Positions 1-64,000 of a stretch of 64,000 nt of DNA are shown piece by piece. The notes under the pieces are model-generated. The model had not been told where the DNA came from and made no database searches. It worked only from the letters and a program-made list of their open reading frames with translations. Position numbers and translations under genes: made by a program. The stretch is from an uncultured Porphyromonadaceae bacterium (GTDB lineage: Bacteria > Bacteroidota > Bacteroidia > Bacteroidales > Muribaculaceae): the NCBI GenBank assembly GCA_947175425.1, contig CAMWMR010000010.1, forward strand, positions 1 to 64,000, in the 5' to 3' direction. Numbering within the stretch: the stretch's first letter is position 1; every line of letters starts with the position of its first letter.

Positions 1-69
1 CACGAAAGTAGGAGATAAACACCCTATGATTAGTGTTTACCTCCTACTCGATTATGAATCGAAGTTCAA

Positions 70-1506
70 TTAGAGAACAACTTTGCTTACGTTGGCACCC
101 TGACGACGGATGAATACACCGTTTTCGGGGTTAGCTACGCGGATACCCTGGAGGTTGAAGAATTCAACGGGGGCGTTGGAGTCGGCTACTTCAACAGCGT
201 TAACAGCTGCATCGGTGTAACCTTCTTCTGCGAAGAGGTTGTAGGTAAAGCCCTGGCCGCTCTTGAAGTGCATGAGGTAAGCACCGTGTTTGCCGTTGGC
301 GTCGGTTTTAACTTCTACGCTGAAAGTAGAGATACGACGGCCACCGTCGGATACGTTGCCAAGACCGCTTGCGGGGTAGGTGTAGAGACGTTTCATTGTG
401 GAGAAATCACCGCCTTCGCCAAGTTTAACGAGGTTGGCGCGGCAAGTTGCACCACTGCCGTATTCTTCGATGGGGTAGGTGAGGAACAGGTCATCGCCGA
501 ATGCAAATTCGCATACACCGTTGGGGTTGGTTGCGGGAACGGTGGGGATGTAACCTTCGTCTTCCTTGTCACCTTCGTTGGTAACGCCGGCAAAGCTGTC
601 AACCATAGCGCCTTCGGTGTTGTAGAGGGCGGGGCAGCTGTTCATGTCGTCGATGTAGAATGTAAGGGCGTTGAATTCTTCGTCACGAACAATGGTAAGG
701 GTTGTACCACCGTGGAAAGAACCGTCACCTTCGGGATATACTTCGGTTGCGGGGAGTGTGCAGTAGCCGTCGAATTTACCGGTAAATTCCGATGCGCCTG
801 CGCCCTGTTCCCATTCCCATCCGTAGATGGTAGCTGTGAAGTTTTCCGACTGGGGAGCTGCCATAAGTACGCAACGAGCCTGTTCGCGGGTGATGTCACC
901 TACAAGGTCAAAGTAGTTGGTACGGTCGCAGTATGCTTCGTCGTCATCGGGAAGCCAGAAAGTAAGCGCGGGAGTAAGTGCGCCGGTTTCGAGGTTTACA
1001 GTGTAAACGGTTGCGGGGCTGCTTGCAAGAAGACCGCCGGCAAAAATAGTGTTTACTACATAGAGGTGACCGAAATCGTCAACGCCTACTACGTGGGGAG
1101 CAAGTGTGCCGCCGTAGGGCTGGCCGTCGAGGGTAAGCTGAATGCTCTTTTCAAGTTCGCCTGTCTGAAGGTCGAATACAATCAGAGAACCGAGAAGGGC
1201 GGAACCTTCGGCTGTCCAGCGGCTGGAGCTTACTGCATAGATTTTGCCGTTGAATACGCGGGCGGTGGGGAAGTAACCAAGTGCGTTTACATCGCTCCAT
1301 TCTTTGTGGGCGGGAGTGCCGTCATCGTTCAGCTTGAGTGCAGCGCCTGCGAATGCTTCGCTCATCGAGCCGTACATGTTGGAGTTGATGCAGATGTTCT
1401 TGAAGGTGTAGCCGTCTACGTTGGCATAGGTGCCTTCGGGTTCCTGATAGGCGTAAGCGTTAGCGCCCATAAGTGCCATGCAGGCAAGGAGTAAAGATTT
1501 CTTCAT
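70..1506 (-). CDS. Secreted protein with C-terminal NLQGIRVANPENGVFIRRQG module
   Basis: 478-aa ORF; N-terminal signal peptide (MKKSLLLACMALMGANAYA); C-terminal module shared with other ORFs in the window. Confidence 0.8.
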   Translation of the reverse strand: MKKSLLLACMALMGANAYAYQEPEGTYANVDGYTFKNICINSNMYGSMSEAFAGAALKLNDDGTPAHKEWSDVNALGYFPTARVFNGKIYAVSSSRWTAEGSALLGSLIVFDLQTGELEKSIQLTLDGQPYGGTLAPHVVGVDDFGHLYVVNTIFAGGLLASSPATVYTVNLETGALTPALTFWLPDDDEAYCDRTNYFDLVGDITREQARCVLMAAPQSENFTATIYGWEWEQGAGASEFTGKFDGYCTLPATEVYPEGDGSFHGGTTLTIVRDEEFNALTFYIDDMNSCPALYNTEGAMVDSFAGVTNEGDKEDEGYIPTVPATNPNGVCEFAFGDDLFLTYPIEEYGSGATCRANLVKLGEGGDFSTMKRLYTYPASGLGNVSDGGRRISTFSVEVKTDANGKHGAYLMHFKSGQGFTYNLFAEEGYTDAAVNAVEVADSNAPVEFFNLQGIRVANPENGVFIRRQGANVSKVVL

Positions 1507-1689
1507 AAAAATTGGTTTAAACTGTTTTTTTTAATGGAAGATAGTTCAAGGATAAAGATAAGTGTGTCGAGAATCGGGGGTTAGTTTTTTTCTCGCTGTA
1601 AAGTTAAGTATAATTTTACCGTGCCCGCCATTTTTTTACTTAAAAAACGTGTAATCTAATGTTAAAAAAGATTTATCACGGGCGGGCGT

Positions 1690-1725
1690 AAAAAAATAGC
1701 CCGCCGAAGTTCTCCGGCAGGCGAT
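1690..1725 (-). terminator. Putative intrinsic terminator downstream of der
   Basis: GC-rich hairpin (minus strand cctgccgga..gaac..ttcggcggg) followed by a T-run. Confidence 0.6.
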
Positions 1726-1745
1726 TCTTTTTATGGTTCTTATGC

Positions 1746-3062
1746 TTATTTCTCGCGCATGAAAACATTTATAGGAGTTCCGGTAAAATCCCAGTGCTCG
1801 CGAATTTTGTTCTCCAGATAGCGGCGATAGGGTTCCTTTACCCACTGCGGAAGATTGCAGAAGAATATAAAAGTAGGAACCTGCGCGCCTTTGAGCATGG
1901 TAATGTACTTTATCTTTACAAACTTGCCCTTGTTGCTTGGCGGCGGGTAGGCGGCAATGTCCTCGCCGAGCACTGTGTTAAGCTGTGAGGTGGGAACGGT
2001 GCGCTTGCGGTTTTCATAAACCTGAACGGCTTCCTCCAACACCTTATATATACGCTGCTTGGTAAGAGCCGAAGTAAATATTATGGGGAAGTCGGTAAAA
2101 GGCGCGAAACGTTCGCGTATTGCGGCCTCGTAGTGCTTGATAGCCGTAATGGATTTGTCCTCCACAAGGTCCCATTTGTTAACCACAACCACAATGCCCT
2201 TTTTGTTGCGCTGGATAAGCGAGAATATGTTCACATCCTGAGTCTCGATGCCGCGTGTGGCGTCAATCATGAGTATACACACGTCCGATGCCTCGATAGC
2301 GCGGATAGAGCGGATAACCGAGTAGTACTCTATATCCTCGTTCACCTTGTTCTTTTTGCGGATACCCGCGGTGTCAACAAGGTAGAAATCGAACCCGAAC
2401 TTGTTGTAGCGGGTATATATGGAATCGCGCGTAGTACCGGCAATGTCGGTGACTATATGGCGTTCGGCGCCGATAAAGGCATTGATAATCGACGATTTTC
2501 CCGCATTGGGGCGTCCCACAATGGCAAACTTGGGAATGTCCTCCAGCTGAGCGGCCTCATCGTCCTTTTCGGGAAGTTCTTTCACAACCTCGTCAAGAAG
2601 GTCGCCCGTGCCATAGCCGTTTACTGCCGATACGGGATAAGGATCGCCAAGTCCCAGAGAGTAAAATTCGGGCACATTGTAAACCCACTCGTTGGAGTCT
2701 ACTTTGTTGGCCACAAGAATAACCGGCTTTTTCGAACGGCGGAGTATCTGGGCCACATGGTCGTCAAGGTCGGTGACGCCGTTCATGGCATCGACAACAA
2801 AAAGAATTTCATCGGCCTGCTCAATGGCAAGTTCTACCTGTTTGTTTATTTCCGATTCGAATACATCCTCCGAGTTCACAACCCAGCCGCCTGTATCCAC
2901 AATGGAAAATTCCTTGCCGTTCCAGTCCACTTTGCCGTACTGACGGTCGCGGGTTGTGCCCGCGGTGGGGTCGGTTATGGCCGTGCGTGTCTGCGTTAGC
3001 CTGTTGAAAAGTGTGGATTTGCCAACGTTGGGGCGTCCCACTATTGCTACAAGTTGTCCCAT
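1746..3062 (-). CDS. der: Ribosome biogenesis GTPase Der (EngA)
   Basis: Two GTPase domains ([18 protein letters not shown] and [18 protein letters not shown]), KH-like C-terminus; start set at MGQ because the upstream ORF start lies inside a -7 box. Confidence 0.97.
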
Positions 3063-3076
3063 ATTATGTGTTTTGT

Positions 3077-3085
3077 GCAAAGTTA
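3077..3085 (-). promoter_or_regulatory. Bacteroidetes -7 box (TAACTTTGC on minus strand) for der
   Basis: gcaaagtta on plus strand, ~15 bp upstream of the der ATG. Confidence 0.5.
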
Positions 3086-3114
3086 ATTAAAAATGCCCGC
3101 AAGGGCAAACCGGG

Positions 3115-4059
3115 CTACTCAAGGTAGCCGAACTGGCGAAGCTTGTTCTCGCGGTTGCGCCAGTTGGGCTCAACTTTGACAAACATTTCCAGATAAACGC
3201 TCTTGCCGAAGAATTTCTCTATGTCGGTGCGTGCCTGCATGCCGACTTTCTTGAGCATCGAGCCGCCCCGGCCTATGAGAATACCTTTCTGGCTGTCGCG
3301 TTCAACGTAAATCACAGCCATTATGTGAATGGAGTTTTCCTTTTCCTCGAATTTCTCCACAATAACCTCGGCGGAGTAGGGGACTTCCTTGTCGTAGTTG
3401 AGCAGTATTTTCTCGCGTATTATTTCGGTAACAAAAAAGCGTGCAGGTTTGTCTGTAAGCGCGTCTTTGCCGAAATAAGGTTCGCCGGCGGGCAGCAGCT
3501 CTACAATGCGTTTCATAAGCGAGTCGACATTGAAATGCTCCTTGGCCGAGGTGGGGAAAATCTCGGCATTGGGAAGCAGCTCGCGCCAGCGGTTCACAAT
3601 TTCTTCAAGCTCCTGCTGGCTCTTGAGCAGGTCTATCTTGTTTATTACCAGCAGAACCGGAACCTTTTCTTTGGCTACTTTCGCCAAAAAATCGGCATTT
3701 TTGGTAGGGTCTTCAACAACATCGGTAACATATAGAAGCACATCCGCATCGGTAAGCGCGCCTTCGCTGAAAGCGAGCATGCCTTCCTGCATCTTGTACT
3801 TGGGCTTGAGAACGCCCGGAGTGTCGCTGAAAACTATCTGATACTCGGGTGTGTTCACAATTCCCATAATGCGGTGGCGCGTGGTCTGAGCCTTGGAAGT
3901 GATTATGCTCACGCGTTCGCCCACAAGGTCGTTCATTAGCGTCGACTTGCCGACATTGGGATTGCCTACAATGTTTACGAAGCCTGATTTGTGTTCGGGA
4001 GACGATGTATTTTCTTTATTGTCGGCTCCGGCAGAGCCGTTTGTGATGTTTTCGTTCAT
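3115..4059 (-). CDS. era: GTPase Era
   Basis: [36 protein letters not shown] and C-terminal KH domain (GILIGRGGSMLKKVG). Confidence 0.97.
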   Translation of the reverse strand: MNENITNGSAGADNKENTSSPEHKSGFVNIVGNPNVGKSTLMNDLVGERVSIITSKAQTTRHRIMGIVNTPEYQIVFSDTPGVLKPKYKMQEGMLAFSEGALTDADVLLYVTDVVEDPTKNADFLAKVAKEKVPVLLVINKIDLLKSQQELEEIVNRWRELLPNAEIFPTSAKEHFNVDSLMKRIVELLPAGEPYFGKDALTDKPARFFVTEIIREKILLNYDKEVPYSAEVIVEKFEEKENSIHIMAVIYVERDSQKGILIGRGGSMLKKVGMQARTDIEKFFGKSVYLEMFVKVEPNWRNRENKLRQFGYLE

Positions 4060-4182
4060 ATTATCGTGTTTTATGTCTATAACAACTCCCGGAGGTGTTT
4101 GGTTGCTGCCGGCAGGTTTTGCCGAAAACGCGGAGTTGGCCCGCAGGCGCTCCGCGTTTTCGTGTATGGTGCAGGGAAAATA

Positions 4183-5169
4183 TTAAAGATCCCAGATAAG
4201 GTACATGGCACCCCAGGTGAAACCGGCGCCGAAAGCGGTAAGAATTATCTTGTCGCCTTTCTTGAGTTTGCCCTTGAATTCGTCAAGACACAAAGGTATC
4301 GACGCTGCCGAAGTATTGCCGGTGTGCTCAATGTTCACAAGCACCTTTTCCATGGGGAATTTGGCCCGGTCGGCAACTGCTTCTATAATGCGCATGTTGG
4401 CCTGGTGGGGTACAAGATAATCCACGGTGTCAACACTCAGTCCGTTGCGCTGCATAACGTCCATGCTCGAGGTAAGCATGTTGGTAACAGCGTGCTTGTA
4501 AACGGCACGGCCTTCCTGGAAAAGGAAGTTCTCGCCGGCGTCTACAGTGGCGTGGGTGGTGGGTTTGGCCGAGCCGCCCGCTACCATAAGCAGGTGATCC
4601 TTGCCAACGCCGTCAACATGGAAAACGGCATCCATTATACCGGTATTTTCGTCTTCGGTAGGCTCTACGAGAACCGCAGCTGCACCGTCGCCGAAAAGAG
4701 GACAGGTGGAACGATCCTGATAGTTGACCATCGACGACATTTTTTCTGCAGCTACAACAACTACCTTTTTGTAAATGCCCGAGCATACATAAGCACGGGC
4801 TTCCTGAAGGGCTACAAGGAAGCCGGCGCACGCCGCTTCCATGTCGTAGGAGTAAGCGTTGGGGAGCTTGCAGCCGTCAACGATAATGGAGCCGGTCGAC
4901 GGAAAACGATAGTCGGGATTGGAAGTCGCGCAGATTACTACTTCTACTTCTTCGGGTTTGGTGCCGGTTTCGGCAAGCAGTTTGTTAACTGCCTGAATGC
5001 CCATATACGATGAGCCTTTGTCCGGATCGCGGAGAATGTGACGCTGTTTGATTCCTACGCGGGTGGTGATCCACTCGTCGTTGGTATCAACCATCTGCGA
5101 CAGCATTTCGTTGTCCAGTATGTCCTCGGGAACGTACGATGCGATACCTGATATGCGGGCGTGTAGCAT
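4183..5169 (-). CDS. fabH: Beta-ketoacyl-ACP synthase III
   Basis: AACAGFL active-site Cys, VPHQANMRII, NTSAASIPL motifs; adjacent to rpmF. Confidence 0.96.
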   Translation of the reverse strand: MLHARISGIASYVPEDILDNEMLSQMVDTNDEWITTRVGIKQRHILRDPDKGSSYMGIQAVNKLLAETGTKPEEVEVVICATSNPDYRFPSTGSIIVDGCKLPNAYSYDMEAACAGFLVALQEARAYVCSGIYKKVVVVAAEKMSSMVNYQDRSTCPLFGDGAAAVLVEPTEDENTGIMDAVFHVDGVGKDHLLMVAGGSAKPTTHATVDAGENFLFQEGRAVYKHAVTNMLTSSMDVMQRNGLSVDTVDYLVPHQANMRIIEAVADRAKFPMEKVLVNIEHTGNTSAASIPLCLDEFKGKLKKGDKIILTAFGAGFTWGAMYLIWDL

Positions 5170-5322
5170 AAAAATATGGTGGTTTTGTGTGTTCGAATTT
5201 TGGGAGAGGCGAGCAACATTTGCTCTATTTATGTAAAAGGCGTCCTCAAGCCGGGCTTTGCCTGGGGTACAGGCCGAAGCGCGGCGAAAGGACGTAGGCT
5301 TTTAAGGTACCGGGTCGACGGT

Positions 5323-5508
5323 TTAGCGGGCTTCGTCTTTTACGATTGCCTGCTTGCCACGGTAGTAACCGCATTCACCGCATACGGTGTGGTAGATGTG
5401 CCATGCACCGCAGTTGGGGCAAAGTGCAAGGGTGGGGGCTACAGCCTTGTCGTGTGTACGACGCTTGGCGGTGCGGGTCTTGGATTGCTTGCGTTTAGGA
5501 TGTGCCAT
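5323..5508 (-). CDS. rpmF: 50S ribosomal protein L32
   Basis: MAHPKRKQSKTRTAKRRTHDK...CPNCGAWHIYHTVCGECGYYRGK. Confidence 0.96.
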   Translation of the reverse strand: MAHPKRKQSKTRTAKRRTHDKAVAPTLALCPNCGAWHIYHTVCGECGYYRGKQAIVKDEAR

Positions 5509-5531
5509 TGTTCTTTATAATCTATTGTTTT

Positions 5532-6131
5532 TCAATCGTTATTGTTAGGCTCGTCCGATGTCAGCTTTTTAAGCGCGTTCCACCTGGGGTCGGGATTGGC
5601 GCTGTCGCAGCCATCGGCGTCCATATTGTCTATTTCGTCTATAAGTTGGTTTTCAAGTTCGGAGTCCTCTTCGTTGTCCCGGGCGCGGTGTTTCTTGAGC
5701 AACGCGCTCATCTGGCGGTTGCATTTGCCTAACGGATGCACATGCTTTATCGGTATGGCAAGTATCACCGTGTCGTAAATCATGTACGCTACATTAAGGA
5801 ACGCGTCGCTCTCGGGTATTTCAAGAACTTCGTCGCTGTCGTCGTTGTAGTCCTCGCCGTATTTTACAACTATGTGGTACTCCGTATCTATGGGGAAGTG
5901 GAGGTCATCGAGGCAGCGGTCGCATATAAGCACAACCTCGCCCGATATGGCAAAATCAAGTGTGTAGAAATCGCCGTTGTAGTTCACGTGCAGATTGACA
6001 GTAAGGTCGGCGTCGTGAACATCCTCGCTCTCCATATTCACAAAAAAAGCCTTGTCGAGCTTGAACGTGAATTCATGCTCGCCTGTACCGAGGCTCTTGA
6101 GTGGCAATTTGAAGGCTGAAAACTTTCCCAT
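5532..6131 (-). CDS. YceD family protein (DUF177)
   Basis: CDRCLDDLHFPI motif; position upstream of rpmF-fabH; start set at MGKFSAF downstream of a -7 box. Confidence 0.85.
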   Translation of the reverse strand: MGKFSAFKLPLKSLGTGEHEFTFKLDKAFFVNMESEDVHDADLTVNLHVNYNGDFYTLDFAISGEVVLICDRCLDDLHFPIDTEYHIVVKYGEDYNDDSDEVLEIPESDAFLNVAYMIYDTVILAIPIKHVHPLGKCNRQMSALLKKHRARDNEEDSELENQLIDEIDNMDADGCDSANPDPRWNALKKLTSDEPNNND

Positions 6132-6154
6132 GAGATATGGTCTGAAAAAACTTT

Positions 6155-6163
6155 GCAAAGGTA
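6155..6163 (-). promoter_or_regulatory. Bacteroidetes -7 box (TACCTTTGC) for yceD-rpmF-fabH
   Basis: gcaaaggta on plus strand immediately upstream of the gene. Confidence 0.5.
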
Positions 6164-6281
6164 TTGTTTTTTTGCCAATTCTCCAAATATTTTTTGTTTA
6201 TCTGCTGTTTATCCTCTTTTTTAGCCCCCGAACGCCGCTAAATCAGCGCTCTTTTTGACGAAAAAGCGTTATATTTGTGCC

Positions 6282-9008
6282 ATGGATGACAAGAAACTTT
6301 TTTTACTCGATGCATACGCGCTCATATATCGCGCCTATTACGCCCTGTTACGCTCGCCCCGCGTAACTGCCGACGGTTTTAACACCTCCGCCGTTTTCGG
6401 TTTCTGCAACACTCTCGAGGATTTGCTCCGTAAAGAGAACCCCGGATATATTGCCGTTTGTTTCGACCCGCCTCACGGTGTCACTTTCCGCCACGACGAG
6501 TATCCCGAATACAAAGCCGGACGCGACAAACAGCCCGAGGATATTACACGCGCAATACCTTATATTAAGCGAATACTCCGCGCAATGCGAATCCCGGTGG
6601 TGGAAGTACCCGGATATGAAGCCGACGATGTTATAGGAACTCTCTCCCGCATGGCAGCCGACGAGGGTTTCACCACATATATGATGACCCTCGACAAGGA
6701 CTACGGACAGCTCGTGAACGAACACGTGTTCATGTACCGCCCCGCAATTAAAGGACAGGGTTTCGAGGTGCGCGGCCCGCAGCAGGTGTGCGAGCGATAC
6801 GGAATTTCTTCTCCCGCGCAGGTTATCGACCTCCTCGCTCTCGAAGGCGATGCAAGCGATAACGTTCCCGGATGTCCCGGCGTCGGCGAAAAAACCGCAG
6901 CCAAGCTGATAGCCGAATTCGGAAGCGTGGAAAACCTTCTCGCAAACACCGATAAGCTAAAAGGTGCCGTCAAAACCAAAATAGAAGCGAATATCGACCA
7001 AATACGCATGTCGCGCCGCCTCGTTACAATCGTTACCGATGTGCCGCTCGACTGCAAGCCCGCCGACCTGCGGCGTGTCGAGCCGGATGTTAACGAACTT
7101 GTCGCCATATTCAAGGAACTCGAATTCAAGTCATTCATCGAAAAATACTCGGCAAAACCCGCTCCTGCCGAAGCTCCCGCCGAAGCCCCCGATGTTCTGG
7201 GCGGACTCTTCGATTTCGCCGAGGAAGCGCCCCAAGTGGAAGTGGCCGCGACACATCTCTCCGCCCCCGCCGATATTGCCGCATTCATCAATAACGCACT
7301 CGCCGCCGCAACAGTGGGAATGTGCCTGCATGCCACAGGACAGGAGGCTATGACGGCCAAACCTCATGGCATTGCCCTTGCCTATGCCGCCGGCGACGAC
7401 GTCAAAACGGCATACATTCCTTTCGGCGACACAAAAACGCAGGCCGCCGACACCGCCGTGCTTCTCCAGCCTCTCTTCGCAGCTACCGGCGTGACGCTCG
7501 TCAGCGCCGATGTAAAACGCGCCATGCTCGTCCTCGCGCGTCTTGGTGTGGAATTCCAGGGGGCGGCATATTTCGATACCGCCGTCGCACACTACCTGTG
7601 CCAGCCCGAGCAGAAGCACGACCTCCCCACGCTGGCAATGAACTACCTCTCCCTCAAAACTCACGATTACGACTCCCGGCCCGCCGACCGCGCAAACATC
7701 ACTCCCGACAACGCCTGCGCCGAAGCCATGATTGCACTCCGCCTCAAACCTCTCCTCGAAAAGAACGTCGACGAATGCGGGCAGACGGCTCTGCTGAACG
7801 ACGTCGAACTCCCACTCCTTGCCGTACTCGCCGATATGGAACGAAACGGTGCCCGTGTCGACAGCGCCGAACTCCACCGCCTTGCCGCACAGCTCTCGGC
7901 TCGTGTGGCTGCACTCGAGGAACAGGCTTTCGAAATAGCAGGCCGCAAGTTCAACCCCGCATCGCCCGCACAGGTGGGAACAATACTGTTCGACGAGCTT
8001 AAAATCGACCCCAAGGCACGCAAGACAAAAGGCGGCTCCTGGTCTACAGCCGAGGACGTCCTCGAAAAATACGCCGCCGAAGTACCCCTCGTACGACTTA
8101 TCCTCGATATCCGCGGACTGCGCAAGCTCCTTGCAACCTACGTGGAAGCCCTCCCAAGGCTCATAAACCCCGAAACCGGCAAAATCCACACCACCTATAA
8201 CCAGACAGTAACGGCTACAGGACGTATTTCAAGCACAAATCCGAATCTGCAGAACATTCCAATCCGTTCGGCCGACGGACGCGACATTCGCCGCGCTTTC
8301 ATCGCCGACCCCGGATGCATACTCCTCTCGGCCGACTACTCGCAGATTGAACTGCGCCTCATGGCCGACCTGAGCGGCGACAAGGACATGATAGACGCAT
8401 TCCTCTCCGGCGAGGACATTCACCGTGCCACCGCTGCAAAAATTTACCACGTCGAACCCGCCGACGTTACCGACAATCAGCGCCGAAACGCTAAAACAGC
8501 CAATTTCGGAATTATCTACGGCATTTCGGCTTTCGGCCTCTCCGAACGACTCGGCATTCCTCGCGCCGAGGCCAAAGAACTCATCGATGGCTACCTCGCA
8601 ACATATCCCGGAGTGGCGGCATATATGCAATCGAGCATAGAACGGGCGCGCGAAAACGGATATGTAAGCACAATAATGGGACGCAAACGCTATCTGCCCG
8701 ACATCACCTCCCGCAGCAACACCGTCCGCAGCTATGCCGAGCGAAACGCAATTAACGCCCCCCTCCAAGGCTCGGCAGCCGACATTATTAAAGTAGCCAT
8801 GGTAAGCATTTTCCGCGAAATGAAGCAACGCGCCCTCCGCTCGCAAATGATTCTTCAGGTGCACGACGAACTTGTGTTCAACGTCGTCCCCGACGAACTC
8901 GACACCCTCCGCGAACTCGTTGTGCGAAACATGGAAAACGCCTACCACGGAAAAGTGCCCATGGAAGTCGCCGCCGGCGTTGGCAACAACTGGCTCGACG
9001 CTCATTAA
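6282..9008 (+). CDS. polA: DNA polymerase I
   Basis: 5'-3' exonuclease domain (LFLLDAYALIYRAYYAL) plus PolA polymerase motifs (DYSQIELRLMADLSGD, RRNAKTANFGIIYG, QVHDELVFNV). Confidence 0.98.
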   Translation: MDDKKLFLLDAYALIYRAYYALLRSPRVTADGFNTSAVFGFCNTLEDLLRKENPGYIAVCFDPPHGVTFRHDEYPEYKAGRDKQPEDITRAIPYIKRILRAMRIPVVEVPGYEADDVIGTLSRMAADEGFTTYMMTLDKDYGQLVNEHVFMYRPAIKGQGFEVRGPQQVCERYGISSPAQVIDLLALEGDASDNVPGCPGVGEKTAAKLIAEFGSVENLLANTDKLKGAVKTKIEANIDQIRMSRRLVTIVTDVPLDCKPADLRRVEPDVNELVAIFKELEFKSFIEKYSAKPAPAEAPAEAPDVLGGLFDFAEEAPQVEVAATHLSAPADIAAFINNALAAATVGMCLHATGQEAMTAKPHGIALAYAAGDDVKTAYIPFGDTKTQAADTAVLLQPLFAATGVTLVSADVKRAMLVLARLGVEFQGAAYFDTAVAHYLCQPEQKHDLPTLAMNYLSLKTHDYDSRPADRANITPDNACAEAMIALRLKPLLEKNVDECGQTALLNDVELPLLAVLADMERNGARVDSAELHRLAAQLSARVAALEEQAFEIAGRKFNPASPAQVGTILFDELKIDPKARKTKGGSWSTAEDVLEKYAAEVPLVRLILDIRGLRKLLATYVEALPRLINPETGKIHTTYNQTVTATGRISSTNPNLQNIPIRSADGRDIRRAFIADPGCILLSADYSQIELRLMADLSGDKDMIDAFLSGEDIHRATAAKIYHVEPADVTDNQRRNAKTANFGIIYGISAFGLSERLGIPRAEAKELIDGYLATYPGVAAYMQSSIERARENGYVSTIMGRKRYLPDITSRSNTVRSYAERNAINAPLQGSAADIIKVAMVSIFREMKQRALRSQMILQVHDELVFNVVPDELDTLRELVVRNMENAYHGKVPMEVAAGVGNNWLDAH

Positions 9009-9028
9009 CATCTAAAACAATAAACTCT

Positions 9029-9733
9029 ATGAAAAATTCTCTCGTTATTTCTTTTGCACTGCTTGCCGTAGCGGTGGTGGTGCTCGGTTTCGCCCTCAAG
9101 GCCGGTATCGACCGTTTCTCCGACCGCGACCGCGTGGTTACCGTGCGCGGACTGTGCGAAAAAGAAGTTAGCGCTAACAAAGTGACATGGCCAATCGTGA
9201 CCAAAGAAATGGGAAACGACCTCGGCGCAATTTACACCCGCATTGAAAACACTAACAAAATAATTGCCGACTTCCTCCGGAACGGAGGCATCGACCAAAG
9301 CGAAATAGCTGTTAATCCCCCGCAGGTATACGACCAGGCCGCCGACCGCTATAACTCCAACGCACCGGCCTATCGCTATCAGGTAACAAACGTAATTGTC
9401 GTAACAAGCTCCAAAATCGACAAAGTACGCGAGCTCATGAAGCAGCAGACAAGCCTCATGCGCTCGGGCGTGGCCGTGGTGGCCGGCGATTACAACTACT
9501 CCACAAGCTACGAGTACACCGAACTGAACTCTATTAAACCCGAAATGATTGCCGAGGCAACCGCCAACGCCCGCGAGGCCGCCGACAAATTCGCCGCCGA
9601 CTCTCACAGCAAGCTCGGTAAAATAAAAACCGCCTCACAGGGACAATTCTCTATCAACGACCGCGACCAGTACACCCCCGACATCAAAACAGTCCGCGTG
9701 GTAACCTACATAACCTACTACCTCGAGGACTAA
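9029..9733 (+). CDS. SIMPL domain-containing protein (DUF541)
   Basis: N-terminal TM anchor, VVTVRGLCEKEVSANKVTWPI, SIMPL-like organisation. Confidence 0.8.
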   Translation: MKNSLVISFALLAVAVVVLGFALKAGIDRFSDRDRVVTVRGLCEKEVSANKVTWPIVTKEMGNDLGAIYTRIENTNKIIADFLRNGGIDQSEIAVNPPQVYDQAADRYNSNAPAYRYQVTNVIVVTSSKIDKVRELMKQQTSLMRSGVAVVAGDYNYSTSYEYTELNSIKPEMIAEATANAREAADKFAADSHSKLGKIKTASQGQFSINDRDQYTPDIKTVRVVTYITYYLED

Positions 9734-9811
9734 GAATTCATGCCGATAAAATCATCCTGAATTTTTATAGGCTATGTGGTAAAACACAATAGCGGAGAAC
9801 AAATAACAACA

Positions 9812-9843
9812 CGGGATAAACAAATTCTAATTTGTTTATCCCG
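9812..9843. repeat. Perfect inverted repeat (15-bp arms, 2-nt centre)
   Basis: cgggataaacaaatt-ct-aatttgtttatcccg. Confidence 0.9.
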
Positions 9844-10000
9844 TAATTATTAGAGGGTATAAAATTTATTGTTCAGTATTCATCAATAGGTTTGCTTTAT
9901 CGGGCATATTCGACCCTATAAACTAATTTGGATTTTTTATTAAGGTAATGCGGCTAAACATCTGAAAAACCCAATTATAATAATTAACTTTGCAATTGAA

Positions 10001-11443
10001 ATGACAAAGGAAGAACTTGTAGCACGACTACGCAACATAGAGTGGGACGATTTTGAGGTCAAGGCCGCGAAGTCGGATTTGCCAAAGAATATTTGGGAGA
10101 CTGTCAGTGCTTTCTCAAATTGCTCCGGCGGTTGGGTTGTATTAGGAGTAAAACAGTCCGGACGCCTGTTTGAGATTGTCGGCGTTGATAATATCGAGAA
10201 ACTGGAACAGGACTTTTTTGGTACTCTGCGCTCCAAAAAGTTCAATGTACCGCTCTTTGCCACACTTCATCGCTACGAAATTGATGACAAAAATGTAATT
10301 GCTTTCTATATTCCGTCATCGGAGTTCAAGCCTGTTTATTTCGGATCTCTCGAAAATACCTTTATTCGCATGGGTAGTGGCGATCAACGTGCCACTCAGC
10401 AGGAAATAATGTCAATGATTCGCGATCAATCATTTGGCATTCAGTCGCAGAAATCTATTCCTGATACCAACATTGATATGCTCAATCGTGATGCCCTGAC
10501 CGATTTCCGAGGCGAAGTGAGTCGTTGTGGTTTGGTTTCACATCTTGACAGTGTGAGTGATGAGGAGTTTTGTAAAGGAGTGGGAATCACCGACTATTCC
10601 GGCCAACTGACGTACGGCGGATTGATAATGCTTGGCAAAAGTCCTTACATTTTCAATTTTGTACCTACATTCTGTGCCGATTATGTCGAAATTTCAGGCA
10701 CTGGAATTGAGGCAATGACGAACAATTATAACTATCGCATCCCTGAACAGCAGAATCTTTGGGAAGCCAGCCGTGTTATACTACGCCGCCTACGCAATCT
10801 CGTCAATACTCCTATGGTTGGTATCAATGAACGAGGTCAGTCAGTTGAAGATTTCTCCGAGTACGACATACTACGTGAGGCAATGGCGAATCAGATGGCG
10901 CACGCCGACCATTTTAGCCCTCTACGCAGTTGCATCCATGTATTTGACGATCGCATCGAGTTTCTTAACCCCGGTGGTATGCCAATGCCATTGGATGTAA
11001 TGGAAAGCTCGTTTGAATCCCAACCGCGCAATCCCTTAATCGCAAAACTGTTCCGTCTTGCACGCCTGTCGGAGAATCTCGGTTATGGACTTCGTAAAAT
11101 CAGACGTTGGCAAGAAATAACAGGGCGTCCTATGCACATTGAGACAACAATTGCTTCCGTAAAAGTAAGCTTTGACCTATCGAACCGCCAAATGGGAGAG
11201 TCAGGTGTCGCTAAAAATGTCGCTAAAAATGTCGCTAAAAATGTCGCTAAAAACTTAACTGAACGACAACAACTAATCATAGCCCTTATAAGTGAGAACC
11301 CGCAAACCACAAGAGCAGAGATAGCAACCGCAATCGGTGTCGCTACTAAAACAGTTGAGCGCGAACTCGCCGCTCTATCCAATATAGTCCGGTATGTCGG
11401 TGCAAAAAAAGGAGGGCACTGGGAAATATTAACTGAAAATTAA
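10001..11443 (+). CDS. AlbA_2/Schlafen-type ATP-binding protein (COG2865-like putative transcriptional regulator)
   Basis: DDFEVKAAKSDLPKNIWETVSAFSNCSGGWVVLGVKQSG (AlbA_2), NPRNPLIAKLF-like ATPase C-lobe motif, C-terminal HTH. Confidence 0.88.
   Translation: MTKEELVARLRNIEWDDFEVKAAKSDLPKNIWETVSAFSNCSGGWVVLGVKQSGRLFEIVGVDNIEKLEQDFFGTLRSKKFNVPLFATLHRYEIDDKNVIAFYIPSSEFKPVYFGSLENTFIRMGSGDQRATQQEIMSMIRDQSFGIQSQKSIPDTNIDMLNRDALTDFRGEVSRCGLVSHLDSVSDEEFCKGVGITDYSGQLTYGGLIMLGKSPYIFNFVPTFCADYVEISGTGIEAMTNNYNYRIPEQQNLWEASRVILRRLRNLVNTPMVGINERGQSVEDFSEYDILREAMANQMAHADHFSPLRSCIHVFDDRIEFLNPGGMPMPLDVMESSFESQPRNPLIAKLFRLARLSENLGYGLRKIRRWQEITGRPMHIETTIASVKVSFDLSNRQMGESGVAKNVAKNVAKNVAKNLTERQQLIIALISENPQTTRAEIATAIGVATKTVERELAALSNIVRYVGAKKGGHWEILTEN
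11207..11254 (+). repeat. 4 x 12-bp in-frame tandem repeat gtcgctaaaaat (VAKN)4
   Basis: Three identical units plus one with a terminal t->c change. Confidence 0.97.
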
Positions 11444-11651
11444 AAGTAAACATACTTTAAAATTTGATTTGTCCGGGGACGAAACATCGTCTCATTGTTC
11501 CAAAATGGAACGTACTCACTGAATGACCCCAAAAACCTCGGAAGCTACATTTCGGATTGCAAGCATATGCAAAATCCACACCGATTGCGATTCCGTGGTG
11601 GACATTTGGCAATTTTTTGCGGGGCTTTTGCGCGTTTTCGGTTTTTTTGTG

Positions 11652-11660
11652 TACTTTTGC
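11652..11660 (+). promoter_or_regulatory. Bacteroidetes -7 box (TACTTTTGC) for the oxidoreductase operon
   Basis: TTG at 11628-11630 with 21-bp spacing; operon starts at 11720. Confidence 0.5.
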
Positions 11661-11719
11661 AAGTAGGGAGCTTACTCGCTCCTACTATTCGACATTCATT
11701 CCCTAAATTACTGAATTGT

Positions 11720-11956
11720 ATGGCAAAAGTTTTTGGAGCGGTGACAATCGACGCCGACATGTGCAAAGGTTGCAATCTTTGCGTTGTTGCCTGTCCCACC
11801 GATGTGCTGGCGCTTCAGCCACAAGAGGTTAACGACAGAGGTTACCATTATGCTTTCCCCGAAAAACCCGATGCCTGCATTGGTTGCGCGGCTTGCGCTA
11901 CCGTATGCCCCGACGCCTGCATCGAAGTTTACCGCGTGGTTGATAAAAACATTTAA
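11720..11956 (+). CDS. 4Fe-4S ferredoxin subunit of 2-oxoacid:ferredoxin oxidoreductase
   Basis: Two CxxCxxCxxxCP clusters (CKGCNLCVVACP, CIGCAACATVCP); first gene of the operon. Confidence 0.93.
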   Translation: MAKVFGAVTIDADMCKGCNLCVVACPTDVLALQPQEVNDRGYHYAFPEKPDACIGCAACATVCPDACIEVYRVVDKNI

Positions 11957-11968
11957 CAAGCTTTTATT

Positions 11969-13057
11969 ATGGAAGAAGAAATAAGACTCATGAAAGGCAA
12001 TGAAGCCATTGCCCATGCAGCCATCCGATACGGTGCCGACGGTTACTTCGGATACCCCATAACACCACAGAGCGAAGTCCTCGAAACCCTCGCCGAACTA
12101 CGCCCCTGGGAAACAACAGGCATGACGGTGCTGCAGGCCGAGAGCGAAGTCGCAGCAATCAACATGGTTTACGGCGGCGCGGCAACCGGCAAAGCCGTAA
12201 TGACATCTTCATCATCGCCCGGCGTGAGCCTCAAGCAGGAAGGCATCAGCTACCTCGCCGCTTCCGAGCTGCCCGCTCTCATCCTCAACGTTATGCGCGG
12301 AGGCCCCGGCCTCGGAACAATACAGCCCTCGCAGGCCGACTATTTTCAGGCCGTTAAAGGCGGCGGACACGGCGACTACCACCTCATTGTCCTCGCACCG
12401 GCCACTGTGCAGGAAATGACCGATTTCGTTGCACTCGGCTTCGACCTCGCATTCAAATACCGCACTCCCGCCATGATTCTTGCCGACGGTATAGTGGGAC
12501 AGATGATGGAAAAAGTTGTCCTCCCCCCGCAGCGTCCCCGCCGAACCGACGAAGAAATCCGCCAACAGTGCCCCTGGGCCACCACAGGCAAAGGCACCCG
12601 CAAGCACCGCAACGTAGTTACATCGCTCGAACTGGACTCCGCCCTCATGGAAAAGAACAACGAGCGCTTCCAGGAAACATATAAACGCATCGCCGAAAAC
12701 GAAGTACGCTATCAGGAATACTTCACCGACGATGCCGAGTACCTCATCGTGGCATTCGGCTCGGTGGCACGCATATGCCTCAAAGCCATTGAGGACGCCC
12801 GCGCCGCAGGTCTCAAAATCGGCATGATACGCCCCATAACCCTCTGGCCCTTCCCGACGGCACGAATCGCCGAGTTGGGCAAGCAGGTTAAAGGCATTCT
12901 CACAGTCGAACTCAACGCCGGCCAAATGATTGAGGACGTGCGCCTTGCTGTGGCAGGAAGCACCCCCGTGGAGCACTTCGGACGAATGGGCGGAATTGTT
13001 CCCAACCCCAACGAGGTTATCGACGCTCTCAAAAACAAACTTTCCGTAAACCTTTAA
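11969..13057 (+). CDS. 2-oxoacid:ferredoxin oxidoreductase, alpha subunit (VorB/KorA type)
   Basis: KGNEAIAHAAIRYGADGYFGYPITPQSEVLETLA; MTSSSSPGVSLKQEGISYLA. Confidence 0.94.
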   Translation: MEEEIRLMKGNEAIAHAAIRYGADGYFGYPITPQSEVLETLAELRPWETTGMTVLQAESEVAAINMVYGGAATGKAVMTSSSSPGVSLKQEGISYLAASELPALILNVMRGGPGLGTIQPSQADYFQAVKGGGHGDYHLIVLAPATVQEMTDFVALGFDLAFKYRTPAMILADGIVGQMMEKVVLPPQRPRRTDEEIRQQCPWATTGKGTRKHRNVVTSLELDSALMEKNNERFQETYKRIAENEVRYQEYFTDDAEYLIVAFGSVARICLKAIEDARAAGLKIGMIRPITLWPFPTARIAELGKQVKGILTVELNAGQMIEDVRLAVAGSTPVEHFGRMGGIVPNPNEVIDALKNKLSVNL

Positions 13058-13067
13058 ATTACGCTCT

Positions 13068-13841
13068 ATGACACGCGAAGAAATTATCCGTCCGGAGAAC
13101 AAGGTGTACGGACGCCCCGAACTCCTCATGCCCGTGCACACCCACTATTGCCCCGGCTGCTCGCACGGCGTGGTGCACAAAATAATTGCCGAGCTGCTGC
13201 AGGAAATGAACGTGGCCGACAAAGCCGTAGGAGTTGCCCCCGTAGGCTGCGCCGTGTTCGCCTACAACTACATAGACATCGACTGGATTGAAGCCGCACA
13301 CGGACGCGCGCCCGCGGTAGCAACAGCCGCAAGCCGCCTCAACCCCGACGCCCTCGTGTTCACCTATCAGGGCGACGGTGACCTCTCCGCAATCGGCACC
13401 GCCGAAACAATTCACGCCGCAAACCGTGGCGAAAACATCGTCATTATATTCATTAACAACGCAATATACGGCATGACAGGCGGACAGATGGCCCCCACGA
13501 CTCTCCTGGGAATGAAAACCGCCACAACGCCTTACGGACGACGCGCCGACCTCAACGGATACCCCCTGGCAATTTCCCCAATCCTCGCCTCGCTCGACGG
13601 AACATGCTACGTAACCCGACAGGCCGTGCACACTCCCGCCGCAGTCCGCAAAGCAAAGGCTGCAATTAAAAAAGCATTCCAAAACGCTATGGCAAAGCGC
13701 GGTACAAGCGTTGTGGAAATAGTGGCAACCTGCAACTCGGGCTGGAAACTCACTCCCGCGCAAAGCAACGACTGGATGGTGGAAAACATGTTCCCCAAAT
13801 ATCCCCTCGGCGACCTCAAAAACGTTGAACCTCAACAATAA
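13068..13841 (+). CDS. 2-oxoacid:ferredoxin oxidoreductase, beta (TPP-binding) subunit
   Basis: HYCPGCSHGVVHKI, TYQGDGDLSAIGTAETIHAANRGENI, NNAIYGMTGGQMAPTT. Confidence 0.95.
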   Translation: MTREEIIRPENKVYGRPELLMPVHTHYCPGCSHGVVHKIIAELLQEMNVADKAVGVAPVGCAVFAYNYIDIDWIEAAHGRAPAVATAASRLNPDALVFTYQGDGDLSAIGTAETIHAANRGENIVIIFINNAIYGMTGGQMAPTTLLGMKTATTPYGRRADLNGYPLAISPILASLDGTCYVTRQAVHTPAAVRKAKAAIKKAFQNAMAKRGTSVVEIVATCNSGWKLTPAQSNDWMVENMFPKYPLGDLKNVEPQQ

Positions 13842-13847
13842 AGCACC

Positions 13848-14384
13848 ATGAAGGAAGAAATAATAATTGCCGGTTTCGGCGGTCAGGGCGTACTCTCCAT
13901 GGGTAAGATTCTCGCCTACGCAGGCCTTATGGACAATCTCGAAGTTACATGGATGCCCAGCTACGGCCCCGAGCAGCGCGGAGGCACGGCAAACGTAACC
14001 GTAATCCTCTCCGACGCACCCATCAGCTCCCCCGTCCTCGATACCTACGACACAGCCGTGGTGCTCAACCAGCAGAGCCTCGACAAATTCGAAAGCAAGG
14101 TTAAACCCGGAGGAACCCTCATATACGACCCCTCCGGAATCCACCACCTCCCCTCGCGCACCGACATCACCGTTATTCCCGTCGACGCAATGGGAGCCTC
14201 TATCGAGCTTAAAAACTCCAAAACGTACAACATGATACTCCTCGGCGCACTCCTTGCCGCACGCAACATTGTGCCCGTCGACGCCGTTCTCCGAGGCCTC
14301 AAAAAAACACTCCCCGAGCGTCATCATCACCTCCTCCCGCTCAACGAGCAGGCTCTCCACAAAGGCATGTCACTCGTCAAATAA
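13848..14384 (+). CDS. 2-oxoacid:ferredoxin oxidoreductase, gamma subunit
   Basis: IIAGFGGQGVLSMGKILAYAG; SYGPEQRGGTANV. Confidence 0.95.
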   Translation: MKEEIIIAGFGGQGVLSMGKILAYAGLMDNLEVTWMPSYGPEQRGGTANVTVILSDAPISSPVLDTYDTAVVLNQQSLDKFESKVKPGGTLIYDPSGIHHLPSRTDITVIPVDAMGASIELKNSKTYNMILLGALLAARNIVPVDAVLRGLKKTLPERHHHLLPLNEQALHKGMSLVK

Positions 14385-14403
14385 ACCAAGCCCCCTCATA
14401 AAC

Positions 14404-14433
14404 AAAAACCGCGCCACAAGCGCGGTTTTTTAT
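14404..14433 (+). terminator. Intrinsic terminator 1 of 3
   Basis: aaaaaccgcgc-caca-gcgcggttttttatt. Confidence 0.85.
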
Positions 14434-14464
14434 TGCCCCTATTCCTGTATCAGCCAAAAAAGTT

Positions 14465-14508
14465 GCTAAAAAGGTTGTATATGTACAACCTTTTTAGCGG
14501 TTTTTTAT
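14465..14508 (+). terminator. Intrinsic terminator-like hairpin 2 of 3
   Basis: Perfect 15-bp inverted repeat gctaaaaaggttgta-tatg-tacaacctttttagc, then ggttttttatt. Confidence 0.8.
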
Positions 14509-14553
14509 TGACTGAAGTTTGGTTCTTGCAATGCTAACCTTACGGAAATGCGT

Positions 14554-14582
14554 AAAAAAGCCGCTCATCGAGCGGCTTTTCT
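14554..14582. terminator. Bidirectional terminator 3 of 3 between convergent genes
   Basis: aaaaaagccgctc-atc-gagcggctttt. Confidence 0.8.
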
Positions 14583-14599
14583 ATTGAAAGGGGAGGGGA

Positions 14600-17482
14600 T
14601 TAGCGGATGTAAACCTTGGCGGTGGTGTTGCCCTGACGGCGGATGTAGAGGCCGGCGGCGGGGTTTTCAACGCGAATGCCCTGCAGGTTGTAGAATTCTA
14701 CTTCGCCGTTTGCTTCATCGGCTTCAATGCCGTCGATGCCTGTCTGGTCGGTATCGGCAAGAGTAACAACGGGAACACCGGTGCTGAAGTCCACTTCCAT
14801 TGCAAGAGGCTTGTAGGCCTGAGCAACAAAGCTGTGGGGCTGAGTGTTGCCAAATGTGCCGGCAGCGTGAGCGGTCATGGTGTGGAGGTCGCCGCCCTGA
14901 ACTGCGGTGTGTTCGCCTGCCGAGGGAGCGTAGATAACGGCATTGTCGGTAAGTTCGGCCCAGTTGATGCTGCTTTCGGCGGCAAGGGTAGCGGCATGCG
15001 CTTCGGTCTTGCTGTCCGAGAAGAAGAAGTGAGCCTCGCCGTTGAGTTCGCCAAGCATTACAGGATTAAACGAGAACTTATCGCCGTTTTTCTCGAATTC
15101 GATAGGCTCGCTGAGAATCCAGTTACCGCGGGTGAAAGTACCGTGGCAGTACAGATGTTCGGGAGCTTCAACAGCCTCGGTTGCTGCATAAAGGGCAATA
15201 GGATATTGAGATCCGGTAGCGTAGAAGCGGAAGATGTTGTTTGTTTTAGTATTGTTGCGCATCAGCGAGCGGGTTCCGTTTGTAATAACAACATTGCCGT
15301 TGTCGAAGCTTACGGTGAATTCGGTAGCGCCGCTCTTTTCAACGAAGTTGGGACGGTCGTTCGCGGCTTGCAGGTAAAGGCCGTTGTCAAGAGCAATATA
15401 GTAGCCGTTTTCGCCCTTCTCGAACGAGAATACAAGCACGTCCTCGGTCTGGTAGTATGTACCCGAGTTAAGTGTCACATCGGTGCCGGTAATGCGGTCG
15501 CCCTGTAAGTATGCGCTTGCAACGCTGTTAAAGTCTTCGCTTACAAGCACATATTTGCCTTCGGCGGTAATTGCGGCGGTAGATGTCACCTTGCTGTAGA
15601 GAACGGATTCTTTTACGCTTACGGTGAAAGTGGTGCTTATGCCTTTAACGTCTTCGGTGTTGTTAAGAGCGTAAACAGTGTATTCGCCGGCTGCGGGAGC
15701 AAAGGTATAGGGGTTGGCAACCTTTTCGTCGTTAACAAGAATATAGTCGCCATAGTCGGCTGCTACGGTTACGGTTTCACCGGCCCACAGAGCAATATTG
15801 TTTTCGGCATCGGGAGCGGGTGTAACAGCTATTGTTGTAGCTTCAGTAGCACTGTCGTCAACAATTCCGTAAAGAACTGCTGTGCCGTAACTTGTATTGC
15901 CAATATTGCTTCCTGCATAGAATTTGAAGCGAGGAGAGCTAACGTTATAGAGTACGGGATATGTTCCTGAATATACAATAAAACCGTAAGAGGAATTTTC
16001 TGTAATGGTAAGTGCGGTCGCATCTGTAGATAAGGCGAAGTTGGGAGTTCCCGTACCGGTGGCTCCAAGATACTTCTCGCCGAGATTGAGAGCCCAGCCT
16101 TTGTCAACTTTTTCAAGAGTAATCACCTGCATGTTGTTGGCTTCGTCAAAAGCATATTTGTCAGCGCTTACGCTTACTTCGGTAGAGTTTGCATAGGTAC
16201 CGGTGGTGTAAGTCTGCATGCCATAGAACTTGTTGTTCTTTTCGGCAATAAGAACATACTTAACGCCTTCTTTAAGCTGAGCGGCCGAGGTGATGCGGGT
16301 GTAAATTTCGGCTTCGCGAATGGTATATTCGCGGATGTCTTCGTTTTCTACTCCGTCAACGTTTGCAGCTTTAACGAACACTGTGCAAGCCTCGTTAACG
16401 GTGAACTCGTTGCCTTCAATCCAGTTATCACCGTCGAAGCTGTAGGCATAAGTATCTTCAACAGCGTTGGGAGCTGTAAAGCTGATTTTTGTGCCGGGAA
16501 GAACCGCAACTACGCCACCTTCTTCGTCAACCGAGAACACGAAATCGCCAACCAGGGGAGCGGCTGCAATGGTGTACATGCGCAGGTCGGTTTTTTCTTC
16601 ACCGTCAACGTTTGCGGCCTTAACCTCAACCATGCATTCTTCGGTAACAGTGAATTTGTTGCCGGCAATCCATTCGCCTTCGTCAAAGCGGTAAGCGTAG
16701 CTGCTTTCAACAGCGTTGGGAGCTGTAAAGCTGATTTCGGTACCTTTTATAACTTCAATTTCGCCGTTTTCAGCGTCAACCGAGAATACGAACTCACCAA
16801 CAAGAGCGGCGGCTTTGAAAGTCCATGCAACGGTAGCCGATACGTTTTCAAGAACAGCGTCTTCATAAACGGCATAAGCAGTCAGCTCGCCTTCTTCGGT
16901 GGGAGTGATGGTGTAGGGATTCTCAACCATTTCGCCGCCTACGCTGAGGTAGTCACCCTGGTCGGCGGTAAAGGTAATGCTCTGTCCCTTTTCAATTTCG
17001 AGCTTGCCTTCGACAGGGGCAGGACTTACATCAATCTTTGTTGCTTCAAAAGATGGTTCCGAGTAAGTAACTACTATCTTGGAAATTCGCACTTGCGCAC
17101 CTTCAAGGTTCTTTACTGTAAAGGATGTGACATCTTCTCCGTTTGCAGTCCAAGTAGGTTCGGTATAAGCTCCTACTATGCTGGATGTGAATGATTTAGC
17201 TGTGTACCCCCCCTGGCTGTAAGTGAAGGTGATTTTCTCGAGTTTTGCATCGTTTAGAGCTTTGAAAGTCACCTCGTTGTTTGCATAAACACGAGCTGAT
17301 TTTCCGCTGTCGTAATATAATACTCCGCTGCCGAAAACTATTTGAATGTTTCCTTGCGTCTGAGTACCTACGGCTTTTGCGTTAGCCACTCCGAAATCTG
17401 CCGGAGTGAAAGTAACTTCTTTTGCCAATGCCGGGGCAATGGAAGCTACAAGAATGAGTAATGTAAGTAATAATTTTTTCAT
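14600..17482 (-). CDS. Large secreted protein with tandem ~80-aa domains and C-terminal NLQGIRVENPAAGLYIRRQG module
   Basis: Signal peptide; repeats ISFTAPNAVESSYAYRFDEGEWIAGNKFTV / ISFTAPNAVEDTYAYSFDGDNWIEGNEFTV. Confidence 0.82.
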   Translation of the reverse strand: MKKLLLTLLILVASIAPALAKEVTFTPADFGVANAKAVGTQTQGNIQIVFGSGVLYYDSGKSARVYANNEVTFKALNDAKLEKITFTYSQGGYTAKSFTSSIVGAYTEPTWTANGEDVTSFTVKNLEGAQVRISKIVVTYSEPSFEATKIDVSPAPVEGKLEIEKGQSITFTADQGDYLSVGGEMVENPYTITPTEEGELTAYAVYEDAVLENVSATVAWTFKAAALVGEFVFSVDAENGEIEVIKGTEISFTAPNAVESSYAYRFDEGEWIAGNKFTVTEECMVEVKAANVDGEEKTDLRMYTIAAAPLVGDFVFSVDEEGGVVAVLPGTKISFTAPNAVEDTYAYSFDGDNWIEGNEFTVNEACTVFVKAANVDGVENEDIREYTIREAEIYTRITSAAQLKEGVKYVLIAEKNNKFYGMQTYTTGTYANSTEVSVSADKYAFDEANNMQVITLEKVDKGWALNLGEKYLGATGTGTPNFALSTDATALTITENSSYGFIVYSGTYPVLYNVSSPRFKFYAGSNIGNTSYGTAVLYGIVDDSATEATTIAVTPAPDAENNIALWAGETVTVAADYGDYILVNDEKVANPYTFAPAAGEYTVYALNNTEDVKGISTTFTVSVKESVLYSKVTSTAAITAEGKYVLVSEDFNSVASAYLQGDRITGTDVTLNSGTYYQTEDVLVFSFEKGENGYYIALDNGLYLQAANDRPNFVEKSGATEFTVSFDNGNVVITNGTRSLMRNNTKTNNIFRFYATGSQYPIALYAATEAVEAPEHLYCHGTFTRGNWILSEPIEFEKNGDKFSFNPVMLGELNGEAHFFFSDSKTEAHAATLAAESSINWAELTDNAVIYAPSAGEHTAVQGGDLHTMTAHAAGTFGNTQPHSFVAQAYKPLAMEVDFSTGVPVVTLADTDQTGIDGIEADEANGEVEFYNLQGIRVENPAAGLYIRRQGNTTAKVYIR

Positions 17483-17646
17483 ATGAGAACTAATTGAAAA
17501 TGTTTGTCTGTTTCAAGAAATTGTTCCGATGGTATTGGCCTGCAAATTTACTACATTTTTTAGCTTTTGTCAATACTTTTAACAATCTTTTATCTATGCT
17601 AAGGCTTTGAGGGCATTGTTAAATTAACACACGGCAGGAGAAAAAT

Positions 17647-17674
17647 GAGAGGGGCGCCTCGCGGCGTCCCTCTC
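17647..17674 (-). terminator. Intrinsic terminator of the 17695-20361 gene
   Basis: gagaggggcgcc-tcgc-ggcgtccctctc hairpin with T-run on the minus strand. Confidence 0.75.
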
Positions 17675-17694
17675 GCGGGAGATTTATAAGGAGA

Positions 17695-20361
17695 TTATTT
17701 AGAGAGACGTACTGTGGTGGCGGTGTTGCCCTGGCGGCGGATGTAGATTCCGGTGCCGGGATTTTCAACACGCATGCCCTGGAGGTTGAAGTACATTACC
17801 TCGGCTTCGTTGCCGGCTACAATGCTTTCAACGCCTGTCTGTACCAGAGTAACTTCAAGTTTGGGAGCCGATGCATCGGCAAAGTTCACTGCTACATCGT
17901 AGCTACCCGGAACGGCTTTGAACATGTTGGCTGTTTCGGCAAGAGCGTGCTCGCTTGCTGCGGTTTCACGGGCAAGGGAGTTTTCGGTCTTGGGTTCTAC
18001 AAGCCATGTGTGGTGTTCGGCGGGACCGAAAGTGCGGGCTTCTTCAAGAGTCGCGCCGTCGGCAAGCAGGAATTCACCGTATTCGCCGTTTTCTTCAACG
18101 GGATGTATGTCGATTCTGCCGGTGTGGAGGCCGTCGGCGGCAGTGAGCATCTGAGAATTCATGCCGGTTGCGTGAATATACAGGCTTGCGGGAGCTGCAG
18201 CGGCTGCTTCGCTTATTGTAAAGCTCATGGTGTTGAGGTCCAGGACAATGTCGTAGCGGCCGGGAGCTACTTCGTAGGAGTACTGTACGCCCTCCTGCAA
18301 AGAGTTGGCTTCGGTGAGCGATGCAACAGCGCCGAATTCTACGGGAGCGCCGCAGTTAATGCTGCCGCCGCCGTTTTCGTCATCGGCAAAGAAGAATGTC
18401 GCATATCCGGGTTCCATAGCCATCATGCCGGGGAAGAGCTGCTGAGCTTCGAGGCTGTAAACGCCGTCGGCGGTGCGGGTCATTGCCACGCCGGGTTCAA
18501 GGAATGCGTTTTCAACAACGTCGCCTATAAGGTACATTGTTTCGGGGTAGCTTGTGGCTACCATGAGGGTAACATGTATTTTGGCAAGTTTGAGAGATGT
18601 CGAGCTTGTTCCTCCGCCCTTAATCTGCAGAGTTGCCGCAGGCTTGGAAGCGGTGAACACGTATTTGCCGTCGGTTACTTCCCATGTTCCTTCGGGGTCG
18701 GAGGGGGTGGTGGGTTTGTAGTTGGCGTTGAGGGCGTCGGTGCCTTCCATTGTAATGCCGGCAATCACATAGCCTTCGGGAGCGGTGAAGTCGCAGAAGT
18801 TACCCTGGCGGTACTGTATATAATAACCTGCGGAGTAGTTGTAGTAGAATTTGGGCTTGTTGGAGCTTGCATTGATGTTCACGCTTACCTGAGGAGTGGC
18901 GGTTGTGGTGAAAGTTGCGGCTGCAAATTCAACATAACCGTTTGAGGAAGTGGGAATGTTTACACCGGAAATATTCATTGTGGCAAGATTTGTCCAGTCG
19001 AAAGTAACGGTGTAGGTTTGGTCAATAACGGGTTCTTCAATCTTTTCGATAGTGAAGGTAAGCTCGTTCATGTCCACGGCAATGTTGTACTTGCCTTTTT
19101 CGAGGAGGTATCCGGCTTCGGCGCCTTCAACAAGAACGTTTGCTTCTTCAAATGAGGGAGCTGCCGCAGCTGCTGCACCCCACTTGCGGAGAGCGCCTTC
19201 GGCGTCTTCGAAGAAGAAGAGTTCGGTGTCGGCTTCGAGTTCAAGGCCTTCGATAGCGAAAGTTCCTTCGGCTTCACCTGCGGTGAGTTGCTTGCCTGCC
19301 GCCCAAAGTGTTTCGGGGAGTTTTACTTCTTCGGGAAGTTTGGCAAGGGTTACAACCATTTTGTTGAATTTGTCGTTGGTGGGGCCGCTGTAGCTGCTGC
19401 TGCCGCCCTGTACCATGGAAATGCTTGTCTGAGGTTCGGCTGCGGTATATACCCACATTCCGTCGGTGGCTGCCCATGTGCCGTCGGGGTCTTCTTCGGG
19501 AGCCTTGGGCAGACGCGAAGCTGTAGTGTTCATCGAACCGGAGCTGTAGGATATTGCAATACCTGTAATTACATATCCTTCGGGAGCGGTTACGGTGTAT
19601 TTGTTATTGTAGTAAATGGTGATATAGTACACCGAGCTGTAGTTGTACCATGTAGGCTGTTTGCTGCTGCTGTTCTTGGTTAACTGCAGGTTTACAACGG
19701 GTTCGTTGCGGCTGCTGAACACTGCTGCGTCGGGAATGTTTGCGGTGGTGTTTGTGGGAGCGCTTATGCCTGTGAGGTTCAGTGTGCCGGGCTGGGTGAA
19801 GTCCAGAGTTACATCTACGGTTTCTTCTTCGTCGTCATCGTCGTCGCCGGGGCCTGCAACTTCGTCGGTGTAAGTCACTACAAAGCTTTGGTATGCTATG
19901 GGCATGGAGCCGGCTAAGCCTGCAATCAGAGTTACCGAGCCCGCTCCGTTACCGTCGGCGGTGAACACGTGGGTGGAACCTGAAGTGGTTACAACGCCTT
20001 CACCCACACTTACTGTGGGCTGGTTGGTGCTTTTGGGATTGTAGGAGGGGTTTACGCCGGTAGATCCGACAAGTTCTATTTTTGTAATGTTCAGTCCGTT
20101 GCCGGCAATGAACTGCAATGTGTTGGACTGGTAGATGTATAAGTGTTTGCCGTTGTAAATTTCGGGGTTTGTTCCGTTTGAGCGGTTTACATTCAGCTCT
20201 ATATTGTCCTGCAGAGCGGAGAGTGTCGTGTATTTTACGCTGCCGATTGTTTCCGTTGTCGATGTTACGTTGCTTGCATCGAAAGTTACGGTGTACTCGG
20301 CCGCAAAGGCTGCGACGGCTCCAACCATCATAGCCAAAAGGAAAAAGTACAGTTTTTTCAT
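17695..20361 (-). CDS. Large secreted protein, duplicated domains, C-terminal NLQGMRVENPGTGIYIRRQG module
   Basis: Signal peptide MKKLYFFLLAMMVGAVAAFA; internal similarity VTLDFTQPGTLNLTGISAP / VTFDWTNLATMNISGVNIP. Confidence 0.82.
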   Translation of the reverse strand: MKKLYFFLLAMMVGAVAAFAAEYTVTFDASNVTSTTETIGSVKYTTLSALQDNIELNVNRSNGTNPEIYNGKHLYIYQSNTLQFIAGNGLNITKIELVGSTGVNPSYNPKSTNQPTVSVGEGVVTTSGSTHVFTADGNGAGSVTLIAGLAGSMPIAYQSFVVTYTDEVAGPGDDDDDEEETVDVTLDFTQPGTLNLTGISAPTNTTANIPDAAVFSSRNEPVVNLQLTKNSSSKQPTWYNYSSVYYITIYYNNKYTVTAPEGYVITGIAISYSSGSMNTTASRLPKAPEEDPDGTWAATDGMWVYTAAEPQTSISMVQGGSSSYSGPTNDKFNKMVVTLAKLPEEVKLPETLWAAGKQLTAGEAEGTFAIEGLELEADTELFFFEDAEGALRKWGAAAAAAPSFEEANVLVEGAEAGYLLEKGKYNIAVDMNELTFTIEKIEEPVIDQTYTVTFDWTNLATMNISGVNIPTSSNGYVEFAAATFTTTATPQVSVNINASSNKPKFYYNYSAGYYIQYRQGNFCDFTAPEGYVIAGITMEGTDALNANYKPTTPSDPEGTWEVTDGKYVFTASKPAATLQIKGGGTSSTSLKLAKIHVTLMVATSYPETMYLIGDVVENAFLEPGVAMTRTADGVYSLEAQQLFPGMMAMEPGYATFFFADDENGGGSINCGAPVEFGAVASLTEANSLQEGVQYSYEVAPGRYDIVLDLNTMSFTISEAAAAAPASLYIHATGMNSQMLTAADGLHTGRIDIHPVEENGEYGEFLLADGATLEEARTFGPAEHHTWLVEPKTENSLARETAASEHALAETANMFKAVPGSYDVAVNFADASAPKLEVTLVQTGVESIVAGNEAEVMYFNLQGMRVENPGTGIYIRRQGNTATTVRLSK

Positions 20362-20591
20362 ATTAAAATTGATTGGTTAATAAATTTCAAAATTTTGGAT
20401 TTGTTTTGTCAGCTTAGAAAGACTCTTTGGAAATGACTTAACAGGCGCAAAAGTAACAATAAAAATTTAAAAAGCGATAAAAAGAGACAAAAAATTAATA
20501 GCAAAAGGACATTTTTTTTGCGGATGTGGCAAAATGGCGGCAAAATGCCGCTTTTTTAACCAAAAATCTGCGTAAAAAATCTAATGCCCGT

Positions 20592-22433
20592 TTACCACGA
20601 TGGCAGCTGCGAGTAGGAGTCGGGTGCCATGGCCGGAAGCGAGTCCATTACGTGCAGGGCAAGGGCGCGGGTCATGAGTATGTCGTCGTGATGTCCGTCT
20701 TTGGCGCCGTAGCTGCCGTTGCCGCGCTGCTCGTAGGTGTCCATTTCGTCGCAGGCGGCGGCGCTGCGTTCGGTGTACAGACCGTCGCGCACGGCTTCCA
20801 CAAGCGTGTCGACAAGAATTGCCTTGGTGGCGCGGTTGGTGTGGAATCCCACGCGTTGGTGCCATGTCTGAGTGGCGGCGTCGTAGTGGCGTCGGCGGTA
20901 GAGATTGGGATATACCTCGGCTATGCGCGAGAGAATGAACAGGTTGGAATCGGCGTCGCCCCCGTAGTTGGCGGTCTCGAAAGTGTTGCTTTCAATGGCC
21001 AGCAGGGCGTTGGAGTAGTAGCGCGCTATGTTCACGGCGTTGGTTGCCACGCGGTCGTGGTCGGCGTGTCCGCGCCATTGCGCCACAACTTCGGGAATGC
21101 CTCCGCGCACACGTTTCATAACGGCTATTACCGAGTAGTCGGCATCCTGCGAGCGTCCGCCAACATCCACTGCGGCCACATACTGCGCTCCGGGCTGCGG
21201 CGCTTCCCACATTTCGAGCTTGCCCTTGGGGTCGTCGGCAAAGGCGGGGCTTGCGTCCACTTCGCCCTTGTGTGCGGGAGCGGTGCACTCGGCGCGCATG
21301 TTCTCCACATGCTGCTGCGCAAAAACGTTGCGGCCGGTGTCGGTAAAGGCCTCGGTGTCGGTTGTGGGGAACTCGGCGTGCACGGCTTTGTCGTTGCCGT
21401 AGGCGCGGGTTTTGCAGCGGTACCAGTAAATCTGATCCAGGCACAGTCCCTGCTCCCACAAATTGCGCTCGTACTCGTCGAGCGAGGCGAGCAAAGCCCT
21501 GTCGTCTGGCGCTTTAAGTCGGTTAAGCTCAATTTCGTACCAGGGCACGAAAACAGCGTGCTTGTCGCCCTCGCCGCTCTTGCATCGCAGCCATTCCTGA
21601 TGAAAAAAGTTGCCCACGCCGTTGGCTGTCGATTCCATAACCACCAGCGAGCCGGGCATAATTGCCACCGAGCCCAGAATGGCACGGAGGAAATCGATTG
21701 GCGAGCGTTTGCGTGTGCGGGGCCAGAAAGCCACTTCGCTCAGGTGCGCCATGGCATAGTCGGCGCCGCGTATCGAATCCTGGTTGTGGCACGAGGCCAC
21801 GCTTACGCAGCACTCGCGGGTGTTTATCATTCGCACGTCGTCGGAACTTTGGAAAGGCTTGAGGGCGGGTTTCTTGTCCTCGGGCCAATATTCCTGCGGA
21901 TAGTTGTCGAGCACGGTGGCGAGCATGCCTCGCAGGGTGAGCGATGTCTGTTTCACCTGCGAGCATATGAGCGAGTTCCAGTGTGTGCGCAGGCAGCACT
22001 GTATCCATGCCATGTACATCTGCACAAGGGTAGATGCGCCCCACTGGCGAGCCTTGAGTATAATCATTCGCATGGGGCGTCCGGCAAGACGGTCGGCCTC
22101 GAGTGCCGCCACAACGCGCCGCTGGGGGCCGTTGAGCACAAAAGGCTGATATTGCCACCCTGTTTTGGGCTTTATTGTGGCGCAGCACACGCTCCAGTAC
22201 TCGAAGTCGTGGCGGAAACGCAGCTTTTTCCATTCTGTAGGGTTGTTGCGCACAAGCTCGAGCTGAGGGTCTTCGGCCATTGAAACGGGCACGTAGGCAT
22301 AGGGAAGCTCGGGCACGGGAGTGGCAATGCGGCAGCGACGGCCAATGCCGCCGAAGCCTGTCACGGGGTTGTATTCCGCCTCGGCGGCATTGCGCAGGTA
22401 AGTGCGGAAGCGGTTTATGAGTATGTCTTTCAT
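20592..22433 (-). CDS. Phage-type terminase large subunit (TerL-like)
   Basis: Walker A-like KARQWGAST, Walker B-like AHLSEVAFW, RNase H-fold nuclease AAVDVGGRSQDADYSVIAVM and DGHHDDILMTRALAL. Confidence 0.88.
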   Translation of the reverse strand: MKDILINRFRTYLRNAAEAEYNPVTGFGGIGRRCRIATPVPELPYAYVPVSMAEDPQLELVRNNPTEWKKLRFRHDFEYWSVCCATIKPKTGWQYQPFVLNGPQRRVVAALEADRLAGRPMRMIILKARQWGASTLVQMYMAWIQCCLRTHWNSLICSQVKQTSLTLRGMLATVLDNYPQEYWPEDKKPALKPFQSSDDVRMINTRECCVSVASCHNQDSIRGADYAMAHLSEVAFWPRTRKRSPIDFLRAILGSVAIMPGSLVVMESTANGVGNFFHQEWLRCKSGEGDKHAVFVPWYEIELNRLKAPDDRALLASLDEYERNLWEQGLCLDQIYWYRCKTRAYGNDKAVHAEFPTTDTEAFTDTGRNVFAQQHVENMRAECTAPAHKGEVDASPAFADDPKGKLEMWEAPQPGAQYVAAVDVGGRSQDADYSVIAVMKRVRGGIPEVVAQWRGHADHDRVATNAVNIARYYSNALLAIESNTFETANYGGDADSNLFILSRIAEVYPNLYRRRHYDAATQTWHQRVGFHTNRATKAILVDTLVEAVRDGLYTERSAAACDEMDTYEQRGNGSYGAKDGHHDDILMTRALALHVMDSLPAMAPDSYSQLPSW

Positions 22434-24739
22434 AGATATATGCGGAATGCTTTTACAGTGCCCTTTATATTAATGTGTAGGGCGCGGAAGTGTCGTGTAA
22501 CAAAAGGAATGAACAAAGAACCGCGCAGAGCGCCCTTTATGCGGGCTTCGCGGATGAGTCGCAGAGGGGCTCCTCCCTGATGTGCGGCGGTGATGCGCAC
22601 CGTGCCGTCGAAGCTCGCCGCCTGCATGGCAAGATGCGCGCCCGGGGCGTTGGCAAGGCTGTAGCCCTTGTTGGGACGGGTAAAGCCCAATTCGGTTTCC
22701 ACGGCAATGCCGGGCAGTTCTTCGCCTGTTATGAGCAGGCGGTCGGGATTGGCGTCGGTGGCGAAGAGCTCGCCGCCGAGGGTGTGGAATTCCTTGGGCG
22801 AGCAGTCGGTGCGGAGGGTGAAACAGCCGTCATAAGCGATATAGTACACCACGGCGCCGTTGCCGTTGCGGGGTATTGCCCACAGCTCGCCGGCGGCGCT
22901 GTTGTAGCCTGTGGCGGCAAGGGGCACTGAGGCGTCGTAGAGCTGAGCCGTGCCCGTGCGGCCTATATGCCACAGGCAGCTGTCGGCGACAAAGAATATT
23001 TCGCCGCCGGGGGCGGTGCATATTGCGTCGCGGCGTTCTATGCCCTTGGAGGAGAGATTGCGGAAAGTGGCGCGGCAGGTGGAGGCGTTATAGGCCAGCG
23101 AGTATATGCCCGAGGCCGAGGCGGCCACAAAACGGCTGCGGCCCATGTCCCACGATTGCTCGGAAATATCGCGTGCCGCAAGGGCGAGCAGGGGAGTGTT
23201 GCCCAATCGCTCGGTGCGACAAATGTCCAGCGGAGCGTCCACGTGTGCGAAAGCCACGGTTTCGGGGAATTCGTCGGCGGGCTCGGGCATGTCTATAATC
23301 TGCGCCACACCCGTCAGGGCGGGTGTATAGGCTTTGAGCGAGGGATGCACGGCAATGGCAAAACGCCCCGAGGCATCGGGAGCGAGTGCGAATGTCTCCT
23401 TGTAGTTGCGCCCTTCCGAGTATAGAAGCACGGTCATTTCCACGGCGTCGGGCGCGGGATAGGCCGTTATGGGGGCAAGCATGGAGGGAAAACCACTGTC
23501 GTGTTCCTCGGTGCGCACCGTGCCGCTGCCGTCGGCAAACCGAATGGCCGTAACGGCGCGCCACGGCTTGTTCTCGGTGGCGGCGGCGAAGTTTGCGGCG
23601 GAATATCCGCGGTATCGTATAACGCTTATATTTCCCCACGCCACAGCCGGGCCGGCAGATGCAACTGCCTGAGCCGTAAAGCTGTGCGGGGCTCTCAGCA
23701 ATGCTTCTTTGCGCGTTGCTGGTGTGAGCGCCGCGGCGAGCGCTTTGTGCAGACTGCGCGTGCTTTGAACGGGGTCGGCGTCGAAAGTAAGGGCAAAAAC
23801 GCTTGTGGAAGGCCTTGAAAACGGCATGTTTATGCTTGCCACGCGTTTTTCTATGGCGTCCATTCGGCTGAATGCCGCTGCAAGTGTGGCGCAGGCCGCC
23901 GTGCCTGCCGTGCTGTCCATGGCAAGCTCGGCGCCGGGCAGTGTTATACGGGCAAAAGGCTCGTCGGCGCTGCTCATTCGTCCGGGCGTGACGCGTGCCG
24001 TCATGCTCGGGTCGTAGGGGTGGAACATGGGCGATATAAATATGTCGGCGCGGGCTATATCGCTGTCGCTCAGTGCTTCGGGAATGTCGGCCTGCAGCTG
24101 CCACGCCTGCGCGGCGGGGTTGTGGGAGTGCACTGTTATGCGGTCGGAGGAGTATACTTCGCTTGCTCCGGCAAAGTTGGCCGTTCCTAACAGCACGGGC
24201 GGGGAGGCGAAACGCATGCGCCCGGAGGCGTCGTAGAGGCGGTAGCGCACAAGGCAGGGCTGTATTGCCGCCGACATCTGCCGCGCTTTGCTGCACAGCT
24301 CGGTATAAGCTTTTTGCAGGTCGGCGGCGAGGGTGCGGGCGTCGGCGTCGTCGATAATGCCGTTCACCGCTCCTTTGGCGAGCTTGCGCTCGGGAACGGT
24401 AACGCTTATAATGCCGGCGCTGCGGGCGCTGAAAGCTATTGGAGGATAGTCGTTTACAAGCTTTTGAGGCCCGCCGTCGCTCTGTATTTTCACAGGGCCT
24501 TCGGCGCTCATTGCCAGGGCGCTGAGTGGTGTGAGCGGAAGGGCGCAGAGGTAGCCCTCGGCACTCCCGGCGAAAACGCGTCCGCTTGCCTTGCGGAAGC
24601 AGGCTACGGGGCGGTTTCCGGCTGTCTGTGGGAGGCTCGAGAGGGATTGGATGTTGATTATGGCGCCGTCGGTGCAGGGGCGCAGATTTACTGATGTTGT
24701 GGTGTTGCCCGCAGGGCGGACGCTTCGGTGGATTAACAT
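22430..24739 (-). CDS. Unassigned large protein coupled to the terminase; possible propeller/structural protein
   Basis: 769-aa ORF; 4-bp ATGA overlap with the terminase start; no obvious signal peptide; repeated beta-rich segments. Confidence 0.7.
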   Translation of the reverse strand: MLIHRSVRPAGNTTTSVNLRPCTDGAIINIQSLSSLPQTAGNRPVACFRKASGRVFAGSAEGYLCALPLTPLSALAMSAEGPVKIQSDGGPQKLVNDYPPIAFSARSAGIISVTVPERKLAKGAVNGIIDDADARTLAADLQKAYTELCSKARQMSAAIQPCLVRYRLYDASGRMRFASPPVLLGTANFAGASEVYSSDRITVHSHNPAAQAWQLQADIPEALSDSDIARADIFISPMFHPYDPSMTARVTPGRMSSADEPFARITLPGAELAMDSTAGTAACATLAAAFSRMDAIEKRVASINMPFSRPSTSVFALTFDADPVQSTRSLHKALAAALTPATRKEALLRAPHSFTAQAVASAGPAVAWGNISVIRYRGYSAANFAAATENKPWRAVTAIRFADGSGTVRTEEHDSGFPSMLAPITAYPAPDAVEMTVLLYSEGRNYKETFALAPDASGRFAIAVHPSLKAYTPALTGVAQIIDMPEPADEFPETVAFAHVDAPLDICRTERLGNTPLLALAARDISEQSWDMGRSRFVAASASGIYSLAYNASTCRATFRNLSSKGIERRDAICTAPGGEIFFVADSCLWHIGRTGTAQLYDASVPLAATGYNSAAGELWAIPRNGNGAVVYYIAYDGCFTLRTDCSPKEFHTLGGELFATDANPDRLLITGEELPGIAVETELGFTRPNKGYSLANAPGAHLAMQAASFDGTVRITAAHQGGAPLRLIREARIKGALRGSLFIPFVTRHFRALHINIKGTVKAFRIYL

Positions 24740-24927
24740 GGAATTTGAAATTTTTTTTGTGATTTTTGCTGCAAAGATAATACGCGGCGAGGCCGGTTTT
24801 TTTACGATTTTTCCGTTTACGTAAATCCGTAAAACGCGAATTGCCGTTTTTGAAAATTGTAAATGGTTATAAATTAATATAATAGCTCGCGAATTGCGTA
24901 TTGTTTTTGTAAAAAGGAAAAATCACT

Positions 24928-24936
24928 TATCTTTGC
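24928..24936 (+). promoter_or_regulatory. Bacteroidetes -7 box (TATCTTTGC) for tcdA
   Basis: TTG ~18 bp upstream at 24907-24909. Confidence 0.5.
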
Positions 24937-24954
24937 AAAAAAATTTTGCAATAT

Positions 24955-25671
24955 ATGAGAGAATCACTCGGCAGAACCCGACTTCTGGCCGGCGACGACA
25001 TGCTCGCCCGAATGGCCGAAACACGTGTAATTGTCTTCGGAACCGGCGGCGTCGGCTCGTGGTGCGTGGAAGCACTCGCTCGCACCGGAATCGGCCATAT
25101 CACCATTGTCGACAGCGACACCGTGGCCGAAAGCAACATCAACCGCCAGCTCCCCGCCCTGTTCACAACCATAGGCCGCCCCAAAGTGGAAGTCCTCGCC
25201 GAACGTATCCGAGCAATAAATCCCGATGCGGATGTAACGGCTCTCGAAGCACGATACACGCCCGAAAACGCCGAGTCGTTCGCCCTCGAAAGCTACGATT
25301 ACGTCATCGACGCCATAGACTCCTTGCCCGACAAGGCCGACCTTATTCTGCGCTGCACAAATCCCGCCACGGCACCCCTCAAAGCCTTCTTTTCCAGCAT
25401 GGGAGCCGCCCGAAAAATGGATATCGGCAAGGTGCAGACCGCCGAGTTCCGCAAGGTGGAGGGTTGCGCCCTGGCTCGCTCTCTCCGTAACCGTTTCCGC
25501 AAAACCGGCGTGTATCCCCGCCGTAAATTCCGTTGCGTATACAGCCCCGAACGCCTCGAGCACCGGTACTCCGATGACAGCGGCGCAAACGGCACTTTCG
25601 TTCATGCAACGGCGGTGTTCGGCCTCCGTCTCGCCGAATTGGTAATAAAAGATATTTATTTGCAGGGCTGA
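24955..25671 (+). CDS. tcdA: tRNA threonylcarbamoyladenosine dehydratase (ThiF/E1-like)
   Basis: VIVFGTGGVGSWCVEALARTGIGHITIVDSDTVAESNINRQLPAL. Confidence 0.93.
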   Translation: MRESLGRTRLLAGDDMLARMAETRVIVFGTGGVGSWCVEALARTGIGHITIVDSDTVAESNINRQLPALFTTIGRPKVEVLAERIRAINPDADVTALEARYTPENAESFALESYDYVIDAIDSLPDKADLILRCTNPATAPLKAFFSSMGAARKMDIGKVQTAEFRKVEGCALARSLRNRFRKTGVYPRRKFRCVYSPERLEHRYSDDSGANGTFVHATAVFGLRLAELVIKDIYLQG

Positions 25672-25682
25672 CGGATATTATT

Positions 25683-25691
25683 TAATTTTGC
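25683..25691 (+). promoter_or_regulatory. Bacteroidetes -7 box (TAATTTTGC)
   Basis: TTG at 25660-25662 with 20-bp spacing; upstream of the 25725 gene. Confidence 0.5.
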
Positions 25692-25724
25692 ACTAAACGA
25701 AACAACTATACTCTATCCGCATCC

Positions 25725-28190
25725 ATGAAAAAACTCAATTTACTTGCCATGCTGTTGTGTGCCGCTCCCGCCGGCATTGCACAGTCTACAATCGACGTCT
25801 GCGATTTCAAGTACAATGTCGATACGGTTTTCCATGCCGTTGTAGGCCCCGGAACAACACAAACATCCCTGCGCCTGCGTGGCGAAACAGCTCCCCTGAA
25901 CGTACATTATCTCAAAATCGACCAAAGCAACCCCCTTGTGACTATCCGCGCTGTCTGTGCCACCGATAAGGTTGCAGGCACTGCCCGCACTTCGACAATG
26001 GCTCAGTCGAACAGCAAGGAAGGAGTGTGCTATTTTGCCGGATGTAACGGCGATTTCTATTCCACAGGAGGTTACTCATCGAACGGCCTGTCGGTTGTTG
26101 GTACTCCCACAACTTCCACTACCGTGGAACGTGAAATTTATAAAACGTCCAATTCCAACTACCAGTTCTCGGTGGACGTGGACGGTGTTGCCCGCGTGAG
26201 CCGCCTGAACTACTATACAGGCACGGCCACAATAGGCGAGAAAGTGACTCTGCTCAAGGGAGTTAATGTAATGTCGCCCTCGAACGGCATAACAATATAC
26301 ACTCCCCGCTACTGGGGCTCGGCAAACCAAATGGACTACGCCGGAAACTGCTGGCAGGTATCGGCCCGCCTTGTGGAGGGCGACAAGTTCTATGCCGGCG
26401 GAAAATTCCGTCTTGAAGTGACCTCCGAACCTGCCGACGACGGCGATATGAAAGTGCCCGACGACGGTTTCGTTATCCATGGCCGCGGCACTTCCAAAAC
26501 CGGCTGCAACACCGGCGCAAAGGACTTTGTCGGCGCTCTCAAGCCCGGCGATATCGTTGAATTTGAAAATATTATCCTCACTGCCGAAGGCGAACGCATC
26601 TATCCCCGCACAATCGTTTCGGGCAACCCCAAAACCGTGGGATTCGGCGAAACCCTTGCCACTGCCGGCGAACGAGGCGATGCTTCCGACCGTCATCCCC
26701 GAACAGGTATCGGCGTGAGTGAAAACGGCGATACTATTATCATGATGGTTGTGGAAGGACGTGGCGAATCGGTGGGCGTGACTACTCCAATGCTCGGCGA
26801 CCTTATGCGCTATGCCGGTGCTTACGAGGCCGTTAACCTCGATGGCGGAGGCTCCTCAACCCTATATACCGAAGCGCTTGGCGTCCGAAACCGATGCTCC
26901 GACGGTACTGAACGAGCCGTAGGCAATGCTGTTTTTGCCGTTATGGAAGCTCCCGAGGACAACGAAGTTGCCGAAATCCGATTTGCCGACCATGCAAAAC
27001 GTGTGCCCGGACTGGGTGAGTACACTCCTGTGGTGTTCGCATATAACAAATACGGCAAACTCATTGATACCGACTATAATGACTTCACCCTCGAAGCTCC
27101 CGAAGGCCTCGGGACAGTGGTTTCCGGCGGACGTGTGCTGCTTGCTTCCGGACAAGGAACTCATGCTCTCAAGGCTGTGACATCCAATGGTTTGTCTGCA
27201 ACCATGCCTGTAACCGTGGGTGAACTCGGCGATGTAAAACTTGTACTGTCGCAGGTCCTTCTCAATCGCACCCGTCAGTTCCGCGTGCTGCTCAGCTCGG
27301 ATGTCAACGGAGCCTCTATGCCCGTGTCTCCCGCAGCCTTCCAATGGACAAGTTCTAATCCCGCCGTGGCCGAAGTAGACGTTGAAGGCGTTGTGAAAGG
27401 TATTGCCGACGGCAGTGCCGTCATAACAGGTGTTTACGGTGATATGGAACTCTCTCTGGACGTCACCGTTGAAATTGCCAAAGGCGAATATGTTCCTCTG
27501 GATCCGAGTGCATCGGCCGAAGGATGGAAGCTGAAAACCACTGCCTGCAAGAGCGAAGGACTGTACATTGCCGATGACGGTGCGTACACTGTAGATTACA
27601 CAATCTCGTCGACCCGCGGCCCGATGATTACTCTAAGCAATACAATAGTTCTCTGGAGCCATCCCGAAGCAATGCGTATAAGCCTGGACAACAGCGAGGC
27701 TGCAATTTCGAGCGCAACTGTTTCCCTGCGTCCGGCCAATGTATCCCGCGCCGTTGTTACAAGTATCAAAGAAATTGGCGAAGGTGTTGTCGAACTCGAT
27801 ATCCCCATGTCGGGAATATGCGATACCGAGGACTTCTCTTCCTGGCCTATTGAGTTTTCGTCCATGTCCTTCTCCCTCAAGGGCAGTACTTCCACTCCCG
27901 GTCGCCTGCGTCTTCCTGCCATAGAGGTCAAGTACGATGAGGCAAGCGTGGGAGGCGTTGAAAGCATTGCCGGCGGTCTTCCTTCCGATTGCCCTGTAAG
28001 CGTTGAGGATCGCACCGTTACAATTGCTTCTCAAGCAAGCCTGATAGAGGTTTACGGAATTGGCGGCGAGCTTGTTGCCCGTGCTGCAGACTGCCGCTCG
28101 GTTACTCTGCCCGACAATGCGCCTGCCGTGTGCATCGTTTCTGCCACTGTCGACGGGCGTACTCATGTGGCCAAAGTGGCTCTGCGATAA
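25725..28190 (+). CDS. Secreted phosphodiester glycosidase (NAGPA) domain protein with Big_2-like domain
   Basis: Signal peptide; HPRTGIGVSENGDTIIMMVVEGR...AVNLDGGGSSTLY; Ig-like FQWTSSNPAVAEVDVEGVVKGIADGSAVITG. Confidence 0.87.
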   Translation: MKKLNLLAMLLCAAPAGIAQSTIDVCDFKYNVDTVFHAVVGPGTTQTSLRLRGETAPLNVHYLKIDQSNPLVTIRAVCATDKVAGTARTSTMAQSNSKEGVCYFAGCNGDFYSTGGYSSNGLSVVGTPTTSTTVEREIYKTSNSNYQFSVDVDGVARVSRLNYYTGTATIGEKVTLLKGVNVMSPSNGITIYTPRYWGSANQMDYAGNCWQVSARLVEGDKFYAGGKFRLEVTSEPADDGDMKVPDDGFVIHGRGTSKTGCNTGAKDFVGALKPGDIVEFENIILTAEGERIYPRTIVSGNPKTVGFGETLATAGERGDASDRHPRTGIGVSENGDTIIMMVVEGRGESVGVTTPMLGDLMRYAGAYEAVNLDGGGSSTLYTEALGVRNRCSDGTERAVGNAVFAVMEAPEDNEVAEIRFADHAKRVPGLGEYTPVVFAYNKYGKLIDTDYNDFTLEAPEGLGTVVSGGRVLLASGQGTHALKAVTSNGLSATMPVTVGELGDVKLVLSQVLLNRTRQFRVLLSSDVNGASMPVSPAAFQWTSSNPAVAEVDVEGVVKGIADGSAVITGVYGDMELSLDVTVEIAKGEYVPLDPSASAEGWKLKTTACKSEGLYIADDGAYTVDYTISSTRGPMITLSNTIVLWSHPEAMRISLDNSEAAISSATVSLRPANVSRAVVTSIKEIGEGVVELDIPMSGICDTEDFSSWPIEFSSMSFSLKGSTSTPGRLRLPAIEVKYDEASVGGVESIAGGLPSDCPVSVEDRTVTIASQASLIEVYGIGGELVARAADCRSVTLPDNAPAVCIVSATVDGRTHVAKVALR

Positions 28191-28246
28191 CTCATATTTG
28201 GCAAAAAATTGCTATCTTTGCCGCGTTATAGCAAAACGAAACAGCG

Positions 28247-29266
28247 ATGATAGAAAAAATACAAGCACTGCGCGCTGAAATTGAGGCTCTTACGGCTGCA
28301 AATGCCGAAGAACTCGAGGCACTGCGTATAAAATACCTGAGCAAGAAAGGCGAGATAAGCTCGCTGATGAACGACTTCCGCAGCGTTCCCGCCGAGCAGA
28401 AACGCGAACTCGGTCAGGCGCTAAACGAGTTGAAAAACTTTGCAACCGAGCGCATTAACACCCTCCGCGAGGAAATCGAAGCGGGTAAGGACGCCGCCGG
28501 TATGCTCGACCTCACCCGCGACGCTTCGCCCGTTAAACTGGGTACACGTCACCCGCTTTCGCTTGTCCGCGAGCAGATTATCGACATTTTCCGCCGTCTC
28601 GGCTTCACCATTGCCGAAGGCCCGGAAATTGAAGACGACTGGCATGTGTTCGAGGCGCTCAACTTCGCCGCCGACCACCCCGCCCGCGACATGCAGGACA
28701 CTTTCTTCATCGGCCGCAATCCCGATGTGCTTCTGCGCACCCACACCTCCAGCGTGCAAACCCGCGTGATGACCAAGCAGGAACCCCCTATCCGTATCAT
28801 CTGCCCCGGTCGTGTGTACCGCAACGAGGCTATCAGTGCCCGCGCTCACTGCTTCTTCCACCAGCTTGAGGCTCTCTACATCGACCGCGATGTCACTTTC
28901 GCCGACCTGCGTCAGACTTTGCTCTACTTCGCCCGCGAAATGTTTGGTCCCGACACCGACATTCGTCTACGTCCCAGCTACTTCCCCTTCACCGAACCCT
29001 CGGCCGAAATGGACATCAGCTGCGACCTCTGCGGCGGCAAGGGCTGCTCCTTCTGCAAGGGTACCGGCTGGGTGGAAATCCTCGGCTGCGGCATGGTGGA
29101 TCCCAACGTGCTCGAGGCCTGCGGTATCGATTCCAAAAAGTACAGCGGTTTCGCCCTCGGCATGGGTATCGAGCGCATTACCAACCTCAAGTACCGCGTG
29201 AAGGACCTGCGCCTGTTCTCGGAGAACGATGTCCGCTTCCTGGACGAGTTCACCGCCGCCCACTGA
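28247..29266 (+). CDS. pheS: Phenylalanyl-tRNA synthetase alpha subunit
   Basis: Class II motifs; HPLSLVREQIIDIFRRLGFTIAEGPEIEDDWHVFEALN. Confidence 0.98.
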   Translation: MIEKIQALRAEIEALTAANAEELEALRIKYLSKKGEISSLMNDFRSVPAEQKRELGQALNELKNFATERINTLREEIEAGKDAAGMLDLTRDASPVKLGTRHPLSLVREQIIDIFRRLGFTIAEGPEIEDDWHVFEALNFAADHPARDMQDTFFIGRNPDVLLRTHTSSVQTRVMTKQEPPIRIICPGRVYRNEAISARAHCFFHQLEALYIDRDVTFADLRQTLLYFAREMFGPDTDIRLRPSYFPFTEPSAEMDISCDLCGGKGCSFCKGTGWVEILGCGMVDPNVLEACGIDSKKYSGFALGMGIERITNLKYRVKDLRLFSENDVRFLDEFTAAH

Positions 29267-29276
29267 TACACCGCCG

Positions 29277-29954
29277 ATGACACGAAAGGCTCTTTACGAG
29301 GAGACGCTCAGGCGTTTCGGCGAGAATATGCCCTCGCCGCAAACCGAGCTTGTGTACAGTAATCCGTACCAGCTCCTTGTGGCCGTCATCCTCTCGGCCC
29401 AGTGTACCGACAAGCGCGTAAACACAATTACTCCCGCGCTGTTCAGCGCTTTTCCAACGCCCTCGGATTTGGCCGCTGCCACCGAAGAACGCGTGTTCGA
29501 ACTTATTCGCTCCTGCTCATACCCCAACAACAAGACTCGCTCGTTGTTGGGGATGGCAAGGAAGCTGTGCGAGGAGTTCGACGGCAATGTACCCGACAAT
29601 ATGGACGAGCTGCTAAGCCTCCCCGGCGTAGGCCGCAAGACGGCCAACGTTATACTTTCGGTGATTTTCGGGCAGGCGGCAATGGCTGTGGATACGCACG
29701 TTTTCCGTGTGGCCGAGCGCATAGGCCTTACCCGTGCAAGCCGCACGCCGGCTGCTACCGAAAAAACTCTTGTGGCAAATATTCCCGAGGAACTGCTCGG
29801 CAAAGCCCACCACTGGCTTATTCTGCACGGACGCTATGTGTGCAAGGCGCGCAAACCGGGCTGCGGCGAGTGCTTCCTTGCCGATATTTGCCGTTATAAT
29901 GGCCGCCTTAAAGCCCGCGAGGCGCGTGCAGCGGAGAAAGGAGATAAACAATGA
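29277..29954 (+). CDS. nth: Endonuclease III
   Basis: LLSLPGVGRKTANVILSVIFGQAAMAVDTHVFRVAERIG; C-terminal 4Fe-4S CKARKPGCGECFLADIC. Confidence 0.96.
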   Translation: MTRKALYEETLRRFGENMPSPQTELVYSNPYQLLVAVILSAQCTDKRVNTITPALFSAFPTPSDLAAATEERVFELIRSCSYPNNKTRSLLGMARKLCEEFDGNVPDNMDELLSLPGVGRKTANVILSVIFGQAAMAVDTHVFRVAERIGLTRASRTPAATEKTLVANIPEELLGKAHHWLILHGRYVCKARKPGCGECFLADICRYNGRLKAREARAAEKGDKQ

Positions 29955-30598
29955 ACGAGGATTTGCTTTTTATTCTCATTATAGAAATGCTTGGTACTGT
30001 GGCCTTTGCCATTAGCGGCATACGATTGGCCGCCGCCAAGAATTTCGACTGGTTCGGCGCCTACGTCGTTGGCCTCGTAACTGCCATTGGAGGCGGTACC
30101 GTCCGCGACTTGCTGTTAGGAATACCCGTGTTCTGGATGCAGACGTGGATGTATCTGGGTGTCACTTTCGTATCCCTTGTAACGGTAATTATTTTCCGCC
30201 GTGCCCTTGTGGGCGGCATGCGCACACTGTTTATTTTCGATGCCATAGGCCTGGCGCTCTTCGTTGTGGTGGGCATTGAAAAGAGTCTTGTGGCCGGCTA
30301 TCCCATGTGGGTTGCCATTGCCATGGGTATTATAACAGGCTCGTTCGGCGGTATTACGCGTGATATTCTGCTCAACGAGGAGCCTCTTTTCTTCCGCAAG
30401 GACATCTATGCCACGGCCTGCCTTGCCGGCGGCCTGGTGTACTGGCTGGTATCGCTGCTGAGCTTTACAACGCCCATTGCGGCGCAAATAAGCTGCGGCC
30501 TTACCGTGATTGGCCTGCGAATTGCCGCGGTGCACTACAACTGGTCGCTGCCAATTCTGCAGATTTCTCCCGAAGATTTACCTCACGATGACAAATAA
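29951..30598 (+). CDS. TRIC/YicG (UPF0126) family membrane protein
   Basis: Two repeats with GGGTVRDLLLG and GGITRDILLNEEPLFF. Confidence 0.92.
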   Translation: MNEDLLFILIIEMLGTVAFAISGIRLAAAKNFDWFGAYVVGLVTAIGGGTVRDLLLGIPVFWMQTWMYLGVTFVSLVTVIIFRRALVGGMRTLFIFDAIGLALFVVVGIEKSLVAGYPMWVAIAMGIITGSFGGITRDILLNEEPLFFRKDIYATACLAGGLVYWLVSLLSFTTPIAAQISCGLTVIGLRIAAVHYNWSLPILQISPEDLPHDDK

Positions 30599-31058
30599 GA
30601 AACTTCAAAGCCTGCACGAGCGTCGTCGTCACCTGCACCCCGACAAGGTGCAAAAGCTTGTGCAATTCATAAAATACTGCCTTGTGGGCGTGCTCAACAC
30701 CCTCATTACTTTCGGGGTGATTTATCTTTGTAAATCGCTGCTGGAAATGAATTTGTATGTTAGCAATGCCCTGGGCTACATTTGCGGCGTGATAAACTCC
30801 TTTTTGTGCAACAAACAGTGGGTTTTCCACTCCAAAGGCAGCTACAGGCGCGAGGCCGTGAAGTTCCTCGTCGGCTTCGGCGTTTGCTATGCGCTGCAGT
30901 TCGCTGTTGTGTGGATGCTCACGCAGTCGCAGTTCGGAAGTCTGGAATTTTTGATTTTCGGAATAGTGCTGTCGGGCTACGGCATAGCCACGGTGCTTGG
31001 AAATGTGGTTTATACGCTTGCTAACTTTGTGTATAACCGCACGATAGCTTTTAAATAG
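30588..31058 (+). CDS. GtrA family membrane protein
   Basis: FIKYCLVGVLNTLITFGVIYL...SNALGYICGVINSFLCNKQWVF. Confidence 0.9.
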   Translation: MTNKKLQSLHERRRHLHPDKVQKLVQFIKYCLVGVLNTLITFGVIYLCKSLLEMNLYVSNALGYICGVINSFLCNKQWVFHSKGSYRREAVKFLVGFGVCYALQFAVVWMLTQSQFGSLEFLIFGIVLSGYGIATVLGNVVYTLANFVYNRTIAFK

Positions 31059-31074
31059 ACAATTGCAAAAAAAT

Positions 31075-31115
31075 AAAGGGACCGGCGCATGTGAATTTGC
31101 GCCGGTCCCTTTGTT
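31075..31115. terminator. Intrinsic terminator between convergent genes
   Basis: Perfect 15-bp stem aaagggaccggcgca / tgcgccggtcccttt. Confidence 0.85.
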
Positions 31116-31121
31116 ATTGAA

Positions 31122-31517
31122 TTATTCTTCGTCTTTTTCGAGGTCTACGAAAGCACGCCATGTGGTGCCGAGCACCATTTTGATGCAGTTTTCCACAATG
31201 TACTCCTTGGAAACTTCTTCATCGAGGAGGAAGGAGCATTCCATGCGTACGTTACCGTCGCGTACCACAGCTGTGGGCAGGTTGCGGCGGCAGTTGTGGC
31301 GGTTGGCAAGGAAATAGGGGTCGGTTTTGGGTTCGTATCCGGGAGCGCCGGCGGCATAGCTGAGGCGGTTGTTCTTGACAATTACAAAGATAACGACGTC
31401 GTGGCCGAAATCTTCGTCGGCAGTCTGCACAATCACCATGTCGCCGTCTTCGTCGATACGGGTGGAGATGTGGAGTTCGTCAAGATATTCGCGGATAAGG
31501 TTTTTGTCTACTGTCAT
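31122..31517 (-). CDS. YbjN-like domain protein (paralogue 1)
   Basis: Small acidic protein; DEDGDMVIVQTADEDFGHDVVIFVIV...FLANRHNCRRNLPTAVVRDGNV. Confidence 0.65.
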   Translation of the reverse strand: MTVDKNLIREYLDELHISTRIDEDGDMVIVQTADEDFGHDVVIFVIVKNNRLSYAAGAPGYEPKTDPYFLANRHNCRRNLPTAVVRDGNVRMECSFLLDEEVSKEYIVENCIKMVLGTTWRAFVDLEKDEE

Positions 31518-31548
31518 AATAATGAGAGTTTAATAGGTTGATAAAAAT

Positions 31549-31932
31549 TCAGTTAAAAAATTTTACGGCGCAATTCCAAATACTCGAGATTATGGGGCGC
31601 AGGCAATCGTCGCTCAGATAATCGTCGCTCACATCCTCGGTAATGGTGAAAGCGTAGGTAAGAAAGAGTTCGCCGTCGCGGACAATGGCGGTAGGGTAGT
31701 TGCAATTGCCGTTTATATGGTTGGCAAAGCGGTAGATGTCCTCCTTGGGAGTGTAGTCCACGGGCTTGGCCAAAATCATAAGTTGCGGATCCTTGGTAAC
31801 GATGAATACGTTTATGTCGTGCCCGAAATTATCATCGGCTCGCAACACAAAACACAGGTCTCCCTCGGCGTCGAGGCGGGTAGCTATGCCGAGGCGGTCG
31901 AGACAATCACGAGTTCGTTGTTTGGACAGCAT
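31549..31932 (-). CDS. YbjN-like domain protein (paralogue 2)
   Basis: DAEGDLCFVLRADDNFGHDINVFIVT...RFANHINGNCNYPTAIVRDGELF. Confidence 0.65.
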   Translation of the reverse strand: MLSKQRTRDCLDRLGIATRLDAEGDLCFVLRADDNFGHDINVFIVTKDPQLMILAKPVDYTPKEDIYRFANHINGNCNYPTAIVRDGELFLTYAFTITEDVSDDYLSDDCLRPIISSIWNCAVKFFN

Positions 31933-31933
31933 T

Positions 31934-32353
31934 TCAGTTGTTTTGTTTGAAATATTCTTCGTCGGAACGTTCAAAATTCATAAAAGCTTCAAAAGTCAGG
32001 AAAATGCCCGGAGCAAACACATTTTCAAGCATGAAAATGGGCGACACCTCCTGTGTGAACAGCAATGCGCGGGTAAACACCACTTTGCCATCATCGGTAA
32101 TGTGGCACGAGGGTGATACCGAACGGCAATTATGCCTGTTTGCCATTTCAATCAGATTGCCTGACGGATTGTAACCCAAGGCTTCCGAGTGAAATACCAG
32201 CAGGGCGTCGTCAATAATGCTTATGAAAACGGCAACGCGATAGGGAAAGTACTTTTCGTCGAAGATAGCCACACACAACGTGCCGTCCTCCTCTTGCGAG
32301 TAATTCAACCCTTGTATTTCAAGCATTTCCTTGGCGATATCGTAGTTTATCAT
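31934..32353 (-). CDS. YbjN-like domain protein (paralogue 3)
   Basis: EEDGTLCVAIFDEKYFPYRVAVFISI...EMANRHNCRSVSPSCHITDDGKVV; start set at MINYD. Confidence 0.62.
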   Translation of the reverse strand: MINYDIAKEMLEIQGLNYSQEEDGTLCVAIFDEKYFPYRVAVFISIIDDALLVFHSEALGYNPSGNLIEMANRHNCRSVSPSCHITDDGKVVFTRALLFTQEVSPIFMLENVFAPGIFLTFEAFMNFERSDEEYFKQNN

Positions 32354-32601
32354 CTTGTTGCTGTTTAGTGTATAAAGGCATTTTGCAGTGCCCCTGCATG
32401 GTATATACGGCAAAAAACATATTTTTCCCCACAAATATACGAATAAGTTACCCGCCCCACCAAATTTATTTCCCCACCTCTACGAACTCTTTCAACCCTG
32501 AAAGCAATTCCGCCTTGTCGCGATTCCAGCTCAAATGCCTGTCATTTGAAAATTTATTTGTAACTTTGTCTCATAAGTAATGTATATTGGCTTGTGACTG
32601 A

Positions 32602-33549
32602 ATGATGATTCAAATTACGACTAAAACTAAGGCAAAGCCTTTTTTGAAGTGGGCAGGAGGCAAAACCCAGTTGCTCCCTGTCATTGATTCGTTCTTGCCG
32701 GATACATTCAGGGCGCAGCAGGACGTGACCTATATAGAGCCTTTTGCCGGAGGCGGCGCAATGCTGTTTTATATGCTGCAAAAGTATCCCAATATACAAC
32801 GAGCTGTAATTAACGACATTAACCCGCATCTTATAAACTCATATCGCGTAATACGTAATGAACCGCATTTACTGATAAAAGCGTTGAAGGAATTGCAAAC
32901 ATCTTTCAAGGCCTTGGGTGACTATGATTTGCAAAAAGAACTATACCTCGATATAAGAAACCGCTTTAACGGGCAACAGGTAAACGATGTAGAGGAGGCG
33001 GCTTATATGATTTTCCTAAACCGCACATGTTTCAACGGCCTTTATAGAGAAAATTCCAAAGGAGGATTCAATGTGCCTTTCGGACGTTACTCCAATCCTA
33101 CCATTTGCGATGAGGAACTTATTCTTGCCGATAGTGAGCTGTTGCAGAAGGTGGATATATTGAACGGCGATTTTTCACAGACATCCGCTCATATCCGGGG
33201 ATATACCTTTTTTTACTTCGATCCTCCATACAGGCCTTTGGATGCAACATCAAGTTTCAATTCCTATGTAAAGGAATCGTTTGACGATAACGAGCAGATA
33301 AGACTAAAAGATTTTTTTGCGGAAATTACAGCAGCCGGCTGTCATGCCATGCTCAGCAATTCCGATTGCAAGGGACGCAATGCCGACGATGATTTTCTGG
33401 ACAACCTATACCGGGATTTTTTCATAGAAAGAGTGTATGCTAAACGTTGCATCAATGCAAATGCATCCAAACGAGGTTCTCTCACCGAGCTGTTGATCCG
33501 AAACTACGAAAATTATCAGGCGTATTCTGCAAATCTTTTTAATATTTGA
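32602..33549 (+). CDS. DNA adenine methylase, Dam/DpnM type (GATC, predicted)
   Basis: FLKWAGGKTQLLPVI, EPFAGGGAMLF, FFYFDPPYRPL, MLSNSD. Confidence 0.94.
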   Translation: MMIQITTKTKAKPFLKWAGGKTQLLPVIDSFLPDTFRAQQDVTYIEPFAGGGAMLFYMLQKYPNIQRAVINDINPHLINSYRVIRNEPHLLIKALKELQTSFKALGDYDLQKELYLDIRNRFNGQQVNDVEEAAYMIFLNRTCFNGLYRENSKGGFNVPFGRYSNPTICDEELILADSELLQKVDILNGDFSQTSAHIRGYTFFYFDPPYRPLDATSSFNSYVKESFDDNEQIRLKDFFAEITAAGCHAMLSNSDCKGRNADDDFLDNLYRDFFIERVYAKRCINANASKRGSLTELLIRNYENYQAYSANLFNI

Positions 33550-33551
33550 CT

Positions 33552-34388
33552 ATGGCCTGCCGTTTTACCGATTTTATGAAACAACTCAAGGAAACTCACT
33601 TTTCTCTCAAGGACTATGTGGATTTTCCCAAGGTTGCAGCCAATGTAGAGGCTATATCCATAAAGCTCAATCAACTCAACTATTTGATTGGACAAGAAGA
33701 TATGGCTGCGGCTGTAAAGCGTTTGTGGGACGAAAATCCCAAGGTATTTTCGGTTTTGGATGTGCTTATAGCTGTACGGCCAAAGGACAGGAAGAAAGCC
33801 ATAGATATACACGGCAATATTCATTTGCTTAGCGACTACTTCGATTCTCCCGATCATGTAACAGAGTTTATAGAAGAAACAGGACTTGGTAATGTGTTTA
33901 GAAATAAGCAAATAAAGAATCTTGTAGATTATGTTTTCGGTGTTGAGGTCGGCCTTGATTCCAATGCTCGAAAGAACAGGGGTGGACACATTATGGAAGA
34001 CCTTGTGGCAAAAATATTTACACTAAACGGTATTCCGTTCCGACGAGAGGTGTATTATACCGAGTTTCCCGATATTGTGAAAGCTTTGGGTGCTGATAAC
34101 AAACGCTTTGATTTCGTTATCCGTACAAAAGAGACGATTTTCCTTATAGAAGCCAATTTCTATAGCAGTGGCGGCTCCAAGCTAAACGAAGTAGCCCGTT
34201 CATATTCGGAGCTTGCGCCAAAAATAAATGCGGTCCCCGGTTTTGAGTTTGTGTGGATAACCGACGGAATAGGTTGGGAGTCGGCCCGCAATAAACTTGA
34301 AGAAGCATTTGTACATATTCCCAAAGTGTATAATCTTACGAATATCACGGAATTTATCGATTTGCTAAAACACTTGTCGGTTCAATGA
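33552..34388 (+). CDS. DpnII-type restriction endonuclease
   Basis: DpnII-like N-terminus and core RKNRGGHIMEDLVAKIF...KRFDFVIRTKETIFLIEANFYSSGGSKLNEVARSY; between two methylases. Confidence 0.9.
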   Translation: MACRFTDFMKQLKETHFSLKDYVDFPKVAANVEAISIKLNQLNYLIGQEDMAAAVKRLWDENPKVFSVLDVLIAVRPKDRKKAIDIHGNIHLLSDYFDSPDHVTEFIEETGLGNVFRNKQIKNLVDYVFGVEVGLDSNARKNRGGHIMEDLVAKIFTLNGIPFRREVYYTEFPDIVKALGADNKRFDFVIRTKETIFLIEANFYSSGGSKLNEVARSYSELAPKINAVPGFEFVWITDGIGWESARNKLEEAFVHIPKVYNLTNITEFIDLLKHLSVQ

Positions 34389-35269
34389 TAATACCATACT
34401 TTAAATCGAACAGCAGGGATTTTGCCATTGTCAACGGTGATTGCTTTGACGTGTTGCCGCAGTTCGATTTTAAGTTTGATATGATTTTTGCCGATCCTCC
34501 GTATTTTCTGTCTAACGGAGGTATCAGTTGTCATTCCGGGCAAGTAGTGTGCGTGGATAAAGGCGATTGGGACAAAGGCGGCTCTCCGGAGTTTATAGAA
34601 GAGTTTAACCGCAAATGGCTGCGGCTGTGCCGGGATAAACTTAAGGATAACGGAACTATCTGGATTTCAGGGACTCATCATAATATTTTTTCAATAGCGA
34701 ATGTCCTTACGGAACTCGGATATAAGATTCTTAATGTAATTACTTGGGCAAAAACAAATCCGCCGCCAAATATTTCTTGTCGTTTTTTCACCCACTCGAC
34801 CGAGTTCATTATTTGGGCGCGTAAATATGCGAAAGTGCCTCACAAGTATAATTACGAGCTGATGAAGGCTATTAACGACGGCAAGCAGATGACCGATGTT
34901 TGGCGACTGCCCGCAATTGGCCGTTGGGAGAAATCGTGTGGCAAACACCCGACGCAGAAGCCCTTAGCCTTGCTTACCCGCATTATTCTTGCGAGTACCG
35001 ATGCGCATGACTGGATTCTTGATCCTTTTGCGGGATCTTCAACTACCGGAATTGCCGCAAATTTATGTGGCAGGCGTTTTATAGGAATCGAAAAGGAAGA
35101 AGAATTTTCGTTGCTTGGCCGACTGCGCAGGGAAGAAATTGACTGTCCTGATGTGAGGCATGGTTACATTAACAGACTAAGCGACTTGAAATATGTATCG
35201 TTCATGTCCGGCATTACAGAGCCGGAGGTGGTTTACGGTAATGATTTGGAAAATATTTTCGGAGAGTGA
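34385..35269 (+). CDS. Second DNA adenine methylase, DpnA-like
   Basis: MIFADPPYFLSNGGISCHSGQ...DKGDWD; GKHPTQKPLALLTRIILAST...DPFAGSSTTGIAA. Confidence 0.93.
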   Translation: MIIPYFKSNSRDFAIVNGDCFDVLPQFDFKFDMIFADPPYFLSNGGISCHSGQVVCVDKGDWDKGGSPEFIEEFNRKWLRLCRDKLKDNGTIWISGTHHNIFSIANVLTELGYKILNVITWAKTNPPPNISCRFFTHSTEFIIWARKYAKVPHKYNYELMKAINDGKQMTDVWRLPAIGRWEKSCGKHPTQKPLALLTRIILASTDAHDWILDPFAGSSTTGIAANLCGRRFIGIEKEEEFSLLGRLRREEIDCPDVRHGYINRLSDLKYVSFMSGITEPEVVYGNDLENIFGE

Positions 35270-35341
35270 ATTTGGGAGTGCTCCCGATGAAAGTTCTAAC
35301 GCACTAAGTGTTAAAGATTTGGTGGGGTTGTGACTTTTTTG

Positions 35342-35350
35342 TAACTTTGC
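35342..35350 (+). promoter_or_regulatory. Bacteroidetes -7 box (TAACTTTGC)
   Basis: TTG at 35319-35321 with 20-bp spacing; upstream of the M28 peptidase gene. Confidence 0.5.
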
Positions 35351-35373
35351 GCGGTTTTTTACAGGAACAAGTT

Positions 35374-36375
35374 ATGTTAAAAAAAATAGCTCCTATTGCC
35401 ATTGCCGTTTTTATGTGTGCGGGCGCTGCTGCCTGCGCATCTTCGTCTTCAAAGGGTAATTCCGGCGGAGACAGTGCGGCCGAGGTTGTTGTTAAGGGCG
35501 AGTTCAGCGCCGACAGCGCCTACGAGTTTATTGCCCGTCAGGTGGAGTTCGGCCCCCGCGTGCCCGGTACGGCTGCTCACGATTCGTGTGCCGAATTTCT
35601 TATAAGTGAAATGGAACGCATTGGCGTTGATTCTATTATTGTGCAGCGCGGCGAGGTTACGGCTTTCGACGGCACTGTGCTGCCGATATGCAATATAATT
35701 TCGGGAATAAATGTTGACAAGGCTCGCCGTGTGCTGCTGGCGGCTCATTGGGACACGCGTCCGTGGTGCGACCGCGACCATAATCCCGAGAAGCGCAAAC
35801 ATGCCGTTCTCGGCGCCAACGACGGCGGCAGCGGTGTGGGCGTGATAATGGAGATAGCCCGCAATCTTGTGCAGAACCGTCCCGACATAGGAGTGGATTT
35901 TATATTTTTTGATGCCGAGGACTATGGCGATGCGAGCGGTTTCAGCGATGTTCCCGAGAGCTGGTGTCTGGGTTCGCAGTACTGGGCAGAACATCTGATA
36001 CCTTACACTGTGAACAATATGCCCGTGTACGGTATTCTGCTTGATATGGTTGGCGGTCAAAACGCGCGTTTTCACTACGAGATGTTCAGCCGCGAAATGG
36101 CTCCGACTCCCACTATGAAAGTGTGGAGTACAGCTGCGCGTATAGGCCACGGCGACAGGTTTATACAGTCGCTTGGCGGAGCTGTAACCGACGACCATGT
36201 TTTCCTTTGCCGCGCCGGAATTCCGACGACCGACATAATTGAGATGATTAACGAGGAAACGGCTTCGTTTCCGCCTACATGGCACACCGACCACGACAAC
36301 ATGGAGCATATTGACAAGGCTTCGCTCCGGGCTGTGGGCGAGACTGTGCTGAATGTGCTTTATAATGAAAAATAA
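35374..36375 (+). CDS. M28 family peptidase / glutaminyl cyclase-like lipoprotein
   Basis: Lipobox-like CAGAAAC; AAHWDTRPWCDRD, GANDGGSGVGVIMEIAR, DFIFFDAEDYGD. Confidence 0.9.
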   Translation: MLKKIAPIAIAVFMCAGAAACASSSSKGNSGGDSAAEVVVKGEFSADSAYEFIARQVEFGPRVPGTAAHDSCAEFLISEMERIGVDSIIVQRGEVTAFDGTVLPICNIISGINVDKARRVLLAAHWDTRPWCDRDHNPEKRKHAVLGANDGGSGVGVIMEIARNLVQNRPDIGVDFIFFDAEDYGDASGFSDVPESWCLGSQYWAEHLIPYTVNNMPVYGILLDMVGGQNARFHYEMFSREMAPTPTMKVWSTAARIGHGDRFIQSLGGAVTDDHVFLCRAGIPTTDIIEMINEETASFPPTWHTDHDNMEHIDKASLRAVGETVLNVLYNEK

Positions 36376-36805
36376 CACGATGACAATACAGGAAAAAGAA
36401 CAGGAAGTAATTGAGCGTTACGCCGATATCGACGACTGGATGGACCGCTATGCCTGCATTATCGACGCGGGCAACGAGCTGCCGGAACTGCCCGAGTCGC
36501 TGCGTACACCCGACCGCCTTATTGAAGGTTGCCAAAGCCGTGTGTGGCTTGACGCCGAGCAGGATGCCGACGGCAATGTGATTTACCGTGCCGACAGCGA
36601 TGCCATAATCGTGAAGGGCATAATATCCATGCTTGTAGAGGTTTTGAGCGGTCATACACCCGATGAAATTCTTGATGCGAAGCTGGATTTTATCCATGCA
36701 ATCGGTCTTGACGAGCACCTGTCGCCCACGCGCAGCAACGGTCTTGTGGCCATGGTCAAGCAGATGCGTGCCTATGCCGCCGCATTCAAGGCCAAGGGTA
36801 ATTAA
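36365..36805 (+). CDS. sufE: SufE family Fe-S cluster assembly protein
   Basis: PDRLIEGCQSRVWL; LDAKLDFIHAIGLDEHLSPTRSNGL. Confidence 0.9.
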   Translation: MKNNTMTIQEKEQEVIERYADIDDWMDRYACIIDAGNELPELPESLRTPDRLIEGCQSRVWLDAEQDADGNVIYRADSDAIIVKGIISMLVEVLSGHTPDEILDAKLDFIHAIGLDEHLSPTRSNGLVAMVKQMRAYAAAFKAKGN

Positions 36806-36924
36806 CCATCCTTTTCAAAGCAATTATCAATAACAACGCAAGGGTTTGATACCTTGCATAATAAGTTTTTTTACGGCACCATGATAACCAAATTATTCAT
36901 GCTGCCGTATTATTTTTTTGTGGT

Positions 36925-37302
36925 ATGATAGCACAATTTGGAATTTTACTCTCATTTTTAGCCGCAGGAGAGTTTATTGTGTGGCTTACGGGGATTAATA
37001 TCCCGTCGAGCATAATAGGCATGCTTCTGCTCACGGCATCGCTCAAGGCGGGTATCGTAAAGCCTTCGTATGTAGAGCGCTTGTCGAATTTTCTTGTCCA
37101 TAATCTGGGCTTTTTCTTTGTTCCGGCGGGTGTCGGGGTGATGAACTGTTTCGGGCTTATTTCGGAGCAGTGGCTTCCCATAGTTGCGGCATCGGTTGGC
37201 AGTACGGTTATAATTATAGCCGTAAGCGGTCAGGTTCACGGATTTGTACGGCGCGCGCTTGCGCGTAAGCCGCAGATAATTAAGAGCGAGGCGGAGGCAT
37301 AG
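36925..37302 (+). CDS. CidA/LrgA family protein
   Basis: IPSSIIGMLLLTASLKAGIV...LFFVPAGVGV-like motif; followed by lrgB-like gene. Confidence 0.9.
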   Translation: MIAQFGILLSFLAAGEFIVWLTGINIPSSIIGMLLLTASLKAGIVKPSYVERLSNFLVHNLGFFFVPAGVGVMNCFGLISEQWLPIVAASVGSTVIIIAVSGQVHGFVRRALARKPQIIKSEAEA

Positions 37303-37306
37303 GACT

Positions 37307-38002
37307 ATGGAATTCATGACCGACAAATTTTTTCTGCTTGCCGTTACCTTTGTTTTCTACATAGGTGCTCGCAAGCTGCAACGTGCTACGGGATTGGTAC
37401 TTATAAATCCGATATTGGTGTCGATTGCGGCTATAATATGCTTTTTGCTGTTGTTCGATATCGATTATTCCACTTACCACAAAGGAGGCGAGTATATTGA
37501 TTTTTGGCTCAAACCGGCAGTAGTGGCGCTCGGGTTGCCGCTTTACAAGCAGCTTCCGACTATAAAGAAGCAGATTCTACCCTTGCTTATATCGGAACTT
37601 TGCGGCTGTGTAGCCGGCATAGTTTCGGTGGTTGCAATCGCCAAGCTGTTGGGAGCGTCGCATGAGGTTATTATGTCGCTGGCACCCAAGGCTGTAACCA
37701 CCCCTATTGCCATGGAGGTGTCGGGGGCAGTGGGCGGCATTCCCGCGCTTACAGCGGCAGTGGTTGTGTGTACGGGTATTTTCGGCGGTATGGCCGGATT
37801 TAAGATAATGCGTATGAGCCGAATAAAGAGTCCTATAGCCCAGGGGTTGTCGATAGGTACTGCGGCGCATGCCGTTGGAACATCGGCAGCCATGGAGCGA
37901 AGCGAGCGCTACGGAGCTTTTTCATCGTTGGGCCTGACGCTCAACGGCTTGCTTACAGCCATGCTTGCACCCTTTGTCCTTCACCTCATCGGCGCAATTT
38001 AA
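37307..38002 (+). CDS. LrgB family protein
   Basis: LAPKAVTTPIAMEVSGAVGGIPALTAAVVVCTGIFGG. Confidence 0.93.
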   Translation: MEFMTDKFFLLAVTFVFYIGARKLQRATGLVLINPILVSIAAIICFLLLFDIDYSTYHKGGEYIDFWLKPAVVALGLPLYKQLPTIKKQILPLLISELCGCVAGIVSVVAIAKLLGASHEVIMSLAPKAVTTPIAMEVSGAVGGIPALTAAVVVCTGIFGGMAGFKIMRMSRIKSPIAQGLSIGTAAHAVGTSAAMERSERYGAFSSLGLTLNGLLTAMLAPFVLHLIGAI

Positions 38003-38063
38003 GAGTATATGCGTGGTTTGGGAAGAAATTGAGTGGCGGGTTGACAATTAATTAAAATTTTAT

Positions 38064-38072
38064 TATCTTTGC
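38064..38072 (+). promoter_or_regulatory. Bacteroidetes -7 box (TATCTTTGC) for asnS
   Basis: TTG at 38041-38043, 20-bp spacing. Confidence 0.6.
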
Positions 38073-38104
38073 GGGACGATAATCCAATCGACATTCCAGT
38101 AGAA

Positions 38105-39493
38105 ATGAAACGTACCAAAATAAGCGAAATATTTGAACCGTCGCTCATAGGGAGCGAGGTAAGCGTTAAAGGCTGGGTACGCACCCGTCGCGGCAACAAG
38201 AACGTACAGTTCGTAGCGCTCAACGACGGTTCCACCGTGCGTAACCTGCAGATAGTATTCGACCTGAGCAAATTCAGCGAGGATTCGCTGCGTGCGGTCA
38301 CCACCGGCTCGTCCATTCATGTTACAGGCCGTCTTGTAGAATCGATGGGCAAGGGTCAGAGCTGCGAAGTACAGGCCGAGACACTTGAGCTGTACGGCAC
38401 CGCCGACCCCGAAAGCTATCCTCTGCAGAAGAAAGGCCATACCCTTGAGTTCCTTCGCGAAAAAGCGCACCTGCGTCCCCGCACGGCGACATTCGGTTCC
38501 ATACTGCGCATACGCAGCGCGCTTGCTTTTGCCATTCACAAGTTTTTCCAGGAAAAAGGCTTCTTTTACCTTAACACTCCGCTGATTACAGCGAGCGACT
38601 GCGAGGGTGCCGGAGCGATGTTCCAGGTTACAACCCTGCCGCTGAACAATCTTCCCAAAACCGAAGACGGCGCAGTTGACTACAGCAAGGACTTTTTCGG
38701 CAAACCTACGGCGCTAACCGTGAGCGGTCAGCTTGAAGGCGAGTTAGGAGCAACCGCGCTTGGCGAAATTTATACTTTCGGCCCGACTTTCCGTGCCGAA
38801 AACTCCAACACCCCTCGTCACCTTTCGGAGTTTTGGATGATTGAGCCTGAAATGGCTTTCTACGATATTACCGACAACATGGACCTTGCCGAGGAATTTG
38901 TTAAGTATTGCATTTCCTACGCGCTTGAGAACTGTCGTCACGATATAGAATTCCTTGCCGAGCACTTTGACAAAGAGCTTGTTGAGCGTCTTGAGTTTGT
39001 GCTTCACAACGATTTTGTACGCCTCACTTATACCGAGGGTGTTGAAATTTTGAAGGCATCGGGCAAGAAATTCGAGTTCCCCGTTGACTGGGGTACCGAC
39101 CTGCAGAGCGAACACGAACGCTATCTTGTTGAGGAACACTTTAAAAAGCCGGTAATTCTAACCGATTATCCTCGCGAGATAAAGGCATTCTATATGAAGC
39201 AGAACGAGGATGGCCGCACCGTACGCGCCATGGACGTTCTTTTCCCGAAAATCGGCGAAATCATAGGCGGCTCGGAACGTGAGGCCGACTACGACAAGCT
39301 ACTTGCCCGCATTGAGGAACTTGGCATTCCGATGAAGGATATGTGGTGGTATCTCGATACACGCCGCTTCGGTACAGTACCTCACAGCGGTTTCGGACTT
39401 GGTTTTGAACGCCTTGTGCTGTTCGTAACCGGCATGACGAATATACGCGACGTTATACCGTTCCCGCGTACACCTAACAATGCCGAATTCTAA
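38105..39493 (+). CDS. asnS: Asparaginyl-tRNA synthetase
   Basis: Class IIb motifs; [53 protein letters not shown]. Confidence 0.98.
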
Positions 39494-39630
39494 TTGAAAA
39501 GGAAAAAAATAAATAGTGAAAGACATTTACGTTCAATTAAAGCAAGATGTGAATCGATGTAGAGCGTAAAAAATTATTATATGATTAGATTTTAAAATAC
39601 TCTGATTTATTAAATGAATCATAGGTTAGG

Positions 39631-39665
39631 ATGCAACCGCTCGCGAGAGTGGTTGCATTTTTTAA
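39631..39665 (+). terminator. Putative terminator downstream of asnS
   Basis: atgcaaccgctc-gcga-gagtggttgcat + T-run. Confidence 0.7.
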
Positions 39666-39794
39666 GTAAGTGTTGTAAATATTGATTATTGAAATTGACT
39701 AAACAGCAAGTGTTTAGATTGTACGAATTTGCATAGATGCAATTTTATTGAAAAATAATTGGCAAAAACTATTGACAAACGCAATTTTATGTTG

Positions 39795-39803
39795 TATCTT
39801 TGC
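39795..39803 (+). promoter_or_regulatory. Bacteroidetes -7 box (TATCTTTGC) for the 39892 gene pair
   Basis: TTG at 39772-39774, 20-bp spacing. Confidence 0.6.
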
Positions 39804-39891
39804 ATTGTGAAATTCAAATACACGCTCATTATTCACGAAACGAGATTTCAAATTTTATTGCAACTTTACTACTTTAAACCAACTACTATTT

Positions 39892-40305
39892 ATGAAACCA
39901 CAATCTATTCCCGGAGCACGCCAGCGCGATTTAATAATGGCCGCGCTCGATGTACTTTCCAAAGCTCGAGCCGAGGGTGAAATACTGACATTTCGCGAGC
40001 TGACGCGTCGAGCGTTACTTCGTCAGCCGTCAATGTACTATATTTCGGTAAGTACGGCAGTTAACCGTTTGAGCCGCATGCGTCGCGGACATCATGTATT
40101 CGAGAGCGAGCTTACGGCGCGACAGTACGAAGAAATCAACGAGCAGGTGAACAGTGTTCTTGCCAAGCGACCGACCTTGAATTTCTCGGGCGCAGTAAAC
40201 TTTGTGCTCAGCTATATGCGTCCGTCTCGTTTTTATATAAGTGAGGATACGGCAAGCCGTATAATCCGTCCGTACACAATGTTTCACGGTTTTGCAGGAG
40301 CTTGA
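39892..40305 (+). CDS. Small unassigned protein, possibly winged-helix-like
   Basis: 137 aa, basic; FRELTRRALLRQPSMYYISVSTAVNRLSRMRRG; promoter upstream. Confidence 0.6.
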   Translation: MKPQSIPGARQRDLIMAALDVLSKARAEGEILTFRELTRRALLRQPSMYYISVSTAVNRLSRMRRGHHVFESELTARQYEEINEQVNSVLAKRPTLNFSGAVNFVLSYMRPSRFYISEDTASRIIRPYTMFHGFAGA

Positions 40306-40308
40306 ATT

Positions 40309-40734
40309 ATGGTTACCACACTTGCAATTTCGATTCCGAGTATACTGCAGAGTATTTATGCGTATGCAGCGGCCGATTGTCTCGACCATGAGACCGAAGC
40401 TGTACTGAGCCGCGATAACGAGGCATTGCTGAAGCGTATTGCGCGCGATATTGTTGCCGGCACAATTTTTCAGTTTATCCCCTCGGTAACGGGTACGAAC
40501 CTTACGGATTCGTCGCAGCCCGATGTAATTACCATTGACGTTGATTTGCCGGGCAATGTTCCTCCCGTGCCTTTGCGTGTGAATCTTGAGGTTGCCGTTG
40601 CCACGGGCGTTCTTGCGGCGCTTCAGCTGCCGTCGTCGGAGCTGTACCACGAAATGTACAAGGATTCAATGAAGAGTCTGCGCCGCAATCTGCTTTTCGG
40701 CAGCCGTCCCGGCTATATAAAGCAGCACGGATAA
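40309..40734 (+). CDS. Small unassigned protein
   Basis: 141-aa ORF 3 bp downstream of the previous gene; followed by a terminator. Confidence 0.6.
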   Translation: MVTTLAISIPSILQSIYAYAAADCLDHETEAVLSRDNEALLKRIARDIVAGTIFQFIPSVTGTNLTDSSQPDVITIDVDLPGNVPPVPLRVNLEVAVATGVLAALQLPSSELYHEMYKDSMKSLRRNLLFGSRPGYIKQHG

Positions 40735-40737
40735 AAA

Positions 40738-40764
40738 AAGAGACCGCCTTAAGCGGTCTCTTCT
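40738..40764. terminator. Bidirectional terminator between convergent genes
   Basis: aagagaccgc-cttaa-gcggtctctt flanked by A-run/T-rich. Confidence 0.75.
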
Positions 40765-40782
40765 ATAAGTATACTAAGTTTA

Positions 40783-42156
40783 TCAGAGGATAACTTTGCT
40801 TACTTTGTTGCCCTGGCGACGGATGAAGATACCGTTTTCGGGGTTGGCAACGCGGATACCCTGGAGGTTGAAGAATTCAACGGGAGCGTTTTCGTCGACT
40901 ACGATGTTTTCAACGGCATTGTTGTCGAGGCCGGTGATGTAGATGTGCTGAACTTCCCAAGTTCCTGCAACAGCTTCGGTAGAAGTGTAGCGGAAAGCAA
41001 TCTGAATGTTTCTTGCGTTGAAAGCAGAGAGGTCGATGGGAGTGTTTTCGTAGAAGTTCCAGCTGAAAGCTTCGGGGAGGTCGAGACCATTGAGAACAGT
41101 CCATTCGGTGTCGCCTTCAACACGAGCGAGAACCTGAGCCCAAGCGGGATCGAAGTTGTCGGGATCGATCATTACGTTGTCTTCCTTGTACTGGTTGAAA
41201 GCGTTGGAGAAGTGGAGTTGAAGGTCTTTGTAGGTTGTGAGGTCGATAACGGGAGAAACTGCAATAGCAGTGGCAGCATTGGGAACGCTGTTGTAGAAAC
41301 CGGAACCTACGAGACCGTAGTTGTTCTGTTTCCAGATAGCATATTCTTCGGGATTTTCGAGTGTGAATTCAGCACCGAGTTCGCTCTGCCAAGCAGCTTT
41401 AACGGGAGCAGCCCAGTTAACAGTGAGGAGGTAGGAAGCTGAACCGGCTTTGAATTCGTCGTTAGCGGCAGCAGCAGCTGTGATGCGGGCAGTACCAACA
41501 CCTACAACGGTAACGGCACCTGTAGCAGCGTCAACAGTAGCGACAGAAGTTTTGTCGGAAGAGTAAGTAACTTCGGCGTTGGTAGCTTTAGAAAGCACGG
41601 GAGCAGTGAATTCTTCGCCTAATGTTACGGTGTAGCTTTCTTCGGGGAAAGAGAGTTCGGCGTCCTTGCGGTTGTCGGCGGTGTTGGAGTAGGTAACAAC
41701 AAGAGTTTTAATCTGAATTGTACCGGTAGTAACTTTTCCGGTGGATGCGTTTGTTGTACCAACGTTTGTAAGTTCAATGCTTTCGGCATTGCCTGTCCAT
41801 GTTCCGGAAGTGTATTCACCTTCGGAGGCAGAGAAATAGCCGGTGTTAGTACCGGTAAGTTTCATTTCGGTAATTGTACAGCCTTCAACGCTAACGGTGA
41901 TACCGCTTTTGTTCATTACGCGGAAAGTCTGATTTGTACCGGAGAGCCAAAAACGTAAGCCGGAACCGGTGTTTTTGTTTAAGGTAACAGTAACAACGCC
42001 TTCGGTCATGCTTCCTGATTCGATATATGGACCTGAAGTGTCTGATTCTACGGGGAAACCGTATGAATTGGTAGTGAAGTCGAAAGTTACTTCATCGGCA
42101 TTGGCAACGGAGAAACCTGCCAAAGCAACTACAGCAGAGAGTAGAAGTTTTTTCAT
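40783..42156 (-). CDS. Secreted protein with C-terminal NLQGIRVANPENGIFIRRQG module
   Basis: Signal peptide MKKLLLSAVVALAGFSVANA; Big_2-like AEVTYSSDKTSVATVDAATGAVTVVGVGTARITA. Confidence 0.82.
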   Translation of the reverse strand: MKKLLLSAVVALAGFSVANADEVTFDFTTNSYGFPVESDTSGPYIESGSMTEGVVTVTLNKNTGSGLRFWLSGTNQTFRVMNKSGITVSVEGCTITEMKLTGTNTGYFSASEGEYTSGTWTGNAESIELTNVGTTNASTGKVTTGTIQIKTLVVTYSNTADNRKDAELSFPEESYTVTLGEEFTAPVLSKATNAEVTYSSDKTSVATVDAATGAVTVVGVGTARITAAAAANDEFKAGSASYLLTVNWAAPVKAAWQSELGAEFTLENPEEYAIWKQNNYGLVGSGFYNSVPNAATAIAVSPVIDLTTYKDLQLHFSNAFNQYKEDNVMIDPDNFDPAWAQVLARVEGDTEWTVLNGLDLPEAFSWNFYENTPIDLSAFNARNIQIAFRYTSTEAVAGTWEVQHIYITGLDNNAVENIVVDENAPVEFFNLQGIRVANPENGIFIRRQGNKVSKVIL

Positions 42157-42195
42157 TTCTGTTGGTTTAAATGGTTATGTTATTAATGGAGGAGA

Positions 42196-43251
42196 TTATT
42201 TTTCGGGAACTGAGCGGCGGAGGAAAATTTCGGTGGGGTAGTGGTCGGAATAACCGCCGAGGTAAGCACCTCCGGAGAAGGAACGGAGCGGTCCGCCCTG
42301 CAGATTTCCTTCGGTAGCAGTAAGGAAGGGGAAGTTTAGGACTTTAGCCTGGAAGAATGTCCATTTTTCGGGATTCTTTGTGTTTACGAGGTTTCCCGAG
42401 AGCATAATCTGGTCGAAGAGGTTCCAGGAGCCTTGGTATTTGAGGGTACCTACGCCCTGGTCCTCGAGAATGCTCCACATTGGGTTGAAGAATCCGTGGG
42501 GTTTTGCGTCGGCGGCTTTTTTCTTTGCACCGATAATTTTTGCGCAAGATTTGTTGCTCGGGTCGTCGTTGAGGTCACCCATTATAATTACGCCTATTTC
42601 GGGGTCGATATTCCACAGCGAGTCGGCAATGAATTTGCACATTTCGGCAGCGGCAATACGGTTGGGTTCGGATTTTTCCTGACCGCCGAGGCGCGAGGGC
42701 CAGTGGTTAACGATAACGGCAATACGTTGTCCGAGGAGGCTTCCTACGACGCACATCTGGTCGCGTGTGCGGAAAGGTACGGCGGTAAGGCGGTGGTTTG
42801 TAACGTTTTCGGGTTTGAAGTAACGGGGGTTATACAGCATGCCTACGTCGACACCGCGAGCGTCGGGAGAATCGTGGTGGATAACCTGCAGGTTCCATTT
42901 AGCGAGTTCGGGCTGACGGGCTACGTCCTCCATAACAGTTTTGTTCTCCACTTCGGCGACCCCGATAATAGCGGGACCGATGGGAGTTGTTTTAGTTGCG
43001 AAGTTTGAAATAGCATAAGCGATGTTATGCAGTTTCTGGCGATATTTTCGGCCGTCCCATTGGCGGGGGCCGTCGGGAGTGAATTCGATGTCTCTTCCTT
43101 CGGGGTTATTTGGAATTGTATCGAACAGGTTTTCCCAGTTGTAGAAAGCAATACCGGCAACCTGCACTTTGGCATTTTGAGCCTGCACGGCATCGAAGCC
43201 GAAAAGAGCGAGCATACAAGCCAGCGCCGCTACGAGAAAATGACGTTTCAT
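42196..43251 (-). CDS. Secreted endonuclease/exonuclease/phosphatase family protein
   Basis: FYNWENLFDTI, IIGVAEVENKTVMED, VNHWPSRLGG, IIMGDLNDDP, SDHYPTE. Confidence 0.92.
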   Translation of the reverse strand: MKRHFLVAALACMLALFGFDAVQAQNAKVQVAGIAFYNWENLFDTIPNNPEGRDIEFTPDGPRQWDGRKYRQKLHNIAYAISNFATKTTPIGPAIIGVAEVENKTVMEDVARQPELAKWNLQVIHHDSPDARGVDVGMLYNPRYFKPENVTNHRLTAVPFRTRDQMCVVGSLLGQRIAVIVNHWPSRLGGQEKSEPNRIAAAEMCKFIADSLWNIDPEIGVIIMGDLNDDPSNKSCAKIIGAKKKAADAKPHGFFNPMWSILEDQGVGTLKYQGSWNLFDQIMLSGNLVNTKNPEKWTFFQAKVLNFPFLTATEGNLQGGPLRSFSGGAYLGGYSDHYPTEIFLRRSVPEK

Positions 43252-43382
43252 ACGGGTGTGTTAAAGGTGGTTAAGGTTATACCGTGCAAAGATAATTAAA
43301 ATTTGACATCCGACAAAGTTTTTTGCCGCAAGCTTACGATATTAGGCGGTAAAATGAGTAAATAAAGCGGTGGAAAAAGAAA

Positions 43383-44309
43383 TTAAATATGCGGTCCAAT
43401 TGATCCTACATAAATTTTATTGTCTTGAATTTTGAAATATATGCGAGCATGGAATTTTTCGGACTTTTGTACAGTTGACTCCCGGCAGTTATTGTCGATG
43501 TGAGTTATCTTAAAATGCGGTCCGCAACATATGTGTACTGTATCTGTACCCTTGGAGAATTCAAAAGTATACAGTTCTTTTTTTGAAGGAGTTCCTTGTG
43601 GAGAGCCGGCTCGATCCATTCCGAATTGTCCTGCAAAGTCTTCGCAAACACAGTCGACAGAATTCTTATTGGGGTGGCTGTTCCAGAATCCGATTAAACG
43701 GTCGTTCATACACGACAGGTAATAAACAATTTTTCGAGGAACTACAGATAAGTAAAACTCAATAACATCTTCACAATGAGGACTGAAAACGATATTTGGG
43801 AAATATCTGTTGGCTTTTTTCATAAAATCGGCCGGAGAGCCGGGATGATTCCCCAAAATCTGACGTCTGAGCGTTAACCAAGAATGCTTGTTATATATAA
43901 GCTCGTATTTCTCGAACTGAATATATTCAACATTAGAATTGTTGTTATCGGGTTTGTTGAGAACTATCAGCGCATGACAAGAATCCTCATCTCTTGTAAA
44001 TACTGATTTAAGCTCTATATCTTTCGGAGAAAAGGATAAAGATTGTCCCTGTTGCGAGAGAACGAGAAAAAGAAAAGCTCTGCTATCCGGATCAAGATGT
44101 TCAAATGCGAAAGTGTAAATATCTTGATTCTCAAAAATATAAGTATTGTATAAATTCTCGGAGTATACAAAAACCATATCGCCGTAATCATCGTTTATAA
44201 GTTCGGCAATATCTTTAATAAGGTTTGAGAATTTATTGACAAATACTGCTGCCGATTCTATCGAATCATACCTTATACAATCGGGATGTAAGTATAGGGA
44301 GGCCTTCAT
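43383..44309 (-). CDS. Unassigned 308-aa protein of the three-gene operon (candidate effector)
   Basis: ORF overlaps the upstream ATPase stop by 4 bp; C-terminus HARIYFKIQDNKIYVGSIGPHI. Confidence 0.65.
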   Translation of the reverse strand: MKASLYLHPDCIRYDSIESAAVFVNKFSNLIKDIAELINDDYGDMVFVYSENLYNTYIFENQDIYTFAFEHLDPDSRAFLFLVLSQQGQSLSFSPKDIELKSVFTRDEDSCHALIVLNKPDNNNSNVEYIQFEKYELIYNKHSWLTLRRQILGNHPGSPADFMKKANRYFPNIVFSPHCEDVIEFYLSVVPRKIVYYLSCMNDRLIGFWNSHPNKNSVDCVCEDFAGQFGMDRAGSPQGTPSKKELYTFEFSKGTDTVHICCGPHFKITHIDNNCRESTVQKSEKFHARIYFKIQDNKIYVGSIGPHI

Positions 44310-45493
44310 CTGACTTTAGCGCCAAGTCTCAAAATTTCAGCTAAATCAAAAGTCTCCTGATCAAAGAACCCTTTTGGCCAATTCGGGATTTTACCATTTG
44401 GTTCGATTTTTAACTGTTTAATGGAAAAATCATGGTCAAAGAAGTAAATTGAGGTATGCTCGTTTGTTAAATCGCAATTGTTTTTTAGCATTTCCTTTCT
44501 GAAGCCATTGATTATGTGCTCGCTGTGAGTTTCAACGAATAACTGAACGCCTCGTGCGGCTAACTTTGCCAATAATTCAGTTAAACGCGATTGAGCTTGT
44601 CCATGTAAATGCGCTTCGGGATTTTCAATAATCACTATTGAGTCCTTTTTTGCAATCAAAGCAGTAATAACAATAGCGAGTATATAACTATAACCAAAGC
44701 CGACATTATAAGCTGAGAAAGTGCGAGCGCCATTTGAATTTGCAATGTCGAACTCAATTGATAAAACCGGGCTTTTTTTATTATCGGGCAGATTAATAGC
44801 TCCGCCGTTCATAATATAATTCATCCATATAGAGAGAGCTTCCTTTAATTTTAGTTCAGCGTGTGAATTATCCAAATTCATTGAACACGGGATTGTCTCA
44901 CCATATGAAGCTATAGTGTTGATAGCATTTAATCCTTGAGGGTCGATTCTATGTATGTCGGGGACTTCCTTTTTTTCTACATACTTAACGGGGCCAACTC
45001 TATTGGCCGAGATGTAGTGAATGTTTTTAAGAAGTTTAATGAGACCTTCGGGAATGGATTTGCTGAATTGTTTGTTGCTGTTATGCTCGGATTCCGGAGT
45101 AATGTCTATAGACCCGATTGTGTCAAAATAATCAACATCATTAATAACACATGTTTCAATAGTTCCAATTTTAATGTCTTCTTCGGATAAAGTATATCCA
45201 AGTTTAATTGTATTGAATTGAGAATCATCGGTTTCTATGTCGAATCCGACATTGGCGGCGGAATCGTCTGTCAGAATTTCGTCAAAATCGCCGAGGCTTA
45301 CCAGTTCTCCGTTCAAATGTAATTTAATTAAACTTCCGGCACCAAATCCGGTTGATTGAGATAACATTAGCAAACTTTGGAGAACGCTGGATTTTCCTCG
45401 CCCGTTATATCCGGAAAATACGTTCAATTTATTAAGATTGAAGGATTTACCGTTAAGACATTTAAAGTTCGAAAATGTAATTTTTTTAATCAT
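44306..45493 (-). CDS. AAA15/OLD-like ATPase with DUF3696-like C-terminus
   Basis: Walker A SGYNGRGKSSVLQSLLML; IVIIENPEAHLHGQAQSRLTELL; ETHSEHIINGFR; C-terminal NGKIPNWPKGFFDQETFDLAEI. Confidence 0.88.
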   Translation of the reverse strand: MIKKITFSNFKCLNGKSFNLNKLNVFSGYNGRGKSSVLQSLLMLSQSTGFGAGSLIKLHLNGELVSLGDFDEILTDDSAANVGFDIETDDSQFNTIKLGYTLSEEDIKIGTIETCVINDVDYFDTIGSIDITPESEHNSNKQFSKSIPEGLIKLLKNIHYISANRVGPVKYVEKKEVPDIHRIDPQGLNAINTIASYGETIPCSMNLDNSHAELKLKEALSIWMNYIMNGGAINLPDNKKSPVLSIEFDIANSNGARTFSAYNVGFGYSYILAIVITALIAKKDSIVIIENPEAHLHGQAQSRLTELLAKLAARGVQLFVETHSEHIINGFRKEMLKNNCDLTNEHTSIYFFDHDFSIKQLKIEPNGKIPNWPKGFFDQETFDLAEILRLGAKVR

Positions 45494-45498
45494 GCGTT

Positions 45499-45777
45499 TC
45501 AGACATTATGCTCTTGATACCATTTCCAAGAGGACTGAGGCATCCAACCGTTTATCCGACCCGGGGAGACCTGGGCAATAAAAAACACGTCATTTTCTCC
45601 CAGATGTGTTCTAATGTCATTACAAAGTGTATTGATATCGTCCGAGTCCAAGGCGATCCACCAGGCATCTCTAAGAACATGTAGCGCTGTTCCTCCTAAT
45701 TCCTGTTCTAAATAAGAAAAAAAATCGGAGTAGTCTTTGTCGGCGGTTCTCAGTTCATATGTGAGTTGGTAAATCAT
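45499..45777 (-). CDS. Small Cas2/VapD-fold-like (SinR-type) protein
   Basis: 92 aa; MIYQLTYELRTADKDYSDFFSYLEQELGG...ALDSDDINTLCNDIRTHLGENDVFFIAQVSPGRINGWMPQSSWKWYQEH. Confidence 0.65.
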   Translation of the reverse strand: MIYQLTYELRTADKDYSDFFSYLEQELGGTALHVLRDAWWIALDSDDINTLCNDIRTHLGENDVFFIAQVSPGRINGWMPQSSWKWYQEHNV

Positions 45778-45801
45778 CTTATGTATTTGCTTTCGAGGTT
45801 C

Positions 45802-45833
45802 GCAAAGGTAGCTTTTTTTTTTAGAAAAAACAA
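45802..45833 (-). promoter_or_regulatory. Promoter of the three-gene operon (minus strand TTG-N20-TACCTTTGC)
   Basis: gcaaaggta at 45802-45810 and caa at 45831-45833 on plus strand. Confidence 0.6.
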
Positions 45834-45928
45834 ATGCTAATGAGAAGGTTCGTTACTAATGCGTTAAAAAGATTTGTAGAGTTGCTTTGAGAGTAAAAAT
45901 TATAGTTTTGACAGGAATGTCTATGTTT

Positions 45929-47002
45929 TTAGAGTGATAACTGGCGGCGGACGGATTCCTCGTGGATAAGAGCGAGGATTTTTTGGATGAAATGCTCGTC
46001 GAGTCCGAGTGTCCGGGCGTCGGCCACGCGTTTTGTGAGGAGGCGGGTGTAGCGGTCGGGCTGTACCACGGGAATGTCGTGCTGCTTTTTGAGGCGTCCT
46101 ATTTCCTCGGCCACTTCCATGCGTCGTGCAAGGAGTTCGAGGATGCGGGTATCGATGTTGTCGATGCTTTCGCGGAGAGTGTCGAGTCCGGCGTCGACGA
46201 CATTGCCTCCGGGTTTGCGCAGACGGCTAAGAATTTCGGCGAAAGTTTGGGGTGTAATCTGCTGAGCGGCGTCGCTCAGGGCTTCGTCGGGACGGCAGTG
46301 GCATTCCACAATAAGTCCGTCCATGTTCATTTCAAGGGCCTGGCGGGCAAGCGGTTCGATGAGGTCGCGCCGTCCCCCGATGTGGCTCGGGTCGCAGATG
46401 AGAGGCAGCTCGGGGCAACGGCGTTTCAGTTCGAAGGGAATGCGCCATTCGGGCGGGTTGCGGTATATGTGGGGCCCGTAGGCGCTGAAGCCGCGATGCA
46501 CTGCTCCGAGGCGGCGTATTCCCGCGCCGTAGATTCGTTGGAGGGCGCCCGTCCACAGCTCAAGGTCCGGGTTTACGGGATTTTTAACTATTACGGCGAG
46601 GGCGTCGAGTTTTTCGGCGGGCAGTGTTGCCAGATAGTCGGCAATTTCCTGTACAGCAAAAGGGTTTGCCGTAGTGCGAGCTCCAATCCAAAGCAGGTCT
46701 ATACCCGCTTCCACAGCCAGGGCTGCGTGTCGGGCATTGGCCACTTCGGTTGCAACGGGCATGTCGAGGCTTTGTTTCACCTCGGCGAGCCATGCCAGGG
46801 CCGGGTCGCCTATACCCTCGAAACCGCCCGGTTTTGTGCGGGGTTTCCATACGCCGGCACGGAAGCAGTGTATACCTGTTTCTTTGAGGCGTCGTGCGGC
46901 GTCTATTGTGAGTTCGCGGCTCTCGGCACTGCAGGGGCCTGCGATGATTATAGGAGTGCCGGCGGGCACGTTGTGGAAAAGAGGCTTCAGATTGCTGAAC
47001 AT
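45929..47002 (-). CDS. Bifunctional DAHP synthase / chorismate mutase
   Basis: IIIAGPCSAESRELTIDAARRL, KPRTKPGGFEGIG; C-terminal chorismate mutase LRESIDNIDTRILELLARRMEVAEEIGRLK. Confidence 0.94.
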   Translation of the reverse strand: MFSNLKPLFHNVPAGTPIIIAGPCSAESRELTIDAARRLKETGIHCFRAGVWKPRTKPGGFEGIGDPALAWLAEVKQSLDMPVATEVANARHAALAVEAGIDLLWIGARTTANPFAVQEIADYLATLPAEKLDALAVIVKNPVNPDLELWTGALQRIYGAGIRRLGAVHRGFSAYGPHIYRNPPEWRIPFELKRRCPELPLICDPSHIGGRRDLIEPLARQALEMNMDGLIVECHCRPDEALSDAAQQITPQTFAEILSRLRKPGGNVVDAGLDTLRESIDNIDTRILELLARRMEVAEEIGRLKKQHDIPVVQPDRYTRLLTKRVADARTLGLDEHFIQKILALIHEESVRRQLSL

Positions 47003-47161
47003 GGTGCAAAGTTAAGCAAAAAAAATGTATCGTAAACCTGCGCGAGAGCATTGTGAGAGGCGGTTTGAAAACTTTTTTGAAAAAATTTGAGGCGAGCTGT
47101 AATTTTTCACGGGCGAACGGCGTCATATATGTCAGAATCTACAATCGAAAAAAATTTCCTT

Positions 47162-47830
47162 ATGATTAAACTTCAAGCATTGAACAAGACGTATCCGGGA
47201 GTCGTGCCCCTGCATGTGCTCAAGGATATAAATCTTGAAATCCGCAAGGGCGAGCTTGTCTCCATAATGGGGGCTTCGGGCTCGGGCAAATCCACCCTGC
47301 TCAATATTCTCGGCATACTCGACAATTACGACAGCGGCGAATATTGGCTTGACGGTGTACTTATTAAAGACCTTGGCGAAAACCGCAGCGCCGACCTGCG
47401 GAACCGCATGATAGGCTTCGTGTTCCAGTCGTTCAACCTCATAAGTTATAAAAACGCGCTGGAGAATGTTGCGTTGCCGCTGTTCTACCAGGGTGTGAGC
47501 CGCCGCAAACGCAATGCGCTTGCCATGGAACAGCTTGAACGAATGGGGCTTGCCGACCGCGCGCATCATTTGCCGGGCGAGCTGAGCGGCGGACAGAAGC
47601 AGCGTGTGGCCATAGCGCGTGCGCTTGTCACAAATCCGTCGATAATCCTTGCCGACGAGCCAACGGGCGCTCTTGACTCGCATACCTCCAAGGAGGTTAC
47701 CGAGGTTTTTCGTCGGCTCAACGACGACGGCATGACAATTGTGATAGTTACTCACGACCCCGGCGTAGGGGCCGCGACAAACCGTATAATTCGGATTGTC
47801 GACGGAGAGATAGCCAACGGCAATGCTTGA
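47162..47830 (+). CDS. MacB/LolD-type ABC transporter ATP-binding protein
   Basis: GASGSGKSTLLNILGILD; LSGGQKQRVAIARALVTNPSIILADEPTGALDS. Confidence 0.95.
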   Translation: MIKLQALNKTYPGVVPLHVLKDINLEIRKGELVSIMGASGSGKSTLLNILGILDNYDSGEYWLDGVLIKDLGENRSADLRNRMIGFVFQSFNLISYKNALENVALPLFYQGVSRRKRNALAMEQLERMGLADRAHHLPGELSGGQKQRVAIARALVTNPSIILADEPTGALDSHTSKEVTEVFRRLNDDGMTIVIVTHDPGVGAATNRIIRIVDGEIANGNA

Positions 47831-49040
47831 CCTTTTTCGCGAAATAGGGCAGACGCTGCGCAACAACCGCCTGCGTACGGCGCTGACGGGTTTTTCGGTG
47901 GCATGGGGCATTTTTATGCTTATAGTGCTTCTTGGTGCGGCCCGCGGCGTGCGCAATGCCTTTGAAGAACGTTCGTCGGCCGAAACGACCAATCTTATAA
48001 GCTTTTGGGGCGGCCGTACCACTATCCCTTACAAGGGCTATAAGGACGGGCGTTTCATATCGCTCAAGAACGGTGATATGGAAGGGCTGAAGCACGACAA
48101 TCCCGGGATTGTGGCTGACGCAGGCGCCGAAGTGAATATGAATCATGTAATATCGAGCAACCGCGAGAGTGTGAACACGGGCTTTACGGCAGTTTTTCCC
48201 CGAGCGGCAGCTCTGGACCGTGTGGAGATGCTTTACGGGCGCTTTGTCAACAGCCGCGACATTGACAATAATCGCCGTGTGATGGTTCTTCACGAGAACA
48301 ATGCGAAGCAGCTTTTCGGCAATGCCGAAGACGCTCTTGGAAAAACCGTGCGCTGCATGGGCCTGGGGTGGACTGTAGTGGGCGTATACGGCGGCCAGCG
48401 CGGTCGTACCAATTATATGCCCTATACCACCTATAAAGTGCTGAGCGGCAACGATGACGAAGTGAGCGAGCTGCAGGTGCATCTTGAGGGCTTGCGTACC
48501 GAAGCCGACGGCGAGGCCGCCGAGGAAGCGCTGCGGGCCACTCTTGCTCGCAGGCATGAGTTCTCGCCCGAGGACAAAAGCGCCTTGTGGACGTGGAACC
48601 GTTTTACATCGTCGATACGCGTGGGCAAGTCGCAGAATTATCTCACTATCGCCGTTTGGGTTATTGGCATACTGACGCTGCTGAGCGGTATTGTTGGTGT
48701 GAGCAACATAATGTTTGTATCGGTACGCGAGCGCACACACGAAATAGGTATCCGCCGAGCCATAGGCGCCCGTCCGCGTTCAATCCTCACGCAGGTTATA
48801 GCCGAGAGTATTGCCGTTACGTCGCTTTTCGGGTATGCGGGCATAGTTGCCGGCATGGCGCTTCTGCAGCTTCTCGACATGGCCATAGGCAACAGCGATG
48901 ACTTCCGTCATCCGACAGTTGATATTTCCATAGCCTTGCAGGTGATGATTGCGCTTGTAATAGCGGGCACGCTTGCCGGACTGTTTCCGGCGCTCAAGGC
49001 GATAAAAGTAAAACCTGTGGAGGCGTTGCGAGACGAATAG
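47823..49040 (+). CDS. MacB-like ABC transporter permease
   Basis: FtsX-like core: GIVGVSNIMFVSVRERTHEIGIRRAIGARPRSIL. Confidence 0.93.
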   Translation: MLDLFREIGQTLRNNRLRTALTGFSVAWGIFMLIVLLGAARGVRNAFEERSSAETTNLISFWGGRTTIPYKGYKDGRFISLKNGDMEGLKHDNPGIVADAGAEVNMNHVISSNRESVNTGFTAVFPRAAALDRVEMLYGRFVNSRDIDNNRRVMVLHENNAKQLFGNAEDALGKTVRCMGLGWTVVGVYGGQRGRTNYMPYTTYKVLSGNDDEVSELQVHLEGLRTEADGEAAEEALRATLARRHEFSPEDKSALWTWNRFTSSIRVGKSQNYLTIAVWVIGILTLLSGIVGVSNIMFVSVRERTHEIGIRRAIGARPRSILTQVIAESIAVTSLFGYAGIVAGMALLQLLDMAIGNSDDFRHPTVDISIALQVMIALVIAGTLAGLFPALKAIKVKPVEALRDE

Positions 49041-49042
49041 TT

Positions 49043-50290
49043 ATGAGAACAGGATTTTTTGACATAGAAAACTGGCGTGAGATAGGCACCACGCTTGCAC
49101 GCAACAAAACGCGTACATTCCTCACGGCCTTCGGAATATTCTGGGGTACGGCCATTCTGGCTATCATGCTTGGAGGCGCCGACGGCTTTCGTGGTATAAT
49201 GAACCGTAATTTTGCCGGCCTGGCCACGAATTTAGGTGTTATGTACAGTTCGAACCGAACGATGTCGTACATGGGTTTCAACAAGGGCAGCGGCTGGGAT
49301 ATTACCATTGATGATGTTGAAGGCATTCGTCGTGTTGCACCTGCAATAGAGTCGATTTCGCCCGTAACATCGCGTCAGGTGACTGCCGCCGTTGGCATGC
49401 GTTCCAAAAGCATTACGGCTACCGGGGCGGGCAGCGAGTACGCCGCTATGGTCTCGCCCGTGGTTTATGACGGACGAATGCTTAACGAGAACGATGTGCA
49501 GAACACCCGCAAGGTTGCCGTTATGGGGCGCAACGTTGCCAACGAGCTTTTTCCCGAGGGTGATGCCGTTGGCAAATACGTGTCGTTCAACGGAGTGTAT
49601 TTTCAGATAGCGGGCATTGTCGGTCAGCTTTCCGAAGCGAGCATTTCGTCCACTCTTGACGATTCCGTGCTTATCCCCATAACAGCCATGCGACAGGTAT
49701 TCAACGTTGGCAATAAGGTCGATTTTGTGGTGTACACCGCACCTGCGGGGCACTCGCCCAAGGAGAACGAGGCGTCGATACGGCGTTATATGAGCGTTCG
49801 CCATTCCATACATCCCGATGACGACGGGGCAGTGGGCTTCCAGAATATCGCCGAGCTTTTCGATATGATAGAGAAGCTTTTTATGGGACTTACGCTGCTT
49901 GCCGGCTTTGTGGGCGCGGGGTCGCTTATGGCCGGAATAATAGGCGTCGGCAATATAATGTGGATAGTTGTGAAAGAGCGCACGCACGAGTTCGGTATCC
50001 GCCGGGCCATAGGCGCCCGCGCATCGGATATAACACGTCAGGTGCTGTCGGAGAGTGTGCTGCTCACGCTTGTATCGGGCACTTGCGGAGTTTGTTTTGC
50101 CGCCCTTGTGCTTGCCGGCCTGGATTACGGCACCGCCGACCCAAATTTGGGCATGGCCGGCTTTGAAATGGGCTTCGGCACTGCCGTTGGCATTGTGCTT
50201 GTGTTTTTTGTTCTTGGCAGCCTTGCCGGAACCTTGCCTGCGCTTCGTGCCATGCGCATAAAACCTATTGAAGCAATTCGTGAAAAGTAA
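49043..50290 (+). CDS. MacB-like ABC transporter permease
   Basis: GIIGVGNIMWIVVKERTHEFGIRRAIGARASDIT. Confidence 0.93.
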   Translation: MRTGFFDIENWREIGTTLARNKTRTFLTAFGIFWGTAILAIMLGGADGFRGIMNRNFAGLATNLGVMYSSNRTMSYMGFNKGSGWDITIDDVEGIRRVAPAIESISPVTSRQVTAAVGMRSKSITATGAGSEYAAMVSPVVYDGRMLNENDVQNTRKVAVMGRNVANELFPEGDAVGKYVSFNGVYFQIAGIVGQLSEASISSTLDDSVLIPITAMRQVFNVGNKVDFVVYTAPAGHSPKENEASIRRYMSVRHSIHPDDDGAVGFQNIAELFDMIEKLFMGLTLLAGFVGAGSLMAGIIGVGNIMWIVVKERTHEFGIRRAIGARASDITRQVLSESVLLTLVSGTCGVCFAALVLAGLDYGTADPNLGMAGFEMGFGTAVGIVLVFFVLGSLAGTLPALRAMRIKPIEAIREK

Positions 50291-50311
50291 ATCAAAAATC
50301 TATAATCTATT

Positions 50312-51406
50312 ATGAAAAAGTTCTTTAAAATTTTTCTTTGGGTGCTTGTGGCTGCTGTTGTGCTGGGCACTTTTGTATTCCTTTACCGCAACAGCATGGG
50401 CGAGAAGACCGTATATTCCACCCTGCGGCCCGAAACGGGGACAGTGGAGCGCACTACCGTGCTGACGGGCAAAATAGAGCCGCGCGATGAAATAGAAATA
50501 AAGCCGCAGATTTCCGGCATTATCAGCGAGATAATGGTTGAGGCCGGCGACCGCGTGAACGAGGGCGATGTTATTGCCCGTATCAAGGTAATCCCGGAGG
50601 CTTCGCAGCTTAGCTCGGCACAGAGTCGCGTTACGCTTGCCGAGCTGGAAGTGAAGGATGCCGAGACCAAATTCGGCCGTGACAGCGAGCTGTATTCCAA
50701 GAAGGTTATTTCGCGCGAGGAATACGAGAACAGCGAGAAAACGCTGCACAAGGCGCAGGAGGAACTTGCCGCCGCACAGGATGCCTATAAGATTGTGCGC
50801 GAGGGTGTTTCGAGCCTCAATGCAAAGGAAAGCAACACGCTTGTGCGTGCAACAATAACGGGGCTTGTGCTGGATGTTCCCGTAAAAGTGGGCAGCTCGG
50901 TTATTCAGGCCAACACCATGAACGACGGCACTACCGTTGCCACCGTTGCCGATATGAGCAAGCTTATTTTCAAGGGCAAAGTGGACGAGACCGAAGTTGG
51001 ATTGCTGCGCACGGGCATGCCTATGGAAATTGTTGTGGGCGCCATGCCCGACCTCAGTCCCATGGCTACCATAGAATATATATCGCCCAAGGGCGACGAC
51101 AGCTCGGGCGCCAATACGTTCGAGATAAAGGCGGCGCTTGTTCTGGACAGCACCGATGGGCTCCGCTCTGGCTACAGCGCCAATGCCACCGTGAGCCTGG
51201 CGCAGGTGAACAATGTTCTCACCGTTCCCGAATCGGCCGTGACTTTCCGTGGCGACAGCACATTTGTGTTTGTGCGCACCGACAGTGTTCCCGAGCCGGT
51301 GTTCGTGGAGCGTGCCGTGGAAACCGGGCTGAGCGACGGTATAAAAATTGAAATAAAATCGGGAATCGACAGCACAGCCGTTCTTCGCGGTGCGATAGTA
51401 AAATAA
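50312..51406 (+). CDS. Efflux periplasmic adaptor (HlyD/RND-type)
   Basis: N-terminal anchor; LTGKIEPRDEIEIKPQISGIISEIMVEAGDRVNEGDVIARI. Confidence 0.93.
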   Translation: MKKFFKIFLWVLVAAVVLGTFVFLYRNSMGEKTVYSTLRPETGTVERTTVLTGKIEPRDEIEIKPQISGIISEIMVEAGDRVNEGDVIARIKVIPEASQLSSAQSRVTLAELEVKDAETKFGRDSELYSKKVISREEYENSEKTLHKAQEELAAAQDAYKIVREGVSSLNAKESNTLVRATITGLVLDVPVKVGSSVIQANTMNDGTTVATVADMSKLIFKGKVDETEVGLLRTGMPMEIVVGAMPDLSPMATIEYISPKGDDSSGANTFEIKAALVLDSTDGLRSGYSANATVSLAQVNNVLTVPESAVTFRGDSTFVFVRTDSVPEPVFVERAVETGLSDGIKIEIKSGIDSTAVLRGAIVK

Positions 51407-52708
51407 ATGCTTATGAAAAAGACAGTTGCAAGCATATTTTGCGCCCTCGCCGTTTACGGTGCTTCGGCGCAGCAGCCGTGGACGCTGGAACGCTGCATCG
51501 ATTATGCGATAGAAAATAATATAGACGTCCGCTCAAGCCGGCTGGAGCAGTATCAGGGCGAACTTGCCGTTACCGAGGCCAAGGACCGTTTTCTGCCCAC
51601 GGCAAGCGCCTTTGCGCAGCAGAGTTTCAGCTTCGGGCGCGGTTTGACGAGCGATAATACCTATGCCGACCGCAATACCTCGGGCTTCGGGGTTGGAGCG
51701 CAACTTAATCTGCCTGTTTTCCAGGGGCTTTCGGCGATACGTCAGCTTGAGTACTCGCGCAGCTCCTTGCGTGCGCTCGTCGAGCAGACCGAGGCTGCCA
51801 AGGATGATGTGACACTCAATGTAATAGGCCAATATTTGCAGGCGCTCTATGCCGGCGAGCTGTTGCAGGTTGCCCGCGAACGCGAGGGAATATCAGCTCG
51901 CGAACTTGAACGGCGCCGCACTCTATTTGAGGCCGGACGCATTGCTGAGCTTGAGATTTACGAGGCCGAGGCGCAGCTCGCTTCCGACCGTCTTGCCGTT
52001 GTGCAGGCGCAGAACGATTCGACTGTCGCCGTGCTCGACCTCGCCCAGCTTCTCAATCTTCCTCACACCGAGGCCTTTGCCATTGAGCCTCTTGCCGACG
52101 AAATGATGCCTCTTGTAAGCCCCGAAACCGTGTTTGCAAATGCTTTGCGCACCAACCACTCGGTGCTTGCGGGCGAGTTGCAGCAGGAGGCCGCTCAGCG
52201 CAATGTTTCGCTGGCTCAGACGGGTTATATACCCACGCTGTCGCTCAGTGCGGGCTTGTCGACAAATTATTATAAGACATCGGGTTTTACTAACGAGAGT
52301 TTCGGCAGCCAGATGCGCCATAACTTTGCGCAAAGTATCGGTATTTCGTTGAATGTGCCTATTTTCGATGCTTTTTCAACTCGCAACAACGTGCGCCGCG
52401 CCCGCGTGAATCTGGAGAGTGCCCGTTTGCGCAGCGAGGACACCCGCAACAGGCTTTACAAGGCTATTGTGCAGGCCTATACGCAGGCTTTGGGCGCGGA
52501 GAAAAAGCTTGAATCGGCCCGCACGGCTGCCGAAAGCTCGAAAGCGGCTTTCGAGGCAATGCAGATAAAATACGATAACGGTCGTGCCAATGCCACCGAA
52601 TTCGAGCAGTCGAAATCCAATTATACCAACGCCCTCGCCGAGGCCGTACAGGCAAAATACGAGCGAATTTTGCGTGCCCGAATTTTAGCATTCTATAACA
52701 AAGATTAA
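51407..52708 (+). CDS. TolC family outer membrane efflux protein
   Basis: WTLERCIDYAIENNIDVRSSRLEQYQGELAVTEAKDRFLPTASAFAQ; coiled-coil repeats. Confidence 0.92.
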   Translation: MLMKKTVASIFCALAVYGASAQQPWTLERCIDYAIENNIDVRSSRLEQYQGELAVTEAKDRFLPTASAFAQQSFSFGRGLTSDNTYADRNTSGFGVGAQLNLPVFQGLSAIRQLEYSRSSLRALVEQTEAAKDDVTLNVIGQYLQALYAGELLQVAREREGISARELERRRTLFEAGRIAELEIYEAEAQLASDRLAVVQAQNDSTVAVLDLAQLLNLPHTEAFAIEPLADEMMPLVSPETVFANALRTNHSVLAGELQQEAAQRNVSLAQTGYIPTLSLSAGLSTNYYKTSGFTNESFGSQMRHNFAQSIGISLNVPIFDAFSTRNNVRRARVNLESARLRSEDTRNRLYKAIVQAYTQALGAEKKLESARTAAESSKAAFEAMQIKYDNGRANATEFEQSKSNYTNALAEAVQAKYERILRARILAFYNKD

Positions 52709-52866
52709 AAAGTATAGTTTCGGATTTTTTTGAGGTTCTGCCGCAGCAGGCTATTCGCAAGCCGAGCTGCGGCAGTTGTATGTTGCTGAGGAGCAGTGGG
52801 AAAGTGCTAGTGTTAAAAAAACAAAAAAATAGAGAGGTGGAATTGTATCGGCCTGTACTTTTGTAT

Positions 52867-52875
52867 TATATTTGC
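52867..52875 (+). promoter_or_regulatory. Bacteroidetes -7 box (TATATTTGC)
   Basis: TTG at 52843-52845, 21-bp spacing; upstream of the 52941 gene. Confidence 0.5.
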
Positions 52876-52940
52876 AGAATAAAACACAATAATTAACCAT
52901 TGCTAACTTGCAGATGTGTAAAACCTTATAAAATCGTACT

Positions 52941-55628
52941 ATGAAAAGAATTTTACTTTTTTTAATAGCGGCACTCGGTGTGCTGAGTAGTGCCGTTGCG
53001 GCGGATTACCGTCCTTTTGTGGAGGAGGGGAAGACGTGGTGGCATGAGACTGTGCATAATGGGATAGCATTGTCGCCTGCATTCAGAAGCTACGAGGGTA
53101 TTACCATGCGAGGAGATACGGTTATAGACGATGTTGTGTGGAAAAAGTGCTATACAATAGACCTTCATAAAAAGCTTGGCGCCGAGCCTTTGGTTCTGAT
53201 GAGGGAGGCGGATAAAAAAGTTTATTCCATGGCTCTTGATCGTTCTGCGAATAATATGAGGGAACTGAATACTGAATATCTTGTTTATGATTTTTCATTA
53301 GAAGCAGATGATACTTATTATATTCTTGAGAAATATGTAGATAATCCGTATGATGAAGGTCTTGTCAGAGTTTCCGAAACCGGCGTAGAGGTTCAAAACG
53401 GTAATGAATTTCGTTATCAGATGGCGGGATTAGCATATTTAAACCCTACGAAATGTATAGAAGGTATAGGTAGTGTAAATATGACATATTTCTATATGCC
53501 TTTCTATCCGGAACGTACAGGAACGTTTAGTGGGGGGGCTGTGCTCAGTTATGTTACCGACAAGGACAACAATATAATTTATGAGGTTTTTGAAGGGCGT
53601 AAATCGTGGGAGTTCGCACCACCGGTAGCGCCTAAAGGATATGCCTACAGGCCTATGGGCGAAGAGGGTAAGACATGGTGGTACACCTCGAAAAAATCTG
53701 ACGGCGATGCGGAATTTGGCATTACCGTTTGCGGCGATACTATTGTTGACGGCATGACGTGGAAAAAACTCTACTTTGTCAACGAAAAGCTTGAGCGCGA
53801 ACAGCAACCCGTAGCCATAATCCGTGATGAAGACAGTCGTGTTTATGCCACATGTCTTGCGCAGAGCAGGGACGAATTGCCCGACTATGCTCCCGATTAT
53901 GTGGAACTTGGTAAAATATCGAATACCTGTATATACGATTTCAACCTTGTTGAGGATGAGACGTTTACAACCGTAGTCGGCACAGGCGATGCATTTGTTT
54001 TCAGATGCCGGAATGCTGCCTATGTAGAAAACACGTACAAGTGGTTCCGCCGCAATTATTTGAGCTACCCGGGTTATGCCTCGGCCTTTGTTTACGACGG
54101 CGTGGGCAACACAGTCGGAAGCTGTTTCTTTGCCCCGTTAATAGAAAACAAGTTCGAATATGAGGATAACGCCACATTGCGTTGGGTAACCGATGCCGAG
54201 AACGAAATAGTGTTTACCGGCGTCGGCGGTCGCAAGCTGTGGGAAGGTGATTACCGTTCCTTTGTAGAGGAGGGGAAGACTTGGTGGCATGAGACTGTTT
54301 ATTACGGAAGCGGATTGTCGCCTGCGTTTAGAACCTACGAGGGCATAACTATGCGAGGAGATACAGTGATAGACGATGTTGTGTGGAAAAAATGCTATAC
54401 AATAGACCTTCATAAGAAACTTAGCGCCGAGCCATTTCTTTTGATGCGTGAATCGAAAAAGAAAGTTTACTCCATGGCTCTTGATAATTCTGCGGAATGG
54501 CTGCATGCGCTGAATGCCGAATATCTTGTTTATGATTTCTCATTAGAAGCCGGTGATAGTTACGAACTTACTGATAATCCTTACTATAATGGATTGGTTA
54601 TTGTTTCCGAAACCGGAGAAGAGGTGCGGGACGGTGATAAATTTCGTTATCAGCTGGCGGGATTATCAGATCAATACCCTCAAAAATGTGTTGAGGGAAT
54701 AGGCTGTGTGGAAAATACATATTTCTATATGCCATTTTACCCTGCCTGTGCATGTATACCCACATCGGGGACAGTGCTCAGCTATGTTACCGACAAGGAC
54801 AACAATATAATTTATAAAGTTTTTGACGGACGTAAAACCTGGGAGTATGCACCACCGGTTGCTCCTAAAGAATATGCCTACAGGCCTATGGGCGAAGAGG
54901 GTAAGACATGGTGGTACACCTCGCGGAAATTTGACGGCGATACGGAATATGGCATTACCGTTTGTGGCGATACTATTGTTGACGGCATGACGTGGAAAAA
55001 GATCTACTTTGTCAACGAAAAACTTGAGCGCGAGGCGCAGCCTGTAGCCATAATCCGAGATGAAGACAGGCGTGTTTATGCCACATGTCTTGCGCAGAGC
55101 GTGGACGAGTTGCCCGACTATGCCCCCGATTATATGGAGCTCGGCGTAATATCGAACACCTGTATATACGACTTCAACCTTATTGAGGATGAGACGTTTA
55201 CAACCGTAGTCGGCTCCGGCAATGCATTTGTATTCAAATGCCGTAATGCTGCTTATGTAGAGAACTCGGACGCATGGTTCCGCCGCAATTATCTGAGCTA
55301 CCCGGGTTATGCCTCTTTCCTTGTTTACGACGGCGTAGGCAACACAATGGCGAGCTGCTTCTTTGCTCCCTTAATCGATAACAATTACGCATATAACAAA
55401 AACGCCACCTTGCGTTGGGTAACCGATGCCGAAAACGAAATAGTGTTTACCGGCGCCGGCGGTACCAAGCTGTGGGAACAGTCGGGAGTCGACGCAGTAG
55501 TTGCCGAATCAGGCGATGAAGCCGTTTACTATAACCTGCAAGGCATGCCTGTGGCCGATGACCGGCTTGTACCGGGAGTATATGTAAAAGTGCTCGGCGG
55601 GAAAGTGACCAAAGTCATGATTCGCTGA
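52941..55628 (+). CDS. Secreted protein with ~415-aa internal duplication and C-terminal NLQG module
   Basis: Signal peptide; YRPFVEEGKTWWHETV and YRPMGEEGKTWWYTS units each occur twice. Confidence 0.83.
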   Translation: MKRILLFLIAALGVLSSAVAADYRPFVEEGKTWWHETVHNGIALSPAFRSYEGITMRGDTVIDDVVWKKCYTIDLHKKLGAEPLVLMREADKKVYSMALDRSANNMRELNTEYLVYDFSLEADDTYYILEKYVDNPYDEGLVRVSETGVEVQNGNEFRYQMAGLAYLNPTKCIEGIGSVNMTYFYMPFYPERTGTFSGGAVLSYVTDKDNNIIYEVFEGRKSWEFAPPVAPKGYAYRPMGEEGKTWWYTSKKSDGDAEFGITVCGDTIVDGMTWKKLYFVNEKLEREQQPVAIIRDEDSRVYATCLAQSRDELPDYAPDYVELGKISNTCIYDFNLVEDETFTTVVGTGDAFVFRCRNAAYVENTYKWFRRNYLSYPGYASAFVYDGVGNTVGSCFFAPLIENKFEYEDNATLRWVTDAENEIVFTGVGGRKLWEGDYRSFVEEGKTWWHETVYYGSGLSPAFRTYEGITMRGDTVIDDVVWKKCYTIDLHKKLSAEPFLLMRESKKKVYSMALDNSAEWLHALNAEYLVYDFSLEAGDSYELTDNPYYNGLVIVSETGEEVRDGDKFRYQLAGLSDQYPQKCVEGIGCVENTYFYMPFYPACACIPTSGTVLSYVTDKDNNIIYKVFDGRKTWEYAPPVAPKEYAYRPMGEEGKTWWYTSRKFDGDTEYGITVCGDTIVDGMTWKKIYFVNEKLEREAQPVAIIRDEDRRVYATCLAQSVDELPDYAPDYMELGVISNTCIYDFNLIEDETFTTVVGSGNAFVFKCRNAAYVENSDAWFRRNYLSYPGYASFLVYDGVGNTMASCFFAPLIDNNYAYNKNATLRWVTDAENEIVFTGAGGTKLWEQSGVDAVVAESGDEAVYYNLQGMPVADDRLVPGVYVKVLGGKVTKVMIR

Positions 55629-55656
55629 CAAGTCCTCGATAAAATAACATGAAAAT

Positions 55657-55700
55657 AACATGCGCGTTCCTGCCGAGGGAATGCGCATGTTTTGTTTTTG
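55657..55700. terminator. Intrinsic terminator
   Basis: 14-bp stem aacatgcgcgttcc / ggaatgcgcatgtt (one G-T) then ttgttttt. Confidence 0.8.
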
Positions 55701-55713
55701 TGCGGATTTTGAG

Positions 55714-55722
55714 TAATTTTGC
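55714..55722 (+). promoter_or_regulatory. Bacteroidetes -7 box (TAATTTTGC)
   Basis: TTG at 55692-55694, 19-bp spacing; upstream of the 55744 gene. Confidence 0.5.
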
Positions 55723-55743
55723 AGCGAATAAACATTGACACTT

Positions 55744-57303
55744 ATGAATTCCACATTCGAAATGGTGGCCAAGACTTTCCAAGGTCTTGAAAACGTGCTT
55801 GCCGGGGAGCTTGAAAGCCTCGGAGCGAGCGACGTTGTGCCCGGCAAACGAATGGTTGCCTTCCGCGGCGACCTTGCCATGCTCTATAAAGCCAACATGT
55901 GCTGCCGCACAGCACTGCGTATTCTTAAACCGTTCTATACTTTCGAGGCCTCGGATGCCGACGAGCTTTACTCCAAGGTAAAAGAGTACGACTGGGAAAC
56001 CCTGTTGAGCGCCGAGCGCACCTTTTCCATCGATACCGTGGCTTTCAGCGATGAGTTCAAGCATTCGCAATTTGTAACCTACCGTGTAAAAGACGCCATA
56101 GTCGATTGGTTCCGCGACCGTATGGGCGGCGACAAGCGTCCCGGCGTGCGTCTTGACGGTGCGGATATAATGATAAACGTACACATTAACGGCCGTAATG
56201 TGACACTGTCGCTCGATTCGAGCGGCGAGTCGCTCCACAAACGCGGCTGGCGTGTGGCATCTACCGAAGCTCCCATAAACGAAGTACTTGCCGCCGGTAT
56301 TATACTGATGAGCGGCTGGGACGGCAGCACACCTTTTGTGGACCCCATGTGCGGTTCGGGCACCTTTGCCATTGAAGCCGCCATGATTGCCGCCGGCATT
56401 CAGCCGGGAGTTTACCGCCGCCGCTTCGCATTCGAGGGCTGGCCCGATTTCAACGCCGAGCTGCTCGACGAGATTTATAACGACGACAGCCGCGAGCGCA
56501 CCCCCGAGTTCCCCATTCTTGCCTGCGACATATCGCCCAAGGCCATAGCCATAGCGCGCGAAAATGCCAAGAATGCCGGAGTGGAGCGATATATCACTTT
56601 TGAACAGAAGTCGATAAGCAAGTGGGAGGAAGCACCCCTGCCTGCCGGTACGCTTGTAACCAATCCTCCTTACGGCAAGCGCATAGGCGCCGACGACATG
56701 AACGCCCTCTACAGCAGCATAGGTACTGTGCTCAAGCATGTTTTCAAGGGCTGGCATGCGTGGATAATAGGTTATAACGATGAATATTTCCACGAAATAG
56801 GTCTTGCGCCCTCGCAGAAAGTGGCCGTAAACAACGGCGGACTGGAATGCGAGCTTCGCGAGTATGTTATTTTTGAGGGCAGCAAGCGCGATTTCCGCGC
56901 AGCCGGCGGTCGCATAAAGGAAGAAAAAGAGCCGGAACGTCGCAAAGAACGTCCTGCCCGCAACCGCGACGAGCGTGGCGGCCGAGGCGAACGCGCACCA
57001 TTCAAAGGCAAGCGTGACGAGCGCGGCGGCAAACGCGGAGAGCGTCCCGAACGAGGAGGACGTCCCGAGCGCGGTGAGCGTGCACCATTCAAAGGCAAGC
57101 GCGGCGAACGCCCCGAACGCCGTGGCGAAGAAGGCCGCCGTCATCGCGACGAGATAGAGGAACTGGGAGGCCGTCTGCGTCTTCGTCCCGCCTATCCCGA
57201 ACGCAAGCCCAGCCTCGGCGCCGACAAGGAAATTGTAATAAACCGTCCGGCGTGGCGCAAACGCAAAAAAGACATCGATAACAACGAAAATACCAATCAA
57301 TGA
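55744..57303 (+). CDS. THUMP domain class I SAM-dependent rRNA methyltransferase (RlmL/YcbY-like) with Arg/Gly-rich tail
   Basis: PFVDPMCGSGTFAIEAAMIA, LVTNPPYGKRIG; C-terminal RGG/RPERG-rich segment. Confidence 0.92.
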   Translation: MNSTFEMVAKTFQGLENVLAGELESLGASDVVPGKRMVAFRGDLAMLYKANMCCRTALRILKPFYTFEASDADELYSKVKEYDWETLLSAERTFSIDTVAFSDEFKHSQFVTYRVKDAIVDWFRDRMGGDKRPGVRLDGADIMINVHINGRNVTLSLDSSGESLHKRGWRVASTEAPINEVLAAGIILMSGWDGSTPFVDPMCGSGTFAIEAAMIAAGIQPGVYRRRFAFEGWPDFNAELLDEIYNDDSRERTPEFPILACDISPKAIAIARENAKNAGVERYITFEQKSISKWEEAPLPAGTLVTNPPYGKRIGADDMNALYSSIGTVLKHVFKGWHAWIIGYNDEYFHEIGLAPSQKVAVNNGGLECELREYVIFEGSKRDFRAAGGRIKEEKEPERRKERPARNRDERGGRGERAPFKGKRDERGGKRGERPERGGRPERGERAPFKGKRGERPERRGEEGRRHRDEIEELGGRLRLRPAYPERKPSLGADKEIVINRPAWRKRKKDIDNNENTNQ

Positions 57304-58601
57304 CACCCACAGCCCAACTGAATGTGCTGCTACTCGGCAGCGGCGGCCGCGAATCCGCCATAGCACGGAAACTTAGTGAAAGCCCTTGCCTTAACAAGCT
57401 TTATATTGCCCCCGGCAACGGCGGCACCGGCGCAAGCGGCATAAACCTTGCTTTGAGCCCTACCGATTTCGATGCCGTTTATGAGGCAGTAAAAGAACAT
57501 GACATTCAGCTTGTGGTTGCCGGAAACGAAGACCCGCTTGTTGCCGGGCTCCGCAACGAGCTTGAGAAACGTGCCGCCGCCGAGGGGCGCGAGCTCCTGA
57601 TAGTTGGCCCCGGTGCCGACGGTGCCGCGCTTGAAGGCTCCAAGGACTTTGCCAAGCGTTTTATGGAGCGTCACGGCATTCCCACAGCCGGCTATTTCAC
57701 CGCCACGGCCGAAAATGTTGACGAGGCAACAGCCTATATGGCGACACTCGAAGCTCCTTATGTGCTTAAGGCCGACGGCCTTGCGGCGGGTAAGGGCGTG
57801 CTTATAATTCCCGACCTTGAGGAAGCCAAGGAAGCGCTGCGAACCATGCTTGCAGGACAATTCGGCGCCGCCTCGCGCAGTGTTGTCATAGAGCAGTTCC
57901 TGAGCGGTATAGAATGCTCGGTGTTCGCGCTCACCGACGGTGCGGGCGATTACCGACTGCTGCCTGTTGCAAAGGATTACAAGCGTGTAGGCGAGGGTGA
58001 TACCGGTTTGAACACCGGTGGAATGGGCTCGGTTTCGCCCGTGCCTTTCGCCGATGCGGAATTTATGGCTAAAGTGGAGGATCGCATTGTCCGTCCCACT
58101 GTTGCCGGCCTTGTTGAGGAAGGAATCGATTATCGCGGCTTTATATTCTTCGGCTTAATCAATTGCGGAGGCGAGCCTTATGTTATAGAGTACAATGTGC
58201 GCATGGGCGACCCCGAGACCGAGGTTGTGATGCCCCGTATTTCGTCGGACCTCGTTCCTGTTCTTCTTGCCGCCGCGAAAGGACATCTTGGCGATGCTGT
58301 CGTTGAGCAGGATCCGCGCACCGCAGTCGCCGTAATGGCAGTGTCGGGCGGTTATCCCGGCGATTATGCCAAGGGCAAAAAGATTGAGGGCATAGCCGAT
58401 GCCGAAGCCGACTGCATAGTTTTCCATGCCGGCACAACTCTTAAGGACGGAGAATTGTTTACATCGGGAGGCCGCGTGCTTGCCACCGTTGCCTTGGCCG
58501 AGGATATTCCCGCCGCACTGGAGAAATCGTTCAATGCCATGAAGAAGATTAACTTCGAAGGCATTTACTACCGCCGCGATATTGGCAAGGACTTGCTCTA
58601 A
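57300..58601 (+). CDS. purD: Phosphoribosylamine-glycine ligase
   Basis: LLLGSGGRESAIARKL; KADGLAAGKGVLI; NTGGMGSVSPVPF; EYNVRMGDPETEVVMPRI. Confidence 0.97.
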   Translation: MTPTAQLNVLLLGSGGRESAIARKLSESPCLNKLYIAPGNGGTGASGINLALSPTDFDAVYEAVKEHDIQLVVAGNEDPLVAGLRNELEKRAAAEGRELLIVGPGADGAALEGSKDFAKRFMERHGIPTAGYFTATAENVDEATAYMATLEAPYVLKADGLAAGKGVLIIPDLEEAKEALRTMLAGQFGAASRSVVIEQFLSGIECSVFALTDGAGDYRLLPVAKDYKRVGEGDTGLNTGGMGSVSPVPFADAEFMAKVEDRIVRPTVAGLVEEGIDYRGFIFFGLINCGGEPYVIEYNVRMGDPETEVVMPRISSDLVPVLLAAAKGHLGDAVVEQDPRTAVAVMAVSGGYPGDYAKGKKIEGIADAEADCIVFHAGTTLKDGELFTSGGRVLATVALAEDIPAALEKSFNAMKKINFEGIYYRRDIGKDLL

Positions 58602-58764
58602 GAGTATGTTTACTTTTAACATTATGAAATCTTTAGAGTCCTTTCAGGCTTGTATGAATATTTCGTTCAGTTATTATGGAACCCCATAACTCCTTCACTC
58701 AATTTCCATACAATCTCTGAAAATCTCTCTAAATCTTAACATAAGTCAAAAGTAAACATACTCT
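58601..58764. mobile_element. MITE-like element with terminal inverted repeats, no ORF
   Basis: Perfect 17-bp TIR agagtatgtttactttt / aaaagtaaacatactct extending to ~38 bp imperfect (inner end tttagag/ctctaaa). Confidence 0.6.
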
Positions 58765-58781
58765 AAGCCGTTTTTATAAAC

Positions 58782-59762
58782 ATGAAATCTGCCATAGCCA
58801 CACGAGCCGTTCACTCCCGCGTATTCGGAATAAGCGTAGGAGCGCTCACTCTTTTAGCCGTAAGCCTGTTCTTCCTGTCGGGAATGGTTAGTCCCGTAAC
58901 GGGCGACAAGGGGCTTGCCCTGAAGTCGGCCAACGAGTGGATTTCATCGCCGAGTCTCGATTTTATTGCAGGGCTTGCCGGGAGCGGCCTCACCTTGCTT
59001 GCAATGTGGCTGCTCAACAAGGTTCATAATGTTCTGCGCTCGGTAACGAGCCTTTATATAGCCTTTTTTACGGCCATGCAGGCCGCCACGCCGGATTTGG
59101 CGGGACAGTTCTACACAGGCACTGTTCTTGCCGTTCTTGTGCCGTTTTGCATGTTGCTGCTGTTCAGCGTCTACCGCAGCTCACATGCCTCGTACAGGGT
59201 GTTTCTAATATTCCTGCTGCTCTCGTTCTTTACGGCCACGCAATATGTTTTTGCCGTGTACGTGCCAGTGTTCCTGCTGGGTATAGCGCAAATGGGAGTG
59301 TTTAACCGGCGCACCATGGTTGCCGCTGTTCTGGGGCTTGTAACGCCGTGGTGGCTGATGTTCGGTTTCGGAGTAATAGACCTTGCCGACATCCACATGC
59401 CGCATATAGTGAATATTTTCACTCAGATAGATACCGATGAGTCGATAGTTCTGCTTGTAGCTGTAGGATTCACCTCGCTGTGCATGCTTGTTTGCTTTAT
59501 TCTCAACGTACTCAGGACTATAGCCTATAATGCACGTGCGCGAGCCGTTAACGGCGCTTTCACAGTGACGGGACTTGTGACGCTTATCGCCATGTGTGTT
59601 GACTACGCCAATATTCTTTCGTATATACCGCTGCTCAACTTTTGCGCGGCCATGGAGTGTACCCATTATTTTTCCACTCACCGAGCCGATAAATCGTATA
59701 TAGCCATAGCAGCCATAACAGTCGTTTACGCGGCTTTGTACTTATGCCAAACAGTAATATAA
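58782..59762 (+). CDS. Multi-pass integral membrane protein, unassigned
   Basis: 326-aa ORF with ~8-9 hydrophobic segments. Confidence 0.75.
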   Translation: MKSAIATRAVHSRVFGISVGALTLLAVSLFFLSGMVSPVTGDKGLALKSANEWISSPSLDFIAGLAGSGLTLLAMWLLNKVHNVLRSVTSLYIAFFTAMQAATPDLAGQFYTGTVLAVLVPFCMLLLFSVYRSSHASYRVFLIFLLLSFFTATQYVFAVYVPVFLLGIAQMGVFNRRTMVAAVLGLVTPWWLMFGFGVIDLADIHMPHIVNIFTQIDTDESIVLLVAVGFTSLCMLVCFILNVLRTIAYNARARAVNGAFTVTGLVTLIAMCVDYANILSYIPLLNFCAAMECTHYFSTHRADKSYIAIAAITVVYAALYLCQTVI

Positions 59763-60775
59763 GACTAATAATAGAAAAGAACATTCCTTTTGTAAAAGGA
59801 TTGCTCGATGAGTATGCCACGGTTCGATATCTTGCTCCCGAGGAAATTACCGCCAAGGCAGTGCGAGATATCGACGGGCTTGTGATTCGTACCCGAACCA
59901 TATGCAACGAGGAGCTTCTCAAGCGCTCGGAGTGCAAGCTCATAGCAACCGCCACCATAGGAACCGACCATATTGACCTGCCTTATTGCGCGAGCCGCAG
60001 CATTACCGCCGTTAATGCTCCGGGCTGCAACGCTCCGGCAGTGGCCCAGTATGTGCTTGCCACGCTGCTGCAGGTTATAAACCGTCCGCTGAACAGCTAT
60101 ACGGTTGGAATTATAGGGCTTGGGCATGTTGGCAGCATTGTTGAACGCTGGCTTCGCGGCCTGGACGTGAAAGTGCTTCGCTGTGACCCGCCGCGCATGC
60201 GTGCCGAGGGAGGCGACGACTGGGTTGACATGGATACCATTGCCCGCGAGGCCGATATAATAAGCGTTCACACACCGTTGACAATGGAGGGCGAGGACAG
60301 TACTTTCCATATGCTCGGCGATGAATTTTTGGGCAAACTCAAGCGTATGCCCATAATAATCAACACCTCGCGCGGTGCCGTTGCCGATACTCGTGCGCTG
60401 ATAGAGGCTTCGGAATGCGGAAAAATAGGTCCCATGATTATAGACTGCTGGGAGAACGAGCCTGAAATCGACCCCGAGCTGTTGCGCCGTGCCGCCGTTG
60501 CCACACCGCACATAGCCGGCTATTCCATAGAGGGCAAAGTGCGTGCGTCGCAGGTGGTTATGGACGCCGTGAGCACATTCTTCATGCTCCCGCGCGTTAC
60601 TGTTGATGCCCCGCTGCCTCCCGCGCCTGCAACCGGTGTGAGCCTCAGCGGCGTGCTTGCGAGCTATAATCCCATGCCTGAGAGCGACGCGCTTAAAGCC
60701 GACCCCTCGCGATTTGAAGAATTGCGCAACAATTATGTACTGCGTCACGAGGCTCCCGAAGGGCGCGAGCATTGA
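59744..60775 (+). CDS. pdxB: 4-phosphoerythronate dehydrogenase
   Basis: ATATIGTDHIDLPYC; VGIIGLGHVGSIVERWLRGLDVKVLRCDPPR; HTPLTMEGEDSTFHML. Confidence 0.93.
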   Translation: MPNSNIRLIIEKNIPFVKGLLDEYATVRYLAPEEITAKAVRDIDGLVIRTRTICNEELLKRSECKLIATATIGTDHIDLPYCASRSITAVNAPGCNAPAVAQYVLATLLQVINRPLNSYTVGIIGLGHVGSIVERWLRGLDVKVLRCDPPRMRAEGGDDWVDMDTIAREADIISVHTPLTMEGEDSTFHMLGDEFLGKLKRMPIIINTSRGAVADTRALIEASECGKIGPMIIDCWENEPEIDPELLRRAAVATPHIAGYSIEGKVRASQVVMDAVSTFFMLPRVTVDAPLPPAPATGVSLSGVLASYNPMPESDALKADPSRFEELRNNYVLRHEAPEGREH

Positions 60776-60853
60776 GCGTGTGCAGGTGTTTTAACATTTA
60801 ATAAATAGAATAATAGCCTCTTAAAGCGGAAGATTTACTAATTTTGCCCCGTT

Positions 60854-61615
60854 ATGCGTTTTAAGCTTACCATAGACCGCGGAAATACTGCCATCAAAGC
60901 TGCTTTGTGGAGCGAAAGCGGAGAGCTTGTCGCCGCCGAGACCGGTGACGAAAGTTTTCCCGCCGGCGACCTTGCAGTTAAGATGAGCGAGAAGTATCTG
61001 CCGGCGGGCATCATGCCCGAAGCCATTGCCTGGTGTACGGTAGTGGCGTCGGAACATGAGGAAGACAAGGCCTCGCTGGAATCGCTTCCTGTGGGCAGGG
61101 TAGTGGAGTTGAGCTCATCGACCCCCATGCGCCTCACCATAGGTTACCGCACTCCCGAGACCTTGGGCTCGGATCGTCTTGCCGCCGTACTGGGGGCCTT
61201 GTACGTAGCCGGCGACAGTCATCCGCTGCTTGTGAGCGACATAGGTACTGCCGTAACCTACGATTTTGTGGAGCGCGGCCGCCATTATGTGGGCGGTAAC
61301 ATAGCTCCGGGCATCGACCTCCGGTTGCGTGCGCTTGCCGCGTTCACCGACGCCCTCCCCGCCGTAAGCGTATCGGGCGGCGATATTCCCCTATGGGGGC
61401 AGACAACAGCCGAGGCCATGCGCAGCGGTGCAGTACGCGGCCTTGCCGCCGAGCTTGCCTACTATCATGCGGCAGCCGGCGAAGATACGCGAGTTGTACT
61501 GACGGGCGGTTCGGCAGCTTTGCTTGCGCATGAAAACATTCTCACATTCGACTTTATCCACGACCCCTATCTTGTACACAAGGGGCTATTCAGCATTATA
61601 AAAGATGAAAATTAA
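60854..61615 (+). CDS. coaX: Type III pantothenate kinase
   Basis: TIDRGNTAIKAALW; GSDRLAAVLGALY; VSDIGTAVTYDFV; YVGGNIAPGIDLRLRAL. Confidence 0.94.
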   Translation: MRFKLTIDRGNTAIKAALWSESGELVAAETGDESFPAGDLAVKMSEKYLPAGIMPEAIAWCTVVASEHEEDKASLESLPVGRVVELSSSTPMRLTIGYRTPETLGSDRLAAVLGALYVAGDSHPLLVSDIGTAVTYDFVERGRHYVGGNIAPGIDLRLRALAAFTDALPAVSVSGGDIPLWGQTTAEAMRSGAVRGLAAELAYYHAAAGEDTRVVLTGGSAALLAHENILTFDFIHDPYLVHKGLFSIIKDEN

Positions 61616-62864
61616 GCGACTCTCCGCATTTCTTGCCTTTGCATTCGCCATACTGGGGGCCGTAGCCCAGAACGGCACAATGACTCCTTACTCGGCCTAC
61701 GGCTACGGTGTTCTCCGCGATAATGCCACTTCCATTCAGCGCGCAATGGGCGGTGTAGGCTACGCCATGAGTTCCGGCCGCCAGATAAACGCGATGAATC
61801 CGGCATCGTATGCCGCCATAGATACGCTTACTTTCCTGTTCGACATGGGCATAGACCTTACAGCCGTATGGCAGAGCGAACGCGATGACAAAGGCGTTGT
61901 TACACGTGACAAGAATCTTGGCGGAGGCCTCGATTACGCCACCATGCAGTTCCCGCTCGGGCGTTACATGGGCGGTTCGGTAGGTGTTGTTCCTTTCTCA
62001 TCGGTGGGTTACTCTTTCGGCAGCGAGATTGAAAACGGCTTCGATTCCCGTCAGGGCGGAGGAAGTATCAACGAGCTTTATGTAGGTGTTGCCGGGCGTC
62101 CTTTCAAGGGCTTTACCATAGGCGCCAACATTTCGTATCTGTTCGGTACTATTCTTAACGAGACATATGCCATGGTGACATCTTCGCAGAGCGCGTTGTT
62201 CCAGACACAGCTTATTGTGCGAGACTTCCGCCTGAATTTCGGTGCGCAGTACGGCGTGAATATCGGAGCCGACCGTCTTACCCTCGGTTTAACCTACAGT
62301 CCTTCCAAAACACTGCTCGGGCATGCGCGCCAGGTGTTCTACGATACATCGCTCGATACAGGTCCCCAGTTCACCGACGAGCATTCGCTCAAGAACAACT
62401 ACACCCTTCCCGAAACCTGGGGCGCGGGTATCAACTACCAGTGGGATCGCAAGCTGATGCTTGAGTTCGACTATACTTACCAGCCCTGGAGCAAAGCCAA
62501 GTACCGCGGATTTTCCGACGATCCCTCGAGTGATATACAGAGCTTTGCCAACCGCAACAAATTTGCCCTCGGCCTGCAGTGGGTTCCCAACTGGCGCGGC
62601 AGCTACGGCAAGCGCATCAACTATCGTTTGGGCGCGTTTTATTCGGACGACTATCTTGTTCTTCGCGGCAACCAGCTTAAGGAGCACGGCGTTACCTGCG
62701 GTGTGGGACTGCCTGTGCCGGCTTTCAAGTCGACAGTAAACATCGGTCTTGAATGGCGTGCCCGCAGCGGACATCCCAATTCGCTGATAAAAGAGAATTA
62801 TCTGAGCCTGACGCTTGGAATTAATTTCAACGAAATGTGGTTCCGTCAGAGCAAGATTTACTAA
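61605..62864 (+). CDS. Outer membrane beta-barrel protein (FadL/porin-like)
   Basis: Signal peptide; SAYGYGVLRDNATSIQRAMGGVGYAMSSGRQINAMNPASYAAID; beta-barrel pattern. Confidence 0.82.
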   Translation: MKIKRLSAFLAFAFAILGAVAQNGTMTPYSAYGYGVLRDNATSIQRAMGGVGYAMSSGRQINAMNPASYAAIDTLTFLFDMGIDLTAVWQSERDDKGVVTRDKNLGGGLDYATMQFPLGRYMGGSVGVVPFSSVGYSFGSEIENGFDSRQGGGSINELYVGVAGRPFKGFTIGANISYLFGTILNETYAMVTSSQSALFQTQLIVRDFRLNFGAQYGVNIGADRLTLGLTYSPSKTLLGHARQVFYDTSLDTGPQFTDEHSLKNNYTLPETWGAGINYQWDRKLMLEFDYTYQPWSKAKYRGFSDDPSSDIQSFANRNKFALGLQWVPNWRGSYGKRINYRLGAFYSDDYLVLRGNQLKEHGVTCGVGLPVPAFKSTVNIGLEWRARSGHPNSLIKENYLSLTLGINFNEMWFRQSKIY

Positions 62865-62870
62865 ACAGCC

Positions 62871-63626
62871 GTGTGGTTCAAGCGCGGACAGATTGATAAC
62901 GACAAGGGTTTACGCACCCTTCCTGCGGTCATTGCCATAGCAGTGGCCGCGTGCGTTGTGCAGGGCTGCGGCGACGAGCAAAAGCGCTATGTCCCCAATA
63001 CCGGGGAGGGCGGCAGCACGCCGACGATGAGCACTACCGACGTGAGCACTCTTATAAGCGATTCGGGATATACGCGTTATCACCTTGAAGCTCCGTTGTG
63101 GCATATATTCGACGATTGCGAAGAGCCGTACTGGAGTTTTCCGGAGGGGCTTCATGTTGAGCAGTACGACCTGCGGATGAATCCGACGGCAAATGTGACA
63201 GCCGACTCGGCGGTTTACTTTTCGCGAAAGCGCTTGTGGCGTCTTGACGGTCACGTGGTGATGGTGAATACCGAAGCCGACAGTTTCCTTACCCAGCAGG
63301 TTTTCTGGGACCAGCAGCGGAAGCAGCTTTATACCGATTCGTTTATACATATAGTGCGTGCCGAGCGTATACTCGAAGGTTACGGCTTTGTATCGAACGA
63401 GCAGATGACGGATTACACCGTTACGCGTCCGACGGCCATTCTACCTGCAGTACGTCCGGGCACGGCGCGCAAGTCGTCCACTCCCGACAGCACGTCACGC
63501 CCGGCAAAAACCGAAGCAGCGGCACCGGCCAAAAAAGACGTTGAAGATGCCGGCTCCGGCGTGCGTACCTCTTCCAATCCCCGCAAGCTGAGAGTAGACC
63601 CTCTCAAGCAAGTGGATGTAAAGTGA
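62871..63626 (+). CDS. lptC: LptC-like LPS export lipoprotein
   Basis: Lipobox-like VVQGC; TTDVSTLISDSGYTRYHLEAPLWHIFDD...LWRLDGHVVMVN; GTG start likely. Confidence 0.8.
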   Translation: MWFKRGQIDNDKGLRTLPAVIAIAVAACVVQGCGDEQKRYVPNTGEGGSTPTMSTTDVSTLISDSGYTRYHLEAPLWHIFDDCEEPYWSFPEGLHVEQYDLRMNPTANVTADSAVYFSRKRLWRLDGHVVMVNTEADSFLTQQVFWDQQRKQLYTDSFIHIVRAERILEGYGFVSNEQMTDYTVTRPTAILPAVRPGTARKSSTPDSTSRPAKTEAAAPAKKDVEDAGSGVRTSSNPRKLRVDPLKQVDVK

Positions 63627-63659
63627 ATAAAAAAATAAAACAGGATATAGCAAAAATAG

Positions 63660-64000
63660 ATGACGGCCTCTGACCCACAAATCTGGAGCATAATAACTAT
63701 AGTATCGCTTGTTTTTTCGGCGCTTTTCTCGGGCGTTGAAATGGCTTTCGTTACGAGCGACCGCGTTCGCGTAGAGCTTGATGTGAACCGCGGAGGATTC
63801 ATATCGCGTATCATCAACCGTTTTTATTCCAACAGCGAGCTGTTTATATCCACCTTGCTTGTAGGCAACAACGTAATGCTTGTGATTTACGGTATGGGCG
63901 CTGCTGTTCTGATAGAGCCCTTGCTTGAGGCTGCGGGTCTGAATGAGTTCCTGGTTCTTGTGGGACAGACACTTATATCCACTCTTGTTATACTTTTGGC
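63660..64000 (+). CDS. Hemolysin C/CorC (CNNM domain) family protein, 5' part, truncated by window end
   Basis: Translation from 63660: MTASDPQIWSIITIVSLVFSALFSGVEMAFVTSDRVRVELDVNRGG...ISTLLVGNNVMLVIYG. Confidence 0.85.
   Translation, partial: MTASDPQIWSIITIVSLVFSALFSGVEMAFVTSDRVRVELDVNRGGFISRIINRFYSNSELFISTLLVGNNVMLVIYGMGAAVLIEPLLEAAGLNEFLVLVGQTLISTLVILL

Follow-up and report, generated by a model that had tools for sequence, protein, structure and literature searches.

Dispersed podovirus-type genes of Muribaculaceae are best explained as a vertically inherited, gene-transfer-agent-like system

An intact phage terminase gene that lies among host genes, away from any recognisable capsid or portal gene, raises the question of what it is part of. 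We analysed such a gene in a 64,000-nucleotide stretch of DNA (positions 1 to 64,000 of contig CAMWMR010000010.1, hereafter the window) from an uncultured bacterium of the family Muribaculaceae (Bacteroidales). A first-pass annotation had coupled the terminase to an unassigned 769-aa open reading frame (ORF) and proposed a domesticated two-gene unit: a packaging-derived nuclease, a gene-transfer-agent (GTA)-like part, a satellite or a defence system.

Results

Phage-derived cassettes in and beside the window

The window holds the following features:

20592..22433, minus strand: terL, terminase large subunit (packaging ATPase and RNase-H nuclease), 613 aa, cassette A
22430..24739, minus strand: predicted tail nozzle (P22 gp10 / Sf6 gp8 / T7 gp12 type), 769 aa, cassette A
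24772..24779, minus strand: TATCTTTG, Bacteroidales-type -7 promoter element, 40 bp upstream of the nozzle gene
39795..39802, plus strand: TATCTTTG, promoter element of cassette C
39892..40305, plus strand: c6 family, 137 aa, all-helical, cassette C (six-frame HMM E 1.6e-22)
40309..40734, plus strand: "adap" family, 141 aa, putative head-tail adaptor, cassette C (six-frame HMM E 2.3e-11)
40738..40762, plus strand: terminator-like hairpin 3' of cassette C (MFE -17.8 kcal/mol over 40725-40785, z -4.2)

The terminase ORF matches the PHROG terminases phrog_2 (2e-23) and phrog_38407 (3e-24) and, in the PDB, T4 gp17 (2e-7). The ATPase and RNase H nuclease motifs that the first-pass annotation had recognised were borne out, the catalytic residues being identical in 43 of 43 aligned homologues (Walker-A KARQWGxST with K127, R129 and S134/T135; E233, D423, E481 and D583/D584), as was the 4-bp overlap (ATGA) between the terminase start and the stop of the 769-aa ORF. 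The terL gene is present as a single copy in this 2.5-Mb, 99.99% complete genome, and the genes named around the pair are host genes (vorB, tcdA, pheS, nth, asnS and others). Judged from its sequence, the pair is real and intact, with a complete TerL catalytic set. Its composition had been described as host-like, which is wrong: GC is 0.61 in terL and the nozzle gene versus 0.52 in their neighbours.

Sequence searches of Pfam, PHROGs and the PDB gave no match to the 769-aa ORF. A structural comparison with phage tail and stabilisation proteins had been suggested for it, and this produced a match to podovirus nozzle proteins: the ten best Foldseek hits of the AlphaFold2 model (mean pLDDT 89) against the PDB are without exception tail proteins of podoviruses (E 1.4e-10 to 8e-7), including P22 gp10, Sf6 gp8 and SU10, while T7 gp12 ranks lower. 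Among the viral models of BFVD the best match reaches 1e-29 and P22-gp10-like stabilization proteins rank beneath it. The model and these nozzles have the same fold but a sequence identity of only ~10%, and the structural overlap is partial (TM 0.2-0.3 for PDB chains, 0.61 for the best viral model). Before inclusion, the family profile matches the prophage protein phrog_32516 at 1.4e-20; this is the value we take, as E-values of iterated profiles for phage relatives are inflated through inclusion. The family evolves fast (19-33% identity), and a scan of viral contigs with its alignment was unproductive, the alignment being too divergent. The predicted structure is thus that of a podovirus tail nozzle, and the fold occurs within a short-tail gene set, since a related genus (g62) encodes the nozzle together with portal, connector and TerL.

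By sequence comparison, the same contig (C10) bears two phage-derived cassettes besides this pair. One, at 69533-72810 and hence 5.5 kb beyond the end of the window, encodes a capsid protein (MCP; Pfam SU10_MCP, 2.8e-53), a connector-like protein (c4) with a phage homologue, and a portal (Pfam P22_portal, 8e-13; phrog_156), the last lying 45 kb from the terminase at G000:C10:71470. A portal was found in 10 of 10 family genomes searched, at a distance from the terminase. In many relatives a small acidic protein, c15, which is matched by a phage scaffold profile, is encoded 5' of the capsid gene. The other cassette lies within the window at 39892-40734, where a six-frame profile scan identified the c6 and adaptor families; the adaptor gene begins 3 bp past c6 and, in relatives, is always directly 3' of it. 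Phage homologues of c6 (phrog_27246) adjoin terL, which is the small-terminase position, and an AlphaFold2 model of c6 (pLDDT 92, helical) matched no PDB fold; from its position, c6 may be a small terminase. Altogether, at least eight families are shown by sequence or fold to encode scaffold, SU10-type capsid, connector, P22-type portal, c6, a putative adaptor, terminase and nozzle.

The claim that no phage gene lies within 20 kb of the pair consequently stands for recognisable capsid and portal genes and fails for two small phage-derived genes 15 kb off in the window. Scanning the window in six frames with 14 phage-gene profiles revealed nothing beyond TerL, nozzle, c6 and adaptor, and the window contains no intact prophage, which would combine integrase, replication, lysis and structural genes in a single contiguous stretch. 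Nor is the pair a two-gene unit, for it is one of at least three cassettes for head, neck, nozzle and packaging motor. For 11 of the 15 cassettes examined, the 160-220 bp upstream contain the motif TAnnTTTG, the Bacteroidales promoter element, versus 4.5% of random 120-bp stretches; hence, on this sequence evidence, the cassettes look like host operons that are transcribed separately.

Distribution and arrangement in relatives

In a first search of 99 relatives we found the terminase in 54, covering most genera sampled in its own family, and the 769-aa partner in 46. Among the 197 Muribaculaceae genomes with completeness of at least 90%, most of them metagenome-assembled, 186 have TerL homologues and 183 have MCP; each gene reaches 25 of 26 genera and is mostly single-copy. 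Among cultured strains, Heminiphilus faecis AM35 and Muribaculaceae Isolate-002 (NCI) have TerL loci. In an order-wide sample, MCP is found outside Muribaculaceae in all sampled members of six sister families, and the sole further carrier (G077) is a prophage-bearing genome; TerL was found in 10 of the 10 sister-family genomes sampled for it.

The 35 carriers sampled group together in the RpoB tree as a single clade, apart from 15 non-carriers (SH-aLRT 99). The RpoB tree has 19 of 29 splits in common with the MCP tree and 19 of 29 with the TerL tree, against shuffle maxima of 4 and 3, respectively, and comparison of all three trees gave 18-19 of 29 splits in common and no well-supported conflict. 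RpoB and MCP distances correlate weakly (r 0.35, against a permutation maximum of 0.36). In the MCP and TerL trees, nearly all carriers are separate from prophages.

In most species the cassettes, of 2-6 genes each, are separate and stand among housekeeping genes, at positions that differ between genera. In the one-contig genome G206, TerL is located at 0.94 Mb and MCP at 1.89 Mb, ~1 Mb apart, while elsewhere their spacing is 1.6-8 kb. In genus g62, all eight families are found within ~10 kb, arranged as nozzle-TerL and c15-MCP-c4-portal-c6-adaptor, with host genes only outside; the same arrangement is present on three short IMG/VR contigs classed as viral. In the loci that we read, the cassettes are not accompanied by any recognisable integrase or replication gene. 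The terL cassette has almost entirely different flanks in different species, and no phage genes surround the pair; flanks of cassettes are common to close species. In five sister families the capsid cluster has one and the same host gene as its neighbour, and a second neighbour is common to g1, g10 and f28. A vorB flank of the TerL cassette common to g10, g53 and the window was set aside, being near chance expectation. Taken together, the trees and the fixed neighbour genes point to vertical inheritance at fixed, slowly rearranging loci. Some genomes are decayed: G030, for one, has no TerL, its portal is split and its nozzle is truncated.

Sister-family loci are dispersed too, but are richer in genes: a full-length scaffold gene and a tail-fibre gene lie beside the capsid gene, as does an endolysin gene in one genome, ejection-type proteins are encoded beside terL or alone, and there is a portal-nozzle pair. 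The tail fibre found there was not found in 14 Muribaculaceae genomes, the source genome included. Ejection-protein matches are present in the source genome (contig C13) and in G041, beside giant phage-like polyvalent ORFs, and a giant ORF is 51% identical to gp3 of phage BS-TP4 over 1618 aa; the source-genome homologue sits with a 4225-aa ORF that is closer in character to a phage than to the GTA set. Because of these giant neighbours, we left both homologues out of the system.

The first-pass annotation had named two observations that would count against its proposal. The first, a pair confined to one strain and decaying in relatives, is false, given 186 of 197 genomes and dN/dS of 0.05-0.36. 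The second, structural genes immediately adjacent in related strains, is seen in some genera, but what is adjacent there is the same minimal eight-gene set without other phage functions, which favours domestication over a simple prophage.

Selection and composition

Substitution patterns indicate that the cassette genes are under purifying selection. Between close species, dN/dS (Nei-Gojobori) is 0.075-0.24 for TerL, 0.045-0.107 for MCP, 0.047-0.153 for the portal and 0.29-0.36 for the nozzle, several of the dS values being near saturation; in the closest pair (G107/G172) it is 0.05-0.11 for TerL, MCP, portal and c4. In 109 of 116 loci the genes of the set exceed their neighbours in GC, and side-chain carbon is reduced in the proteins that the set encodes. 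Relative to phage homologues, this reduction is seen for TerL, portal and c4 and is weak or absent for MCP.

Discussion

GTAs are defined by six features (PMC9662315). Three are genomic: proteins derived from caudoviricetes, a genome that is fully endogenized, often at multiple loci, and mostly vertical inheritance. The other three are experimental: mostly random host DNA in the particles, a head too small for the GTA's own genes, and delivery to other cells. As to the genomic features, we find caudoviricete-derived proteins (TerL, SU10_MCP, P22_portal, the nozzle fold and the scaffold), full endogenization at multiple loci (three cassettes on C10, ~1 Mb separation elsewhere) and mostly vertical co-diversification with the host (the carrier clade, the 19 of 29 RpoB splits and the neighbour gene common to five families). 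Furthermore, since the genes are dispersed over 52 kb to ~1 Mb, full packaging of its own genes by such a particle would be unlikely. The best explanation, and one that we think probable, is a vertically inherited, dispersed, podovirus-type GTA-like system. Of the initial proposals, "domesticated" and "gene-transfer-agent-like part" thereby gain support from what the genes suggest, a vertical, selected, multi-cassette set for head, neck, nozzle and motor, while "satellite" and "defence" lose theirs, the pair belonging to a short-tailed particle gene set.

We propose that the ancestor was a short-tailed phage that was domesticated, its genes coming to lie in separately promoted chromosomal cassettes. 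These cassettes would be expressed in some cells, where capsids would assemble on the portal around a short scaffold. The terminase would then fill the capsids in a headful-like manner with chromosomal DNA, because no element of its own remains to package, and adaptor and nozzle would seal the head and, at a later stage, release the DNA into a neighbouring cell.

A domesticated particle could also have another role, as a PBSX-like killing particle that packages without delivery or as a phage-interference device. Motor and head are there while no tail fibre was found in the 14 Muribaculaceae genomes, and the fast evolution of the nozzle (19-33% identity) would suit a component exposed to other cells. 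Against this, the conserved adaptor and nozzle imply what would be an injection-competent short tail, sister families have tail-fibre and ejection-protein genes, and long-tailed killing particles are the better-known kind; we consider such a role unlikely. Much less probable still is that the cassettes are what is left of ordinary prophages, dispersed, retained by chance and often re-acquired: related full-length prophages and temperate phages exist and a few genomes, such as G030, show decay, but the near-universal, usually single-copy presence in 25 of 26 genera, the vertical trees and purifying selection, the fixed loci by the same host gene in five families and the separation of nearly all carriers from prophages in the MCP and TerL trees all argue otherwise. 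Least credible is a satellite or a dispersed yet mobile helper-dependent phage, which the variation of cassette sites between genera might suggest, given that the loci read show no recognisable integrase or replication gene next to a cassette, that flanks are common to close species and across families, that the trees are vertical and that the head set is near-complete, making a helper unnecessary.

Extending the GTA-like reading back in time, we find it likely, if somewhat less so than the reading itself, that a dispersed podovirus-type GTA was present in the ancestor of Muribaculaceae and the six sister families and has been core-like since, and that in many species of genus g69 its place was taken by another phage head set, domesticated independently. 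GTAs known to date are few, and this one, if true, would, going by the literature searched, be the first in Bacteroidota and among the most completely dispersed. Muribaculaceae are abundant in the mouse gut; with such a system, dominant gut commensals would own a built-in route of gene exchange. The system makes it testable how a phage genome split into scattered host operons still builds a particle, and why selection keeps these operons. It also implies that "orphan" phage genes, and some short contigs classed as viral, can be core host genes. A full-text literature search, with many subscription papers and all bioRxiv preprints outside its reach, returned no paper on GTAs with Muribaculaceae and no title or abstract describing a GTA of Bacteroidales or Bacteroidota.

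The alphaproteobacterial and spirochaete GTAs (RcGTA, BaGTA, BhGTA) likewise consist of chromosome-fixed, phage-derived genes, often at several loci, that are vertically inherited and lack phage replication and integration genes (PMC9662315). Raised GC and a lower carbon cost, a signature of alphaproteobacterial GTAs (PMC7360931), mark the Muribaculaceae set alike. In contrast to RcGTA, BaGTA and BhGTA, this set comes from another phage ancestor (SU10-type capsid, P22-type portal and nozzle, short tail), belongs to another phylum and is divided into cassettes of 2-6 genes up to ~1 Mb apart. The feature of Rhodogtaviriformidae is an RcGTA-homologous head-tail cluster; the families matched here are of SU10/P22-podovirus types.

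By analogy, the nearest functional counterpart in the gut is FpGTA of Faecalibacterium, in another phylum, for which particles and packaged DNA of 8.4-8.9 kb have been shown experimentally (PMC12946183). Going by its description, FpGTA is likewise podovirus-like and carried by a gut commensal, with two operons ~125 kb apart that are near-ubiquitous in the genus (PMC12946183). It differs in belonging to Bacillota, while the Muribaculaceae gene set covers a whole family and six others.

The closest sequenced phages are the temperate Bacteroides phages BS-TP4, BKO1-TP3 and BF1-TP2 (TerL 36-37% and MCP 36-40% identical). BS-TP4 carries the whole family set, portal, TerL, c6, scaffold, MCP, connector and nozzle, in one 64-kb genome. 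Unlike the dispersed cassettes, all three are complete phages of 64-68 kb with an endolysin, a giant ejected protein and further genes, and the Bacteroides phage portal and scaffold measure 657 and 263 aa, versus ~430-520 aa in most GTA loci and ~100-165 aa, respectively.

Loss and apparent replacement of the GTA-like genes

The GTA-like system has been lost in one lineage: genome G030 (loci L090 and L120), which is 99% complete, is without terL, its portal gene is broken into two ORFs and its nozzle gene is truncated. A second GTA-like head set was found in genus g69 and in two genomes filed in genus g1 (loci L418, L419, L420, L421, L423 and L085). This set, in which TerL-c6 is divergent from scaffold-MCP-c4 and whose flanks carry host genes in several species, originates from a phage lineage other than that of the dispersed type I set, which it seemingly replaces in many g69 genomes.

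Additional loci in the genome of the window

Two further groups of genes were noted in the window:
31122-32353, minus strand: a tandem trio of paralogous genes (127-139 aa), forming one group by BLAST
32602-35269: adenine methylase genes, Dam-type and CcrM-like, in a stretch of low GC (0.42) between cassette A (nozzle and terL) and cassette C (c6 and adaptor)

Elsewhere in this genome, the capsid-connector-portal cassette of contig C10 occurs a second time on the 6.9-kb contig C58 (L121), probably reflecting assembly redundancy, or possibly a duplication. At C13:876-15222 (L411), an ejection-protein homologue lies together with a 359-aa ORF and the intact gene for a 4225-aa polyvalent phage protein carrying InPase, PBECR5, ddrB-ParB and MuF_C domains; host genes come next. 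The locus may be a prophage remnant or an additional cassette.

Related phages and public records

Among the GTA-like loci, some encode a capsid protein with a hydrophobic, membrane-like N-terminal segment, as do related phages (L253, L255 and L287-L292). Three IMG/VR contigs classed as viral (L284, L285 and L286) represent the Muribaculaceae-type chromosomal GTA-like cluster. In the public records of Bacteroides phages BS-TP4, BKO1-TP3 and BF1-TP2 (PQ571277.1, PQ571269.1 and PQ571263.1), the terminase large subunits are labelled 'tail spike protein'. The 4225-aa protein of C13 shares 51% identity over 1618 aa with gp3 of BS-TP4.
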